This document shows positions 1 to 60,567 of a stretch of 60,567 nt of DNA, piece after piece. The notes beneath the pieces were generated by a model, which was not told the origin of the DNA, searched no databases, and saw nothing but the letters and a program-made list of their open reading frames with translations. Position numbers and translations under genes: made by a program. The DNA lies in contig DGHK01000058.1 of NCBI GenBank assembly GCA_002392655.1, positions 1-60,567 on the forward strand, read 5' to 3'. Origin of the DNA: Lachnospiraceae bacterium UBA3850 (lineage in GTDB: Bacteria; Bacillota; Clostridia; Lachnospirales; Lachnospiraceae). Every line of letters begins with the position of its first letter. Positions within the stretch are counted from its first letter, which is position 1.

Positions 1-441
1 ATAATCGTTTTTGAACATTTAGACCGTAATGGAAAGAAAAGTGGCTCAAAGAAGCAAAGACTGCATATGTGGCGAAGTCAGTATGTGCAGTCAATGGTAG
101 AGAATAAAGCACACAGACATGGAATGCGAATAAGTCATATATGTGCATGGGGAACGAGCAGACTGGCATTCGATGGAAGTGGAAGAGTTCTTCGTGGCAA
201 AGAGGCAGATCTTAAATGCTATAGTCTTTGCAGATTTTCAAATGGAAAAGTATATAACTCAGATCTATCTGCATCTTATAACATAGGAAGCAGATATTAT
301 GTACGAGAAATATTAAAATCCTTGCCTGCGAAGGAGAGGTTGGAACTTGAGGCAAAAGTTCCTCAGGTCACCAGGAGAAGCACCTGCACATTATCTACAC
401 TAATTAACCTGAATGCGGAGCTTATGTCTATTGTGGCATAA
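1..441 (+). CDS. tnpB: TnpB-type RNA-guided nuclease of an IS200/IS605 element (3' part; 5' end outside window)
   Basis: The reading frame is open from base 1 and ends at 441, so only about the last 146 residues are present. The fragment starts in the second RuvC block (VFEHLD, with its catalytic Glu) and carries the third (YNSDLSASYNIG, with its Asp), both diagnostic of TnpB/OrfB. The usual CxxC...CxxC zinc ribbon between them is not recognisable; single Cys residues lie at HICAWGTS and KCYSLCRF, as in some Firmicutes subfamilies. TnpB proteins are known as RNA-guided DNA nucleases that favour retention of their transposon. The right-end hairpin follows at 524-543. Whether the gene is intact cannot be judged because the 5' part and any tnpA are outside the window. 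Confidence 0.85.
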   Translation: MIVFEHLDRNGKKSGSKKQRLHMWRSQYVQSMVENKAHRHGMRISHICAWGTSRLAFDGSGRVLRGKEADLKCYSLCRFSNGKVYNSDLSASYNIGSRYYVREILKSLPAKERLELEAKVPQVTRRSTCTLSTLINLNAELMSIVA

Positions 442-552
442 GTATCTGAGTTTAGGTTGTATCTGTAGTAATGTAGTTCCCGTCTTCTAAAGAGACTACG
501 TGTAGAAATGCATTTATGGGAAGCACGCGACTTCAGTCGTGTGAGGTTTCAC
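442..552 (+). mobile_element. Right end of IS200/IS605-type element with terminal hairpin; putative omegaRNA 3' scaffold
   Basis: After the tnpB stop there is a non-coding stretch ending in a hairpin at 524-543 (CACGCGAC / GTCGTGTG, loop TTCA, one G-T pair) and the sequence GAGGTTTCAC. This form (ACGCGACTT-AGTCGTGTGAGGTT) closely resembles, from memory, the right-end hairpin of ISDra2-like elements, which also forms the 3' end of the TnpB guide RNA. The exact boundary (about 550-552) is inferred. The bases after it would be the guide, that is the flanking host DNA. Confidence 0.7.
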
Positions 553-573
553 ATGGATCATGGTAAATGAGGG

Positions 574-602
574 TGGACAGAAAAAGGATAATCGGAGATA
601 AT
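574..602 (+). promoter_or_regulatory. Sigma-A-type promoter for the GH3 gene
   Basis: TGGACA (574-579), a 17-bp spacer and GATAAT (597-602) each differ from the consensus at one base. The predicted start near 609 leaves a leader of about 25 nt before the ATG at 634 and would exclude the upstream ATG at 613. The promoter lies only about 20 bp beyond the IS right end. Confidence 0.6.
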
Positions 603-633
603 AATTCTATCAATGCTGAATGGAGAATGCATT

Positions 634-3432
634 ATGGTTTTGGAATGGGATAAATATGAATCGCTTGCAAGACAGGCTGTAGGAGAGGGCGTGGTACTCC
701 TTAAAAATGACGGAGATGTCCTTCCGATTAAGAGGGATGCCAAACTCTCTATTTTTGGTCGTATGCAGAATAGATATTACAAGAGTGGAACAGGCTCAGG
801 TGGTATGGTAAATGTTCCAAAGGTCTGGAGTATCGTAGAGGGGCTTCAAGCCGAAGGAATCAGTCTGAGCGAGGAACTTCTCAGAATATATGCTCAGTTT
901 GAGGAGGAGCATCCATTTGATCCGGGAGTGGGCTTTGGAAATGAACCATGGTCTCAGCTTGAAATGGAGGTTTCTGAGGAACTCGTAAAAAAGGAAAGTG
1001 AAGAGTCGGATATAGCTCTTGTTATTATTGGACGTACTGCCGGAGAGGAACAGGATTATATCAATGAGAGAGGCGCATACAAGCTATCTGAAATAGAATC
1101 AGATCTGCTGAGAAAAGTCAGAGCTGCTTTTGACAAGGTTGTTCTTGTTATGAATGTAAGTGCCATCCTTGATATGAAGGAGATAGAAGAGATATCTCCG
1201 GATGCCATACTTTATGCTTGGCAGGGAGGCGAGGTTGGTGCTCTCGGATGTGTTGACGTCCTTATTGGAAATGTTTGTCCGAGCGGTCGTTTGACTGACT
1301 CTATTATTCGTAATATTGAGGACGCATCTGCATTTGGCCATTTCGGTGATACCGTAAGAAACTTTTATGAAGAGGACATTTATGTAGGTTATCGTTATTA
1401 CGAAACCTTTAACAAGGATGCTGTTATGTATCCGTTTGGCTTTGGGTTATCTTATACAAGCTTTGAGGTGATCCCGGAAGGAGTAAGCTCTGAAACTAAT
1501 GGCTCAATTAGTGTATCTGCAGAGGTTAAGAATACAGGATCAGTAGCCGGAAAAGAAGTGGTTCAGTTCTATGTATCAAAGCCACAGGGTAGGCTTGGAC
1601 AACCGGCACTCAGCCTTGTAGGATTCCAAAAGACTGAGATACTGAAGCCGGGTGAGAGCTGTCATCTCAAAATAGATATTAATCCATATAATCTATCCTC
1701 ATATGATGATTCAGGAGTAACAGGCTTTGAGGCTAGCTATGTAATAGAAGAAGGAGACTATATATTCTATGTTGGACAAAGTGTAAGAGACATAAAGGAA
1801 GCGGGAAGCTTTACTCAAAAAGAAACTGCTTTGCTTGAGAAGCTCAGTCATCAGATGGTTCCAAATGTCAGCTTTGAAAGAATCAAACCGGTTAGGGATG
1901 AAAGCACAGATAGTGTATATTCAATTGGTAAAGAAGAGGTTAAAGCTCTTCCTTTTTCTGATATAGATGAGGCTATGGCTGATAAGCCTGAGGCAAAGGA
2001 ATATACAGGTGACAAGGGAATTAAGCTTAAGGATGTACGAGATGGAAAAGCATCTATGGATGATTTCCTGGCACAGCTTTCAGACGAGGACCTGTCTGTG
2101 ATCATACGCGGAGAGGGAATGGGAAGTCCGAAGGTAACTCCCGGCACGGCTGCTGCTTTTGGTGGCCTCAGCCCAAGTCTTAAGAGCTTTGGCATTCCGG
2201 CAGGCTGCTGCTCGGATGGCCCAAGTGGAATGAGACTTGATTCGGGCTTTAGAGCATTTAGCCTTCCTAGCGGAACACTTCTGGCCTGCACATGGAATGA
2301 AGAACTTAACACCGGTCTCTATAGTATGCTTGGAATGGAAATGAATAAGAATGATGTTGATTTTCTGCTCGGTCCGGGTATGAATATTCATCGTTTCCCG
2401 CTTAACGGTAGGAATTTTGAATACTTCAGTGAGGATCCGCTTGTGACAGGTAAGATGGCAGCTGCTCAGATCAGAGGACTGAAAAAGAGTGGTGTGTCAG
2501 GAACTCTTAAGCATTTCTGTGGAAATAATCAGGAGACCTGCAGACATACAGAAGAAAATGTGATATCCGAAAGAGCTCTGAGAGAGATATATCTGAAGGG
2601 CTTTGAGATTGCAGTAACGGAAGCCGGTGCGGACTCTGTAATGACAACATACGGGCCGGTGAATGGAAGCTGGACGAACTCACGCCATGATCTGAATACA
2701 AATATTCTCAGAAAAGAGTGGGGCTTCAAGGGCATAGTAATGACAGACTGGTGGTCCAATATCGGTGATGTTGGAGACGTGGTTGATAAAACATCATTTT
2801 CAAGACTTGTTCTCGCACAAAATGATTTTTACGCTGTGTGCCCTGATGCATCAGTTAATTCTATGGGTGATGATACTCTTGATGCTTTAAGTAAAGGCAT
2901 AATTACCAGAGGTCAGCTTGTCAGAGCAGCAGGAAACATCTGTCAGGTTCTGATGAATACAAATGCCATGAAGAGACTTTGTAGTGAGGATTATAAGGTG
3001 GAGGTAATCGGCTTCACAGATGAACTCGAGAGTGAGGACTTATCTGACGTTGAATATTTTGAGATAGAAGATGGAACGGTTCTTGACCTTTCACAAATAG
3101 ATACTTCTAAGGGTGCAGTTTATTTCCTTGGCTTTGATGTAAAACAGAGAGGCTGTTACTATATGGATATGGTTGGACACTCCGATCTGTCAGAGCTTTC
3201 CCAGATACCTGTGGGAGTATTCTTCCAGGGGGTTCCTTGTGGAAGCTTCACTTTTCATGGTGGTGGCGAAGAGCTTAGTATCCGCAGAAAGATTTACTTC
3301 CATTCAAAGTACGGAGTTATGCGTCTCAAGTTTATGAATGGAGGGCTGGAACTAAAAGAGCTCAAGTTTACATTTGAAAGAATACCAAAGGAAGATGAAC
3401 CTTGGGAGAATTTTGAAGAGTATATCTGTTAA
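634..3432 (+). CDS. Glycoside hydrolase family 3 beta-glucosidase, circularly permuted domain order
   Basis: A 932-residue protein probably hydrolysing beta-linked glucosides (or xylosides) from plant-wall oligosaccharides in the cytoplasm; no signal peptide is visible. The domain order is reversed from most GH3 enzymes. The alpha/beta sandwich comes first (GVVLLKNDGDVLPI, residues about 1-260), then an Fn3-like domain (EVKNTGSVAGKEVVQFYV, about 280-380), then the catalytic TIM barrel (about 480-790; DGPSG, GRNFEYFSEDP, KHFCGNNQE). The nucleophile is Asp705 in GIVMTDWW. About 140 further residues follow with no domain I recognise. This order is known from Butyrivibrio and Ruminococcus enzymes. 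I start at ATG 634 because GGAG lies 8 nt upstream; the in-frame ATG at 613 has no ribosome site and would sit almost at the transcription start. Exact substrate is open. Confidence 0.93.
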   Translation: MVLEWDKYESLARQAVGEGVVLLKNDGDVLPIKRDAKLSIFGRMQNRYYKSGTGSGGMVNVPKVWSIVEGLQAEGISLSEELLRIYAQFEEEHPFDPGVGFGNEPWSQLEMEVSEELVKKESEESDIALVIIGRTAGEEQDYINERGAYKLSEIESDLLRKVRAAFDKVVLVMNVSAILDMKEIEEISPDAILYAWQGGEVGALGCVDVLIGNVCPSGRLTDSIIRNIEDASAFGHFGDTVRNFYEEDIYVGYRYYETFNKDAVMYPFGFGLSYTSFEVIPEGVSSETNGSISVSAEVKNTGSVAGKEVVQFYVSKPQGRLGQPALSLVGFQKTEILKPGESCHLKIDINPYNLSSYDDSGVTGFEASYVIEEGDYIFYVGQSVRDIKEAGSFTQKETALLEKLSHQMVPNVSFERIKPVRDESTDSVYSIGKEEVKALPFSDIDEAMADKPEAKEYTGDKGIKLKDVRDGKASMDDFLAQLSDEDLSVIIRGEGMGSPKVTPGTAAAFGGLSPSLKSFGIPAGCCSDGPSGMRLDSGFRAFSLPSGTLLACTWNEELNTGLYSMLGMEMNKNDVDFLLGPGMNIHRFPLNGRNFEYFSEDPLVTGKMAAAQIRGLKKSGVSGTLKHFCGNNQETCRHTEENVISERALREIYLKGFEIAVTEAGADSVMTTYGPVNGSWTNSRHDLNTNILRKEWGFKGIVMTDWWSNIGDVGDVVDKTSFSRLVLAQNDFYAVCPDASVNSMGDDTLDALSKGIITRGQLVRAAGNICQVLMNTNAMKRLCSEDYKVEVIGFTDELESEDLSDVEYFEIEDGTVLDLSQIDTSKGAVYFLGFDVKQRGCYYMDMVGHSDLSELSQIPVGVFFQGVPCGSFTFHGGGEELSIRRKIYFHSKYGVMRLKFMNGGLELKELKFTFERIPKEDEPWENFEEYIC

Positions 3433-3451
3433 ATAAGAGGAAAACTTGTTA

Positions 3452-4318
3452 ATGATAAATATTGATGCGGAAATATATAGAGAGTTTACATGTAAAGCTG
3501 ATAAGTGTAAGCATACCTGCTGCAGTGGCTGGGAAATTGATATAGATGATGACACTCTCGATTATTACAATGGCTTAGATACAGAGCTGGGAAATGAAAT
3601 AAGAAAGAATATATCCGGATGTGGTCAAGAGGGTGAGAGTGCAAGTTTTATGTTAACCACTGATGAGCGCTGTCCATTCCTAAAGGATGACGGACTTTGC
3701 AGGATAATAGAGGAGCTCGGGGATGATGGTCTGTGTGATATTTGCAGACTTCATCCAAGGTTTTATGAAAGTATAAATGATTATAATCTGGCCGGAGTCG
3801 GACTCAGCTGCGAAAAAGCAAGTGAACTTTTATTTGGTAAGAAGAGTCTGGATTTTATCATCTGTGGAAGTGAAAAGAAGATAAGTTTTACTGAGATTCT
3901 GGATTTACTTAAAATTAATATTTCGCATGACTATTTAAAACTATCATGTTTAGTGCCTGATTATCTGGCCGAAAGTAAGATAGAAAAAATATTAGATATA
4001 TTCTTTGAATCTGAGCCGATAGATGATAACTGGAAGAAGGAAGTGCAGCTTTTGAAAAATAGCTACAGGGATTATGTGACTGATCTGGAATTTGATAAAT
4101 ATGAAATCATATATCAGTATATAATTTTCAGACAGCTTGAGATGATCAGAATATACGGAACAAAGAAGATTATAGAATATGCAATTTACAGTATTATCTA
4201 TATAATGCTTTATGCGAAGTGTATTAATGATGATATAGAAGCAGTAAGAAGATGGTCTGAACAGATAGAGTATAATGAAGATAGTATGTCTTACTTTGAC
4301 AGCTGTATAGATTTATAA
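3452..4318 (+). CDS. fliB: Flagellin lysine-N-methylase (FliB family)
   Basis: A 288-residue protein with the FliB cysteine arrangement: an N-terminal CKADKCKHTCCSGW cluster, then CPFLKDDGLC, then CDICRLHPR near residue 105. These cysteines suggest an Fe-S cofactor. FliB proteins methylate lysines of flagellin, so the gene implies a flagellated host, although no flagellar genes lie nearby. The C-terminal 150 residues are helical and unconserved. It follows GH3 by 19 bp with an AAGAGG site. ATG 3452 and TTG 3446 are both possible starts; I prefer ATG. The family also includes members in non-flagellated species, so the substrate is not proven. Confidence 0.8.
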   Translation: MINIDAEIYREFTCKADKCKHTCCSGWEIDIDDDTLDYYNGLDTELGNEIRKNISGCGQEGESASFMLTTDERCPFLKDDGLCRIIEELGDDGLCDICRLHPRFYESINDYNLAGVGLSCEKASELLFGKKSLDFIICGSEKKISFTEILDLLKINISHDYLKLSCLVPDYLAESKIEKILDIFFESEPIDDNWKKEVQLLKNSYRDYVTDLEFDKYEIIYQYIIFRQLEMIRIYGTKKIIEYAIYSIIYIMLYAKCINDDIEAVRRWSEQIEYNEDSMSYFDSCIDL

Positions 4319-4371
4319 GATTTCCCGTAAGGGATGTGACACTAAAGCTAAAAAAAGGATACAAAACAGGA

Positions 4372-5514
4372 ATGAAAGAAATAACATATGACGAACTGAA
4401 AGAATTAAAAAAGGATTCTTACGTTTTGGTAGATATAAGAGATGAAGGACTTGTGTCATACGGAATGATTCGTGGTGCCATCAATGTTTATCTGGAGGAT
4501 ATCGATGAAAGTAAAGAGCTGATGGCTATTCCAAAGGATAAGAAGCTGATTTTCTATTGTGAGATTGGACGTATGTCGCGCGAGATAGATGATACGACTG
4601 AATGCCTGAAGGACAGAGAATGTTACAGCCTTGCAGAGGGATATGTCGGCTATGTCAGAGCAGGTATGAGAAGCGATGAGGATAAAGAGGAAAAGAAATC
4701 CCGAGCAGAAAAAAGTATACAGAAGAAGTTTCATAAGCAGCTTTTTTCTCCCTTTGCCAAAGCGTGCAAGACATATAAGCTAATTGAGGATGGAGACCAT
4801 ATCGCTGTATGCATCTCGGGAGGTAAGGATTCTATGCTTATGGCAAAACTGTTTCAGGAGATACAGCGTCATAGACAGATGGAGTTTGAACTGACATTTC
4901 TTGTTATGGATCCCGGATATAACAAAGAAAACAGGGCGTTGATTGAAAGCAATGCGGAGGCTCTCGGTATACCGATAACTATATTTGAAAGTACGATTTT
5001 TGATACAGTAGATACTATAGAAAAGAGCCCGTGTTATCTGTGTGCAAGGATGAGGCGTGGATATCTGTACAGTAAGGCGAAGGAGCTGGGGTGCAATAAA
5101 ATAGCACTGGGACATCACTTTGATGATGTTATTGAAACGATACTTATGGGTATGCTTCATGGTGCGCAGATTCAGACAATGATGCCCAAGCTTCATAGCA
5201 CCAATTTTGAAGGAATGGAGCTCATCAGACCGCTTTATCTAGTGAGGGAGAGTGATATATGTGCTTGGCGAGATTATAATGAATTACATTTCCTGCAGTG
5301 TGCGTGTCATTTTACTGATACATGTACTACGTGTCATGAGGATGGAACAACTTCCTCAAAGCGCCTTGAAACCAAGAAGCTTATAGCTGAACTAAAAAAG
5401 TCCAATCCTTTTGTTGAGTCAAATATATTTAGAAGTGTTGAAAATGTGAATCTGGATACAGTAATAGAATATAAGCAAAAAGGTGTTCGTCATAATTTTC
5501 TGGATGAATACTGA
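4372..5514 (+). CDS. Rhodanese domain fused to TtcA-like tRNA 2-thiolation ATPase
   Basis: A two-domain protein of 380 residues. Residues 1-100 form a rhodanese domain with Cys63 in the active-site loop CEIGRMSR. From about residue 120 comes a TtcA/TtuA-type PP-loop ATPase with SGGKDS at 149-154, a CxxC pair (PCYLCARMRR), GHHFDDVIET and a third cysteine site (LQCACHF) that could complete an Fe-S cluster. TtcA enzymes thiolate cytidine 32 of some tRNAs. The fused rhodanese suggests that sulfur is passed as a persulfide within one polypeptide. I start at ATG 4372 (AAGGA upstream); a GTG at 4336 would add 12 residues with no homology I recognise. It probably shares a transcript with the FliB gene 50 bp upstream. 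Confidence 0.8.
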   Translation: MKEITYDELKELKKDSYVLVDIRDEGLVSYGMIRGAINVYLEDIDESKELMAIPKDKKLIFYCEIGRMSREIDDTTECLKDRECYSLAEGYVGYVRAGMRSDEDKEEKKSRAEKSIQKKFHKQLFSPFAKACKTYKLIEDGDHIAVCISGGKDSMLMAKLFQEIQRHRQMEFELTFLVMDPGYNKENRALIESNAEALGIPITIFESTIFDTVDTIEKSPCYLCARMRRGYLYSKAKELGCNKIALGHHFDDVIETILMGMLHGAQIQTMMPKLHSTNFEGMELIRPLYLVRESDICAWRDYNELHFLQCACHFTDTCTTCHEDGTTSSKRLETKKLIAELKKSNPFVESNIFRSVENVNLDTVIEYKQKGVRHNFLDEY

Positions 5515-5547
5515 AAAATGCGGATGTTCTGAAACGTATCCTTATGT

Positions 5548-5578
5548 TGTTTCTGAAGGCTTATCAGAAGCCTTTCTT
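5548..5578. terminator. Weak hairpin between convergent genes, overlapping the lipase stop
   Basis: AAGGCTT-ATCAG-AAGCCTT forms a 7-bp stem between the convergent genes ending at 5514 (+) and 5564 (-). The lipase stop codon lies in the loop and its last residues are coded by one arm. The U-tract is weak on both strands, so termination here is only possible. Confidence 0.4.
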
Positions 5579-6886
5579 CCTCAGCTCATTTACAAGCTGT
5601 ACATAAAATTCTCTTACATCATAGCCTTTTATATTTTCACGGTTCAGATCGATCACATCACCATGGGATATACCTCTGTCATAAGGTGACTCTATCAAAG
5701 TAAAATTATCATCCAGTGGAAATGAATCTATGCCCACCAGACCATCGTTTTTATTATCGAAAAGTCCGACAAATCTGTTAGTCATGTTGAGTGGAAATCT
5801 TCCGCCGCACGGCTTCTTTAAAACGGATCCAAAGGACTGATGGAAAACGCTTTCGTGGTTGGGCATTTCTTTATTTAGTTCGGCGACCTTAGTTGATGTG
5901 AGGTCGGTAACTCCGGCTATAAAATCAGGATTTGGATCACCCAGTTTTTTGAGCGCTTTGTTATAACCACTTGATACTGCATCCTTTAATCCGTCGGGAG
6001 CTTTATTAAGCAGGTAGTCGGCAAATACACATCCGTGATTTGGTGTGTTGATCATGGAGAGGGATGCTATATACTTATCCATACCCAGATTTGAAATGGC
6101 ATATCTAGTATCTAAACCACCCTTTGAATGTGCGATAACATTTACTTTTTCACAACCGGTTTCTCTTATTATTTCCTCTATTCTTTCAACCAGCTCTGCA
6201 GCTGAATCGGGAACTGCGAGAGAAGAAGAATGGTTTCCGTAATAGATTGTGGCACCGTTCTTTATAAGCTCCTCAGGAACTCTTCCCCAGTAATTAAATG
6301 CTTCGAAATCTCTGAAGAATACTCCGTGTACCATAAGAAGCGGGTATTTTGTTTTGCAGATTTTTTCTTTTTCTCTTTCTTTATTCAGTATGAGCTTATC
6401 GTTTTCAAATTCTACTTCATCTCTGCATACCCTGATAATTTTTACAAGCATTACCAGATGCACGATAGGAATAAGTCCCAGTATCAGGCCTATCGCTCTG
6501 TATCTTATTCCGAGCTGACTTGAGGTTAAGTAGACGCGGCCGATACCACACCAGAAGACCAGTCCGAGAATCAGAACCAGGGATATAGCATTCAGAAGTA
6601 GTGGCTTTATAGCTACGCTAAACTTAAAGTAGCTTATCAGATAGTAAGCGATATCAAGAATAAGGTTTATCAGAAATATGATCAGCAGCCTGTAACCGTC
6701 TCTGATCCGGGACAGCTTTTTGCTTTGAAGCTTCTTACATAGGAGAGATGGGAAAAGAACTATGAATAAAGTAAAAAGAACAGTTATCCATATCGGGATT
6801 TTTACATCATGATTAATATCCAATATGTAGAAGTTTGAAAGAACACATAAAACTATAGAATTGAAAACGATGGTTAAATAACTCAT
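5564..6886 (-). CDS. Membrane-anchored lipase/esterase, alpha/beta-hydrolase fold
   Basis: A 440-residue protein whose first 160 residues contain about four or five hydrophobic segments. A class-2-lipase-like alpha/beta-hydrolase domain follows: MVHG near residue 190 for the oxyanion region, the nucleophile elbow AHSKG with Ser254, and SMINTPNHG after it. GISHGDV near the C-terminus probably supplies the catalytic His. It may act on membrane lipids or acylated glycans at the membrane; the substrate is unknown. AAGGAAGGTG precedes the ATG. It is transcribed divergently from the kinase gene at 7008 and stands alone on its strand. Confidence 0.75.
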   Translation of the reverse strand: MSYLTIVFNSIVLCVLSNFYILDINHDVKIPIWITVLFTLFIVLFPSLLCKKLQSKKLSRIRDGYRLLIIFLINLILDIAYYLISYFKFSVAIKPLLLNAISLVLILGLVFWCGIGRVYLTSSQLGIRYRAIGLILGLIPIVHLVMLVKIIRVCRDEVEFENDKLILNKEREKEKICKTKYPLLMVHGVFFRDFEAFNYWGRVPEELIKNGATIYYGNHSSSLAVPDSAAELVERIEEIIRETGCEKVNVIAHSKGGLDTRYAISNLGMDKYIASLSMINTPNHGCVFADYLLNKAPDGLKDAVSSGYNKALKKLGDPNPDFIAGVTDLTSTKVAELNKEMPNHESVFHQSFGSVLKKPCGGRFPLNMTNRFVGLFDNKNDGLVGIDSFPLDDNFTLIESPYDRGISHGDVIDLNRENIKGYDVREFYVQLVNELRKKGF

Positions 6887-6934
6887 AATACACCTTCCTT
6901 TTAAACAAGTATTATACTATAAACACAAGAATTA

Positions 6935-6943
6935 TGATATAAT
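6935..6943 (+). promoter_or_regulatory. Extended -10 promoter for the kinase block
   Basis: TGATATAAT is an extended -10 box (TGn plus TATAAT) 65 bp before the GTG start at 7008. No good -35 is seen at the right distance. On the opposite strand TATAAT occurs at 6911-6916, upstream of the lipase gene. Confidence 0.5.
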
Positions 6944-7007
6944 AACATAGATATCATAGCATCGGATCTTTATATACGATTTGTGATAAGGAGGCTGAAT
7001 CGGGAAA

Positions 7008-9668
7008 GTGAAAAATAGGGGTAACAGTATAGCTATAACAGCAATTTTCGGAGTAGTTCTCGTGACACTTATCCTTATACTTGGAACTATATGGATAGGG
7101 AGAAGTGCATCACGTGATTCTCAGGATGTTGCACGTTCGGTAAGTTTATTATATCTGGATGAGCTGGCAGGTCGTCGAGAGCAGGTTGTGTCGAATAATC
7201 TACGCGGCAGGATAGAGGATCTGAATACAGCACTTGAGCTTATGACAGATAGTGATCTGAGTGATATAGAACATCTTCAGGAATATCAGGGGAAGATGAA
7301 GAAGCTATTTAAGCTCGAGAAGTTTGCTTTTGTGGATGCAGATGGAATTATATATACTTCACTTGGAACTCAGAATAATATCGAAGAATATGATTTTGAT
7401 TATATGAAAATAAAAGAAGCTGAGATATCCATAAAGGATCCAAAATCCTCAGAAAAAAAAGTTATCATAGCTACACCTGTTAGCGGTATGACTCTTGAGG
7501 GTAATAATCTGGTGTGCTGCTTTATGGAGATAGATATGACAGAGATGCTCGCAGGTGTCTCTATGTATTCCCAGCAAAGTGATACAACATTTTCCAATAT
7601 ATATACAAAGGATGGTGTGGCGCTTACTGATACTATACTTGGTGGTCTTGCTAAGGAGGATAATCTGATTGATGCCCTGTCCAAGGCTGATTATGACAAG
7701 GGTTATTCTTATGAGAAGGTTAAGCAGGACTTTGAAAATCATGAGGGTGGAATAGCATCCTTTACCTATAACGATATAAAAGAAACACTTAGCTATAAAC
7801 CTATAGAAGGAACGGATTGGATGCTTACATATCTGATCCGGGAAAGTGTTCTCAGTAATCAGATTAGTTCTATATCTAAAGGAATACTTATAAGAAGCAT
7901 CATTCAATCAGCGCTTACCATACTCGTGATTCTTATTACTTTTGCATTTCTCTATGTTCAGATACGAAAGAATTCGAGCCTTCGCCTGGCAAAGGAGACA
8001 GCTGATGCAGAAGCAAGAGTTAAACAGCAGGAGCTGGATGAACGTATAGCGATGCAGGAGAAGATTGAACAGCAGTCTTATGCGCTTAGTGATGCGCTTA
8101 CTATTGCAGAGGAAGCAAGTAAGGCGAAGACGGTATTTCTCTCTAATATGAGTCATGAGATCAGAACTCCGATGAATGCGATAATTGGTCTGGATAATAT
8201 CGCGCTTAACGATCCGGATACCCCACCGAAGACAAGGGAGTATCTCGAGAAGATAGGAGAATCTGCGGAGCATCTGCTTAGTCTGATAAATGATATTCTG
8301 GATATGTCACGAATCGAGTCCGGAAAAATGATCCTTAAAAATGAAGAGTTCTCATTCCAGAAGCTGCTTGCGTCGATCAACACCATGTTTAGCGGACAGT
8401 GTTCTGAAAAGGGACTGGATTATCAGTGTCATGTCAGCGGTGAGCTTGATGATTATTACATAGGTGATAGTGTAAAGCTGAGGCAGGTACTTATCAATAT
8501 TCTCGGAAATGCAGTCAAGTTTACTCCTGAAGGAGGAAGTATAGAGCTTGATGTTCGAAGCAAGATATCCTATGAGGGACAGACTACTCTTGAGTTTAAA
8601 GTTTCCGATACGGGAATTGGAATCAGTGAAGAATTTCTTCCACACATTTTTGATACATTTTCGCAGGAGAATGCTTCCTCTGGCGATAAGTATGGAAGCT
8701 CCGGCCTGGGAATGGCAATCTGCAAAAATATCGTTGAGATGATGAATGGAAATATTCATGTTGAAAGCGAAAAGGATAAGGGTTCTGTTTTTATTTTTAC
8801 AGTTACACTGATGGATTCAGAAAGAAAAGAATCAAGCAGTTCGAAAAATGAGATCAGGCTTAGTGAGATGAGTGTTCTTATAGTCGATGATGATTCAATA
8901 GCTTGTGAACATGCGAAGCTTGTTCTGGAAAAAGCGGGTATTGCATCGGAGATTGCATACTCAGGAGAAGAAGCACTTGAGAAGGTTAATCTGAGGCATG
9001 CACGAAGAAATCCGTATAATCTGATACTTCTTGACTGGCAGATGCCGGAAATTGACGGCGTAGAGACAACCAGAAGAATAAGACAGGTTGTAGGAGATGA
9101 GTCTGCAATAATAATCCTTACAGCTTATCGTTGGGATGATATACTTGATGAAGCTATGAATGCCGGGGTTGACAGCTTCCTGTCAAAACCTATTTTTGCA
9201 CAGAGTGTTATAGAGGAATTCCAAAGTGCATTTAACAGAAAGAATAAGCTGTTAAATGATAAAGAATCTGAGGTTGATCTGAGTGGAAGAAAAATACTTC
9301 TTGCAGAGGATATGCAAATCAATGCAGAGATAATAACCATGGTTCTTGAGATGAAACAGATGGAAGTTGATCTTGCAGAAAACGGAAGGGTTGCAGTTGA
9401 AACCTTCAGTGAACATCCTGAAGGATATTACGACGCGATTCTTATGGATATGCGTATGCCTGAGATGGATGGACTCGAAGCTACTCGTAGGATACGTGCC
9501 ATGAATAGAGATGATGCTAAAAAGATTCCTATTATAGCTCTTACGGCAAATGCATTTGATGAAGATGTACAGAGGAGTATGCAGGCAGGACTTAATGCAC
9601 ATCTGTCCAAGCCGGTGCAGCCAGAAGTTCTTTTTGAAACTTTGAAGAGCTTTTTGCGAGAGAAATGA
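7008..9668 (+). CDS. Hybrid sensor histidine kinase with extracytoplasmic sensor and two receiver domains
   Basis: An 886-residue membrane kinase. A TM helix (residues 9-30) and a second (about 292-315) enclose a roughly 260-residue extracellular region of Cache type. A coiled coil then leads to the HisKA domain with His383 in MSHEIRTPMNAI and a complete HATPase domain (NILGNAVKFTP, DTGIGI, GLGMAI). Two receiver domains follow: the first (about 620-740) has Asp676 in LLDWQMP and the second (about 760-880) has Asp814 in LMDMRMP, both with the conserved Lys in SKP. The start is GTG 7008 after AAGGAGG at 6988-6994, a rather long 13-nt gap. The second receiver is nearly identical to that of the kinase at 11822, indicating duplication. 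It heads the signalling operon. Confidence 0.92.
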   Translation: MKNRGNSIAITAIFGVVLVTLILILGTIWIGRSASRDSQDVARSVSLLYLDELAGRREQVVSNNLRGRIEDLNTALELMTDSDLSDIEHLQEYQGKMKKLFKLEKFAFVDADGIIYTSLGTQNNIEEYDFDYMKIKEAEISIKDPKSSEKKVIIATPVSGMTLEGNNLVCCFMEIDMTEMLAGVSMYSQQSDTTFSNIYTKDGVALTDTILGGLAKEDNLIDALSKADYDKGYSYEKVKQDFENHEGGIASFTYNDIKETLSYKPIEGTDWMLTYLIRESVLSNQISSISKGILIRSIIQSALTILVILITFAFLYVQIRKNSSLRLAKETADAEARVKQQELDERIAMQEKIEQQSYALSDALTIAEEASKAKTVFLSNMSHEIRTPMNAIIGLDNIALNDPDTPPKTREYLEKIGESAEHLLSLINDILDMSRIESGKMILKNEEFSFQKLLASINTMFSGQCSEKGLDYQCHVSGELDDYYIGDSVKLRQVLINILGNAVKFTPEGGSIELDVRSKISYEGQTTLEFKVSDTGIGISEEFLPHIFDTFSQENASSGDKYGSSGLGMAICKNIVEMMNGNIHVESEKDKGSVFIFTVTLMDSERKESSSSKNEIRLSEMSVLIVDDDSIACEHAKLVLEKAGIASEIAYSGEEALEKVNLRHARRNPYNLILLDWQMPEIDGVETTRRIRQVVGDESAIIILTAYRWDDILDEAMNAGVDSFLSKPIFAQSVIEEFQSAFNRKNKLLNDKESEVDLSGRKILLAEDMQINAEIITMVLEMKQMEVDLAENGRVAVETFSEHPEGYYDAILMDMRMPEMDGLEATRRIRAMNRDDAKKIPIIALTANAFDEDVQRSMQAGLNAHLSKPVQPEVLFETLKSFLREK

Positions 9669-9740
9669 CATATATGATAAAATATAAAGTGTTTTCAGAA
9701 AACCAATAATTTCAGATTAACTAAAAGTTGAGGGGTTACT

Positions 9741-11426
9741 ATGGAAAAAATAAGAGGTACATATCGACTGAGAAGAAGAGTTCTTATAGTTGATGATGAA
9801 GAGATAAACAGAGAGATTCTTGGTAATATTCTGAGTGATGAATATGACATAACTTATGCAGAAAACGGAAAACAGGCATACGAATTGATCCATGAAAGGA
9901 TGTCGATGTATTCGCTTATCCTGCTGGATCTTTTGATGCCGGTCATGAATGGATTTGAGCTCATAGAAAAACTGAGGTCAGAGGATGATACCAAAGGAAT
10001 CCCTGTAATCGTAATGACATCTGAGAAGGAGGCTGAAGTAAAAAGCATCAACCTCGGAGCATCGGATTTCATTACAAAGCCTTATGATATGCCTGAGGTT
10101 ATTCTTGCGCGATGTGCCAGGGTAATAGAGCTTTATGAGGATAAGAGTCTCATAAAAGCAGCTGAGCATGATGATCTGACGGGACTGTACTCAAGAGAAT
10201 TTTTCTATGAGTATATCAGACAGATTGAAAAGTACAATTCGTCAACACCGGTTGATGCTGTTGCACTGAATATAGAACATTTTCGTATGATAAATGAGAT
10301 GTACGGAAGAGAAGTAGGTGATGATGTTCTCAAGAAAACAGCGGCGGTGGTTACCGGAAAATTTGCAGATTCTTTGTGCATCGGATGCAGACTTGATGGT
10401 GATACATACTTCTTATATGTGGATCATAAAGAAAGCTATGATGATGTTTTTGACTCCCTTCAGCAGGAGCTTGCAAGGATGACTCAGATTCCGAGAATCA
10501 GAGTCAGGATAGGTGTATATCAAAGTGTAGATAAAAATCTCTCGCCTGAGGACTGGTTCGATCATGCCAAAATGGCAAGTGACAATCTGAGAGGAGATTA
10601 TACCAGACAGATAAGCTATTACAATACAGAACAAAATGAGAAGGATATCTATCAGGAGAGGCTTATAAATGATATGGAGCAGTCCATTAATAATCGTGAC
10701 TTCGTTGTATATTATCAGCCAAAGTTTGATATAAACGGAGAAGTCCCGAAGCTGAAAAGTGCTGAAGCACTTATCAGATGGAATCATCCTGAACTGGGAA
10801 TGATTAGTCCGGGGGATTTTGTACCGCTTTTTGAAAGCAACGGACTTATTCAGAAGCTTGATCAGTTTGTGTGGCAGGAGGCTGTTGCCCAGATTAAGGA
10901 GTGGAAGGATAAGTTTGGTGTATCCATCCCGATTTCAGTAAATGTATCAAGAATAGATATATATGATCCAGAGCTGGAAAATAAGCTCTTTGACTTGCTG
11001 GATAGGTATGGAATCACGTCAAAGGAATTGCATTTGGAAATAACGGAGTCGGCTTATTCTGAAAATGCTGAGGTTCTTATATCAGTTGTTAATGAGCTTA
11101 GAGATAAGGGATTTTTGATAGAGATGGATGATTTCGGATCAGGATATTCGTCCCTCAATATGCTGACGGAAATCCCTATTGATGTTCTCAAGGTTGATAT
11201 GAAATTTATCAGAAATATGAATAAGGACAAAAAGAGTCTGAAGCTGGTTGAACTGGTTCTGGATATAGCAAAGTTTCTTGGAGTACCTGCTATTGCAGAG
11301 GGAGTAGAGAATGAGAGTCAGTTAAGTAAATTAAAGGAAATGGGTTGTGATGTAATACAAGGGTATTATTTCTCAAAACCTGTACCACCGGATGAATTTG
11401 AAGAATTTATAACAAAAGGAGAATAG
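9741..11426 (+). CDS. Response regulator with degenerate GGDEF and active-looking EAL domain (c-di-GMP phosphodiesterase)
   Basis: 561 residues in three domains. The receiver (about 12-130) has Asp63 in ILLDLLMP and Lys in FITKPYD. The GGDEF-like domain (about 145-300) has LDGDT where GGDEF should be, so cyclase activity is unlikely, although it may bind GTP. The EAL domain (about 310-555) keeps the catalytic set: AEALIRW, NVSRID, EITES, DDFGSGYSSL, AEGVE and QGYYFSKP. The protein should hydrolyse c-di-GMP when its receiver is in the right state. It lies between two hybrid kinases and 2 bp before an HPt gene, which suggests it is the final acceptor of a phosphorelay. The GAGGGG site supports ATG 9741. 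Confidence 0.92.
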   Translation: MEKIRGTYRLRRRVLIVDDEEINREILGNILSDEYDITYAENGKQAYELIHERMSMYSLILLDLLMPVMNGFELIEKLRSEDDTKGIPVIVMTSEKEAEVKSINLGASDFITKPYDMPEVILARCARVIELYEDKSLIKAAEHDDLTGLYSREFFYEYIRQIEKYNSSTPVDAVALNIEHFRMINEMYGREVGDDVLKKTAAVVTGKFADSLCIGCRLDGDTYFLYVDHKESYDDVFDSLQQELARMTQIPRIRVRIGVYQSVDKNLSPEDWFDHAKMASDNLRGDYTRQISYYNTEQNEKDIYQERLINDMEQSINNRDFVVYYQPKFDINGEVPKLKSAEALIRWNHPELGMISPGDFVPLFESNGLIQKLDQFVWQEAVAQIKEWKDKFGVSIPISVNVSRIDIYDPELENKLFDLLDRYGITSKELHLEITESAYSENAEVLISVVNELRDKGFLIEMDDFGSGYSSLNMLTEIPIDVLKVDMKFIRNMNKDKKSLKLVELVLDIAKFLGVPAIAEGVENESQLSKLKEMGCDVIQGYYFSKPVPPDEFEEFITKGE

Positions 11427-11428
11427 GG

Positions 11429-11770
11429 ATGATAGACATAAATAGTCTCCGTGAGTTCGGAGCTGATGTAGATAGTGGACTTGCATGTTGTATGAATAAT
11501 GAGGCGTTTTACCTGAAGCTTGTAGAAAAGTCTCTTGGGGATCCTGCTTTTGATAACCTGAAGAGGGCTATTTCAGAAAAGGATTTAGATGCTGCGTTTG
11601 ATGCGGCCCATGGTCTTAAGGGTGTGATGGGAAATCTTGCACTTACACCTATATATGATCCGATTGTTGAGATAACTGAGCTTCTCAGAAGCAGGACTGA
11701 TATGGATTATAATGACCTGGTAGAAGTAATTTGCAGCAAAAAGGAAGAGTTATCCGGGCTTTGCGAATAA
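11429..11770 (+). CDS. Free-standing histidine phosphotransfer (HPt) protein
   Basis: A 113-residue helical protein with the HPt signature AAHGLKG, His61 being the phosphoryl acceptor. Its start codon follows the stop of the EAL regulator after 2 bp, so the two are almost certainly translated from one message. HPt proteins carry phosphate from the receiver of a hybrid kinase to the receiver of a separate regulator. Both hybrid kinases here end in receivers and lack an HPt domain, so this protein fills exactly the missing step. Confidence 0.88.
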   Translation: MIDINSLREFGADVDSGLACCMNNEAFYLKLVEKSLGDPAFDNLKRAISEKDLDAAFDAAHGLKGVMGNLALTPIYDPIVEITELLRSRTDMDYNDLVEVICSKKEELSGLCE

Positions 11771-11821
11771 TGTAAAGTTGTATGGGATATAGTAAAACAA
11801 AGATCTCGAAGGGAGTATGCA

Positions 11822-13873
11822 GTGTTTGGCGAGAGATTTGAATTAAATGAACAAACCATACCAATAGTTGAAGAAATAGGCCGTCATATGCCTGGTGGTT
11901 TCTTTATATATAAAGCGAGTGAACCTGAAGAGCTTCTCTACGCAAACAGAGCGGTAATAGATATATTTGGCTGTGATGATCTAGAGGATTTTAAAAAGCT
12001 TACGGGTTTTACATTTAAGGGTATGCTTCATCCGGATGATTATGACAGGATAGAAGAATCTATCGTAGAACAGATAGATGTCAGCAGCGACAATCTGGAT
12101 TATGTTGAATATCGCATCATATGTAAGGATGGAAGCATAAGATGGGTAGATGACTATGGCCATTATACTGAGACTCAGGCCTATGGAGGCATATATTATG
12201 TTTTCATATCAGACATCACTGAGAAGAAGGAAGAGAGCCTGAGACATATAGAGGAAGATGAGAAACAGAAGGAAGAGCAGAATAAACTGATAACAGCTCT
12301 GGCGTCTGATTATTGGAGTGTTTACTATATTGAGCTTGATACAGACAGTGGAGTCTGCTATCAGTCGCATCCGGAGATATATCGGGCTTTAGAAACCGGA
12401 GAAAATTTCAAATATCTGGAGACCTTCACTGATTATGCTATGAAAAACATTACTGATGAATACAGGGAAGAGTTTCTCAGATTTATACAGCCGGATGCTA
12501 TACGTGAAGGGTTAAAGGAAAACCGTGTCATATCATACAGATATATGACCAGTAGAAATGGGGAAGAGAAGTATGAGATGATCCGCTTTGCTGGTGTTCG
12601 TCATCCTGAGGACAGAGATGATCATATGGTTCATGCTGTAGGAGCATGTTTCTCAGATATTGACGCAGAAACAAGGAAAACCATGGTTCATAATAAAGCT
12701 CTGAGTGATGCGCTGATTGCGGCAGAACAGGCAAACAGAGCAAAGACTGCATTTCTTTCAAATATGTCGCATGAAATCCGTACACCGATGAATGCGATAA
12801 TCAGTCTGGATAATCTTGCACTTTCCGATATAGATATATCTAACAGAACAAAGGACTACCTGGAGAAAATCGGAACCTCGGCCAATCATCTCTTAAATAT
12901 CATAAATGATATCCTGGATATGACCAGAATCGAATCGGGGCGAATGGCTCTAAATAGTGAGGAATTCTCCTTTGCGAAGGTTATGGAGCAGGTTTCGACT
13001 ATGATTGGAGGACAGTGCCGAAACAAGGGACTAAAGTTTACTCCTGTTATAGATGAAAATGTACATGACTATTATGTCGGCGATTCTATGAAGCTGAAAC
13101 AGATACTTATTAATATTCTCGGTAATTCGGTTAAGTTTACACCGAGGGGCGGTGAGGTTTCTGTCAAGGTAAATGAGATAGCCCGCTATGATGGTAATTC
13201 TACACTTAGATTCTGCGTATCAGATACAGGAATAGGTATGAGCGAGGAATATCTGCCCAGACTTTTCGATGCATTTACTCAGGAGGATTCATCTACGACA
13301 AATCAGTATGGTAGTACTGGACTCGGTATGCCTATCACAAAGAGTCTTGTGGAGCTGATGAACGGTAGCATCGATGTAAAGAGTAAAAAGGGAGTAGGGA
13401 CTGAGTTTACTGTTACTCTGTCACTTAAGATTTCTGATAAGGTAGATAATGAAAAGAATGTATCAAAGAACAGTTCAGCGGAAATACTCAGTGGCAGAAG
13501 AGTTATGCTGGCAGAGGATGTGGTCATAAATGCTGAGATTATGATGATGGTTCTTGCTGCGCGAGATATAGAGGTTGATCATGTAGAAAACGGTCAGCTG
13601 GCTGTAGAGCATTTCAGGGAACATGAAATGGGATACTATGATGCTATACTGATGGATATACGTATGCCGGTCATGGATGGAATCGAGGCAACTAAGTGTA
13701 TCAGAGCCATGGATAGAAAAGATGCGAAGGAGATTCCTATAATAGCCCTTACAGCAAATGCTTTTGATGAGGATGTACATAGAAGTCTTCAGGCCGGTTT
13801 GAATGCCCATCTCAGTAAGCCAGTGGAGCCTGATGTATTGTATGAGACACTTGTAAGTTTTTTGGCTGATTAG
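11822..13873 (+). CDS. PAS-containing cytoplasmic hybrid histidine kinase
   Basis: 683 residues with no TM segment. Residues about 15-140 form a PAS domain (GGFFIYKASEPEELLYANRA, YRIICKDGSIRWV). A second PAS-like domain occupies about 155-290. Then come HisKA with His317 in MSHEIRTPMNAI, HATPase (NILGNSVKFTP, DTGIGM, GLGMPI) and a C-terminal receiver with Asp612 in LMDIRMP and SKPV. The start is GTG 11822 with GGGAG 7 nt upstream; a nearby ATG at 11817 is out of frame. Kinase core and receiver are close paralogues of those in the 7008 kinase, so one is probably a duplicate with a different sensor. It should use the HPt encoded 51 bp upstream. Confidence 0.92.
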   Translation: MFGERFELNEQTIPIVEEIGRHMPGGFFIYKASEPEELLYANRAVIDIFGCDDLEDFKKLTGFTFKGMLHPDDYDRIEESIVEQIDVSSDNLDYVEYRIICKDGSIRWVDDYGHYTETQAYGGIYYVFISDITEKKEESLRHIEEDEKQKEEQNKLITALASDYWSVYYIELDTDSGVCYQSHPEIYRALETGENFKYLETFTDYAMKNITDEYREEFLRFIQPDAIREGLKENRVISYRYMTSRNGEEKYEMIRFAGVRHPEDRDDHMVHAVGACFSDIDAETRKTMVHNKALSDALIAAEQANRAKTAFLSNMSHEIRTPMNAIISLDNLALSDIDISNRTKDYLEKIGTSANHLLNIINDILDMTRIESGRMALNSEEFSFAKVMEQVSTMIGGQCRNKGLKFTPVIDENVHDYYVGDSMKLKQILINILGNSVKFTPRGGEVSVKVNEIARYDGNSTLRFCVSDTGIGMSEEYLPRLFDAFTQEDSSTTNQYGSTGLGMPITKSLVELMNGSIDVKSKKGVGTEFTVTLSLKISDKVDNEKNVSKNSSAEILSGRRVMLAEDVVINAEIMMMVLAARDIEVDHVENGQLAVEHFREHEMGYYDAILMDIRMPVMDGIEATKCIRAMDRKDAKEIPIIALTANAFDEDVHRSLQAGLNAHLSKPVEPDVLYETLVSFLAD

Positions 13874-13907
13874 TTATATATTTGATTTTGTTTAGGAGAG
13901 TAATTAC

Positions 13908-14834
13908 ATGCAGGAATTAATAAAGAAGCTTACGCAGAATATATCAGGTAGATTTGTTGGAAAAGAAAAAGTTATAAAGAATCTCATAACTGCACTTCTG
14001 GCTGATGGTCATGTTCTTATAGAGGATGTTCCGGGAGTGGGAAAAACAACGCTTGCCAAGACGGTTGCCATGTCTGTTGAGGCTGATTTCGGAAGAATAC
14101 AGTTTACACCTGACACGCTTCCGACAGATGTAGTAGGAACCACTATTTTCGATGCGGCTAAGTCTGAATTCAGAGTTGTAAAGGGACCAATTCATAATCA
14201 GATAATTCTTGCTGATGAGATAAACAGAACACCACCGAGAACACAGTCGGCTCTGCTTGAGGCTATGGAAGAGAGACAGGTTACAATCGATGGAACAACA
14301 TATAACCTTCCTGAACTTTTTATGGTCATTGCGACCCAGAATCCGACTGAACAGATTGGTACATATCCGCTGCCGGAGGCAGAGCTCGATCGTTTTATGG
14401 TGAAAATCAGTCTTGGTTATCCAGACAGTAGCATGCAGATGGAACTTGCGAAGAACTATCTCAGTGGAAAAATGAGTGGTAATGTTTCACCTGTTCTTAA
14501 GTCAGAGGATATAGTTCAGATGAAGAAAGAGGTTAGAGATGTTATCATTAAGGATGAAGTCATAGAATATGCACTAAGTATAGTTGACTCAACCAGAAGC
14601 ATGGATGAACTGGAATATGGACTGAGTCCGAGAGCGAGTCTTGATCTCTTGATGGCGTCAAAGGCAAATGCATATATAACCGGCAGGGATTATGTTATTC
14701 CTGAGGATGTTATAGATATGTCCAGAGTTGTTCTTCCTCACCGTATGGTTCTTACTGCTAAGGCGCGTATGGACAAGTACACAGGAGAACAGTTGATAAG
14801 CAGGGTGGTAGATAAGATTAAACGCCCAGTTTAA
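13908..14834 (+). CDS. MoxR-family AAA+ ATPase
   Basis: 308 residues. Walker A is GVGKTTLAKT near residue 43, Walker B is LADEINRTPP near residue 105, and sensor 1 is ATQNPTEQ. MoxR ATPases act as chaperones that mature or assemble extracytoplasmic or metal-containing complexes, commonly with the DUF58 and transglutaminase proteins encoded next to them, as here. AGGAGAG precedes the ATG. It follows the kinase by 34 bp and probably belongs to the same transcript. Confidence 0.9.
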   Translation: MQELIKKLTQNISGRFVGKEKVIKNLITALLADGHVLIEDVPGVGKTTLAKTVAMSVEADFGRIQFTPDTLPTDVVGTTIFDAAKSEFRVVKGPIHNQIILADEINRTPPRTQSALLEAMEERQVTIDGTTYNLPELFMVIATQNPTEQIGTYPLPEAELDRFMVKISLGYPDSSMQMELAKNYLSGKMSGNVSPVLKSEDIVQMKKEVRDVIIKDEVIEYALSIVDSTRSMDELEYGLSPRASLDLLMASKANAYITGRDYVIPEDVIDMSRVVLPHRMVLTAKARMDKYTGEQLISRVVDKIKRPV

Positions 14835-14864
14835 AAATAAAGTATGTAATACAGGTATGATCAG

Positions 14865-15980
14865 TTGAAGTCTAAAAGTAATAATACCGAGAAAAAAAGG
14901 AAAAAAGAAAACGCGAATAAAAAGAAAATGGGACTAAGAAACCGAGTTCCCCGAATCGTTTATCTGGCACTGCTGATAGCATCGGCAGTGCTTGTCACAA
15001 ACCGTGGAGGAGGTTTTTCTTATGTCCTGTTTTTTAGTGTTGTCTTATATATACCGATAGCATTTATCCAGCTGCTTTATACAAGAAAGGTGCTCAGAAT
15101 CTATCAGGACGTAAACGGAAGACTGCTTTATAAAAATACTGCTGTTCCCTGCCAGATTACAATCGAGAATTCCGGTATGTTTCCTATTGGTTCGATTAAT
15201 CTCATTATGGATAAGAAGATTACGGAATTTGAGAGTAATTTTACTGAAGAGACTTACAGCTTTCTACCGGGCGAAAACAGGGAGATTGATACGAAGATAT
15301 CATGTAAGTATGCGGGAGAATATGTTGAAGGAATAAGCAGAATAAAAATAGCAGATATGTTCGGCCTGATGAGCATGGAGTATGATATACCATCTCCGCT
15401 TAGGATACATGTATTACCGGTTATTACGGATATTGCCGTAGCGAAAATAAACCGCCTGTTTGAGGAAATAGCAGGCAGGAGACAGCTGTTCAGACTAGAT
15501 AAGGATGATATAGCTCCCGGAAATGAACTCAGGAAGTATGCAGAGGGAGATCCTCTTAACACAGTACACTGGAAGAATTACGCGAGAACCGGAGAAGTCT
15601 ATGTCAGAATTCCGGACAAACAGGAATCAGAGATGCTAACTGTTGTAATAATACCTGATAGGGATACGACCATTGAGAAGCATGATTATATGCTGGAATA
15701 TATAGTATCAATAGCAAATCTGTTTGCGAGACAGAGTAAGCCCGTAAATTTTATCTATTACAGTGGAGGTGTAAAAACATATCTGATCGAGGGCTACGAC
15801 AGCTTCAGAGTGTTCTATATGGAGAAGCTTACTGAGTTTGGAGCGATAGGTAAAGAGATACCTTCGGATGCTGAGGATAAGCTTATAGCGGCAGCTGCAA
15901 AAGCTGAAGGGGCAGTTGCCTATTATTATGAGGAGAACGGATTAAAAAGTTATGTTAACCAGAAAGAAAGCTACAATTGA
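14865..15980 (+). CDS. DUF58 domain membrane protein
   Basis: 371 residues with a Lys-rich cytoplasmic N-terminus, two hydrophobic segments at about 27-70, and a DUF58 domain whose signature AEGDPLNTVHWKNYART lies near residue 230. DUF58 proteins are von Willebrand-like and accompany MoxR ATPases; their biochemical role is unclear. TTG 14865 has AGG nine bases upstream; ATG 14928 is an alternative. The 3' end overlaps the next gene by 29 bp, indicating translational coupling. Confidence 0.85.
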   Translation: MKSKSNNTEKKRKKENANKKKMGLRNRVPRIVYLALLIASAVLVTNRGGGFSYVLFFSVVLYIPIAFIQLLYTRKVLRIYQDVNGRLLYKNTAVPCQITIENSGMFPIGSINLIMDKKITEFESNFTEETYSFLPGENREIDTKISCKYAGEYVEGISRIKIADMFGLMSMEYDIPSPLRIHVLPVITDIAVAKINRLFEEIAGRRQLFRLDKDDIAPGNELRKYAEGDPLNTVHWKNYARTGEVYVRIPDKQESEMLTVVIIPDRDTTIEKHDYMLEYIVSIANLFARQSKPVNFIYYSGGVKTYLIEGYDSFRVFYMEKLTEFGAIGKEIPSDAEDKLIAAAAKAEGAVAYYYEENGLKSYVNQKESYN

Positions 15981-18054
15981 ATTCTTTATGGTATTTCCCA
16001 TCTACATAGCACTTTCGCTGGTAGTAGGAGGGCTTCTTCTGCATGCCGGTCTGAAGGACTTTGTTATGGGCTTCTTTTTGTGTTATTTCGTAGTCTTTAT
16101 CAATCTATCAATAATTATAAAACTCATCTATAACGAGAAGCTGGATATAGTTATTTGTATCGCGGTAGCTACAGTAATGTCAGTTATGTTTCGGGACAAG
16201 GTGCTGATCATAAATATATTGGCTGCTCTGGGAACCATGCTTCTTATATATGTACTTCGTGATAAAAGAATCGGGCGTTTTGGCTGGATTATAACTACAG
16301 TTACCATTTTTGTTCTGTGGCAGTTTAATTCAAATAGCGATCCGAGGTACGCAGCTATATGTTTTGTTGCACTTGGTTTTTATTCTATATCAGTGCTTCT
16401 AAAAAAGGATATCAGATATTTTGCCGCAGTTCCGCTCATAATAGCTCTTGTCACTTTGTTCACGCCTATAAAGGATGAACCTTACCAGTGGCCGTTATTA
16501 AGGGGAGCTATTCAGTCTGTCAAGAATGTATGCGGCAGGGTTTCGGATGAGGTGGTTTATTTCTTTGAGGGACTTGGTTTTTCCGGAGGAGACTACTCGG
16601 GTTATTCAGAATCGGGAAAGGTTTCGGGAAGTGTGACCGATTATGACAGAGAGGAGGTTGAGTTTGTAAATCCGGAAGGTGTCAGGGATACTACTATATA
16701 TCTGAAGGGAAGAAGCTATACATATCTTGATAAAACAGGATTCTCAGAAGAAGAGGTAAAGGATAAGCTTGATACCTCGTGGCTTGCTCTGTATCTGAAT
16801 GCTATGTATCATAATGATTACAACAAGTATGAGGCTGCATTTTTCTCAAGAGTTGTAACCTCTGATGTGACATATAAGTACATCAGGACTGAGGATACAA
16901 TTATGCCTCTTTCCAGTCTGGAGATATCAAAATCAAATCTTAAGGGAAAGAAAAAGAGAGGCTATAATTATCATATATCCTATATGCTGATTGATTACGG
17001 AAGTCCGTACTTTAAAAAGCTGATGAAGCAGGAGGATTATGACTACGAAAACTATGAGACGATAGCTGAGTATACGAGAGATGTATATAGTATCGACCTT
17101 GACAGATTCTTAAGCCCTGAGGAGTACGAGGACGCTCTCAGGGAAAAGGATATGACGAAATATCTGGATACCTCTATGGCAACAGATCGTATAGTCAGCC
17201 TGACAGAGGAAATCACAGAAGGAGCGGAAACAGACTATGAGAAGGCCTGCAGGATAGAAGAGTATCTGCGACAGTATGAATACAGCAAGTCTGTAGATCT
17301 TTCTGACAGTGAGAACTATATAGATGATTTCCTGTTTGATACTCAGAAGGGATATTGTATACATTATGCATCTGCTATGGTTCTGATGCTCAGAGCTTCG
17401 GGAATTCCGGCAAAGTTCAGTATAGGATACAAGCATGATGAGACGGATTCGTCAGCGGTTCTCGGTTCTGAAGCTCATGCTTGGCCGGAGGCTTATATCA
17501 GTGGTTATGGCTGGGTTCCGTTTGAACCGACAGTTAGATACCTAAGCGCAGATGATACCACCTGGGGACTGGGCAAGGATTATAATCGCGATAAGTATGA
17601 TAAGCGTTTTGAAAAGAAGGAAGATGAGGCGTCTAGGGGAGATGCTGAGGAAGGGTATCATGAGGTAGATATACCTGTTTCGGACAGTGTTGGAAGCAGC
17701 TCCGGAAAAGAGGCTGTTTCGACATTCAGAAAAATAGCATGGTATATAATTCTGATGCTTGCAGCTCTTTTTGCAATACTGGTTATAGTCGTTTTGATAA
17801 GATATATCAGATACAGAATGATGAGTGATGAGGATAGACTTAAGCTCAATATGAAGCATATCTTTGATATATTCTCTCTTCGTGGAAGGGATAAGCTGGA
17901 AGAGAAAATGGATGCAGAAAAAAAAGAGGAACTTGAGCAGCTTCTGGATAATTACAGAAGAGTCAGGTTCCGTGGTGATCCTGCCGATTCAGATGTAGTT
18001 AATGCTTCAAGAAAAATGAGAAGGTATCTCTGGTCTATAAGAAAATCTGTTTAG
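15952..18054 (+). CDS. Membrane transglutaminase-like protein (TgpA type)
   Basis: 700 residues. The N-terminal 180 residues are hydrophobic (about six TM helices). An extracellular region follows with a transglutaminase core: Cys469 in GYCIHYAS, His509 in EAHAWPEAY, and WVPFEPT, where Glu stands in the position often held by Asp. One TM helix near 590-615 and a cytoplasmic tail resembling DUF4129 end the protein. Such proteins form a conserved trio with MoxR and DUF58 proteins and may act as proteases or cross-linking enzymes at the cell surface. The function is not established for this gene. Its start lies within the DUF58 gene. Confidence 0.85.
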   Translation: MLTRKKATIEFFMVFPIYIALSLVVGGLLLHAGLKDFVMGFFLCYFVVFINLSIIIKLIYNEKLDIVICIAVATVMSVMFRDKVLIINILAALGTMLLIYVLRDKRIGRFGWIITTVTIFVLWQFNSNSDPRYAAICFVALGFYSISVLLKKDIRYFAAVPLIIALVTLFTPIKDEPYQWPLLRGAIQSVKNVCGRVSDEVVYFFEGLGFSGGDYSGYSESGKVSGSVTDYDREEVEFVNPEGVRDTTIYLKGRSYTYLDKTGFSEEEVKDKLDTSWLALYLNAMYHNDYNKYEAAFFSRVVTSDVTYKYIRTEDTIMPLSSLEISKSNLKGKKKRGYNYHISYMLIDYGSPYFKKLMKQEDYDYENYETIAEYTRDVYSIDLDRFLSPEEYEDALREKDMTKYLDTSMATDRIVSLTEEITEGAETDYEKACRIEEYLRQYEYSKSVDLSDSENYIDDFLFDTQKGYCIHYASAMVLMLRASGIPAKFSIGYKHDETDSSAVLGSEAHAWPEAYISGYGWVPFEPTVRYLSADDTTWGLGKDYNRDKYDKRFEKKEDEASRGDAEEGYHEVDIPVSDSVGSSSGKEAVSTFRKIAWYIILMLAALFAILVIVVLIRYIRYRMMSDEDRLKLNMKHIFDIFSLRGRDKLEEKMDAEKKEELEQLLDNYRRVRFRGDPADSDVVNASRKMRRYLWSIRKSV

Positions 18055-18064
18055 CAGCTGCCAG

Positions 18065-18295
18065 ATGGATTTTGATCACCCTGAGGTTACGGCACTTGAA
18101 GGAATCGAAGCCTTCAGAAACTTCCTTATATCCATAGGTATGCCTAAGAACTTTGAAGAGCTGGGCGCAAAGGCTGAGGATATTCCGAAGCTGGTTGATA
18201 CACTTTGCTACGGCGATGGAAGACAGGAAACTATATCGGGCTTTGTAACATTTGACGCAGAGGATTGCAGGAAGATTTATGAGATGATGGTATAA
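18065..18295 (+). pseudogene. C-terminal remnant of an iron-containing alcohol dehydrogenase
   Basis: Only about 76 residues are left, reading MDFDHPEVTALEGIEAF near the start and SGFVTFDAEDCRKIYEMM at the end. This matches the extreme C-terminus of NAD(P)H-dependent butanol/alcohol dehydrogenases (family III, normally about 390 residues). The nucleotide-binding and metal-binding parts are absent. The frame is still clean, which suggests a fairly recent deletion joining the tgpA-like 3' end to this stub, 10 bp after its stop. No ribosome site precedes the ATG. It may be untranslated, or a deliberate small protein; remnant is more likely. Confidence 0.75.
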
Positions 18296-18305
18296 GGAGG
18301 AGAAT

Positions 18306-19328
18306 ATGAAAGCTTTATTTATTGGTGGAACAGGAACGATAAGTACAGCGATAGTGAAAAAACTGGCGGCTGATCCGATGTGGGAGGTATGGCTTCTGAA
18401 TCGAGGAAACAGAGCTGATGCAGTCCCTGAGGGAGTTCATCAGATTATCTGTGATGTATCAGATGAGGTGGCAGCGGCAAAGGCGCTTGACGGTATGGAG
18501 TTTGATACAGTTTGTGAGTTTATAGGTTTTACCGTAGATCAGGTGGAACGCGACTACAGACTATTTAATGGAAAAACAAAACAGTATATATATATCAGTT
18601 CAGCTTCAGCATATAATAAGCCGGCTGCCAGCTATGTGATAACAGAGGGAACTACTCTTGCAAATCCACACTGGGAATACTCCAGAAACAAGATAAAGAG
18701 TGAGGAGTTTCTGATGAAGAAGTATCGTGAGGAAGGCTTCCCTGTTACGATTGTTCGCCCGAGTCATACTTATGATGAGAGAAATGTACCTCTTGGAGTA
18801 CATGGAAAGAAGGGGTATTTCCAGGTAGTTAAAAGAATGCTCGAAGGAAAGCCGGTAATCATACAGGGAGATGGAACATCACTCTGGACGGTTACATTTA
18901 ATACTGATTTTGCAGTTGGCTTTACCGGACTTATGGGAAACAGACATGCAATAGGTGAGGCATTCCAGATAACAAGTGATGAAACTCTGACTTGGAATCA
19001 GATATATCAGACCATAGCTGATGCGCTTGGAGTAGAGCTCAAGGCTTACCATGTTTCATCTGATTACCTCAGTGCGGTAGGTGATAAGTATGGGTTTGAC
19101 TTTGAAGGAAGTCTTACAGGAGACAAATCTGTTTCTGTTGTATTTGATAATAGTAAGCTTAAAAGGATTGTGCCTGATATGAAGACAACTATCCCGTTCA
19201 GCCGCGGTGTACGTATCGCGCTTGACTATGTTCTGAACCATCCTGAACTTCAGGTTGAGGATCCGGAATTCGATGAGTGGTGCGACAAGGTTATATCGAC
19301 TTTGGAGGAAACAAAATCAAAGTTCTAA
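18306..19328 (+). CDS. NAD(P)-dependent epimerase/dehydratase family protein (extended/atypical SDR)
   Basis: 340 residues with a Rossmann fold starting at the N-terminus (LFIGGTGTIS, residues 3-12), YISSASAYNKP, and an active-site YxxxK pattern in YSRNK near residue 118. VRPSHTYDER and GDGTSLWTVTFNTDFA follow the pattern of nucleotide-sugar epimerases and CSP41-like proteins. It probably acts on a sugar or sugar nucleotide; substrate unknown. A strong AAGGAGG site precedes the ATG, 10 bp after the dehydrogenase stub. Confidence 0.82.
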   Translation: MKALFIGGTGTISTAIVKKLAADPMWEVWLLNRGNRADAVPEGVHQIICDVSDEVAAAKALDGMEFDTVCEFIGFTVDQVERDYRLFNGKTKQYIYISSASAYNKPAASYVITEGTTLANPHWEYSRNKIKSEEFLMKKYREEGFPVTIVRPSHTYDERNVPLGVHGKKGYFQVVKRMLEGKPVIIQGDGTSLWTVTFNTDFAVGFTGLMGNRHAIGEAFQITSDETLTWNQIYQTIADALGVELKAYHVSSDYLSAVGDKYGFDFEGSLTGDKSVSVVFDNSKLKRIVPDMKTTIPFSRGVRIALDYVLNHPELQVEDPEFDEWCDKVISTLEETKSKF

Positions 19329-19409
19329 GTTACTCTTTTTTTGCCACAAACCTTCTTGACTATGAACAGCGCCATATTTATACTTATGGTTATAGGAGGT
19401 TTAGGCCCA

Positions 19410-20795
19410 ATGGAAAAAGTTGAACTGCTTAAAAAAAGAGGAATATCCTTAAGAAAACTAAACATAATCATGTTTGTTCTGGCAGTAGTTATATCTACAG
19501 TCCTTCTGTTTGCAATGAACAGAACTAACAGTTTATATAAAAAGAATCATAAGATGACACAGACTCTCTATGAGTGGAGGGAAGATGCATATAACCTCCA
19601 GCTGGCATCTGACTATCTGACAGAACAGATCAGGTGTTTTGCTGTATCCGGAGATAAACAGTATCTGGATAATTATTTTGAAGAAGCAGAAGTGACAAAA
19701 AGGCGTGAGATAGCTCTGGACAATATTAAAAGAAATCATGAGGATTCACCGGCAGTTCGTGAACTTAGTGAGGCCATGAGCGAGTCATCTCATCTGATGA
19801 AGAGAGAGTACTATGCGGCCAGGCTGGCTGTTGAGGGATATGGATATGATCTGAATGATTATCCTGAGGTCATAAGGCTTGTTGAGCTCTCTGATGAGGA
19901 TAAAGCGCTTTCAGGTGAAGAGCAGAGGTATGCGGCTTCCAGGTATCTGTTTGATGAAGAGTATCTGACATCAAAACGAAGAATAAATGATAATATGACT
20001 GACTGTCTGGACAGACTTGAAGATGAAGTAAGTAAAAAGCAGGCCAAGGTGTCAAAGGAACTGGAGACACAGGTTTTCATAGAGCATGTATTTACATTTG
20101 TTCTTATCGGAATCATGCTTGGAATTGTGATACTTACATCTATACTGGTATTCAGACCTCTCAGAAGATGTGTTGAGCTTATCCGTAAAGAGCGTGAGAT
20201 TCCACTCAAAGGTGCATATGAGGTCAGGTTCCTTGCTAAGAATTACAACCTGATGTACTACACGACAAAAGAAAATGAAAATAAGCTGAACTATGAAGCT
20301 AACCATGATAAGCTGACAGGACTTTTTAATAGGCGAGGCTACGATTTCTTCCTGAGTAATGTTGACATGGAAACGTCTTCAATCATAATTCTCGATCTGG
20401 ATAATTTTAAGGACATAAATGATAAGTATGGACATGATGTGGGTGACAAGGTTTTAGCAAATGTAGCTCAAGTTATCCTTCACAGCTTTCGCTCGCAGGA
20501 TTATGTGTGTCGTATTGGCGGAGATGAATTTGCAGTAATTATGATACGTTCAGATTCTACCATGAAGGATCTTATTACCAGGAAGGTAGAGCATTTAAAT
20601 GAGGTGCTTTCTAATCCGAGTGATGAAAATATTCCTCCGGTAACCTGCAGCGTCGGGGTAGCCTTCGGAAAATATGGCATTACAGTAAGCGAGCTCTTTA
20701 AGCGAGCTGACAGGGCGCTTTATCAGTCAAAGGATGGCGGAAAGCAGTGCGTATCATTTTATAGTAATAAGTCGGTAAGGGATGATAACAATTGA
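19410..20795 (+). CDS. Membrane-bound diguanylate cyclase (GGDEF)
   Basis: 461 residues. A TM helix near 15-35 and a second near 225-250 flank a helical extracellular region of about 180 residues (four-helix-bundle-like sensor). A short linker leads to a complete GGDEF domain: DKLTGLFNRRGYD, DLDNFKDIND, and GGDEF at 370-374. An RxxD inhibitory site (RSQD) lies five residues before the motif, so product inhibition is expected. It is the only intact cyclase in the window. I start at ATG 19410 because AGGAGGT lies 9 nt upstream; the longer frame from TTG 19341 has no such site. Its stop overlaps the next start by 4 bp. Confidence 0.9.
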   Translation: MEKVELLKKRGISLRKLNIIMFVLAVVISTVLLFAMNRTNSLYKKNHKMTQTLYEWREDAYNLQLASDYLTEQIRCFAVSGDKQYLDNYFEEAEVTKRREIALDNIKRNHEDSPAVRELSEAMSESSHLMKREYYAARLAVEGYGYDLNDYPEVIRLVELSDEDKALSGEEQRYAASRYLFDEEYLTSKRRINDNMTDCLDRLEDEVSKKQAKVSKELETQVFIEHVFTFVLIGIMLGIVILTSILVFRPLRRCVELIRKEREIPLKGAYEVRFLAKNYNLMYYTTKENENKLNYEANHDKLTGLFNRRGYDFFLSNVDMETSSIIILDLDNFKDINDKYGHDVGDKVLANVAQVILHSFRSQDYVCRIGGDEFAVIMIRSDSTMKDLITRKVEHLNEVLSNPSDENIPPVTCSVGVAFGKYGITVSELFKRADRALYQSKDGGKQCVSFYSNKSVRDDNN

Positions 20796-21841
20796 CTAAG
20801 TTGAAGAACTTTCTAATACTTATTTGGAAAAACTTTGTACACTGGGTTCGGACTAATAACGGATCTACGCGTGATTTTGTGTTCAAGGTCATAATAGCGG
20901 TATTTGTTTACATCATAATAAGTGATGTGATAAAGAAGCTTTTTATAAAGCTAGAGAAGATAATCAGTAAAGGAGAGAGACCAGGAAAAGTAAGTCATTT
21001 CTTTCTTGGTCTGCTGAAGCATCTGATCCTGATAGGCGTAGTATATGAGCTGGGATTACGACTTAGCTCAGTGGAGGTCAATCCGCTCGTTACGATAACT
21101 GCCTCATCCTGTATAGTTATCATACTCGTTATACAGGGAGCTCTGGTAAAGCTGGTATCAAATGCGATGCAGTCTCTTATGCGTCTTTTCAAGAATGACG
21201 ATGCATACAATATAGACTCTACGGTTTTACATCTTCCGAAGCTTTCCAATGCCGGTTCTCTGGGAGTTATTCTTGAGTTCTTTCTGAAGATTGTAAGAAA
21301 GGTAATAGGGCTGGGTATAGCTGTAGTTATAGTTTACATAATCTACCAGGGCATTTTCTATCTGACTGATTCGGGTGGCTTTGAAGTAGCCAGGATGCTG
21401 AATATGTCAGAGAAGGAGATAGCAAAGGAGTTAGATACATCTTTCCATGAGGATGACAGTCTGGCCAAAGCAGTAACAGAGTTTCCTGACGAAGGTACCA
21501 AGGTTTTTACAGATGGTAATCTGAACATAATATATGAAAACAATGTCAGGGTCGGAATCAATACCTCCAGCAGAAAATATAAATTCTACGGAATAGGAAT
21601 CAATCAGCCGAATATTCAGAATACTAAGAGAATGGCCTATAACTATGATGGGATAGTCCAGAGAACAGAGGATGTGGCAGGAGGTAAGTCCAACACATAT
21701 TATTACTATAACAGAGGTAAAAACGACTGTCTGGCTATTACCATTAATAATAGTTCTAACAGAGTTGTGAATATGACATACTATAATGATTTTTCGAGAA
21801 TCGAAGGAAATCTTAATTATATAGTCGATGATGGAGACTGA
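20792..21841 (+). CDS. Membrane protein with MscS-like transmembrane region; C-terminal domain unknown
   Basis: 349 residues. The first 200 contain about four TM helices. Residues near 105-140 (ITASSCIVIILVIQG, then AMQSLMRLFKNDDAYNID) resemble the pore helix and the following turn of MscS channels, including the QG-L pattern and the charged exit. The MscS beta domain does not follow. Instead another TM helix (about 170-192) and a soluble domain of about 150 residues, rich in Asn and Tyr and starting around FTDGNLNIIYENN, end the protein. I do not recognise that domain. The TTG start overlaps the cyclase stop (TTGA), so both are made together; a functional link to c-di-GMP is inference. Confidence 0.6.
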   Translation: MTKLKNFLILIWKNFVHWVRTNNGSTRDFVFKVIIAVFVYIIISDVIKKLFIKLEKIISKGERPGKVSHFFLGLLKHLILIGVVYELGLRLSSVEVNPLVTITASSCIVIILVIQGALVKLVSNAMQSLMRLFKNDDAYNIDSTVLHLPKLSNAGSLGVILEFFLKIVRKVIGLGIAVVIVYIIYQGIFYLTDSGGFEVARMLNMSEKEIAKELDTSFHEDDSLAKAVTEFPDEGTKVFTDGNLNIIYENNVRVGINTSSRKYKFYGIGINQPNIQNTKRMAYNYDGIVQRTEDVAGGKSNTYYYYNRGKNDCLAITINNSSNRVVNMTYYNDFSRIEGNLNYIVDDGD

Positions 21842-21843
21842 AA

Positions 21844-21870
21844 AAACCGCTGCACTAGTTGCAGCGGTTT
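21844..21870 (-). terminator. Intrinsic terminator overlapping the end of the sensor gene
   Basis: An 11-bp perfect stem (AAACCGCTGCA / TGCAGCGGTTT) with loop CTAGT. Read on the minus strand it ends in GGTTTTTTC, a good U-tract. The minus-strand stop codon lies in the loop and the last codons (NRCN) in the first arm. It may also serve the plus-strand gene ending at 21841, with a weaker tail. Confidence 0.8.
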
Positions 21871-23594
21871 ATTAGATTAATGATTCTTACGGCGGTAGAA
21901 TATTGATTTGCTAGATAATCGCCTCCTCTGTAGGACACATCAGTTAGGTCATAAAGTATGGAACCGTAAAGTGTGCCTCTGAAGTAGAGTGGCATAAGTA
22001 CCAAAGTATACTTTTTGTCTTCCATAAAAGGATTGTTGTATATCTCACTGAGTGAGATCTCCTGCTCATCTGCAGGAATCGTCTGTATATTTCCGTCATT
22101 CATAGCAGCCTTGATAAGAAGCGTATCAGGAGCTTTGAATTCTTCTTCGTACTTGTGTGCAATCGGCTCCTTATAGATATAAATAAAACCATTCTTTACG
22201 CCGAAGGTGGAAAGATTCCTCAGAATATCTGAATAATTAGAGTCATCTCCGTGTTCGATGTTCAGTGTTTCATCGACCAGGTTCTTGATAGATGCCAGTG
22301 ACTTATATACTGTGTCTCTGTACTCAGAGAAAACACTTCTCATGGAGGCTATAATTTCCTCCAGAATAGAGGAGAAAGCCTCATAGGTCTGACACTGTCT
22401 CGCCGGTTCGGTATGTCTCTTAAGCGCTGCTATACGAATTCTGTCTACAAATGCTACAAATATATCCTCATCCGTATATTCCAGTGCTCCTAGCTTGAAG
22501 AATTCACGTATCCTTGTTTTGATAAGGCTCAATCTCTCGGGACTGTATACATCATCATTAATATAGTCAATGACAAAGCTCATGATAGTTTTGAAAGTGA
22601 CATAGATCGCAAAATCCTCCTGCTTGGAGGTGTTTTCAAATTTATAGAAAATCCTGTGGAAGAATTTATCGATATAATCCTTGTCGAGAATATTCTGATC
22701 GGTGTTTTCTCCGTCAAGAATTGAACCGAAGGAGTCTCGAAGTATAAATCTGGTTGGTACTGTTTTGTTACCTATATTCCATCCGTCGAGCAGAAGCCTG
22801 GCCATACTGAAAACCTGTTTTCCAATATTGGCAGCATTTGCATCTACAGTTGTAAGAGATGGAGTCATCATGCTGGCATTTATGGAATTATCAAATCCCA
22901 TAACCTTGATATCTTTTCCCGGAACTATACCTCTTTCCTTCATTACGCTGTATAGTCCGATTGCTATGGCATCATCAGCACATATGATAGCCTCTGCATC
23001 AGGATTGAGATCAAGTATTTTTTCACAATCAGCCTTGCAATTGACAGAGAGGTTAGTGGTTATAACACTGTTCGGTTTGATAGGAAGCTTGTAGTAGTCC
23101 ATCATTTCCTTATATGCTTCGAATCTCTCGGAAATATCAGCGTTGTGATCCACAGAACTGAGCATACAGATATTCTTGACTCCCAGTTCGTCAACCAAAT
23201 ATGTCATACCATCTATGATTCCAGCCTTGTTGTCAAATATAACGCCCGGAAGTCCTTCCATCTTAGATGCAGCTAGAATGATAGGGATATTTTTTTGTTT
23301 GAGATTTTGAATAAAGGTATTTACATTTTCCTTTGTTGTGAGACAGCCTATACAATCAGCCGCAACTAAAAGAACATCGATGTTATTGGTGTTAATAAGC
23401 TCAGTACTGGTTTGGTACTGGTATTCGAAGAGATCGGGAATATCCTTCATCTCTCTATTGATATACTTGATTGGAATTACGATTATATTGAAGTCGTCCC
23501 TCGTGGATTCTGTTATGATACCCTTGCAGAGTTGTACTATGAACTCATCCATGATACCGCCGACGAGAAAGCCAATAGTTTTTCTTTTAGCCAA
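21855..23594 (-). CDS. LacI/PBP1-type ligand sensor without DNA-binding domain, with GAF-like C-terminus
   Basis: 579 residues. The periplasmic-binding-protein type I fold of LacI regulators starts at once (KRKTIGFLVGG) and runs to about residue 290 (EAIICADDAIAIGLYSVMKERG, KVMGFDNS). The usual 50-60-residue HTH domain is missing and there is no signal peptide, so it is a cytoplasmic sensor that cannot bind DNA in the usual way. The rest is helical and ends in a GAF-like domain (about 450-575). Similar sensors in this group usually continue into GGDEF, EAL or AraC outputs; here none follows. I start at TTG 23594 because GGGGG lies 8 nt upstream. The partner and ligand are unknown. Confidence 0.75.
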   Translation of the reverse strand: MAKRKTIGFLVGGIMDEFIVQLCKGIITESTRDDFNIIVIPIKYINREMKDIPDLFEYQYQTSTELINTNNIDVLLVAADCIGCLTTKENVNTFIQNLKQKNIPIILAASKMEGLPGVIFDNKAGIIDGMTYLVDELGVKNICMLSSVDHNADISERFEAYKEMMDYYKLPIKPNSVITTNLSVNCKADCEKILDLNPDAEAIICADDAIAIGLYSVMKERGIVPGKDIKVMGFDNSINASMMTPSLTTVDANAANIGKQVFSMARLLLDGWNIGNKTVPTRFILRDSFGSILDGENTDQNILDKDYIDKFFHRIFYKFENTSKQEDFAIYVTFKTIMSFVIDYINDDVYSPERLSLIKTRIREFFKLGALEYTDEDIFVAFVDRIRIAALKRHTEPARQCQTYEAFSSILEEIIASMRSVFSEYRDTVYKSLASIKNLVDETLNIEHGDDSNYSDILRNLSTFGVKNGFIYIYKEPIAHKYEEEFKAPDTLLIKAAMNDGNIQTIPADEQEISLSEIYNNPFMEDKKYTLVLMPLYFRGTLYGSILYDLTDVSYRGGDYLANQYSTAVRIINLINRCN

Positions 23595-23637
23595 TTTATT
23601 TCCCCCATTAACAAAATACAAAATTAAACTCATTTAT

Positions 23638-23643
23638 ATTATA
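23638..23643 (-). promoter_or_regulatory. Promoter -10 for the LacI-type sensor gene
   Basis: TATAAT on the minus strand; ATAACA at 23662-23667 is a 4/6 match to the -35 with an 18-bp spacer. It overlaps the promoter of the divergent transporter gene. Confidence 0.45.
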
Positions 23644-23661
23644 CCACTGATTGAAATAATG

Positions 23662-23670
23662 TGTTATACT
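23662..23670 (+). promoter_or_regulatory. Extended -10 promoter for the Na/Pi transporter gene
   Basis: TGTTATACT fits an extended -10 (TGn plus TATACT), 36 bp before the TTG start. It lies within the predicted promoter of the divergent sensor gene, so the two may compete for polymerase. Confidence 0.45.
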
Positions 23671-23706
23671 TTTATTTGTATATTTTATTAGCGGGAGAAG
23701 GATGAA

Positions 23707-25710
23707 TTGATTAGTATATTGGAATTGTTTGGAGGAGTGGGACTCTTTCTGTATGGTATGAATCTGATGGGTGCATCGCTTGAAAAACTTGCGGGCGGTG
23801 GACTTGAGAAGATTCTTCAGACACTCACTACCAGTAGAAAAAAAGGAGTGGGAGCTATAAAGGGCTGGACACTTGGTCTCGGTGTTACCGGAATCATTCA
23901 GAGTTCAGCGGCGACTACTATAATGTTAATAGGTTTTGTTAATGCAGGTATCATGACGCTAGTGCAGGCGATACCTGTTGTTTATGGTGCAAATGTAGGA
24001 AGTACGGTTACCGCGCAGATCCTTAGACTTGGAGATCTGGGTTCGGGAAATCTGGTGCTTAAGTTGCTTAAGCCTTCGTCGTTTGCTCCTATGCTGGTGG
24101 CTGTAGGTGCTTTTATATATCTGTTCATAAAAAAGCAGAAGCTTAAAGATATAGCCGGAATCCTTATAGGTCTCGGCACACTTTTCTATGGAATGACTAT
24201 GATGGAGGAGGTTTTTGCTCCTCTCAAAGAATCAGAAAAATTCCAGCAATTTTTCCTGTCCTTCAATAATCCGTTTATCGGAATTTTGACAGGTCTCATC
24301 TTAACTGCAATCATACAGAGCTCGAGTGCGTCTGTTGGTATACTTCAGGCTCTTTCTGCAACCGGAAGTGTTACCTTCGGAATGGCTGTTCCTATTATCA
24401 TTGGTCAGAACATAGGTAAATGTATGACCATCATGATCGGATCCATAGGTGCAAATAAAAAGGCTAAGCGTGTTGCACTTACCTATCTGTTATTCAACAT
24501 AATCGGTGCTTTGGTTATATCCTTAATCGTATATGCCATATATTATACGATTGGTATACCTATGTTTTCCGAAGTCGTAAACCGAGGAGATATAGCAAAT
24601 ATACATCTGATGTTCAATCTGGTCATCAGTGTTGTGCTTTTGCCGTTATCAAGTAAGATGGCAGAGCTTACAGGAAAAATCATTAAGGATACTGATGAGG
24701 TTGACGGCGACGAAGAGCTCAGAAGACTTGATGATATGCTGCTCAAAACTCCGGGAATCGCACTTACTCAGTGCAAGAATCTCATGAAGGTTATGGGTGA
24801 GAAGATTAAGGAGAATTACAATATAGCATTTGGACTTCATAAGGAGTTCGATAAATCTGCATTTACGACTCTAAGTGAAAATGAGGATTTTATAGACAAA
24901 TGTGAGACGGCTCTGTCAGCTTACGTTGTAAGGATAGACAGAAAGAGATTTACTCCTGATAACAAGAGTGTCGTTATAGAGATACTGAATTGTATCGGAG
25001 ATTATGAACGAATTGGCGATTATTGTATGAATATCGCATATATTGCCAAGGAAAACGATGAGAACAAGATAACATTTTCTGAAAAGGGTACAAAGGAGCT
25101 CATGGCGGTTGGAGAGGCGACCGGCCATATAATTGATATGTCCTTTGATTCATTTAATAATGATAAAGAGAGTGAAGCTTTCAAGGTGCAGCCTCTGGCC
25201 AAAGCAATTGATGAGATGACAGATGTTGTTGAGTCGCATCATATCGAGAGACTTCAGGCCGGCGATTGTGGTGTTGCCGGTGGTGTGGCTCTCTATGACA
25301 TAATAAATTCCTTTGAGAGGATTGCCATTCACTCCAAGGCTATATCCAAGCACGTTATGAAGAGAATGAGCGGAGATATGAGTCTGGATGCTCTGCATGG
25401 TCATCTGACAGACAAGAAGAGCGAAGAATATCAGGCGCTGGAGAGGTATTATTATGAGAAGTATATCGTACCTGTAAGTAAGGACGATAAGAAGAAGGAA
25501 GAAATAAAGAAGGAAGAAATTAAGAAGGCTGAGAAGGCAAAGGAAGAAGTAAAGAAGGCTGAGAAGGCAAAGGAAGAAAGCAAAAAGACCGACAAGGTGA
25601 AGGACGTAAGCAAGAAGCCTGAGAAGACGAAGGAAGAAAACAAAAAGCCGGAAAAGAAGAAAGAAGATAAGAAGGACGAGAAGAAAAAAGCAGACAAGAA
25701 TAAAAAATAA
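23707..25710 (+). CDS. Na+/phosphate cotransporter family protein with PhoU-like domain and Lys/Glu repeat tail
   Basis: 667 residues. Two related membrane halves carry the duplicated NptA/PNaS motif: GVTGIIQSSAATTIMLIGFVN near residue 60 and IIQSSSASVGILQALS near 205. Residues about 340-560 form a helical PhoU-like domain. The last 70 residues are almost only Lys, Glu, Asp and Ala in 10-residue repeats. The family exchanges phosphate with sodium; with a PhoU domain, regulation by or export of phosphate is also possible. The TTG start is supported by GAAGG six bases upstream. Confidence 0.88.
   Translation: MISILELFGGVGLFLYGMNLMGASLEKLAGGGLEKILQTLTTSRKKGVGAIKGWTLGLGVTGIIQSSAATTIMLIGFVNAGIMTLVQAIPVVYGANVGSTVTAQILRLGDLGSGNLVLKLLKPSSFAPMLVAVGAFIYLFIKKQKLKDIAGILIGLGTLFYGMTMMEEVFAPLKESEKFQQFFLSFNNPFIGILTGLILTAIIQSSSASVGILQALSATGSVTFGMAVPIIIGQNIGKCMTIMIGSIGANKKAKRVALTYLLFNIIGALVISLIVYAIYYTIGIPMFSEVVNRGDIANIHLMFNLVISVVLLPLSSKMAELTGKIIKDTDEVDGDEELRRLDDMLLKTPGIALTQCKNLMKVMGEKIKENYNIAFGLHKEFDKSAFTTLSENEDFIDKCETALSAYVVRIDRKRFTPDNKSVVIEILNCIGDYERIGDYCMNIAYIAKENDENKITFSEKGTKELMAVGEATGHIIDMSFDSFNNDKESEAFKVQPLAKAIDEMTDVVESHHIERLQAGDCGVAGGVALYDIINSFERIAIHSKAISKHVMKRMSGDMSLDALHGHLTDKKSEEYQALERYYYEKYIVPVSKDDKKKEEIKKEEIKKAEKAKEEVKKAEKAKEESKKTDKVKDVSKKPEKTKEENKKPEKKKEDKKDEKKKADKNKK
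25519..25698 (+). repeat. Six imperfect 30-bp tandem repeats coding a Lys/Glu-rich tail
   Basis: Six consecutive 30-bp units encode decapeptides of the form IKKAEKAKEE, VKKAEKAKEE, SKKTDKVKDV, SKKPEKTKEE, NKKPEKKKED and KKDEKKKADK. The first two units are nearly identical at the DNA level; later ones have diverged. Confidence 0.85.
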
Positions 25711-25724
25711 TAGGGAAAAGAATT

Positions 25725-27764
25725 ATGGCTAGTCTCAGAAAAAAGAACTATAGAAAAATAAAGAGGGTTGGATGGGTTGGATCACTTATTACAACCCTTC
25801 TTTTTATGGTTGTTATCACGACTTTTTTTGCTTTAGCCGTTGTTGGGTTTATTCGATATGCGCTTGATACTAAAATATCGAATGAATATGAAAAAATAAA
25901 GTATATGGCTGAGATATATGATAGCAGTGCTGATGGAGATGATATCTATAGTTATCTCGATTTATCAGGTCGTGATTATATGATAACGGATTCAGATAAT
26001 AATGTGCTCCATACTACAGGAAAAAACACGTGCAGCTTTGAGGGAGATACCGTTTCAATCAGCTCAGTTGCAAAGAGTGTTTTGGTATATGAGGATAAGG
26101 CGGAAAGCTTTGTATATCCTTCAGATGGAAATATCAGTCTGAGAAAAAAAGAATTCTTCGAGATGCTTTCAGAAACTGAAAATGAAAGTGAGGAAAATAT
26201 AATTGAAGAAGATGGTGTTTTTTTAGATGACGAGGCTATGAGGGAAGCTGAGGAAACTCTGAAGGCTCCTGTCTGGATATCAATTGATGTAAAGGGTGGA
26301 AAAGAAAAGCTGGTAGCCAAGGCTTATTACAGAATTAACAAGGATGATCTGTTTTTGATCGGAATGATAATAATCAGTGTTGTTATTTTCATCCTGGTTA
26401 TGTTTGTGATAATGGTTATAAAGATAGTGAGAAATATAGCCAAGCAAAGAAAGCTTATGAAGCTGTACTTTACAGATGATATAACAGGAAGGAAGAATCG
26501 GGCGTGGTATCTGCTGAAGGGTGAACAGATACTGAGAAGGCTTACAAGCAGAAAAAAGAAATTTGCAGTGGTCAGTCTTACATTTTCTAATTATAGGAAT
26601 TACTGCATCTGTCACTCTATGAAAAAGGGAGAAGAGATGCTTTGTAAGATCCACGAGCTGATTGATGAGACGCTTGATAAAAAAGAGATAAGTGCACATA
26701 TGTCATATTCAAGCTTTGCGCTTCTTCTGGAATTTGAGGTTGAGCATATACTGAAAAACAGACTTGAGGTTCTGATTGAGAGGCTTGAGCATCTGGACAG
26801 TAATCATAAGTTCGATTTTCAGGTTGGCGTTTGTGTTGTAGATAGGATACTTGATGAAAACGGGAAAGTACGAAGAAGAAAAGATATAGAAATTGAGAAG
26901 GAATATAACAGTGCTTCCATGGCCAGAGAGTCAGTGGGAGATTCGGATGAGTCTCATCTGATATTCTTTAATGACGCTCTTGTTGAAGAGAGGTTGTGGA
27001 TAGATACGGTCCAGGATAATCAGAAAAAGGCTCTTGAAAACGAAGAGTTTGCTGTTTATTATCAACCGAAGTATGATCCCAGAACAAATGAGCTTAAGGG
27101 AGCAGAAGCTCTTGTCAGGTGGATATCACCTGAGTTTGGTTTTGTGAGTCCGGGCAGGATTATTCCGATATTTGAGAAGAACGGATTCATCACAGAGATA
27201 GATCATTATATGCTTACACATGTTGCAAGAGATCAAAAGAAGTGGTTGGATCAGGGCTTCAAATGTGTACCTGTATCTGTAAATGTTTCGAGAGCACATT
27301 TTATAGAAAACGACCTGGCAGAACAGATAAGAGATGCGGTTGATAAAGAAGGCGCTCCACATGAACTGGTTGAAATCGAGCTTACAGAGAGTGCGTTCTT
27401 TGATGATAAAAAGCAGTTGATAGAAACTATCAGTAAGCTCAGAGATTATGGATTCAGTGTTTCGATGGATGACTTCGGATCTGGATATTCATCCCTCAAC
27501 TCTCTTAAGGATATGCCGCTTGATGTGCTTAAGCTGGATGCTGAATTCTTCAGAGGCGATAATCAGAATGAAAGAGGGGAGATAGTCGTTTCAGAGGCGA
27601 TTAAGCTTGCGAAGAGTCTTAATATGAGGACAGTTGCAGAGGGTGTTGAGATTAAGGAACAGGTTGATTTTCTAGCAAAGGAAGGCTGCGATATGATACA
27701 AGGATTTTATTATGCGAAGCCTATGCCAAGAGATGAGTTCGAGCAGAGCTTTAAAAAACAGTAA
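25725..27764 (+). CDS. Membrane GGDEF(degenerate)-EAL c-di-GMP phosphodiesterase
   Basis: 679 residues. TM helices at about 18-42 and 208-235 enclose an acidic extracellular region of about 165 residues with no domain I recognise. The GGDEF-like domain (about 245-400) keeps DDITGRKNR but has SYSSF in place of GGDEF and should be inactive. The EAL domain (about 430-675) has AEALVRW with Glu461, NVSRAHF, ELTES, DDFGSGYSSL, AEGVE and QGFYYAKP, so it should cleave c-di-GMP. It starts 14 bp after the transporter gene. Confidence 0.9.
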   Translation: MASLRKKNYRKIKRVGWVGSLITTLLFMVVITTFFALAVVGFIRYALDTKISNEYEKIKYMAEIYDSSADGDDIYSYLDLSGRDYMITDSDNNVLHTTGKNTCSFEGDTVSISSVAKSVLVYEDKAESFVYPSDGNISLRKKEFFEMLSETENESEENIIEEDGVFLDDEAMREAEETLKAPVWISIDVKGGKEKLVAKAYYRINKDDLFLIGMIIISVVIFILVMFVIMVIKIVRNIAKQRKLMKLYFTDDITGRKNRAWYLLKGEQILRRLTSRKKKFAVVSLTFSNYRNYCICHSMKKGEEMLCKIHELIDETLDKKEISAHMSYSSFALLLEFEVEHILKNRLEVLIERLEHLDSNHKFDFQVGVCVVDRILDENGKVRRRKDIEIEKEYNSASMARESVGDSDESHLIFFNDALVEERLWIDTVQDNQKKALENEEFAVYYQPKYDPRTNELKGAEALVRWISPEFGFVSPGRIIPIFEKNGFITEIDHYMLTHVARDQKKWLDQGFKCVPVSVNVSRAHFIENDLAEQIRDAVDKEGAPHELVEIELTESAFFDDKKQLIETISKLRDYGFSVSMDDFGSGYSSLNSLKDMPLDVLKLDAEFFRGDNQNERGEIVVSEAIKLAKSLNMRTVAEGVEIKEQVDFLAKEGCDMIQGFYYAKPMPRDEFEQSFKKQ

Positions 27765-27778
27765 ATATGTGGTATAAT
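27750..27778 (+). promoter_or_regulatory. Promoter for the DHH-dtd-LCP operon
   Basis: TTTAAA (27750-27755), 17-bp spacer, TATAAT (27773-27778). The -35 lies in the last codons of the EAL gene. A GGGAGG ribosome site and the ATG at 27837 follow. Confidence 0.6.
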
Positions 27779-27836
27779 TAACAGATGTTTTATACATAAA
27801 TCAGATTTATGCATATGATTATGGGAGGTTTTATCT

Positions 27837-28784
27837 ATGGCTGAGGAAAACAAAAAACGCCTGGTTACAAGAAGCGACTTTGATGGACTTGTATGTGCGA
27901 TGCTTTTAAGAGAGCTTGATATAATTGGGGATATCAAGTTTGTTCATCCAAAGGATGTTCAGGATGGTAAGGTTGATATATCTGAAAATGATATAACAAC
28001 AAACCTGCCTTTTGATAAGAGAGTCGGACTTGCTTTTGATCATCACGAGAGTGAGTTGCTCAGAAATAAGCCCGAGGAATATGAAGGAAAGTATATAATT
28101 GATGGTGCTGCTAAATCTGCAGCCAGAGTAGTTTATGACTATTATGGTGGCAAGGATACATTTACCAGAGTATCAGATGAGATAATGGTAGCTGTTGATA
28201 AGGGAGATAGTGCTGATTTTACAGAGGAAGAGATATTGAATCCTAAGGACTGGGTTCTTATGAATTTCCTTATGGATGCACGTACCGGTCTCGGACGTTT
28301 TCACGACTTCAGGATATCAAACTATCAGCTTATGATGGAACTCATTGACTACTGCGTAGATCATGATATAAAACAGGTTATGGAGCTTCCTGATGTTAAG
28401 GAGAGAGTTGAGATGTACTTTGAACAGCAGGAGCTTTTCAAGGAACAGCTGAAAAAAATTACGAAGATTCACGACAAGGTAGCTGTTATCGATCTTCGTA
28501 ATGAAGAGACCATTTATACAGGAAACAGATTTATGGTCTATGCTATGTGGCCTGAGGTTGAGATATCGGTTCACGTAGCATGGGGATTTAAGAAGCAGAA
28601 TACAGCTGTTATGATAGGAAAGTCTATCATAAATAAGGCTTCTAAGGTTAATATCGGAGAGCTGTGTCTCTCATATGGCGGAGGTGGACATGCCAATGCC
28701 GGAACTTGTCAGCTTGAAAATGATGTAGTTGACGGGGAGCTCCCGAACATTATATCCAAACTTAATGGGAATACTGCTATATGA
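27837..28784 (+). CDS. DHH-superfamily phosphoesterase (exopolyphosphatase-like)
   Basis: 315 residues with the DHH motifs in order: [11 protein letters not shown] (metal-binding Asp), AFDHHES near residue 64, and a C-terminal DHHA1-type [14 protein letters not shown]. Family members hydrolyse polyphosphate, short oligonucleotides or cyclic dinucleotide products. The closest named group is exopolyphosphatase-like proteins; the substrate cannot be told from sequence. Its stop overlaps the start of dtd by 4 bp (ATGA). Confidence 0.8.
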
Positions 28785-29245
28785 AGTTTATGATCCAGAG
28801 AGTTACAGAGGCTTCAGTTTCTGTAGATGGAAAAGTTGTCGGAGAGATAGGAAAAGGATTTTTCGTTTTGATCGGTGTATGTGATGCCGATACTGAAGAG
28901 ATAGCAGATAAGATGATAAAGAAGCTGCTTGGACTTAGGATATTTGCTGATAAAAATGGTAAAACAAACTTAAGTCTGGCTGATGCGGGGGGATCACTAC
29001 TGCTTGTATCTCAGTTTACTCTTTATGCAGATTGCAAAAAGGGTAACAGACCATCCTTTATCAAGGCCGGCTCACCAGAGCATGCCGAGATGCTTTATGA
29101 TTATATAGTGAGAAGATGTAATTTGTGGGCTGAAGAAGCTAAGTCAGATATCAAGATTCAGACCGGTATATTTGGGGCGGATATGAGTTGCAGACTGACG
29201 AATGACGGACCTTTTACAGTAGATCTGGATAGTGAAGAACTATAA
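28781..29245 (+). CDS. dtd: D-aminoacyl-tRNA deacylase
   Basis: 154 residues, full length for the family. The active-site motifs [17 protein letters not shown] and NDGPFT (the cross-subunit Gly-Pro motif) are present. It removes D-amino acids mischarged on tRNAs (and glycine from tRNA-Ala). It is translationally coupled to the DHH gene. Confidence 0.95.
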
Positions 29246-29271
29246 ATAACGATCAAAAAAAAGGAGCAGAC

Positions 29272-30648
29272 ATGAGTTACGATTCAGGAAATGATAATAG
29301 AAGATGGAATAACACGGGAAGGGATTATTCTCCTGAGATGGATTCGGCGTTTATTGTTGATGAACCTGTGAGACAGACTTCTCAACCAAGACCGAGACCG
29401 AATCAGAATCAGGTAGACCAGGCTGCGTATGGAGTTAATCCCGATATGCAGGCAAGACCTCGTCAGGGAACAAACCAACGTCCCAGACAGAATCAGCAGC
29501 AGAGACCGCAGGGTGCAGCAGGTCGCAGACCGCGACCGGCAAATGGCACGCAGGGGGGACCTCAGCTTCCGCCTGAGAGACCAAAAAGAACCAGGACCTA
29601 TGATCCTGATCAGATGATCAGTGATGAGGAGTTTCTTGATTCATACAATACAGAAGGCGGAGGAAGAAGAAAGCTGGACGAGGACGATAGAAGACCTGTA
29701 AAGAATTCTAATAAGAAAAAGAAGAGAAAGAAAAAGCATAGAGTATTAAAAATAATTCTCGTTGTATTACTTGTAATAGTTCTTCTTTTAGGACTGGGTA
29801 TCTGGAATATAACCAGAAAGTTTAATCATATAGATACTGAGGTTTCAAAAAGAAGTGACTCGATGAAGCATGATGTCATAAACATACTGCTTGTCGGAGA
29901 GGATGCAAGAGATGGCCAGACCGGTCAGAGAACTGATACGATCATAGTTTTATCGCTTAACCGTAAGAAGAATATAACTACTATGACATCTATCATGAGA
30001 GATACGTATGTAAATATACCGGGGCATGGCGGCGACAGAATAAATGCTGCATATGCATATGGCGGATTAGATCTCCTTGATCAGACGATAGAAGAGAACT
30101 TCGGAATAACGATAGACGGAAATATGAAGGTTGACTTCGATGGATTTCTTGAGGCTATGTCGGCAGTCGGATCACTTGATATGGAGCTTACTGCAGAAGA
30201 GGCTCAGTATATGAATGAGAATCCTGCTCTGGGATCAAACAATGATGAGTCCGATGAGGTATGGAATCTGAAGGAGGGAGTAAACAAGCTCACGCCAAGT
30301 CAGATACTTTGTTACTCAAGAATGAGATATGTAGGTAATTCCGACTGGGATAGAACAGAGAGACAGCGTAAGGTTATCGCAGGAGTTACCAGTCAGGTAA
30401 AGCATGGTCACTTCATAAAGGGCTATAAAGTAGCAAGTAAGGCTGCTCCATACATATCAACTGATCTTAAGACCGGTGGTATGATGAAGCTCGCATGGAA
30501 TATGGTATTCGGAAAGGAAGCAGACAGTCACCTGATTCCTGCAGAGGGTACTTACTATGCAGATAATATAAACGGAATGGCAGTGCTTGTACCGGATATA
30601 GATGCAAACAAAGCTGCTCTTCAGAGATATATAAACGGAGAAGAGTAA
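29272..30648 (+). CDS. LytR-CpsA-Psr (LCP) family cell-wall glycopolymer ligase
   Basis: 458 residues. The cytoplasmic N-terminus (about 1-155) is of low complexity, rich in Pro, Arg, Gln and Asn, then in Lys. One TM helix (about 160-180) is followed by the extracellular LCP domain, with RTDTIIVLSLN, TSIMRDTYVNIPG, GGDRINAAYAYGG and SRMRYVGNSDWDRTERQRKV carrying the conserved Arg and Asp residues. LCP enzymes attach teichoic acids or capsular glycans to peptidoglycan. AAAGGAG precedes the ATG. Confidence 0.9.
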   Translation: MSYDSGNDNRRWNNTGRDYSPEMDSAFIVDEPVRQTSQPRPRPNQNQVDQAAYGVNPDMQARPRQGTNQRPRQNQQQRPQGAAGRRPRPANGTQGGPQLPPERPKRTRTYDPDQMISDEEFLDSYNTEGGGRRKLDEDDRRPVKNSNKKKKRKKKHRVLKIILVVLLVIVLLLGLGIWNITRKFNHIDTEVSKRSDSMKHDVINILLVGEDARDGQTGQRTDTIIVLSLNRKKNITTMTSIMRDTYVNIPGHGGDRINAAYAYGGLDLLDQTIEENFGITIDGNMKVDFDGFLEAMSAVGSLDMELTAEEAQYMNENPALGSNNDESDEVWNLKEGVNKLTPSQILCYSRMRYVGNSDWDRTERQRKVIAGVTSQVKHGHFIKGYKVASKAAPYISTDLKTGGMMKLAWNMVFGKEADSHLIPAEGTYYADNINGMAVLVPDIDANKAALQRYINGEE

Positions 30649-30663
30649 GGATAAAGAAGAATA

Positions 30664-30705
30664 AAAAAGTGAAGCTGGTGGAGATATCCATCAGCTTCAC
30701 TTTTT
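30664..30705. terminator. Bidirectional intrinsic terminator
   Basis: A 14-bp stem (30669-30682 with 30687-30700, one G-T pair, loop GATA) flanked by A5 and T5, so it works on both strands. It separates the convergent LCP gene and SNF transporter gene. Confidence 0.9.
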
Positions 30706-30707
30706 AT

Positions 30708-32120
30708 TTAAAATGATATAATCCCAAGTGACATGAGTAAGAGTAAGAAGAGCAGAACCGGTGATACGAATTTGATCATTACTCTGTAAAGAGTTCTACG
30801 ATTAGCCTTTTCACCGTTCTTTGTAACCTCATCCTCAACATATTTAGTCTTAACAACCCAGCCGATAAGTATACATGTACATATAGCGACAATCGGCATT
30901 AGTATGTTGTTACTTATATAGTCCATAACATCAAGCAACTGTCCGTTTGTTCCTTCGGCCATGTTTGGAAGGTGAGCTTCTATGTAGAATTTACTGCTTC
31001 CGTCAAAACCTCTGCATACTGCGATTCCTATAAGGAGTGCAAGTACAGTTTCTATAATAGTTGCGATGTGTCTTGATGCTTTAAATTTATCTATGATACT
31101 TGAAACGATAGCCTCAAGGATTGATATAGCACTTGTTATGGCTGCGAAGAGTACCATCGCGAAGAACAGAGCTCCGATAACATTTCCTATTGCACCCATT
31201 TCCATAAATACCTTAGGAAGTGATACAAACATAAGAGATGGTCCTGATGCGCTAAGTCCCTCTTTGCCTATAAATACATACACAGCAGGTATGATCATGA
31301 TTCCTGCAAGAAATGCAACTGCAGTATCAAAAATCTCTATCTGGTTTATGGACTTGACCAGGTTATCCTCATCACGAACGTAAGAACCATAAGCAATCAT
31401 AATTCCCATCGCAACCGATAAGCTGTAGAACAGCTGTCCCATTGCATCAACAACGGTTATTGCAAACTGTTTCAGGGTTACATCGTGAATATCCGGGACA
31501 AACAGTATCTTAAGTCCCTGTAATCCTGTTCTCACAGTTCCGTCCTCAGCCTTAGTAAGCGTGAGTGAATAAATAGCTATTCCGATAACAAGGATGAGTA
31601 GAAGCGGCATGATGATTTTTGAAAATCGCTCTATTCCTTTGTCTACTCCAATAAATATAATCACTGCACATACCAGTATGAATACGATAAGCATAACATT
31701 TGGCTGAGTCTTATCGGTTATAAATGTACCGAAGTATTCATCTGATGCAGTAGCCTTTCCTTGTCCGGAAACAAATGCGATAAAGTACTTAAGTACCCAT
31801 CCGCCGATTACACAGTAGTAAGGCATTATGATGAAAGGAACTATACTAGCCAAAAAGCCGAGCCAGCCCCATTTTTTATGTACCTTTCCGTAAGCCGTGA
31901 GAGGGCTCTGTTTAGTTTTTCTACCGATTGCTGTCTCAGAGGTCAGCATAGCAAAACCAAATGTAAGTGCCAGCATCAGGTAGATAGCCAGAAACAGTCC
32001 GCCTCCGTCCTTTGCTGCAAGATATGGAAATCTCCATATGTTTCCAAGACCAACAGCACTACCGGCTGCGGCAAGGACAAAACCAAGTGAACCCTTAAAA
32101 GAACTTCTAGATTGTTCCAT
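30708..32120 (-). CDS. Neurotransmitter:sodium symporter (SNF) family amino-acid transporter
   Basis: 470 residues with about 11-12 TM helices. The N-terminal family signature AAAGSAVGLGNIWRFPYLA (sodium and substrate site) is at residues 18-36, and GGGLFLAIYL follows. Bacterial members take up amino acids such as tryptophan, leucine or tyrosine with sodium. The gene follows the trpB2-like gene by 37 bp on the same strand, which makes tryptophan or a related indole compound a plausible substrate (inference). Confidence 0.9.
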   Translation of the reverse strand: MEQSRSSFKGSLGFVLAAAGSAVGLGNIWRFPYLAAKDGGGLFLAIYLMLALTFGFAMLTSETAIGRKTKQSPLTAYGKVHKKWGWLGFLASIVPFIIMPYYCVIGGWVLKYFIAFVSGQGKATASDEYFGTFITDKTQPNVMLIVFILVCAVIIFIGVDKGIERFSKIIMPLLLILVIGIAIYSLTLTKAEDGTVRTGLQGLKILFVPDIHDVTLKQFAITVVDAMGQLFYSLSVAMGIMIAYGSYVRDEDNLVKSINQIEIFDTAVAFLAGIMIIPAVYVFIGKEGLSASGPSLMFVSLPKVFMEMGAIGNVIGALFFAMVLFAAITSAISILEAIVSSIIDKFKASRHIATIIETVLALLIGIAVCRGFDGSSKFYIEAHLPNMAEGTNGQLLDVMDYISNNILMPIVAICTCILIGWVVKTKYVEDEVTKNGEKANRRTLYRVMIKFVSPVLLFLLLLMSLGIISF

Positions 32121-32157
32121 TATAAGTCTTTCCTCATTTCGTATTTATTTGTACTGC

Positions 32158-33525
32158 TTAGTCAACCTTTGGAAGAGTATCAAGTGATTTTTTCAGCTCT
32201 TCATCAGTTGGGATGTAGTCGCTCATTTCGCCGTTGTTGAACTTCTCATAAGCAACCATATCGAAGTAACCTGTACCTGTAAGACCAAATACAATATTCT
32301 TTTCTTCGCCTGTCTCTTTACACTTAAGAGCTTCATCGATTGCAACTCTTATAGCGTGGCTTGATTCAGGAGCAGGAAGAATACCTTCAACTCTTGCAAA
32401 TATTTCAGCTGCTTCGAATACTTTAGTCTGCTCAACGCTTCTTGCAGAGATAAGTCCCTGATCATAAAGCTCTGATATGACTGAACTCATTCCGTGATAT
32501 CTGAGACCACCTGCGTGGTTAGCTGAAGGGATGAAGCCACTACCAAGTGTATACATCTTAGCAAGAGGACAAACCTTTCCGGTATCACAGAAGTCATATG
32601 CATATTTACCTCTTGTAAGTGATGGACATGATGCAGGCTCAACAGCGATTATCTCATAATCAGCCTCACCTCTAAGCATCTGACCAGCAAATGGCGATAT
32701 AAGACCACCGAGGTTTGAACCACCACCTGCACAGCCGATAATCATGTCTGCTTTTATACCGTACTTATCAAGAGCAGCCTTTGTCTCAAGACCGATAACT
32801 GACTGATGAAGAAGTACCTGAGAAAGTACAGAACCAAGAACATATCTGTAGCCTTCCTGAGTTGTAGCAGCTTCAACAGCCTCTGAAATAGCACAGCCAA
32901 GACTTCCTGTAGTTCCAGGGAACTCAGCATTTATCTTCTTTCCGATTTCTGTATTCATTGATGGTGAAGGAGTAACAGTTGCGCCATATGTACGCATTAC
33001 TTCGCGACGAAATGGCTTCTGTTCATAAGAAACCTTAACCATATATACCTGACAGTCCAGATCAAAGTATGAACAAGCCATTGAAAGAGCTGTTCCCCAC
33101 TGACCGGCACCTGTCTCTGTTGTCACACCCTTAAGTCCCTGCTTCTTAGCATAATATGCCTGAGCGATGGCAGAGTTAAGCTTATGGCTTCCTGATGTGT
33201 TGTTACCCTCGAACTTATAATAGATATGAGCAGGTGTACCAAGTTTCTTCTCTAAACAATAAGCACGAACAAGTGGTGATGGACGATACATCTTATAGAA
33301 GTTTCTGATCTCCTCAGGAATTTCGAAATAAGTTGTTGTGTCATCAAGCTCCTGCTTGGCAAGTTCTTCACAGAAAATAGGCGAGAGCTCTTCAAGAGTG
33401 ATTGGCTGAAGAGTTTCCGGGTTAAGAATAGGCGCCGGCTTCTTCTTCATATCGCCTCGTACATTGTACCACTGTGTAGGCATTTCGTTTTCTTCCAAAT
33501 AAATCTTATAAGGTATTTCGTTCAT
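32158..33525 (-). CDS. trpB: TrpB2-type tryptophan synthase beta chain homologue
   Basis: 455 residues, longer than TrpB1 (about 400) and with the N-terminal extension of the TrpB2 class. The PLP lysine is Lys115 in GSHKLNSA. The phosphate-binding loop is GCAGGGSNLGG, and TETGAGQWGTA holds the catalytic Glu. TrpB2 enzymes condense serine with indole without needing TrpA. No other trp genes are near; the partner gene is an SNF transporter. I start at ATG 33525 because GGGGAG lies 9 nt upstream; the open frame extends to 33561. Regulation is not evident; no T-box fits in the short upstream region. Confidence 0.88.
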   Translation of the reverse strand: MNEIPYKIYLEENEMPTQWYNVRGDMKKKPAPILNPETLQPITLEELSPIFCEELAKQELDDTTTYFEIPEEIRNFYKMYRPSPLVRAYCLEKKLGTPAHIYYKFEGNNTSGSHKLNSAIAQAYYAKKQGLKGVTTETGAGQWGTALSMACSYFDLDCQVYMVKVSYEQKPFRREVMRTYGATVTPSPSMNTEIGKKINAEFPGTTGSLGCAISEAVEAATTQEGYRYVLGSVLSQVLLHQSVIGLETKAALDKYGIKADMIIGCAGGGSNLGGLISPFAGQMLRGEADYEIIAVEPASCPSLTRGKYAYDFCDTGKVCPLAKMYTLGSGFIPSANHAGGLRYHGMSSVISELYDQGLISARSVEQTKVFEAAEIFARVEGILPAPESSHAIRVAIDEALKCKETGEEKNIVFGLTGTGYFDMVAYEKFNNGEMSDYIPTDEELKKSLDTLPKVD

Positions 33526-33642
33526 TTGTATATCTCCCCTTAATACTACTTTTTGTTGCATACACTATTGTCACAACTATAAGCGATTTTACCACAAATA
33601 CGCCGCATATTAAAGGAAATAAAAAATATTTTTAAAAAACAG

Positions 33643-33671
33643 TTGACAAAATGAAATGCTTGGTTTAATAT
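33643..33671 (+). promoter_or_regulatory. Strong promoter of the sugar ABC transporter operon
   Basis: TTGACA (33643-33648, perfect), 17-bp spacer, TAATAT (33666-33671). Transcription should start near 33678, within the operator-like inverted repeat. Confidence 0.8.
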
Positions 33672-33706
33672 GTTCACGAACAAAACGTGATACGAAAGTC
33701 GTGAAC
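33672..33706 (+). promoter_or_regulatory. Operator-like inverted repeat
   Basis: A perfect 8-bp inverted repeat, GTTCACGA (33672-33679) and TCGTGAAC (33699-33706), with a further half-site CGTGA (33686-33690) between. It starts directly after the -10 box and covers the transcription start and the translation start region. A repressor bound here would block the transporter operon. The regulator is not encoded beside it. Confidence 0.6.
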
Positions 33707-33710
33707 AAAA

Positions 33711-34589
33711 ATGATCAAATCAAAATCAAGAAAAATTGCAAAGATTCTTTTATTTACACTTCCGGCTATGGTGCCGATGGTAATCTTCTGGATATATCCG
33801 ATAGTGAAGAGCGGCTGGCTAAGCTTTACAGACTGGGATTATATGAGTCCAAGCTACAGCTACGTCGGTGCTGAGAATTATACAGATGTATTTGCAAATG
33901 AAGGTTTCTGGTCAGCTCTCAGCAACACAGCAGTCTTTGCTATAGGAACCATGATTCCGACACTTGTTTTAGGTCTTTTCGTAGCGCTTCTTTTAAACAG
34001 CAAGATAAAAGGAAAGTCGATATACCGTTTTCTGGTATTCTCACCATGGATAACTCCTACAGTTGCAATATCTATAGTATGGAGCTGGATATTCCAGCCA
34101 AAGGGCGGACTTGCAAATGAGTTGCTCGGTCTGCTGGGGCTTCCGGCATCTCAGTGGATGACCAGCAGCAGCACGGCGATGCTTTCAGTAATCATAGTTA
34201 CAGTTTGGAAGGGTATAGGCTATAGTGCGATATTTTATCTGGTTGCTATGGACAAGATTCCTGAGGATAGATATGAAGCTGCTGCACTTGATGGTGCAAA
34301 CTTCTGGCAGAGGTTGAGATATATAACAATTCCGGGGATATCACCGACTACATTTTTCCTTACTATTATAACAATGGTTGATTCGCTTAAAGCATATGAT
34401 CAGATACAGATTCTTACACAGGGTGGCCCTTCCGGAAGTACAAGGACTCTGACCTATCTGTTCTATCAGCTTGGCTTTGAGCAATTCAAAATGGGTCAGG
34501 CTTCAGCAGTAGCAATAATAATTGTATTTATAACGGTTACGCTGTCATTGATCCAGTTTAAACTTTCAAAGAAGTGGGTGAATTATTGA
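33711..34589 (+). CDS. Sugar ABC transporter permease (MalF/UgpA type)
   Basis: 292 residues with six TM helices. The EAA loop that contacts the ATPase is EAAALDGANFWQRLRYITIP near residue 185. It is the first gene of a carbohydrate import operon with a second permease and a binding protein but no ATPase, as is usual in Firmicutes sharing an MsmK-type ATPase. No clear Shine-Dalgarno sequence is seen before ATG 33711; the operator repeat occupies that place. Confidence 0.93.
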   Translation: MIKSKSRKIAKILLFTLPAMVPMVIFWIYPIVKSGWLSFTDWDYMSPSYSYVGAENYTDVFANEGFWSALSNTAVFAIGTMIPTLVLGLFVALLLNSKIKGKSIYRFLVFSPWITPTVAISIVWSWIFQPKGGLANELLGLLGLPASQWMTSSSTAMLSVIIVTVWKGIGYSAIFYLVAMDKIPEDRYEAAALDGANFWQRLRYITIPGISPTTFFLTIITMVDSLKAYDQIQILTQGGPSGSTRTLTYLFYQLGFEQFKMGQASAVAIIIVFITVTLSLIQFKLSKKWVNY

Positions 34590-35419
34590 TGAAGAAATTT
34601 ACAACAAATCTACTTAAGCATATGACGCTTGTAGCGATAAGTTTTATCATGGTCTTCCCACTTCTCTGGATGGTTCTCGGTGGACTGAAGACAAGTAAAG
34701 AGGCTATGAATCCTGAGATGATTCTGCCGGATGTCATACATCTGGAAAATGTAATCGATGTGTTCAAAAATTCGCCTCTTATGAAATATATAGGAAACAG
34801 TCTGACTGTTGCAATCATAGCAACATTTATCCAGATAGTGACAGGAGCTATGCTTGCCTATGCATTTTCATTTATAAAGTTTCGAGGAAGAAATGTTCTC
34901 TTCGGAATAGTCATGGCAACATATATGCTTCCGTCATGTGCGACCTACATACCAGCTTATGTGACGCTTGCGAAGATGGGAATGCTCAATTCCAAAACAG
35001 GACTCATCATATCACAGTGTGTAAGCATATTCGGTATATTCCTGCTCAGAACTGCATTCCTGCAGGTTCCGAAAGAGCTAGTTGAAGCTGCAAAGCTGGA
35101 TGGAGCAAATGACTGGAAGATACTCTGGAAGATAATTCTTCCTGTAACCAAGTCTTCATTTGTAACATTTGGACTAATGAGCTTCATATCTCTCTACAAC
35201 AATTATATGTGGCCTTCACTTATCACGAAGGATTCAAATCTCTACCAGGTTGCACAGGGACTCAGAAGCTTCTTTATAGATGATGGTGCATATGGAACCA
35301 ACTGGGCCAAGGTCATGGTTGGAAGCAGCGTCATAGTTATTCCACTTCTTGTGTTATTCGCATTTACTCAGAAGTGGTTCATATCCGGTCTGGCCGGTGA
35401 CAGTGGTGTTAAGGGCTGA
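34589..35419 (+). CDS. Carbohydrate ABC transporter permease (MalG type)
   Basis: 276 residues and six TM helices; the EAA loop EAAKLDGANDWKILWKIILP lies near residue 167. The ATG shares a base with the stop of the first permease (TGATG), so the two are translationally coupled. A GTG at 34574 would add five residues. It forms the heterodimeric channel with the preceding protein. Confidence 0.93.
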   Translation: MKKFTTNLLKHMTLVAISFIMVFPLLWMVLGGLKTSKEAMNPEMILPDVIHLENVIDVFKNSPLMKYIGNSLTVAIIATFIQIVTGAMLAYAFSFIKFRGRNVLFGIVMATYMLPSCATYIPAYVTLAKMGMLNSKTGLIISQCVSIFGIFLLRTAFLQVPKELVEAAKLDGANDWKILWKIILPVTKSSFVTFGLMSFISLYNNYMWPSLITKDSNLYQVAQGLRSFFIDDGAYGTNWAKVMVGSSVIVIPLLVLFAFTQKWFISGLAGDSGVKG

Positions 35420-35497
35420 TGCCTTTAATCATATATGGTTTAAAGTATTAAAAACATCAAGTTTCGGTCTGAGTGATCGAAGGAAAGGGAAAAAGAA

Positions 35498-36877
35498 ATG
35501 AAGAAATCAGATGTTGTAGTAAAGTCAAATGCAAAGCGTGTGGCAGGAGGAGCTATGGCCTCTCTTATGCTGATGGGAGCACTTACAGGTTGTGGAGTCA
35601 GCACATCATCAAAAAGCTCTGATGTAAAAGCTGAGCAGACTGAGCAGCAGACAACAGCAGCAACAAAAACAGATGCAGAGGGTAAGACAGAGGTTGAATT
35701 CTGGTTTGCAGGAGGTAAAACTGCAGTAGGAGTTATCCAGAATATTGTTGATGATTTTAACGCATCACAGGATGAATATTTCGTAAAGTCTGTTACAATG
35801 GCTGATTACGATGAGACATATCAAAAGCTTCAGGCTGGTATAGCAGGAGATGTTGCTCCTGACCTTGCACTTATCGAGGTTGATGCTGCAAGAAATCTGG
35901 CTGACAAGGACCTGCTTACAGATCTTTCTACATATATCGATAATGATAAAGAACTTGATAAGGATGATTATCTCAAGGTTTATTTTGATCAGGGAACAGA
36001 TGGAGACAAGGTTTATGCATTCCCTGCATATGGAACAACACAGGTTATGTACTATAACAAAGAAGTGTTTGATAAAGCTGGTGTAAATCCTGAGGAGATC
36101 AAGACATGGAAGGAACTTGCTGAGGTTTCAAAGGATATCAAGGAAGGTGGATATGCAACATATGGCTGGGAGCCTATGTGGGGCGAGGATAATCTGATCG
36201 ACCTTGCACTTTCAAACGGAGGTAAGGTTCTCAGTGATGATGGAAAAACGGTGCTTATCAATTCAGATGAATGGGTTGAGGTATGGGAAGATGTTCGTAC
36301 ATGGATAAATGATGATGAGATCATGGCTGTTCATTCAGGCGGTCAGGGCTGGGAATACTGGTATGATACTATGGACGATGCAGTCGATGGTACAGCAGGG
36401 GGATATATCGGTTCCAGTGGAGATCAGGCAGACCTCGACTTCTCCATAGTTGGTGCTATGGAGCAGCCTGCCTGGGATGATGATAGTGAATCAGCTCCTT
36501 CAGCAGAGGCAAAGCAGCTTGTATCAGTAAATGCATCTTCAGACGAAGAAAAGAAGGGCGCATATGAGTTCATGAAGTTCTTTACTTCACCTGATAACCA
36601 GGCAACATGGTCTGTTAATACAGGTTATGTATCAGTCAGACAGTCAAGTAAGGATACTGAAGTATTCAAGGAGTATGAGAAGGATCATCCTGAAATCCTT
36701 GTTCCGCTCAGCCAGTCAGCTCATGCATCAGTAAGACCTGTTGATCCTACAGGTGGAGAGATCTATGATGCACTTAAGATTGCAGCAGACAAGGTAGAGC
36801 TCGAAGGAGTATCAGCTAAGGATGCACTTGATGAAGCTGCCGAGAAAGCTCAGAAAGCTCTTGATAAAGTACAGTAA
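35498..36877 (+). CDS. Sugar-binding lipoprotein of the ABC importer (family 1 solute-binding protein)
   Basis: 459 residues. A lipoprotein signal peptide ends at the lipobox LTGC near residue 32, followed by a Ser/Thr/Gln-rich linker. The mature part has the family 1 fold: EVEFWFAGGKTAVGV, YQKLQAGIAGDVAPDLALIEV, and AYGTTQVMYYNKEVFDKAG. It should deliver a mono- or oligosaccharide to the two permeases upstream; the sugar is unknown. Confidence 0.93.
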   Translation: MKKSDVVVKSNAKRVAGGAMASLMLMGALTGCGVSTSSKSSDVKAEQTEQQTTAATKTDAEGKTEVEFWFAGGKTAVGVIQNIVDDFNASQDEYFVKSVTMADYDETYQKLQAGIAGDVAPDLALIEVDAARNLADKDLLTDLSTYIDNDKELDKDDYLKVYFDQGTDGDKVYAFPAYGTTQVMYYNKEVFDKAGVNPEEIKTWKELAEVSKDIKEGGYATYGWEPMWGEDNLIDLALSNGGKVLSDDGKTVLINSDEWVEVWEDVRTWINDDEIMAVHSGGQGWEYWYDTMDDAVDGTAGGYIGSSGDQADLDFSIVGAMEQPAWDDDSESAPSAEAKQLVSVNASSDEEKKGAYEFMKFFTSPDNQATWSVNTGYVSVRQSSKDTEVFKEYEKDHPEILVPLSQSAHASVRPVDPTGGEIYDALKIAADKVELEGVSAKDALDEAAEKAQKALDKVQ

Positions 36878-36929
36878 GATATATGTTTCATCTCTTTCTA
36901 AAAGAATAATAAATAGCGAAGAATTTTAC

Positions 36930-36966
36930 ATCAGGGTGTATCTGTAAAAAGATACACCCTGATTTT
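36930..36966 (+). terminator. Intrinsic terminator after the ABC importer operon
   Basis: A perfect 14-bp stem (36930-36943 with 36950-36963), loop GTAAAA, followed by a short T run. It closes the sugar importer operon. Confidence 0.88.
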
Positions 36967-36992
36967 ACAAATGGGGATTTTTCGTATAAAAT
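36964..36992 (+). promoter_or_regulatory. Promoter of the patatin-esterase-sensor gene group
   Basis: TTTACA (36964-36969), 17-bp spacer, TAAAAT (36987-36992). It starts inside the T run of the preceding terminator, 51 bp before the patatin ATG. Confidence 0.6.
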
Positions 36993-37042
36993 AGAAAGGA
37001 TGTAGATAATATATTCATAAGAATAATAAAAGGGGTTTTATA

Positions 37043-37918
37043 ATGGATAAAAATATAAAAACCGGTTTGGTACTTGAAGGCGGCGGAATGAGAGGTATAT
37101 ATACCTCGGGTGTTTTAGATGAGATGATATTAAATGGGATAAAGGTTGACGGACTTGTTGGTGTGTCAGCCGGTATCATACATGGTATATCCTATGTGTC
37201 TGAGCAGTTTGCGAGAAATATCAGATATTTTGTAAAGTACAGATCAGATAAGAGATTTATGAGCTTCAGCTCTTTGTTTAAAACCGGTGATGTTTGTGAT
37301 GAACAGTTTTGTTATCATGATATCCCGGATGAACTTTATCCGCTTGATTATGAGACCTTCAATAAAAATGCAGCAAAAAAAATTGAGGTATATTCTACAG
37401 CGTCAAACCTTGAGACCGGAAAAGCTGAGTATCTGAGAATAACAGACTTGCAGAATCAGATGGATGCAGTAAGAGCATCCGCATCACTTCCTATTGTTTC
37501 AAGAATAGTTGAATACGATGGTAAAAAATATCTGGATGGAGGTTCTACTGATAGTATTCCGCTTAAGGCTATGCAGGATATGGGCTTCGAGAAGAATATC
37601 GTAGTTCTTACAAGACCTTATGGCTATGTGAAGAAGCCGGACAGAAGTATGCCTCTTATGAAAAAGATATATGGTGATTATCCTGATTATCTTCAGGCAT
37701 GTCGTGAGAGACATCTTATGTATAATGAAGAGCTTCTTTATATCGAAAGGTGTAAGCTTCAAGGAAAAACCTTTGTTATACAGCCAAGCAGAACTATCAA
37801 AATAGCAAGATCTGAAAAGAGTATCGATAAGATAAAGAAGATGTATAAGCTCGGAAGATTTGATGCGATGAATCAGATGGAAGAGATAAAACGTTTTCTT
37901 GAGGAAAGTAGTAAATAA
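37043..37918 (+). CDS. Patatin-like phospholipase/acyl hydrolase
   Basis: 291 residues. The catalytic dyad is Ser42 in GVSAG and Asp165 in LDGGSTD; the oxyanion loop GGGMRGIY lies near residue 13. Cytoplasmic and without TM segments, it is of the YjjU type and probably cleaves acyl chains from phospholipids or related lipids. An AAAAGGGG site precedes the ATG. Confidence 0.9.
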   Translation: MDKNIKTGLVLEGGGMRGIYTSGVLDEMILNGIKVDGLVGVSAGIIHGISYVSEQFARNIRYFVKYRSDKRFMSFSSLFKTGDVCDEQFCYHDIPDELYPLDYETFNKNAAKKIEVYSTASNLETGKAEYLRITDLQNQMDAVRASASLPIVSRIVEYDGKKYLDGGSTDSIPLKAMQDMGFEKNIVVLTRPYGYVKKPDRSMPLMKKIYGDYPDYLQACRERHLMYNEELLYIERCKLQGKTFVIQPSRTIKIARSEKSIDKIKKMYKLGRFDAMNQMEEIKRFLEESSK

Positions 37919-37939
37919 TAATTTCTGAGGTGAAGCTAT

Positions 37940-39511
37940 ATGCGACTAGCACCGATTTTTGCTGACAACATGGTTCTTCAAAGAGATAAAGAGGTTTTGA
38001 TTTTTGGTGAATCAGAATGTTCTGAAATAATCACGGTTAGAATAGATGATATAGAATCTACTTATAATGCTGAAAAAGGGTGGTGGACCTTTGCTTTACC
38101 TGCACACGCGGCAGGCGGACCATATGATATGGTTGTAAAGGCACAGTCTTCAGACCGGTTAAGTGAAGAGGTTGTTATCGGAAATGTCATGTACGGAGAG
38201 GTATTTCTGAATAACGGGCAGTCCAATATCGAGTTTGAATTAAAGGATTGTGAAGGCGGCTTAGAGGCAGTTGAAGAGGATAACTATCCGGATATCAGAT
38301 ATTTTAATGTCTTTAAAACCGGCTCTGTATATGAGGCAGTAAAAAACACGGATTTACTCTCCTGGAAACAGGCGACGGATAAAAACTTTGGTGATATCTC
38401 TGCTGTGGGATACTACTATGCACTGAGACTTCATAAGGAACTCGGTGTAGCAATAGGTATGATTGACTGCTATGTGGGTGGTACATCAATAACCTGCTGG
38501 CTGAGCAGGGAGAGACTTGAAGCAAGCTTATACGGAAAAGCTTATTATGATGAGTACTATGCTATTATAGAAAAGCTTCCGGATAATGTAGTAGAGATAT
38601 ATGAAAAATCAGTTGAGGAATACGAAAAAAAGACTGAGGAGATTCAGCAAAGAATAATGGGGATATCTCCTGCTGAGATAGTTGATGCAATCGGTAAATT
38701 TCCGTGGCCGCCTCCTCAGAGTGTGGATTCTATTTTCAGACCTGCAGCTGTTGAAAGATCAATGCTGAAATCGATTTATCCATACACACTTCGTTCTGTG
38801 GTCTACTATCAGGGCGAGGAGGATGCTGTAAATAATTTCAGTAATCTTGAGAAAACCGGAAAGAATGATTATTATTACAGCTTTCTGGAAGCTCTTATAG
38901 AAGAGTATCGAGCTATGTTTATTGATGATAAGCTTCCTGTGATTTTAATCCAGCTTCCGATGTATATAGAGGACAAGGAAGATAAAAGGGATTGGGCCTA
39001 TATTAGAGAGGCACAGGACAGTTTTTCCAAAAAGCATGAAGGTGTATATCTTACAGCACTTACGGATATGGGTGAATATTTTAATGTTCATCCGCTGGAT
39101 AAAAAGACACCTGGAACAAGAGTGGCAGGAACGATTCTCGAAAGCGTGTTCGATATACCTGTTGGGCTGGAGATGAGCTTTAAAGAAATAACAAGAGAAG
39201 AAGAAAATATAGTATTATACTTCAGTAATACCTATGGAGAAATAAAAACTATGGATAACCTCCTGATTGATATAAGAGGCGAGGTTAAAGATGAAACAGA
39301 GTCTGATACACATGTATACGGATTTGAGATATGTAGTGAAGCCGGAAAGTGGTATCAGCCGAAGGCATGTATAGAGGGTGACAGACTGATTATCAAAGAG
39401 AAGGAAAAGGTAACAGGCGTAAGGTATGGGTTCTTTAATTATGGGAAGGTGAACTTATATAATTCCAAAGGGCTTCCACTTAAACAGTTTAGTTATCGCG
39501 GGGATGTTTAA
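37940..39511 (+). CDS. SGNH-type sialate/carbohydrate O-acetylesterase
   Basis: 523 residues. Ser95 lies in NNGQSN, the nucleophile motif of the sialate O-acetylesterase (SASA) family; CYVGGTSI, YYQGEEDA and His384 in NVHPLDK follow. Without a signal peptide it should act in the cytoplasm on imported acetylated sugars; acetyl-xylo-oligosaccharides are as likely as sialic acid in a plant-wall degrader. The N-terminus (FADNMVLQRDKEVLIFGES) is the beta-sandwich seen in this family. Its stop shares one base with the next start (TAATG). Confidence 0.85.
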   Translation: MRLAPIFADNMVLQRDKEVLIFGESECSEIITVRIDDIESTYNAEKGWWTFALPAHAAGGPYDMVVKAQSSDRLSEEVVIGNVMYGEVFLNNGQSNIEFELKDCEGGLEAVEEDNYPDIRYFNVFKTGSVYEAVKNTDLLSWKQATDKNFGDISAVGYYYALRLHKELGVAIGMIDCYVGGTSITCWLSRERLEASLYGKAYYDEYYAIIEKLPDNVVEIYEKSVEEYEKKTEEIQQRIMGISPAEIVDAIGKFPWPPPQSVDSIFRPAAVERSMLKSIYPYTLRSVVYYQGEEDAVNNFSNLEKTGKNDYYYSFLEALIEEYRAMFIDDKLPVILIQLPMYIEDKEDKRDWAYIREAQDSFSKKHEGVYLTALTDMGEYFNVHPLDKKTPGTRVAGTILESVFDIPVGLEMSFKEITREEENIVLYFSNTYGEIKTMDNLLIDIRGEVKDETESDTHVYGFEICSEAGKWYQPKACIEGDRLIIKEKEKVTGVRYGFFNYGKVNLYNSKGLPLKQFSYRGDV

Positions 39512-42500
39512 TGAGCAGAAAACGAATAGCCCTTCTTCTGGGACAACCGGAGGAGGATTATCAAAGTGGATTTATAGATGGAGTAATGAAAAGGGCATTT
39601 GAAGAAGACTTCGATGTCTGTGTTTTCTCTATGTTTATAAAGTATCAGGATAGCAAGGAAAGGGAGATAGGTGACTCAAACATTTTTAATTTGATTAATT
39701 ATGAAATGTTTGATGCTATCATTATACTTTCTGATACTATACAGACTCCGGGAGTGGAGGATGAATTAGAAGAAAAAATACATAGGTACTTTAGTGGTCC
39801 GGTAGTTTGCATAGACAAGGATAGCAAATATTTCTACAACTTCTGGACTGATGGTTATAGTATGGTATACTCCACTATTTCTCATATGATAGAGGAACAT
39901 GGCTGCAAGGATATAGCGTATCTGACAGGCCGGAAGAATCACGTTCATTCACAGAGGAGACTTGAGGCGTACAGGGATGCTATGAAGGATCATGGGCTGG
40001 ATGTCGATGAGAAAAGAGTCTTTTACGGGGATTTCTGGTATACAAGCGGACTTGGTCTGGCAGAGACTATTTCGCGTAAACGAAGTGATCTTCCTGAGGC
40101 TATAGTATGTGCAAATGATTGTATGGCTATCGGTCTTATAGATGAGCTTACAGCAAGAGGAATAAGAGTACCGGAGGATGTTAAGGTTGCAGGCTATGGA
40201 ACGGGAGTGGAAGGAAAGAGCAGTCCGATTGCTCTTACTTCAACATATATTCCTGCAGAGTATTACGGAATCTATTCGGTAGAATGTCTGATAAAGCTGT
40301 TAAATGGTGAAGCTCCTGATGCTCCAGCTCCTGAGGGAAAGCTTTTCATAGGTGGTACCTGTGGCTGTACTGAGGAGCCGGATGAAAGCTTAAGTAAAAA
40401 AAGAGATGCCTGGATGACAGAGGATTCTGAAGAAGGCTTTTATTCTATCCATAATTACAGTATGGAGGATATGCTTCGAGCTGAAAGCTTCCATGAGTTA
40501 TTTGGAGTAGTTTATGAGAATATTCATTACCTCAGAGGCGTGAAAAGCTTTGATCTCTGTCTGAATGAGGAGTGGCTGAGTGATGATAAAATAATTCAGA
40601 ACAGCTTTCCTGAGTCGGGCTATTCTGCAAAATCCGTAAATGTTCTTTCATACAATGTTTATAATCCATCACTTTGTGGAGTTTCTGATGATAAGATATT
40701 TTATACATCGGAGCTTTTCCCTCACAGCTATAATGATTCCGAGCCATCGTGTTTTCTTATGATGCCTCTAAGCTTTGAGGAAAAATCCTTTGGTTATTCG
40801 ATCATAAGCTATGGTTCTGAGGTGGGCAGAATCGAGGATGTGGTCCGCCACTGGCTGAGAATGATTTCCAGAGGACTTGAGAGCTATAGAAGGCAGCATG
40901 TGATAAGTGCGCTTGAACTCAGAAGCTCATTTAAGGCGGAAAATAAATTCCCTACACGTCTTTACTCAGATGAACAGATAAGATCTCAGGTTGAAAAGCT
41001 TGATGACGATGAGAGGGAAGTGTATGAGATAGTAAGTGAAATACTGGATGAAAATAAATTTATATATCATTTCCAGCCTATTGTAAATGCAGTTGATGGA
41101 GAGATATATTCTTACGAGGCTCTAATGCGTTCTGATTCCAGAAGAAAGGTGTCACCGCTTGATATAATCAAAATGGCGGACCTGATGGACAGACTTAACG
41201 ATGTTGAAAGAGCAACCTTTAAAAATGTACTTCGTATCTTTGATGAGAATAGAGAATGGTTCGAAGGAAAAAAGGTGTTTATTAATAGTATCCCCGGCTG
41301 CAAGATAGAAGGCGAGGAAAGAGAAAGGGGAGGACAGATAATAACCAAATATCCTGACAGCATAGTTGTTGAGCTCACTGAACAGGCTGAGCTGGAGGAT
41401 GATGAGCTTTACACTTTGAAGGCTGAACTTAAAAGCCTGGGACTTGGAATGGCGGTAGATGATTTTGGTACCGGTTATTCAAATGTTGGAAACCTTCTCA
41501 GGTATATGCCGGATTATGTTAAAATCGACCGGTCTCTTATTACTGAGATAGAGAGTAGTCCGCAGAAACAACATTTTGTAAGAGATATAATTGAATTCTG
41601 TCATGCAAATAACATTAAGGCTTTAGCCGAAGGAGTTGAAACTACAGAAGAGCTTTCAACAGTCATCAGACTTGGAGCTGATCTGCTTCAAGGCTTCTAC
41701 CTGTCAAAGCCGGTTCCTGAACCACCTAAGTCTATTGAAAGCAACAAGGTACTTGAAGTAACCAGATATTACAGGGCAATCGAAGAGGAGGCTCAGGATA
41801 CTGAGTACATAGCAGGCAGGACGAGAAGGATATCAGTAAACAATCTCGTTAAGATGAATAAGTCGACTATTGTGATAGGAGCAAAGGACGCAACCTTCAG
41901 AGACCTTACTATAGTTGGAACACCAAATAGTGAAACCAAGCTTCACATCGAGATCCTCGAAGGCTATGATGGAAGACTTACACTTGAAAATGTTAATCTT
42001 ATATCAACTAAAAATCGTCCATGTATTATCTTGGCAGATAATTGCGATATGGCAATCAGTCTTATAGGTGAGAACAGGTTTGTTGGTGGAGGAATACAGG
42101 TTCCTGATACATCAAAGCTAACATTTGATGGTGATAGTAACGGAAACCTCAAGATATTCCTTTCCGGTTATGACAGCTTTGGTATCGGAAACTCTCAGGA
42201 AAAAGGTCATGGACAGATTGATTTCTATCAGGATGGAGAGATATATATAGAGTCAAATGGACAAAATTCCATCGGAATAGGCTCAGGGCTTGGTGGAATG
42301 ACAAGCATTCATAAAGGTAAATATACTATGCTTCTGACCAGTCTTACCGGAGTTGGTATAGGCTCTTTCGAGGGTGATCAGGATATTGTTATAACTGATT
42401 GTGATCTGATGATGAATAACTCCTTCCAAAAAGGAGTATGCATAGGAAGCCTGAATAGCAACACTTCAATAAGTATAGAGAGGTCTCTTGTAAGATGCAC

Positions 42501-42858
42501 CGGTTCAGGTCAGAGAATAGTTATACTGGGCTCCGTAGATGGTGAGAAGGCCATAGTAAACCTAAGAGATATGAACTATCAGAGTGGAATCCGATCAGAT
42601 AATTCCACAGCTGCCGGTTCGCTCATGGGAGCTACCCGGCTGAGGGTTGAAAAGGCGGCATATAAATACAGGGGTGTCGGAAGACAGGCGCTTGTTTACG
42701 GTGGATATAGTGAAGATGTTGATATCGAAATAACCAACGCGAATGTGAGCGTGGACCTTGTATCAGATAATGGAAAGCTGGTATTCGGATCAGAGGATAT
42801 CATCAAAGAGGATTACGTGTTTAAGACTTTAAAAATAAACGGAGAAATAAAAGAATAA
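39511..42858 (+). CDS. LacI-type sensor / GAF-like / EAL phosphodiesterase / C-terminal beta-helix fusion
   Basis: 1115 residues with an unusual order. Residues 4-290 are a LacI/PBP1 sugar-sensor fold (KRIALLLGQPEED, IVCANDCMAIGLIDELTARG) without the DNA-binding HTH. About 320-470 is GAF-like. About 500-735 is an EAL domain with the catalytic set intact (YEALMRS, ELTEQAE, DDFGTGYSN, AEGVETTEE, QGFYLSKP). About 770-1115 is a repetitive beta-rich domain with recurring GIG turns (SFGIGNSQEK, NSIGIGSGLGG, GVGIGSFEGD, GVCIGSLNSN), probably a right-handed beta-helix like carbohydrate-binding surface repeats. There is no signal peptide or TM segment, so all parts are cytoplasmic. It should tie binding of a sugar to c-di-GMP breakdown and is coupled to the acetylesterase gene. 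The beta-helix role is unknown. Confidence 0.82.
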   Translation: MSRKRIALLLGQPEEDYQSGFIDGVMKRAFEEDFDVCVFSMFIKYQDSKEREIGDSNIFNLINYEMFDAIIILSDTIQTPGVEDELEEKIHRYFSGPVVCIDKDSKYFYNFWTDGYSMVYSTISHMIEEHGCKDIAYLTGRKNHVHSQRRLEAYRDAMKDHGLDVDEKRVFYGDFWYTSGLGLAETISRKRSDLPEAIVCANDCMAIGLIDELTARGIRVPEDVKVAGYGTGVEGKSSPIALTSTYIPAEYYGIYSVECLIKLLNGEAPDAPAPEGKLFIGGTCGCTEEPDESLSKKRDAWMTEDSEEGFYSIHNYSMEDMLRAESFHELFGVVYENIHYLRGVKSFDLCLNEEWLSDDKIIQNSFPESGYSAKSVNVLSYNVYNPSLCGVSDDKIFYTSELFPHSYNDSEPSCFLMMPLSFEEKSFGYSIISYGSEVGRIEDVVRHWLRMISRGLESYRRQHVISALELRSSFKAENKFPTRLYSDEQIRSQVEKLDDDEREVYEIVSEILDENKFIYHFQPIVNAVDGEIYSYEALMRSDSRRKVSPLDIIKMADLMDRLNDVERATFKNVLRIFDENREWFEGKKVFINSIPGCKIEGEERERGGQIITKYPDSIVVELTEQAELEDDELYTLKAELKSLGLGMAVDDFGTGYSNVGNLLRYMPDYVKIDRSLITEIESSPQKQHFVRDIIEFCHANNIKALAEGVETTEELSTVIRLGADLLQGFYLSKPVPEPPKSIESNKVLEVTRYYRAIEEEAQDTEYIAGRTRRISVNNLVKMNKSTIVIGAKDATFRDLTIVGTPNSETKLHIEILEGYDGRLTLENVNLISTKNRPCIILADNCDMAISLIGENRFVGGGIQVPDTSKLTFDGDSNGNLKIFLSGYDSFGIGNSQEKGHGQIDFYQDGEIYIESNGQNSIGIGSGLGGMTSIHKGKYTMLLTSLTGVGIGSFEGDQDIVITDCDLMMNNSFQKGVCIGSLNSNTSISIERSLVRCTGSGQRIVILGSVDGEKAIVNLRDMNYQSGIRSDNSTAAGSLMGATRLRVEKAAYKYRGVGRQALVYGGYSEDVDIEITNANVSVDLVSDNGKLVFGSEDIIKEDYVFKTLKINGEIKE

Positions 42859-42877
42859 GGTAAAGCAGATTATTATT

Positions 42878-43462
42878 ATGGATTTGATGTTTTTTATTAC
42901 AGTAGTTTTACTGGGGATAGGGCTTTCGATGGATGCTTTTTCCACATCTGTTGTAAATGTGGTAAGCTTTCCTGAGTCTAAAGGGACAAAGGCTGTAAGA
43001 TGTGCCTTTGCATATATGCTTTTCCAGTTTGTGTTCTTTATGCTTGGCTGGGCTATTATACATGCAGTTGCCACTAAGTTTAAAATACTATATTATTTTA
43101 TGCCGTGGCTTGCACTTCTTTTTCTGCTCAGAAGCGCGTGGAGTCTGATAGTTGATGGTGTTATCTCTCTTGATGAAGACAAGGTTCAGGATGCTGAGCT
43201 TGACTTTAAAGAGGTTACGATTCAAGGGATAATGTCTTCGCTAGATGCACTGAGCATGGGGTTTGTAACGGCTTACTTCAGCTTTAAGGATGCTCTTTTG
43301 GCTGGGCTTATAGTCGGAGCTATTACATTTTTCATAAGTATATATGGCTTTTGGGCAGGCGAAAAACTTGGTGTGAGAGTGACGGGAAAAACAGCAATTA
43401 TTGGAGGGCTTATTCTTGCGGCTATCGGAATCAAGATAGTTGTAGAGTTTATATTCTTTTAA
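42878..43462 (+). CDS. mntP: Manganese efflux pump MntP
   Basis: 194 residues and six TM helices. The two related halves carry the conserved Asp motifs SMDAFSTS (residue about 18) and SLDALSMG (about 123). MntP exports Mn2+. It lies 19 bp after the EAL fusion gene, leaving no room for the yybP-ykoY Mn2+ riboswitch common upstream of mntP. Confidence 0.9.
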   Translation: MDLMFFITVVLLGIGLSMDAFSTSVVNVVSFPESKGTKAVRCAFAYMLFQFVFFMLGWAIIHAVATKFKILYYFMPWLALLFLLRSAWSLIVDGVISLDEDKVQDAELDFKEVTIQGIMSSLDALSMGFVTAYFSFKDALLAGLIVGAITFFISIYGFWAGEKLGVRVTGKTAIIGGLILAAIGIKIVVEFIFF

Positions 43463-43498
43463 GATAATGTACTATTCTAATATGAATCAGGTAGGAAA

Positions 43499-45085
43499 AT
43501 GAAGGTCATTAATTACAGCACTGTAGATAGTGAAATCCACTTAACTAAATATAGAAAAAAGGGTTTCCTCAGACTGGTATTCAGTAGACTTGTATGGATT
43601 CTTATTCTTCTTTTTCTACAGCTCTACCTTTTTTATGGTATCTTTTCATGGATGAAAGGCTTTTACAGACATTATTCATATGTAATGGTCGTATTCAGAA
43701 TAATAATGACACTTTTTCTGTTTAATAATGATATGGAATCATCGGCAAAGCTTACGTGGCTTATAATCATAAGTATCGCCCCGGTTCCCGGCTCGCTTTT
43801 TCTTGCTTACACCATAACCGATCTCGGACATATAAAGCTTAAGAGAAATGTACTCAGGGTTATTGAGGAAACGGCTCATGCGCTTCCTGAAAATATGGAC
43901 GTGGTGGAAGAGCTTGGAAATGAGAGGCGAAGTCTTAAGTCGATTAATACTTATCTGAATAAAACAGGCTGCTTCCCTGTATATAAGGATACTGACGTAA
44001 CCTATTACCCAACCGGTGAGGCTTGCTTTGACGATCTTATAGCTGAGCTTGAAAAAGCAGAAAAGTTTATCTTTATGGAGTTCTTCATCTATGATGAAGG
44101 CTATATGTGGGGCAAGGTTCTTAAGATACTTGCGGATAAGGTAAAGGCCGGAGTAGAGGTAAGGGTTATGTATGACGGGATGTGCGAGATGGAACTTCTC
44201 CCACACAACTATGCAGCCAGACTTTGTACTCTTGGAATTAAGGCGAAAACTTTTTCGCCGATTCATCCATTCATTTCAACCTATTACAATTACAGAGACC
44301 ATAGAAAGGTTCTTGTTGTCGATGGAAAAGTTGCGGTTACCGGCGGAATCAATATGGCTGATGAATACATAAACAGGATCGAGAGGTTCGGTCACTGGAA
44401 GGATTCAGTTGTATTTGTAAGAGGAAATGCAGTTAAGTCCTTTACTCTGATGTTCCTTCAGATGTGGTCTGCCGATGAGCCAAAGGTTGATCTCGGAAAC
44501 TATCTTGAAATAGATGGTGGGGTATATCCTGAAGCGTCGGGATATGTTATGCCTTATAGTGATATACCGCTTGATGATGAAAAAGTCGGCGAGAATGTAT
44601 ATATGGATATCTTGAACAGAGCATCCAAATATGTACATATAACGACACCATATCTGATACTTGATGATGAGCTCAAACGTGCCCTAAAATACGCTGCAGC
44701 AAGAGGGGTTGAGGTGAGTATCATACTTCCCGGTATACCTGATAAGCTGATGGCTTACTCGCTTGCAAAGAATCATTATAAATCGCTTGTTAAATCAGGT
44801 GTAAATATTTATGAGTATACTCCGGGCTTTATGCACGCAAAGAATTTTATCTGTGATGATAAGAAAGCAGTAGTAGGCTCGATCAATCTGGACTATAGAA
44901 GTCTGTATCATCATTTTGAATGTGCACTTTATATGTATAAAACTGATTGTATAGAGGATATCGAAAGAGATTTCCAGGAAGCAATCAAGGTCAGCAAGAA
45001 AATAACGCTTGAGACGATCAAGAAGGAGAACATACTATATCGTGCTTCCGGTCATGTGATGAAGCTCGTTGCACCTCTTATGTAA
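43499..45085 (+). CDS. cls: Cardiolipin synthase (phospholipase D superfamily)
   Basis: 528 residues. Three N-terminal hydrophobic segments are followed by two HKD motifs: HRKVLVVDG near residue 265 and HAKNFICDD near 445, each followed by the usual GG/GS-N element (TGGINMADE, VGSINLDYRS). It joins two phosphatidylglycerols to cardiolipin at the membrane. AGGTAGG precedes the ATG. Confidence 0.93.
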   Translation: MKVINYSTVDSEIHLTKYRKKGFLRLVFSRLVWILILLFLQLYLFYGIFSWMKGFYRHYSYVMVVFRIIMTLFLFNNDMESSAKLTWLIIISIAPVPGSLFLAYTITDLGHIKLKRNVLRVIEETAHALPENMDVVEELGNERRSLKSINTYLNKTGCFPVYKDTDVTYYPTGEACFDDLIAELEKAEKFIFMEFFIYDEGYMWGKVLKILADKVKAGVEVRVMYDGMCEMELLPHNYAARLCTLGIKAKTFSPIHPFISTYYNYRDHRKVLVVDGKVAVTGGINMADEYINRIERFGHWKDSVVFVRGNAVKSFTLMFLQMWSADEPKVDLGNYLEIDGGVYPEASGYVMPYSDIPLDDEKVGENVYMDILNRASKYVHITTPYLILDDELKRALKYAAARGVEVSIILPGIPDKLMAYSLAKNHYKSLVKSGVNIYEYTPGFMHAKNFICDDKKAVVGSINLDYRSLYHHFECALYMYKTDCIEDIERDFQEAIKVSKKITLETIKKENILYRASGHVMKLVAPLM

Positions 45086-45175
45086 TTGTCGATTAAAATG
45101 AGATGTATCGACTCGCTTTTTCTGATGAGGCAGAGAGCATCCTGCTTTAGAGATATAAAAAAGCTTAAAAAATGC

Positions 45176-45204
45176 TTGATTTATATAAACTGTTGTGCTA
45201 ACAT
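45176..45204 (+). promoter_or_regulatory. Promoter of the rpmE leader
   Basis: TTGATT (45176-45181), 17-bp spacer, TAACAT (45199-45204), about 265 bp before the rpmE start. The distance implies a long structured leader. Confidence 0.5.
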
Positions 45205-45246
45205 AGGTGCGTTGCTGGTGTGTGATCGAGACGTTGAAGAAACGCA

Positions 45247-45411
45247 GACATCGAAAATCACATTCGGTAAGTACGCACTTAGTGCTTTACTGTCTGCTTC
45301 GCAGACACTTACCTCATGCGTTTTTCGGTCACCTGCTTCGCAGGTTCAAGCATATATAACATATGCTATTTAGCCTGTGAACAGTCACATAGCATATGTT
45401 TTATATGCTTG
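45247..45411 (+). ncRNA. Highly structured leader upstream of rpmE (multibranched RNA or repeat element)
   Basis: The 383 bp between cls and rpmE hold no credible gene but many nested inverted repeats. GGTAAGT (45266-45272) pairs with ACTTACC (45307-45313) around two hairpins, GCAC-TTA-GTGC (45275-45285) and GTCTGC-TTC-GCAGAC (45292-45306). A third hairpin is ACCTGC-TTC-GCAGGT (45331-45345). A long arm follows: CAAGCATATA (45347-45356) with TATATGCTTG (45402-45411) around CATATGCTAT (45360-45369) and ATAGCATATG (45389-45398). It could be a ribosomal-protein leader sensing L31, or a small interspersed repeat. Confidence 0.5.
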
Positions 45412-45422
45412 TCTGCAGGCCT

Positions 45423-45437
45423 TGACACGTAGTGTCA
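45423..45437. repeat. Small palindrome between the structured leader and rpmE
   Basis: TGACAC-GTA-GTGTCA is a perfect 6-bp inverted repeat. It overlaps a TTGACA that has TTACAT 18 bp downstream; as a promoter this would start at the ribosome site, so an operator or RNA hairpin is more likely. Confidence 0.4.
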
Positions 45438-45468
45438 CACATACGTTACATAGAAAAGGAGAATAATT

Positions 45469-45678
45469 ATGAGAGAAGGAATACATCCAGATTATTATCA
45501 GGCAAAGGTTGTATGCAACTGTGGAAATGAGTTCGTAACAGGCTCAACTAAGGAAGACATCCACGTTGAAATCTGCTCAAAATGCCATTCTTTCTATACA
45601 GGTCAGCAGAAGGCTATCAAGGCTGATGGACGTATAGATAAGTTCAACAAGAAGTATGGCGTTAAAGCAGGTAACTAG
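45469..45678 (+). CDS. rpmE: 50S ribosomal protein L31 (zinc-binding form)
   Basis: 69 residues, full length. It starts [19 protein letters not shown] and has the cysteine set of the zinc-containing form (CNCG, CSKC). AAAAGGAG precedes the ATG. As in many Firmicutes it is followed by a DUF1385 gene, prmC and prfA. Confidence 0.97.
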
Positions 45679-45702
45679 ATTAATATACAATTTGAATTCA
45701 AG

Positions 45703-45756
45703 CGGCAGATGAGGTGCTTTTAGTTAGTATACCTCGTCTGCCGTTGTTTCTTTTTT
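45703..45756 (+). terminator. Intrinsic terminator/attenuator between rpmE and the DUF1385 gene
   Basis: A 13-bp stem (45703-45715 with 45731-45743, one G-T pair) and a T-rich tail TTGTTTCTTTTTT. The ribosome site of the next gene begins at the end of the tail, so it probably reduces but does not stop read-through. Confidence 0.8.
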
Positions 45757-45766
45757 GGAGAGAACT

Positions 45767-46759
45767 ATGAAGAGAGTGAGCATAGGCGGACAGGCGGTGC
45801 TTGAGGGTGTTATGATGAAGGGCCCGAAGTCATATGCACTTGCAGTCAGAAAGCCTGACAAAGAGATAGAAGTGCAGGTAACTCCATATGTTTCGATGGG
45901 AGAGAGGCATAAGTCTCTTTCTATTCCGATACTACGAGGAGTGGTGAACTTCCTTGAATCGCTTTTTATAGGAATGAAAACTCTGATGGCTTCCTCTGAA
46001 TATTTTGAGGAGGAAGAGGATACAGTAGACGCTAAAGAGAAGACAGGATTAGAAATAAAAGAAGTAAAAGAAGAAAAGACAGAAAATAAAGAAAAGGCAG
46101 GAAAGACTGAAAAGGAGGGCTCGAATACTGGCTATCTAGTGCTGACGCTGATCATTTCACTGGTCATTGCAATCGGAGTCTTTATGCTGCTTCCTGCATT
46201 TGTTGCAAACTTCCTTTACAAGCTGACCTCAAGTCATCTGTTGGTTAATACTGCCGAGGGTATCTTAAGACTTCTTATCTTCCTCGGATATGTGGCACTT
46301 ATATCCCGTATGGAGGATATAAAACGTACATTTATGTATCATGGTGCTGAGCATAAGTCGATCAACTGTCTCGAGGCAGGAGATGACCTGACTGTAGAAA
46401 ATGTAAGAAAGCACACCCGCTTCCATAAGCGTTGCGGAACGAGCTTTGTATTTATAGTAATGATCATAAGTATTTTTGTATTTATGTTTGTCAGAACAGA
46501 CATCATGTGGCTCAGACTTCTATCAAGAGTTCTTCTGATACCACTTGTTGCCGGCATATCATACGAGTTTATCAGATATGCAGGTATGCATAGGAATAAA
46601 TGTTCCAATGTTCTTAGTGCTCCGGGACTCTGGGTACAGAGACTTACAACAAAGGAGCCGGATGATGAGATGATAGAGGTTGCCATCAAATCTGTTGAGG
46701 GTGTTATAGACTGGCATGAATATGTAGAGCATGTCAGAAATAATTCATTTGAGGCATAG
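45767..46759 (+). CDS. DUF1385 family membrane protein (YqhQ-like)
   Basis: 330 residues. It starts with the family signature GGQAVLEGVMMKGP; a Lys/Glu-rich stretch (about 85-125) precedes four hydrophobic segments, and YHGAEHKSINCLEAG is the second conserved block. Function is not established; the gene is widely found between rpmE and prmC. I start at ATG 45767 (GGAG six bases upstream). Confidence 0.9.
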   Translation: MKRVSIGGQAVLEGVMMKGPKSYALAVRKPDKEIEVQVTPYVSMGERHKSLSIPILRGVVNFLESLFIGMKTLMASSEYFEEEEDTVDAKEKTGLEIKEVKEEKTENKEKAGKTEKEGSNTGYLVLTLIISLVIAIGVFMLLPAFVANFLYKLTSSHLLVNTAEGILRLLIFLGYVALISRMEDIKRTFMYHGAEHKSINCLEAGDDLTVENVRKHTRFHKRCGTSFVFIVMIISIFVFMFVRTDIMWLRLLSRVLLIPLVAGISYEFIRYAGMHRNKCSNVLSAPGLWVQRLTTKEPDDEMIEVAIKSVEGVIDWHEYVEHVRNNSFEA

Positions 46760-46811
46760 GCCTGTACTTAACTTTTGAGTATTGAGCCGTATATAAATAG
46801 AAGGTGATGTA

Positions 46812-47711
46812 TTGTCAGAATTCGAAAAGAGATATGGAGAAAAGACAATAGGGGGACTTATAGCAAAGGGGACAAGGATACTTACAGATGCGGGAATTGA
46901 AAACTCCCAGGCGGAGGCCAGGCATCTGCTGAGTCATTATCTCGACATGGATATGGCCGCTATGTATGCAAATCTCTCAGATGAGGTAGATGAGTTCACG
47001 GCTATGAGATATGCGAAGTCCATCAGTAAGAGAGCAACTCACTACCCGTATCAATATATACTGGGTTTTACATACTTTCTGGATTATACATTTTTCTGTG
47101 AGGAAGGAGTGCTGATTCCGAGGTACGATACCGAAGGTCTGGTACTTAAGGCCATAGAGATGGCTCCGGATAAGGATATAGATGTGCTGGATATGTGTAC
47201 CGGTACGGGATGTATCGGAATATCCTACTATCTGATGAGGAGCAGAGACGGTTATGATGATAATGTAACTCTTGCCGATATCTCTGAGGATGCACTGGAG
47301 CTTGCCAAGAAAAATGCAAGAAAGCTGAATGCTCATATAGATATCATAAAGACGGATCTCTTTGAGGAACTTAAGGATGAAAAGGGCAGACCGTTAAAGA
47401 AGTATGACATGATACTCAGTAATCCTCCTTATATAAGAACGGGTGATATGACCAAGCTCATAAAGGATGTCCGGGACTATGAACCCAGGCTTGCACTTGA
47501 AGCCGGACCGGATGGACTCAGGTTTTATCGGAGGATAATTGATGAGGCTGTGCATTTTCTGAAGGATGAAGGAAAACTCATAATGGAGATAGGCTATGAT
47601 CAGTATCTTGATGTAGAAAAGCTGATGAGAGAAGCCGGTTTTAAGGATATATACAAGACGAAGGATATGAGCAATCTGGATCGTGTGATATACGGAACGC
47701 TTTATAAGTAG
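46812..47711 (+). CDS. prmC: Release factor glutamine methyltransferase
   Basis: 299 residues with a SAM-binding motif LDMCTGTGCIGIS and the catalytic NPPY in LSNPPYIRTGD. PrmC methylates the Gln of the GGQ motif in release factors; the RF1 gene follows 27 bp downstream. The start is TTG 46812 after AAGGTGAT. Confidence 0.95.
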   Translation: MSEFEKRYGEKTIGGLIAKGTRILTDAGIENSQAEARHLLSHYLDMDMAAMYANLSDEVDEFTAMRYAKSISKRATHYPYQYILGFTYFLDYTFFCEEGVLIPRYDTEGLVLKAIEMAPDKDIDVLDMCTGTGCIGISYYLMRSRDGYDDNVTLADISEDALELAKKNARKLNAHIDIIKTDLFEELKDEKGRPLKKYDMILSNPPYIRTGDMTKLIKDVRDYEPRLALEAGPDGLRFYRRIIDEAVHFLKDEGKLIMEIGYDQYLDVEKLMREAGFKDIYKTKDMSNLDRVIYGTLYK

Positions 47712-47738
47712 AGATTATAAGAAAAAGAGGAAAGAACT

Positions 47739-48815
47739 ATGTTTGACAAATTGGATGAACTGGTTGAAAAGCTTGAACAGATTATGAAGGAGCTTTCTGA
47801 TCCTGATGTTGTAAATGATCAAAACAGATTTAAGAAGCTCATGAAAGAGCAGAGTGATCTCACTCCTATAGTTGAAAAGTACAAGGAGTATAAGCAGGCT
47901 AAGCAGGATGAAGAGGACAGCCTGATGATACTTGATGAAGAATCCGATGAGGAGATGAAGGAGCTTGCTAAGGAAGAGCTTTCAGAAGCGAAGAAAGCGA
48001 TAGAGAGATGTGAGCAGGAGCTTAAGATCCTTCTTCTTCCTAAGGATGCCAACGATGATAAGAACGTTGTTGTTGAAATCAGAGCCGGTGTCGGTGGCGA
48101 TGAGGCAGCGCTTTTTGCAGGTGAGCTTTACCGTATGTATCAGCATTATGCAGAGAAAAAGAGATGGCAGACAGAGCTCATCTCTATAGATGATACAGGA
48201 ATCGGTGGTATCAAGGATGTAAACTTCCTCATAAAAGGAAAGGGTGCATATAGTAAGCTCAAGTATGAGAGCGGGGTTCACAGAGTTCAGCGTGTACCTG
48301 AAACAGAATCAGGTGGACGTATTCATACATCAGCAGCATCTGTAGCAATTATGCCGGAAGCAGAAGAGGTGGATGTAGAGATAAATGATAATGATATACG
48401 TATAGATGTCATGAGAGCATCAGGAAATGGTGGTCAGTGTGTAAATACAACTGACTCTGCTGTAAGACTTACACATTATCCTACGGGAATAGTTATTTAC
48501 AGCCAGACAGAGAAGTCTCAGATACAGAATAAGGCTAAAGCGTTTGCACTTCTCAGAACCAAGCTCTATGATCTTGAAATGCAGAAGGCACACGATGCAG
48601 AGGCTGAGGCAAGAAGAAGTCAGATAGGTTCAGGAGACCGTTCTGAGAAGGTTAGAACTTACAACTTTCCTCAAAGTCGTGTTACTGATCACAGAATAAA
48701 GCTTACATCCTATAGACTAAACGAGGTTCTTAATGGAGACCTTGATGAGTTTATAGATGCACTTACTGCAGCTGACCAGGCTGCTAAGCTCGCTAAAATG
48801 GAGGACGAAGAGTAA
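47739..48815 (+). CDS. prfA: Peptide chain release factor 1
   Basis: 358 residues, full length. It contains the stop-codon reading motif PET in [14 protein letters not shown] and the catalytic GGQ in [20 protein letters not shown]. It terminates translation at UAA and UAG. It forms an operon with prmC, its modifying enzyme. Confidence 0.97.
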
Positions 48816-48855
48816 GGGCATTTTGATAAAAATATGATAAAACAGGAGGAGTAAG

Positions 48856-49683
48856 ATGAGTGATGTTGTCATTTCCATAGAAGGTCTTGAAAAAAGCTAT
48901 GGAAAACACAAAGTACTTAAGGGTGTAGATATGCACATCCAAAAGGGTGATATCTATGGTCTTATAGGTAAGAATGGTGCCGGTAAAACGACGCTGTTTA
49001 AAACGATTCTTGGCCTTTCTGAGTTTGAGGCCGGAAAGCTTTCAATCTTAGGTGCAAAGGGAAGAAGAGGTAATGCGGCAGCTAGAAGTCATATAGGATT
49101 TCTTGTAGGTACTTCTCAGTATGAATATCTCAGCGGAAGAGCCAATCTTGAATACTTCAGAAGAATCAAGGGGATTAAAGACAAGAACGAGGTTGACAGA
49201 GTACTTGATATAGTTGGCCTTGATGAGAAGGCTGCAAAAAAGCCTGCAGGTAGGTATTCTTTGGGTATGAAGCAGCGTCTTGGTATAGCAAATGCGCTTC
49301 TTGGTAATCCTGAAATTCTTATTTTCGATGAGCCTACAAATGGACTTGATCCACAGGGTATCATGGATATAAGAAATCTGATGCAGAAGATAAATGAAGA
49401 GTGCGGAACTACAATAATTGTTTCATCACACATCCTTGGTGAGCTTCAGAATACAGCCCACAGATTTGGTATCCTTAATGATGGTGTTATGATTAAGGAG
49501 CTTGTTCAGGATGACTTCAGAGTCCAGAAGAACATAACATCTATAAATGTTGAAGATCAGGATGTTGATAAAGCTGTAAAACTCCTTGAACAGAGTGGTA
49601 TAAAGGTTCATGGAACTACTCAGGCACAGTCTTCACTTGAGGATTATTACTTTGATCTTATAGGAGGTGAAGAAAATGCGTAG
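48856..49683 (+). CDS. ABC transporter ATP-binding protein (BcrA type)
   Basis: 275 residues: Walker A GKNGAGKTT near residue 40, signature YSLGMKQRLG, Walker B ILIFDEPTNGLDP. It resembles ATPases of two-gene bacitracin/lantibiotic-type exporters. The permease gene overlaps its 3' end by 8 bp. Substrate unknown; neither a two-component system nor a biosynthetic gene lies nearby. Confidence 0.92.
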   Translation: MSDVVISIEGLEKSYGKHKVLKGVDMHIQKGDIYGLIGKNGAGKTTLFKTILGLSEFEAGKLSILGAKGRRGNAAARSHIGFLVGTSQYEYLSGRANLEYFRRIKGIKDKNEVDRVLDIVGLDEKAAKKPAGRYSLGMKQRLGIANALLGNPEILIFDEPTNGLDPQGIMDIRNLMQKINEECGTTIIVSSHILGELQNTAHRFGILNDGVMIKELVQDDFRVQKNITSINVEDQDVDKAVKLLEQSGIKVHGTTQAQSSLEDYYFDLIGGEENA

Positions 49684-50428
49684 AACTATAGGAGCAGATA
49701 TCATAAGAATTCAGAGAAAAAAGTCACTGCTTATTACATCATTTCTAGTTATTTCCTTTATTTTACTAGCAGGTATAATAGCAGGTCTAGGAGTAATTAA
49801 AGGTGACAAGAATGAGAATTTTTCAATGTTTGTAACAGCGGCAATTGCATTTTGTCCTTTTATGACAGGTATTCCGATTTTCACTTCTGTATTCAGCGAT
49901 GATTTTAAGAGTCATTCGATGCAGGTTTCTATCGGACGAGGATTTTCAAGAAATAAGCTCGTATATGCCAGATTCTTTGAAACTCTTATAATGGTTGCAG
50001 AAGCATTTATTGTGTTTTCATTATTCATTATAGGACTTGCAGTTATTTTCAGTATAGATTGCAAGGGAATGATGGGGCCGATTAAGAATCTTTGGATGTC
50101 ATATCCTAATATCATATGTTACTTTGCCGTTTCAATGATTTTTGTTTTCCTTACTCAGTCAGGAACTCTCGGTCTTGTGGTTTATATACTTCTTGCCGCA
50201 AGTATTACTGATATGATTCTTAATCTGCTTAGGCTGGTTCCATTTGTACGTGATTTGAAGTTTAATATTGCCAACCTTACAATAGATGGAATGATCGGTT
50301 GTGTATACAGCTCGGAAAGAGAGATATGGAAGAGATGTGTATATGGAGTAGCAGTTCTGGTGATATTTATCATCATTCCTATTATAGCTTCAAAGAAGAT
50401 TTTCAAGCATAAAGAGCTTGAATTCTAA
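49676..50428 (+). CDS. ABC transporter permease (ABC-2 like)
   Basis: 250 residues and about six TM helices; RNKLVYARFFETLI is typical of permeases of BcrA-type exporters. I start at ATG 49676, seven bases after AGGAGGTG; the open frame extends to GTG 49667. It pairs with the ATPase just upstream. Confidence 0.85.
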   Translation: MRRTIGADIIRIQRKKSLLITSFLVISFILLAGIIAGLGVIKGDKNENFSMFVTAAIAFCPFMTGIPIFTSVFSDDFKSHSMQVSIGRGFSRNKLVYARFFETLIMVAEAFIVFSLFIIGLAVIFSIDCKGMMGPIKNLWMSYPNIICYFAVSMIFVFLTQSGTLGLVVYILLAASITDMILNLLRLVPFVRDLKFNIANLTIDGMIGCVYSSEREIWKRCVYGVAVLVIFIIIPIIASKKIFKHKELEF

Positions 50429-50443
50429 ACTGTAGATTAAAAC

Positions 50444-50473
50444 TTGTGTTTTTTTAAGAAACAGTATTATAAT
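50444..50473 (+). promoter_or_regulatory. Promoter of the small membrane protein gene
   Basis: TTGTGT (50444-50449), 18-bp spacer, TATAAT (50468-50473), 43 bp before ATG 50516. Confidence 0.55.
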
Positions 50474-50515
50474 AAAAGAATAAAAGTATTATTAAGAAAG
50501 ATAGAGGTATTGATT

Positions 50516-50905
50516 ATGTGTATTTTATTTGCAATTTTAGCACTTGTAACTTCAATTATTGGAACAATCCTTTTTGGTATCGCCGGTGGTTGCGTAACAG
50601 CTATATTTGCTATTCTTGCTATCGTATTTGCTGTAAAGAAGAAGAGTGAAGAAGGTGGTGGAACAGGATCTATCGTTATTTCCATTATCTCTTTAGTGCT
50701 TGGTATTTCAATCACTATGATATTTATAGGTGTTTCAGGTGTGGTTAAGGAACAGGCAAAGAAAGTTGATTCTCCTATAGTTGAGAAGTACGCTGATGAC
50801 CTCAAGTTTGGTGTTTTAGGATTTGCTATTGCTGCATCAAATGATGGTGTTGATGTTAATGAGCTTGCTGATGAGTTCAAGAGAGTATCAGATAGTTATA
50901 AATAA
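50516..50905 (+). CDS. Small membrane protein, function unknown (DUF4190-like)
   Basis: 129 residues with two hydrophobic segments forming most of the first 85 residues (LFAILALVTSIIGTILFG and SIVISIISLVLGISITMIF), Gly-rich between them, then a soluble tail of about 45. The Gly-rich turn and two-helix layout recall DUF4190 proteins. I start at ATG 50516 (AGAGGT upstream); 24 more open codons precede it but overlap the promoter. Confidence 0.7.
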   Translation: MCILFAILALVTSIIGTILFGIAGGCVTAIFAILAIVFAVKKKSEEGGGTGSIVISIISLVLGISITMIFIGVSGVVKEQAKKVDSPIVEKYADDLKFGVLGFAIAASNDGVDVNELADEFKRVSDSYK

Positions 50906-50938
50906 GATTCTAAAATAAAATTTTGAGAGGTGTTAATT

Positions 50939-51661
50939 ATGGTATGTAAGATATGTGGGGCAACTATTCCGGAAGGAGTAGAGTATTGTCCGAATTGTGG
51001 GGCACAGGTTGAAAAAAAGGTACAGGATATACCTTTAGAGGATGCGCCTGAATCTCCGTTTCAGGAGTTTGATCCTGAGGATGGAACAACAGTGCTTACA
51101 GATGGTATGTCAGGACCACTTGTAGCAGATCAATTAGATAAAAAGCCAAGAGAACATCAGCCTCAGAGTCCTGAGGGAAAGGTTGTTACTCCGGCTCCTG
51201 TTACAGGATCTTCGATTTTGTCCGATTCAAGTGTTGCACCAAGTCCGCAGGCACCTCAGCCTGGAGCACCAGCACCTCAGCCGGCACAGCCACAGGCAGT
51301 GAAGCCGCAGGTAGCTCCACAGGCTATGCAGCCACAGGTGGCTCCTCGTCCTATGGGACAGCCGGCTCCTATGGTTCAGCAGCCAATGTCCAGACCACCT
51401 ATACCACCAGCTGTAGCAGGAAGTCCAACAGTATCCCCTATTGGATATGCCGGATATATGTTACTGTTTGGTTTACCTATCATAGGTCTGATATTTGCTA
51501 TAGTGTTTGCAATCACCCATAAGAATAAAAATGTGAAGAATTTTGCAATAGGTTGGTTGATCTATTTCGTTATAGTGCTTGTACTAACCTTTGTTTCAGT
51601 TCTTATTCTTAGAGCAATGGGTGTGGAGTTTATGGAGGATCTCCTGGATAACCTATTCTAA
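50939..51661 (+). CDS. Zinc-ribbon, Pro/Gln-rich membrane protein
   Basis: 240 residues. A zinc ribbon starts the protein (VCKICGATIPEGVEYCPNCG: two CxxC pairs). About 110 residues of Pro/Gln/Ala-rich low-complexity linker follow, and two TM helices (about 165-190 and 200-225) near the end. Such zinc-ribbon proteins are common in Lachnospiraceae; their role is not known. The GAGAGGT site supports ATG 50939. It probably shares the promoter at 50444 with the gene before it. Confidence 0.75.
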   Translation: MVCKICGATIPEGVEYCPNCGAQVEKKVQDIPLEDAPESPFQEFDPEDGTTVLTDGMSGPLVADQLDKKPREHQPQSPEGKVVTPAPVTGSSILSDSSVAPSPQAPQPGAPAPQPAQPQAVKPQVAPQAMQPQVAPRPMGQPAPMVQQPMSRPPIPPAVAGSPTVSPIGYAGYMLLFGLPIIGLIFAIVFAITHKNKNVKNFAIGWLIYFVIVLVLTFVSVLILRAMGVEFMEDLLDNLF

Positions 51662-51679
51662 AAAGGTTTTATATACCAT

Positions 51680-53221
51680 TTAAAGTGAATTAATAAATCT
51701 CATAAAGGCATCTATTCCATCCGGAGTACGCTTGTAAACGCCAGCGTCTTCAAGCACTCCGGAGAATACAAGGCCTATTTCAGCTTGAACAATCTTATGA
51801 AGGTTGTTCTTTTTTGGTGTCTTATCAAAATTATCATTTTCGATTATTTCGCTATATTTATCCTTTATCATATCAGCCCAATTGGCATGAGAAGCTATTT
51901 CTTCTATGGAGTGAATATCCTTCTTTTCTATAAGTGCATCCTCAAGTATATCTATTTCTTTCTTTAACCTTGCAGGAAGAACTGCCAGACCCATTACTTC
52001 GATGAGTCCGATATTTTCCTTCTTGATATGATGATAGATCTCGTGAGGATGGAATACACCGAGTGGATGCTCAGACGTGGTGATGTTATTTCTCAGCACC
52101 AGGTCAAGCTCAAAAATACTGCTTCCGTCATTTAGATATCTCATCCTTGCTATAGGTGTGATCGTATTATGTGGTACTCCGTCAGTTTCAGCAAAAATAA
52201 ATGCATCCTTATCGCTGTAGCTTCTCCATGTGCGTAGGATGTGGTCAGCCAGCTCGGTTATTCTGTCGGCGTCCTTTCCCTGAAGTCTGATAGTGGACAT
52301 CGGCCATTTGATTATTCCACTATGGATATCCTCGAAACCATTGATAGTAAACTCATATTCGTAAGGTGCACGAACCATTGGAAATTCATAACCGCCTCCC
52401 TGGAAGTGATCATGTGAGAGAATAGAACCGCCCACGATAGGAAGATCAGCGTTTGAGCCGGCTGTATAATGTGGAAACAGTGTTACAAAGTCAAGCAGCT
52501 TTTTGAAGGTCTGCCTGTCTATTTTCATAGGAACGTGCTGTTCATTAAGTATGATACAGTGCTCGTTATAATATACATATGGACTGTACTGCAGGAAGTA
52601 GTTTTCGCCATTTAATACGATTGGTATTATACGGTGATTCTGTCTGGCGGGATGTGACATATTTCCTGCGTAGCCTTCATTTTCCATGCAAAGCAGGCAG
52701 GCCGGATAGCCTGATTTTTTAGCTTTACCTGCGGCGGCTATGTCTCTTGGGTCCTTTTCCGGCTTCGAAAGATTGATGGTTATATCCAGATCGCCGAATT
52801 CAGTTTTGGTTACCCATTTTTCATCCTTTTCAATTCTGTCTGTTCTTATATAGTTAGTTGCTTTACTGAAGCTGTAATAATAATCTGTGGCAAGAATTGG
52901 GTTTTGATCAAGCAAAGCCTTGAACTTCGCCCGTACGACTGAGGGTGGGGGAGTGATGAGTCCCATAACCGCAGTGTCAAAGAGATCATATCCTGTAATT
53001 GTATCAACTGCCAGAAGTCCTGCTTCCTTTGCGTAAAGTATCATATCCTCCAGTATAAGGTGCAGGTCTCTTATGCCTGCTGTTTCCTCCGGTTCTGAGT
53101 AGCCCTCAACCTTAAAGAATTCCAGCAGTTTGTTTGTTGTATATACTACGTCGTCATTATCTATAAGTCCGCTTGTTTTTCCGTATTGAATAAGCTCATA
53201 TATAAGTTTAGTTATATCCAT
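51680..53221 (-). CDS. galT: UDP-glucose-hexose-1-phosphate uridylyltransferase (class 2 GalT)
   Basis: 513 residues, the length of the Firmicutes class 2 enzyme, which differs from the 350-residue E. coli type. GGSILSHDHFQGG contains the conserved His residues, with CLLCMENEGYAGN before it. It converts galactose-1-phosphate and UDP-glucose to UDP-galactose and glucose-1-phosphate. It follows galK by 11 bp in one operon. Confidence 0.95.
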   Translation of the reverse strand: MDITKLIYELIQYGKTSGLIDNDDVVYTTNKLLEFFKVEGYSEPEETAGIRDLHLILEDMILYAKEAGLLAVDTITGYDLFDTAVMGLITPPPSVVRAKFKALLDQNPILATDYYYSFSKATNYIRTDRIEKDEKWVTKTEFGDLDITINLSKPEKDPRDIAAAGKAKKSGYPACLLCMENEGYAGNMSHPARQNHRIIPIVLNGENYFLQYSPYVYYNEHCIILNEQHVPMKIDRQTFKKLLDFVTLFPHYTAGSNADLPIVGGSILSHDHFQGGGYEFPMVRAPYEYEFTINGFEDIHSGIIKWPMSTIRLQGKDADRITELADHILRTWRSYSDKDAFIFAETDGVPHNTITPIARMRYLNDGSSIFELDLVLRNNITTSEHPLGVFHPHEIYHHIKKENIGLIEVMGLAVLPARLKKEIDILEDALIEKKDIHSIEEIASHANWADMIKDKYSEIIENDNFDKTPKKNNLHKIVQAEIGLVFSGVLEDAGVYKRTPDGIDAFMRFINSL

Positions 53222-53232
53222 AGCATTCTCCT

Positions 53233-54519
53233 TTATATAACCTGTACGCCTCCGTATTTTCGTATCCTAAGTACAGCGCAGGCGTTTTCTCCAAATATGC
53301 TATCAAGGGCTTCCTTGTATTCGTTTACCCTTTCCTTTTTCACAAATGCCTGAATAGTACCGGCAAAGCCTCCTCCGTGAACTCTGCAAACTCCGCCGTC
53401 TTCTCCGAGTATCATCTGACTGATGCAAAGAGCGATGGATATATTCTGGTGCTCTGTATCATGTGTTGTATATACATTTTGCAGATATTTATAGGATGAA
53501 TCGCCGGAGGCTTTAACTAAGTGTAGGAAGTCTGATATATTTCCGGTCTTGAGCGCTTCGGTTTCGCCTATGACTCTTTTGTTTTCTTCATAAAAGTGAA
53601 GGGCTCTCAGAACAGCTCTATCACCTAGCTGTTTTCTTAATTCCGGTATATTTTTAATGACCGTATCCTCATCGACATCAATCAGATAATCCTTTCCGAA
53701 GTATCCGGCAAGCTGCTTCATTTCCTTGGGAACTGCGGCATAGTCGTCAGTCAGATCTGCGTGACTTCCCTTTGTATCTGTTATGCAAAGGCTGTATCCT
53801 GCCTTATCTAGATCAAAGTCGATTCTTTCTATAACAGGTTCGGCGTCCGGTGCGTTAAAGTCTATATGGGATAGACTGCCTACGGAGCATGCCATCTGAT
53901 CCATAAGTCCGCATGGCTTTCCGAAGTAGTGATTCTCAGCGTACTGGCCGATACATGCATTTGTAACTGCATCAATAGACATATCGTTATACAGTCCGGA
54001 TATAATACAGCCGATAAGTGTCTCAAAGGCAGCAGAGGAGGATAGTCCGGAACCGCCTATTACGTCGCTTGTTATATAGGCGTTGAAGCCTCCTATCTGA
54101 TAGCCCTTTTCCCTGCATCCGGCTATAACACCCTTTACCAGTGCGAGAGTAGTGCCTTCCTCAGTAGCGGATTTTGACAGTTCATTTATATTTAGTGTTA
54201 TCAGATCGTATCCTTCGGACTTTATGTTAACTAAATCTGAACTGTTTTTTGATGCGACAGCTATGGCATCCAGATTGATAGAGGCGGCGAGTACATGACC
54301 ATGCTGGTGGTCTGTATGATTGCCGCCTACTTCGGTTCTGCCCGGTGCGCTGAAGACAGATAAATCCTCATTATCCGGGAAATAACCCATGAAGGCTGCT
54401 ACTGAATCTGAATACCGCTTTGCCTGTGTTTTCAGCTGGTCTGAGTCCTGATATATATCGAGAAGCTTATCATTTAGTTTTCCATCTTTTATATATTCTA
54501 ATAGTTTTTCAGATAGCAT
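53233..54519 (-). CDS. galK: Galactokinase
   Basis: 428 residues of the GHMP kinase family. The galactokinase signature is GRTEVGGNHTDHQHG (about 60-74), the ATP-binding motif GGSGLSSSAAFE (about 155), and the third motif GGGFAGT near the C-terminus. It phosphorylates galactose at C1. It is the first gene of the galKT operon; an AGGAG site precedes the ATG. Confidence 0.95.
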   Translation of the reverse strand: MLSEKLLEYIKDGKLNDKLLDIYQDSDQLKTQAKRYSDSVAAFMGYFPDNEDLSVFSAPGRTEVGGNHTDHQHGHVLAASINLDAIAVASKNSSDLVNIKSEGYDLITLNINELSKSATEEGTTLALVKGVIAGCREKGYQIGGFNAYITSDVIGGSGLSSSAAFETLIGCIISGLYNDMSIDAVTNACIGQYAENHYFGKPCGLMDQMACSVGSLSHIDFNAPDAEPVIERIDFDLDKAGYSLCITDTKGSHADLTDDYAAVPKEMKQLAGYFGKDYLIDVDEDTVIKNIPELRKQLGDRAVLRALHFYEENKRVIGETEALKTGNISDFLHLVKASGDSSYKYLQNVYTTHDTEHQNISIALCISQMILGEDGGVCRVHGGGFAGTIQAFVKKERVNEYKEALDSIFGENACAVLRIRKYGGVQVI

Positions 54520-54566
54520 AGTAGATCATCTCCTTTTTTTGGAATGTTTGATTATTATCTGATTAT

Positions 54567-54595
54567 AGTGTATTCTAAACTGGAAAGAGCGTCAA
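54567..54595 (-). promoter_or_regulatory. Promoter of galKT
   Basis: On the minus strand TTGACG (54595-54590), 17-bp spacer, TACACT (54572-54567). A TATAAT lies directly after it (54567-54562). Confidence 0.55.
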
Positions 54596-54620
54596 ACGAT
54601 TTGAAGCTTGATTTTGAGTA

Positions 54621-54638
54621 TATTTGACATATTTGACA
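54621..54638. repeat. 9-bp tandem repeat in the galK/phosphatase intergenic region
   Basis: TATTTGACA occurs twice in direct succession. Each copy contains TTGACA, but no -10 box lies at a good distance, so this may be a regulator site rather than a promoter. The rest of the 206-bp gap holds only the galK promoter. Confidence 0.5.
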
Positions 54639-54725
54639 ATCTGTAAATCAATAAATGCTTGCGGCAGATGAGATAAACTTAGATGCGGCTATTTACAGAA
54701 TGTTCGTATAAGAGGAAACAGTTAA

Positions 54726-56570
54726 ATGAAGGGTAAAAGAAAAATACTTTTTCAAATAGGTATAGTTGTTTTTGTGGTGTTTTTTCTGATAATGGTTATG
54801 ACTGAGTATGTAGTTTACAGTCAAAACACAAATATATATTTAACGGCAAAAAATGAAATGATCGATAAGGATTTGGAAACGATAGAGGGAAGCCTCTATA
54901 CTGTAACAACAAATAAGATTATAGAATATATCGCCGGTGATACAAAAAATATAAATGGTGAACTCAGTGATACTGAATATGAATGGCTGTATGACCAGGA
55001 AGAGCTATGGAAAGATCATAAAAATGATGAGGGTAGAAATAGATATGATAGTTTTTTTGAAGGACTGGATGAAGAGCATAAGATAATACTTGCAAAACAT
55101 GATTGCAATCTGCTTGGTACGATGCTTTGGACAAGTGCATATGACAAGGGATATGATGATGTATATATTATAAGACCTGTAAATAGAAAGGAAGCTGTCG
55201 TTATCAGTTATGATTCATTTGCGGAAATAAATGAAAAGTACAAAGAACTGATAAATAATTCTGAAACAGATGCAAGCGAGAGTAGTGCCGGTGATGATTC
55301 GGCGAATGAAGGAAAAAAATCTCAGATAAATAAGAAGTATGAATATGGCCAGATAATTGATTTTGATCTTGATGAAAGAGCTGAGATAGACCATCTGATA
55401 AAGAATAAAAAAAGTGATTCGTCTTTTGAAAAAAGAATAGAACCTGACGGATCTGCATATTATATAGGTTATCATACTGTGTTTAGTGATGGTGAGCTGG
55501 AATATATAGTCTGTGTAGAGTATAACTGGTCTGAAGTGTACTCATCTTTTATTGGAAATGTCACAAAGGGCTTGATCAGAAATACTTTGGTAGGGCTTGG
55601 TTTTTCTGCTACTGTGATACTTCTATGTCTGTTTTTCATTACAGTAAAGCCTTTAAAGCAGGTAAAGGATACCATGGATTTATACATGAGTACTAAAAAC
55701 AGCGAAGATGTAGAAAATAAACTATCGACTTTGAAGAGTAGAAATGAAATAGGTGATCTGGCTGAACATTTTCGTGAGCTTACGAAGGAGATGGACAGAT
55801 ATACAGCAGAGAATGTTGCGCTTGCAGAGGATAAGGCGAGGATAAAAACAGAGCTGAATCTGGCTGCTTCCATACAGGGACAGGCGCTGATAAAAGAGTT
55901 TCCTGATAGTGACTGCTATGAAATATCTGCAAGTATGAATCCGGCGAAGGAAGTTGGCGGAGATTTTTATGATGTGTTTGATATAGACGAGGATCACCTG
56001 GCTCTTGTTATAGGAGATGTATCCGGAAAAGGAGTTCCGGCTGCACTTATGATGATGGCTGGTATAACGCTTATTAGAAGCTTTGCAAATCCCGGTGTTA
56101 AGCCTTCTGAGGTTCTATCCAAGGTTAATGAATCAATTGTCCAAAAGGATTTTGACAAAATGTTTATTACTATATGGATAGGTATCCTTGATAAAAAGAC
56201 GGGAGTGTTAACAACAAGTAATGCGGGACATGAATATCCGGCATTGAAGCAGAGTGATTCATATGAGCTGTACAAGGATCGTCATGGTCTGGTTGCAGGC
56301 GGTATGAAGGGCGTGAAGTACTTTGATCATGAAATACAGCTAAAAGATGGGGATATGGTATTTGTATATACTGATGGTGTCCCTGAAGCTAATAACAGCA
56401 GTAACGAGCTGTTTGGTGATGAAAGAATGCTTGAAGCACTTAACAAGAATGCGGATGCTTCTCCTGATGAAGTACTTGAAAATGTAAAAGCGTCTGTTGA
56501 TACATTTGTAGGAGAGGCAGAGCAGTTTGATGATTTAACAATGCTGTGTATAAAATATCATCAGAGATAA
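54726..56570 (+). CDS. Membrane SpoIIE/RsbU-type PP2C serine phosphatase with HAMP domain
   Basis: 614 residues. TM helices at about 9-30 and 283-305 flank an extracellular sensor region of about 250 residues that includes an acidic Ser/Glu/Asp stretch near 180-200. A HAMP-like linker (about 305-365), a coiled coil, and a PP2C domain (about 385-612) follow; metal-binding Asp residues are seen in EVGGDFYDVF, VIGDVSGKG and EQFDDLTML. Such phosphatases dephosphorylate anti-sigma-factor antagonists in partner-switching pathways. No antagonist or anti-sigma gene is adjacent. Confidence 0.9.
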   Translation: MKGKRKILFQIGIVVFVVFFLIMVMTEYVVYSQNTNIYLTAKNEMIDKDLETIEGSLYTVTTNKIIEYIAGDTKNINGELSDTEYEWLYDQEELWKDHKNDEGRNRYDSFFEGLDEEHKIILAKHDCNLLGTMLWTSAYDKGYDDVYIIRPVNRKEAVVISYDSFAEINEKYKELINNSETDASESSAGDDSANEGKKSQINKKYEYGQIIDFDLDERAEIDHLIKNKKSDSSFEKRIEPDGSAYYIGYHTVFSDGELEYIVCVEYNWSEVYSSFIGNVTKGLIRNTLVGLGFSATVILLCLFFITVKPLKQVKDTMDLYMSTKNSEDVENKLSTLKSRNEIGDLAEHFRELTKEMDRYTAENVALAEDKARIKTELNLAASIQGQALIKEFPDSDCYEISASMNPAKEVGGDFYDVFDIDEDHLALVIGDVSGKGVPAALMMMAGITLIRSFANPGVKPSEVLSKVNESIVQKDFDKMFITIWIGILDKKTGVLTTSNAGHEYPALKQSDSYELYKDRHGLVAGGMKGVKYFDHEIQLKDGDMVFVYTDGVPEANNSSNELFGDERMLEALNKNADASPDEVLENVKASVDTFVGEAEQFDDLTMLCIKYHQR

Positions 56571-56627
56571 AATGAGCAGTAGTACAAAAATCAGATTTTC
56601 AGATAAAAAAAGGAGCGAAGTGAAGCT

Positions 56628-59600
56628 ATGTGGTTAAACCGCCATTTGTATAAAAGAGTAGCGTCAGCCTTTTTATCCGGCTTAATGTTGTTTTCTGCGG
56701 GGCATATCGCTGTATATGCAGATGAAGCAGACAAGACAGAATCCTGTGATGAAGTGATATCCGGCGAATATGTCGAGGGAGAGGCGATTGTAGCCTTTCG
56801 TTCAGATAAAAATCACGAGCTAAGTGAAAAGGAACAGGATACATTTGGAAATAAAATAGAGAAGGAAATAGGAATGGTTGATGATGCATCAGCCATTCTT
56901 GATGTTTCCGGAAATATTATAACACATGTGAAATCAGATACTCTTTCGACGAGTGAGCTAATAGAGAGGCTTGAGGAAAGGGAGGATGTCATATATGCCG
57001 AGCCGAATTATATATCAACGACGGATTCGGTAACTCCCGACTATACCTCCAATCAGTATAACGCTGAAGGAATATATAGTATAGGTGTAGATAAATGGAA
57101 TACCTATAGCTCAAGTATCCCTACACCGGATATAGATACAACCGGTTATGTGGTTGCTGTATGTGATTCGGGTATAGACTATGAAAATGAAGATCTGAAG
57201 AACGTGATGTGGGATGAGGGGCTAAACTATCCGGAGCTTGTTACATTTGGCGGAGGTAAATATGGATATAATGCCTGCCATAATAAGGAAGATGGCGATT
57301 TATACGATACGACAGACCCTTATGATGATGGTTGGGGGCATGGTACACATGTTTCCGGAATAATAGCAGCCGAGTGGAACGGAATCGGTGTAAGCGGAAT
57401 GACCTGCGGCGCAAAGCTGATGGCGGTAAAGATATTTAATAATGTGGGTGAAAATACCTTGGAGGAAACTATCAGAGGATACGAGTATATAATTGCAGCC
57501 AGAAAAGCAGGAGTTAATGTTCGTGTAATAAATAATTCCTGGCATGATAATGTATTCGGACATACTATGGATATCCTTATAAGAGAAGCCGGAGAGCTTG
57601 GAATAGTAAGTGTGTGTGCTGCCGGTAATAAAGAAGAGGATCTTGATAATAAGGATATCATGCAGAGAAACATATATGATAATCCCTACGTGATAATAGT
57701 TGGAGCAAGCGACAAGGAAGGTGAAGCAACAAGCTTCAGTAATTATGGAAAAAGATCGGTTGATGTCTTTGCTCCCGGAGATATGATATTTTCAACAGCT
57801 ATACCGGAAAAGGGAATCATAGATATAAATGATGAACCATACCAAAATGCGGGTATAACTTATCTGGCTGATTATACTGATGCTGCAACAAGTGTGACTG
57901 ATAATAGAGATAATACTGTATTTGGATTTCATAGTCTTTCCGGAGAAAAGAAATGTAATCTGTCAAAGGTAAACCTCCCCGGCGTTGGTGAGGTTTTAAA
58001 GGTAGAACCGGAGGAGGCAGGCGGAACTGTCTGTATAGAATCAGATGAGATAGGGGATATAAGCGATAGTCTTGCTATAGTTGCCGAGATATATACTGAG
58101 AAGGAAGGTGTATATGGTTTATACTGCTGCACTTCAACATATTATGATGATGAAGAGGATGATGGAATAGCTAGTGGTGAGGTTAAAAACGTAAATGGAG
58201 TAGGGAGAATAATGTCTACCTACCCTAAGCTGCTTGATAAGGAAAATGCCAAGCTTGCCCTGGAGTTTTCTTATGATTATTTTGAAAACCCTGAATATGT
58301 CTATATAAAGAAAATACTTGTAGTAAGTCATACTTCTCCTTATCAATACTCAAGCGGTACTTCTCAGGCAACTCCTGCTGTAGCAGGTGAAGTGATAAAT
58401 GTACTTGCTGCATTTCCAAATGACAGCACTGATAAAATAGTGGCAAGAGTAAAGGGAAGTGTTTTAGAAAGAGATGGCTTGAAGGATAAGTGTATCTCCG
58501 GAGGAATTGCCAGACAGGATAAGGCTATCCTTGGAGACACAAAGCCGGTAATTAATAGTGTTTCACAAAACGGAAATGTAATCGAGATAGGTGGTTTCTT
58601 TTTTGGAGATGCAAAGGGCAGTGTAAGAATAGATAGTGCTGAGTATCCGTCGGATAATTGGACTGATACGCTGGTTTCTGTAAGCCTGCCGTCAGACCTT
58701 AAGGCGGACGAGCATAAGTTTGAAATAGAAAGTACTTCCGGTAAAAGTGGCTATAGATATGAAAGAACAGGTGTGCCAAAATCGCTGTATGACCGCCTGC
58801 CGCTTCCCGGAAGAAGTCTGGAAGGAACACCGGGAAAGTATTCGGTAACATCAAATGAGTTCGATGATACATTTTATAATAATGAAATAAAGTCACTGGT
58901 AGGGCTCGACGGAAGTCTTTATGCAATCATTTCCACAAAGAATATGAAAACTGCCATCTATAAATATGATATAGAATTAAAGAGCTGGGAAATGTTATAT
59001 CATGGCGGATATGCAGCATCTGAGGGTGCGTGCACATGGAAAGGGAAACTGCTGTTTTTGGCAAGTGATATATATGGTAATAAAGGGTATACTGCCGTAT
59101 TTGATCCGGAGACAAATGATGTAGCCTATACACTTGCTGATTCAGAGAATCATTTTATTGGCCGGTCTATAGTTAATAGTGGTAAGGGTGTTTTTGCTTA
59201 TGGTGGATGCTTAAAGAAGCATGGCGTGTCGGGCGAACAATCCCTCATTTATATACAAAAGCTTGACGAGTCTTCTATGACATTTAAGGACATAAAAAAC
59301 ACGGGATATATCGATGAGCATTCTGTGCCTGAGTCGGCACCGCTGGTATATGACAAGGATGGTAATTTCTATTCTGTAGGAGGATTGATCGGAGGAATAG
59401 AAACGGATAGAATAATCAAGGTTATTCCATCGGATGATGAGGTAGAGATAGAGCTTATAAGTGAGGGAAAGCCTTTAATCGATAACAGAGGTGAAGCTAC
59501 CGGACTTAAGGTTTCGGCTGCACCGATTGAATCCGGGATAATTCTAAGTGGATGTGTTGCGGTAGACGGTAATAAAAAAATAGTGGCAGATACATTTACC

Positions 59601-60302
59601 GGTTCATATGGAGCTGCTCATTTTGAGCCTACAGATAAGCTGGTGAGTATGTCATCGGTATACAGTATCACATGTACCGCATATCGTGATAAGTATTATG
59701 CTCTTGGGCCGACTAATTATGAAACAGGCAAGCACGTTTTTGCAGCTACTGATGTAAAGACTATACCTCAGCCCGGCGATGTCGTAAGAATAAACTCTTT
59801 CTCAGGAGAAGGTGGTTCGCTGGATAGGGAAGGAATAATAAGAAGTTATGTTGGCGCCGGAGAAATCTTTAAGATAACCCCTGAGGATGATTATAAGGTT
59901 TCATCTATTAAGATAGATGGAGTAGAGCTAAGCGCGGATGAAATACGTAAAATAGCTGAAGCGGGTTACTACGCATTTGAGGATATAAAGGAAGATCATA
60001 AAATCGAGGTGTATTTTGAGAAGGAGAAGACGCCGGATGTTACTCCACCATCTGATCCTGACTCTACGCCGGCACCTGCTCCGGGTCCGGAACCGGGAGA
60101 AGCTCCCGGTGTTAGTCCTACGCCTACAGCTGGCAATACACCTGCTAATTCTTCAGAAAAAGCAAATATAAATAAACCGGTAAATACAGGAGATAATACT
60201 AACCTTGATATCCTTTATGCTCTGATGATTATTTCAGCTATAGGCATGGGTGGCGTGATGCTGCCTATATGCAAACGCTCACATAAGCGCAAGAATAGTT
60301 AA
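56628..60302 (+). CDS. Secreted, wall-anchored subtilisin-like serine protease (S8)
   Basis: 1224 residues. A signal peptide (about 1-31, ending VYADE) and a propeptide (about 45-125) precede the catalytic domain. The triad is Asp180 (AVCDSGID), His238 (GHGTHVSG) and Ser579 (SGTSQATP). An insertion of about 180 residues lies between the FAPGDMIFST strand and the Ser motif. An IPT/TIG-like segment (about 640-700), a Kelch-like beta-propeller region (about 745-1050) and a beta-domain (about 1060-1135) follow. The C-terminus has a Pro-rich spacer, the sorting-like motif KPVNTGD, a TM helix and the basic tail KRSHKRKNS, so sortase anchoring to the cell wall is likely. The substrate is unknown. 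Confidence 0.88.
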   Translation: MWLNRHLYKRVASAFLSGLMLFSAGHIAVYADEADKTESCDEVISGEYVEGEAIVAFRSDKNHELSEKEQDTFGNKIEKEIGMVDDASAILDVSGNIITHVKSDTLSTSELIERLEEREDVIYAEPNYISTTDSVTPDYTSNQYNAEGIYSIGVDKWNTYSSSIPTPDIDTTGYVVAVCDSGIDYENEDLKNVMWDEGLNYPELVTFGGGKYGYNACHNKEDGDLYDTTDPYDDGWGHGTHVSGIIAAEWNGIGVSGMTCGAKLMAVKIFNNVGENTLEETIRGYEYIIAARKAGVNVRVINNSWHDNVFGHTMDILIREAGELGIVSVCAAGNKEEDLDNKDIMQRNIYDNPYVIIVGASDKEGEATSFSNYGKRSVDVFAPGDMIFSTAIPEKGIIDINDEPYQNAGITYLADYTDAATSVTDNRDNTVFGFHSLSGEKKCNLSKVNLPGVGEVLKVEPEEAGGTVCIESDEIGDISDSLAIVAEIYTEKEGVYGLYCCTSTYYDDEEDDGIASGEVKNVNGVGRIMSTYPKLLDKENAKLALEFSYDYFENPEYVYIKKILVVSHTSPYQYSSGTSQATPAVAGEVINVLAAFPNDSTDKIVARVKGSVLERDGLKDKCISGGIARQDKAILGDTKPVINSVSQNGNVIEIGGFFFGDAKGSVRIDSAEYPSDNWTDTLVSVSLPSDLKADEHKFEIESTSGKSGYRYERTGVPKSLYDRLPLPGRSLEGTPGKYSVTSNEFDDTFYNNEIKSLVGLDGSLYAIISTKNMKTAIYKYDIELKSWEMLYHGGYAASEGACTWKGKLLFLASDIYGNKGYTAVFDPETNDVAYTLADSENHFIGRSIVNSGKGVFAYGGCLKKHGVSGEQSLIYIQKLDESSMTFKDIKNTGYIDEHSVPESAPLVYDKDGNFYSVGGLIGGIETDRIIKVIPSDDEVEIELISEGKPLIDNRGEATGLKVSAAPIESGIILSGCVAVDGNKKIVADTFTGSYGAAHFEPTDKLVSMSSVYSITCTAYRDKYYALGPTNYETGKHVFAATDVKTIPQPGDVVRINSFSGEGGSLDREGIIRSYVGAGEIFKITPEDDYKVSSIKIDGVELSADEIRKIAEAGYYAFEDIKEDHKIEVYFEKEKTPDVTPPSDPDSTPAPAPGPEPGEAPGVSPTPTAGNTPANSSEKANINKPVNTGDNTNLDILYALMIISAIGMGGVMLPICKRSHKRKNS

Positions 60303-60481
60303 TCAAGGTAGTAGACTTTCGTTTTGACAGGCTCACCTTTATATACACATGAACAAGAATAGTTTCAAATGATAAGCGAGGTGTGTAAGGAGAAATATTA
60401 TACAACTTATATAGAAATCACTCCTAGAATAAAGAGTTTTTGTTAAAACAAAATAATATAAAAAAAAAGATAAATTTGTTA

Positions 60482-60510
60482 TTGACTTTAAAAATTTAAA
60501 GTAGTATTAT
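60482..60510 (+). promoter_or_regulatory. Strong promoter with A/T-rich UP region, probably of an rRNA operon
   Basis: TTGACT (60482-60487), 17-bp spacer, TATTAT (60505-60510), preceded by about 35 bp of nearly pure A/T (60445-60478) of UP-element type. Confidence 0.75.
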
Positions 60511-60516
60511 ATACAA

Positions 60517-60552
60517 GCTGTCGCGAGAAACGACAGCAACGAACTTTAACAA
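60517..60552 (+). promoter_or_regulatory. boxB-like hairpin and boxA-like sequence: rRNA operon leader
   Basis: A hairpin GCTGTCG / CGACAGC (60517-60537) lies at the transcription start and is followed by CGAACTTTAACAA (60540-60552). The latter matches the rrn antitermination boxA (TGCTCTTTAACAA) at 10 of 13 bases, including the whole 3' half. Hairpin followed by boxA is the order in rRNA leaders. A 16S gene is therefore expected within a few hundred bases after the window. Confidence 0.65.
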
Positions 60553-60567
60553 CAGAATAATGATGAC

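Follow-up and report, generated by a model that had tools for sequence, protein, structure and literature searches.

A single gene in the stretch analysed here (the window, 60,567 nucleotides of contig DGHK01000058.1 of Lachnospiraceae bacterium UBA3850) raises the question of what a beta-helix is doing right behind a c-di-GMP phosphodiesterase domain in a protein that carries no recognizable export signal. The ORF (39511-42858, +) is complete and encodes 1115 residues. The initial annotation described it as a LacI/PBP1-type sensor without a helix-turn-helix (HTH), a GAF-like domain, an EAL domain and a beta-helix, and considered this order unlike any standard family.

Domain structure and localization

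The proposed order was borne out by Pfam and by structural models. Pfam detected Peripla_BP_1 (residues 5-227), Peripla_BP_3 (129-271) and EAL (509-734), and at E<=1 no family for the regions of approximately 290-505 or 760-1115. The protein starts with the LacI/PBP1-type (Venus-flytrap) sensor (39511..40365, residues 1-285), followed by a middle domain (40396..40920, residues 296-470), the predicted EAL c-di-GMP phosphodiesterase domain (41023..41721, residues 505-737), a linker containing an alpha-helix (41722..41799, residues 738-763; helix at 744-758 in both models) and the right-handed beta-helix (41800..42855, residues 764-1115), all on the + strand. The full-length model has a pTM of 0.48, so that the relative placement of the domains is unsure, and residues 474-486 have pLDDT values <50.

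As had been annotated, no HTH family was found, the ORF starting directly in the PBP fold, and there is no signal peptide or transmembrane-like segment in the window protein. Neither a signal nor such a segment is present in 95 of the 104 family proteins (see below), and we have rejected on these grounds the reading of an exported protein. The other nine do have such a segment, close to the N terminus in three of them (L060, L062 and L138) and in the remainder partly as scattered single segments barely over the threshold.

The PBP1 fold of the sensor is supported by Pfam and by fold matches, the top solved structure being the LacI-family regulator 5ysz (E 2.2e-17). Two residues, R150 and N202, are invariant in 38/38 aligned rows (the window protein and 37 relatives) and correspond to what we take to be R197 and N246 of LacI; in the same assumed numbering, the equivalent of D274 is a Gly in the window protein. 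The LacI/GalR regulators (CelR 5ysz, CcpA, RbsR, AscG) thus share with it the PBP1 fold and the aligned R and N, but the window protein differs in having no HTH, an EAL output and Gly at D274. A small molecule is the likely ligand of this domain; a sugar is plausible, and so is the direct sugar-to-c-di-GMP switch suggested by the initial annotation.

Resemblance of the middle domain to GAF is weak at best. Of 27 members, six gave a weak GAF_2 match (best E 0.0096), and the window protein itself has no Pfam match here at E<=1. In the model the domain consists of strands followed by a long helix directed toward the EAL domain (40840..40935, residues 444-475, from the model secondary structure), possibly a signalling helix.

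The EAL Pfam match exceeds the cut-off and the EAL fold is present. Eight positions involved in metal and substrate binding, which we presume from solved EAL enzymes to be the catalytic ones, are all occupied by the expected residues in the window protein, confirming that the catalytic residues are intact. They are kept in 81/81 rows of a set that was picked by EAL motifs and is therefore biased, and in 23/23 of a set found by the beta-helix alone, except for K671 (22/23). The domain looks active. EAL phosphodiesterases with N-terminal sensors are alike in the EAL fold, the checked catalytic residues and the sensor-before-output order; they differ from this protein, with its predicted activity, in that here a C-terminal beta-helix belonging to no Pfam family adjoins the EAL domain.

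The C-terminal beta-helix

Structure prediction, proposed as a check for the region 770-1115, gives a right-handed parallel beta-helix with successive parallel coils for residues 764-1115, in agreement with the fold matches. The long strands are spaced regularly at ~27-28 residues (173, 200, 228 and 256 of the beta-helix model), with a short helix ahead of the core and another close to the C terminus. A Foldseek search returned nothing at E<=0.001, and the best match of the beta-helix profile to PDB sequences had an E of 0.12. Of the 64 columns conserved at >=80%, 43 are Gly, Ile or Leu, and no evident acidic catalytic cluster appears among the conserved columns. Conservation of this kind points to a structural scaffold whose surface varies, and not to catalysis. 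Judging from its sequence, this is a conserved domain missed by current family libraries.

Among known right-handed beta-helices, including that of Cthe_2159 (PF14262, 4peu), there is no family-wide sequence match to the EAL-associated one, which also differs in being fused to a cytosolic signalling enzyme. The window protein has no Pfam match to PF14262, and only one of 60 members matched it (E 0.00019).

A conserved family in Clostridia

A protein search scored 7992 candidates, 1927 of them at E<=0.001 (other EAL proteins included), and the best 120 of these 1927 have the same Pfam domains as the window protein, one of them (P0120) with an additional GGDEF. Identities between the window protein and 37 aligned relatives are 43-71%, and a second copy in the same genome is 42% identical over residues 1-1075. 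At least 80 loci were found in a scan of species genomes, in which EAL motifs were used as patterns, so that every locus has an EAL by construction. The carriers include the isolates Eubacterium ruminantium ATCC 17233, Ruminococcus albus AR67 and Lachnospiraceae bacteria AC2029 and NE2001. The protein is thus not a one-off, and belongs to a conserved family in Clostridia. An assembly chimera might be suspected in a genome of 65 contigs with 5.38% contamination, but the full-length architecture recurs in the best 120 matches, at the second locus of the same genome and in isolates, and we have rejected this explanation, whose probability is close to nil.

Residues 760-1115 alone were used to search 299 genomes of the family, 19 of which gave a match. 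A 23-member profile, truncated right behind the EAL domain, matched 12/295 genomes of the order, 18/391 of the class and 4/398 of the phylum; the family, order, class and phylum samples overlap and each includes the genome of the window. After rescoring, the loci fell into two clean groups. The strong matches (76-468 bits) come from 37 distinct places and have an EAL directly upstream in 37/37, one of them (L037) spanning just 145 profile positions. The weak, partial matches (30-53 bits) involve the N-terminal half of the beta-helix, and none has an EAL. Two further candidates, L038 (family search, a frame with stops) and L020 (a weak match in the own genome), did not score again and were discarded as chance matches.

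The weak relatives look like surface proteins. The start is signal-peptide-like (by eye) in 12 of the 15 examined; L189 and L201 lie at contig edges or have no clear start, and L188 has no signal with the start called. Pfam was run on five of them: three passed Beta_helix_3, one fell below the cut-off and one had no match, while S-layer homology domains were present in two. This agrees with the expectation that beta-helices of this kind are usually extracellular. The secreted GIG-repeat Beta_helix_3 (PF18889) proteins, some with SLH domains, are alike by these partial profile matches of 30-53 bits, but they are repetitive, long and stalk-like, lack an EAL and mostly have secreted-type starts. 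Since all strong matches go with an EAL and the weak ones are of the surface type, we consider the full-length beta-helix an EAL-associated domain. The junction is nearly constant, the beta-helix profile starting 0-5 residues after the EAL end in 104 proteins.

A 14-member beta-helix profile retrieved 23 proteins of ~210-660 aa, 14 with a Pfam EAL and nine without, one of the latter (P0126) beginning within the EAL end. A possible exception to the pairing with an EAL is formed by P0138 (346 aa, 183 members) and P0139 (309 aa, 46 members), whose sequences start within the beta-helix; they may be gene fragments or proteins consisting of a beta-helix alone. Shortened beta-helices were seen in L099 (Eubacterium xylanophilum, 904 aa) and L133 (a MAG, 1022 aa).

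Variation of the N terminus

We have compared the regions ahead of the EAL in 109 proteins (80 loci of the genome scan, 23 from the beta-helix search, five from the wider searches and the window protein), of which 104 have the beta-helix. According to our own profiles, 45/109 are LacI-middle-EAL, 30 LacI-middle-GGDEF-EAL, 22 short N-terminus-EAL (19 after removing L100, L101 and L102, contig-edge or broken copies), seven have other N termini and five are LacI-GGDEF-EAL without a beta-helix; Pfam, run on 16 of the 109, agrees with these classes. What precedes the EAL-beta-helix pair is thus exchangeable (LacI, LacI plus GGDEF, transmembrane, GGDEF-like or short). This speaks against the beta-helix being a specific part of a sugar sensor, since it pairs with the EAL whatever the N terminus.

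The GGDEF signature is intact in one of the 35 GGDEF-bearing rows, replaced by GNGE- in 20 and by other variants, some retaining an acidic residue, in the rest. Most GGDEF domains of the family look degenerate, and the GNGE- replacement suggests a lost cyclase activity. The bearers of GNGE- include rows of the GGDEF class such as L107, L112 and L053.

In a tree of the EAL domains (a quick method, no bootstrap) the sensorless and GGDEF-free proteins form one group of 66 rows (support 98). The five proteins without a beta-helix nest among those bearing a GGDEF (support 95), as would be expected from a secondary loss. Three of the five outgroup EAL stretches prepared remained; the outgroup being small, distant and on very long branches, the tree does not establish that EAL and beta-helix were joined only once.

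Genomic context

The ATG of the gene shares one base with the stop of an upstream SASA-type carbohydrate esterase (37940..39511, +; SASA E 2.7e-12). Further upstream are two ABC permease ORFs (33711-34589 and 34574-35419, +, recognized by eye from the sequence) and a solute-binding protein (35498-36877, +; SBP_bac_8 E 2.7e-42), and this transport set (33711..36877) is a possible source of the ligand. A patatin-like phospholipase with DUF6363 (37043-37918) separates the esterase from the ABC genes.

Little of this neighbourhood recurs elsewhere. Within four ORFs, the SASA-type esterase and the manganese-exporter type were found at 0/108 other loci, a patatin at 1/108 and ORFs resembling the ABC permeases or binding protein of the window locus at 7/108, with one locus counted twice among these seven. 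ORF calling was rough (any upstream ORF in 104/109 loci, four in 77). The commonest neighbour cluster, ABC ATPases, appeared at scattered positions in 18/109 loci, and no conserved neighbour gene in the 109 loci points to a partner. The coupling of the esterase by a TAATG overlap, noted initially, is real at the window locus but was not found at the other 108. We have rejected the esterase as a conserved partner; the sugar-esterase link is local, limited to this genome and perhaps to near relatives. The sensorless EAL-beta-helix genes L105, L110, L120 and L127 (the last the same locus as L056) are located just downstream of ABC binding-protein and permease genes, and their sensor may lie outside the protein.

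The genome of the window also encodes four Peripla_BP-GGDEF proteins, i.e., diguanylate cyclases with an input domain of the same kind, but with the opposite output (synthesis) and no beta-helix. Because these four share a genome with the present protein, LacI-type inputs may act on both c-di-GMP synthesis and breakdown. The window itself contains a receiver-GGDEF-EAL protein (9741-11426), a GGDEF (19341-20795) and a GGDEF-EAL (25725-27764), as well as a 592-aa LacI-type sensor with no Pfam output domain (21855-23633, -; Peripla_BP_3 E 1.8e-20).

A possible mechanism and its alternatives

The reading that we favour, with somewhat better than even confidence, is that of a cytosolic c-di-GMP phosphodiesterase controlled by a small molecule, with the beta-helix as a non-catalytic platform of the EAL domain. 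The ligand, probably a sugar or sugar-like, would close the LacI-type domain, and the GAF-like domain and the long helix would relay the change to the EAL, altering c-di-GMP hydrolysis in one direction or the other. The beta-helix, dedicated to the EAL, would bind a partner (protein or glycan) or position the enzyme, thus directing hydrolysis to a chosen site or adding a second input. In its favour are the folds, the retained EAL residues, the constant pairing of beta-helix and EAL, the exchangeable N termini, the structural kind of conservation in the beta-helix and the four LacI-type cyclases of the same genome. Against this count the lost D274 equivalent, the unsure placement of the domains in the full-length model, the lack of a conserved neighbour naming the partner, the five LacI-GGDEF-EAL proteins that do without a beta-helix (the EAL can manage alone) and the possible beta-helix-only proteins P0138 and P0139.

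The beta-helix might instead be a second sensor that gates the EAL directly upon binding a cytosolic glycan (a storage polysaccharide or an imported oligosaccharide). We regard this as unlikely: 59 of the 60 members lack a PF14262 match and, since most solved beta-helices act on carbohydrates, a similar fold says little about function. Doubtful to a greater degree is a role mainly in oligomerization or as a filament scaffold, resembling bactofilins and setting the dimer state of the EAL. The regular strands, the structural conservation and the position directly after the EAL argue for it, but the short helices before the core and near the C terminus may cap the ends in the model. Bactofilin gave no Pfam match at E<=1 in the window protein or 60 members and is absent among the fold-match (VIA) rows listed for the beta-helix.

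Trigger-type and inactive EAL domains exist, and by this precedent the EAL could bind c-di-GMP as a trigger, with the beta-helix as the effector; the conservation of the checked catalytic residues in all rows of the biased set and nearly all of the 23 makes this very improbable. Harder still to defend is a beta-helix that itself acts on carbohydrates as a lyase, epimerase or hydrolase, as do many of the fold matches, given that the conserved columns are structural, with no evident catalytic cluster, and that neither Pfam nor PDB gave an enzyme match by sequence.

A bolder reading, which we regard as unlikely, takes EAL plus beta-helix as a distinct c-di-GMP module of Clostridia, in which a beta-helix related to surface-protein repeats would have been brought into the cytoplasm as a dedicated second input. 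A glycan or partner inside the cell, bound along the helix, would gate the EAL, and swappable N-terminal sensors would provide the first input.

Significance

Our searches of an open-access library gave no description of the EAL-beta-helix fusion. SBP_bac_3 is reported to be the sole member of the PBP clan investigated in c-di-GMP networks, and the LacI-like Periplas_BP is listed among the domains of unknown purpose (PMC8846402). The window protein is a predicted c-di-GMP phosphodiesterase with a previously unlisted accessory domain, conserved and tied to a single output enzyme, the EAL, in hosts that are mostly rumen and gut bacteria (by record titles). Through this protein the LacI-type c-di-GMP input would become a testable question and, should the beta-helix prove to bind cytosolic glycans or sites, c-di-GMP would be linked in a new way to the state of carbohydrates or to location in the cell.
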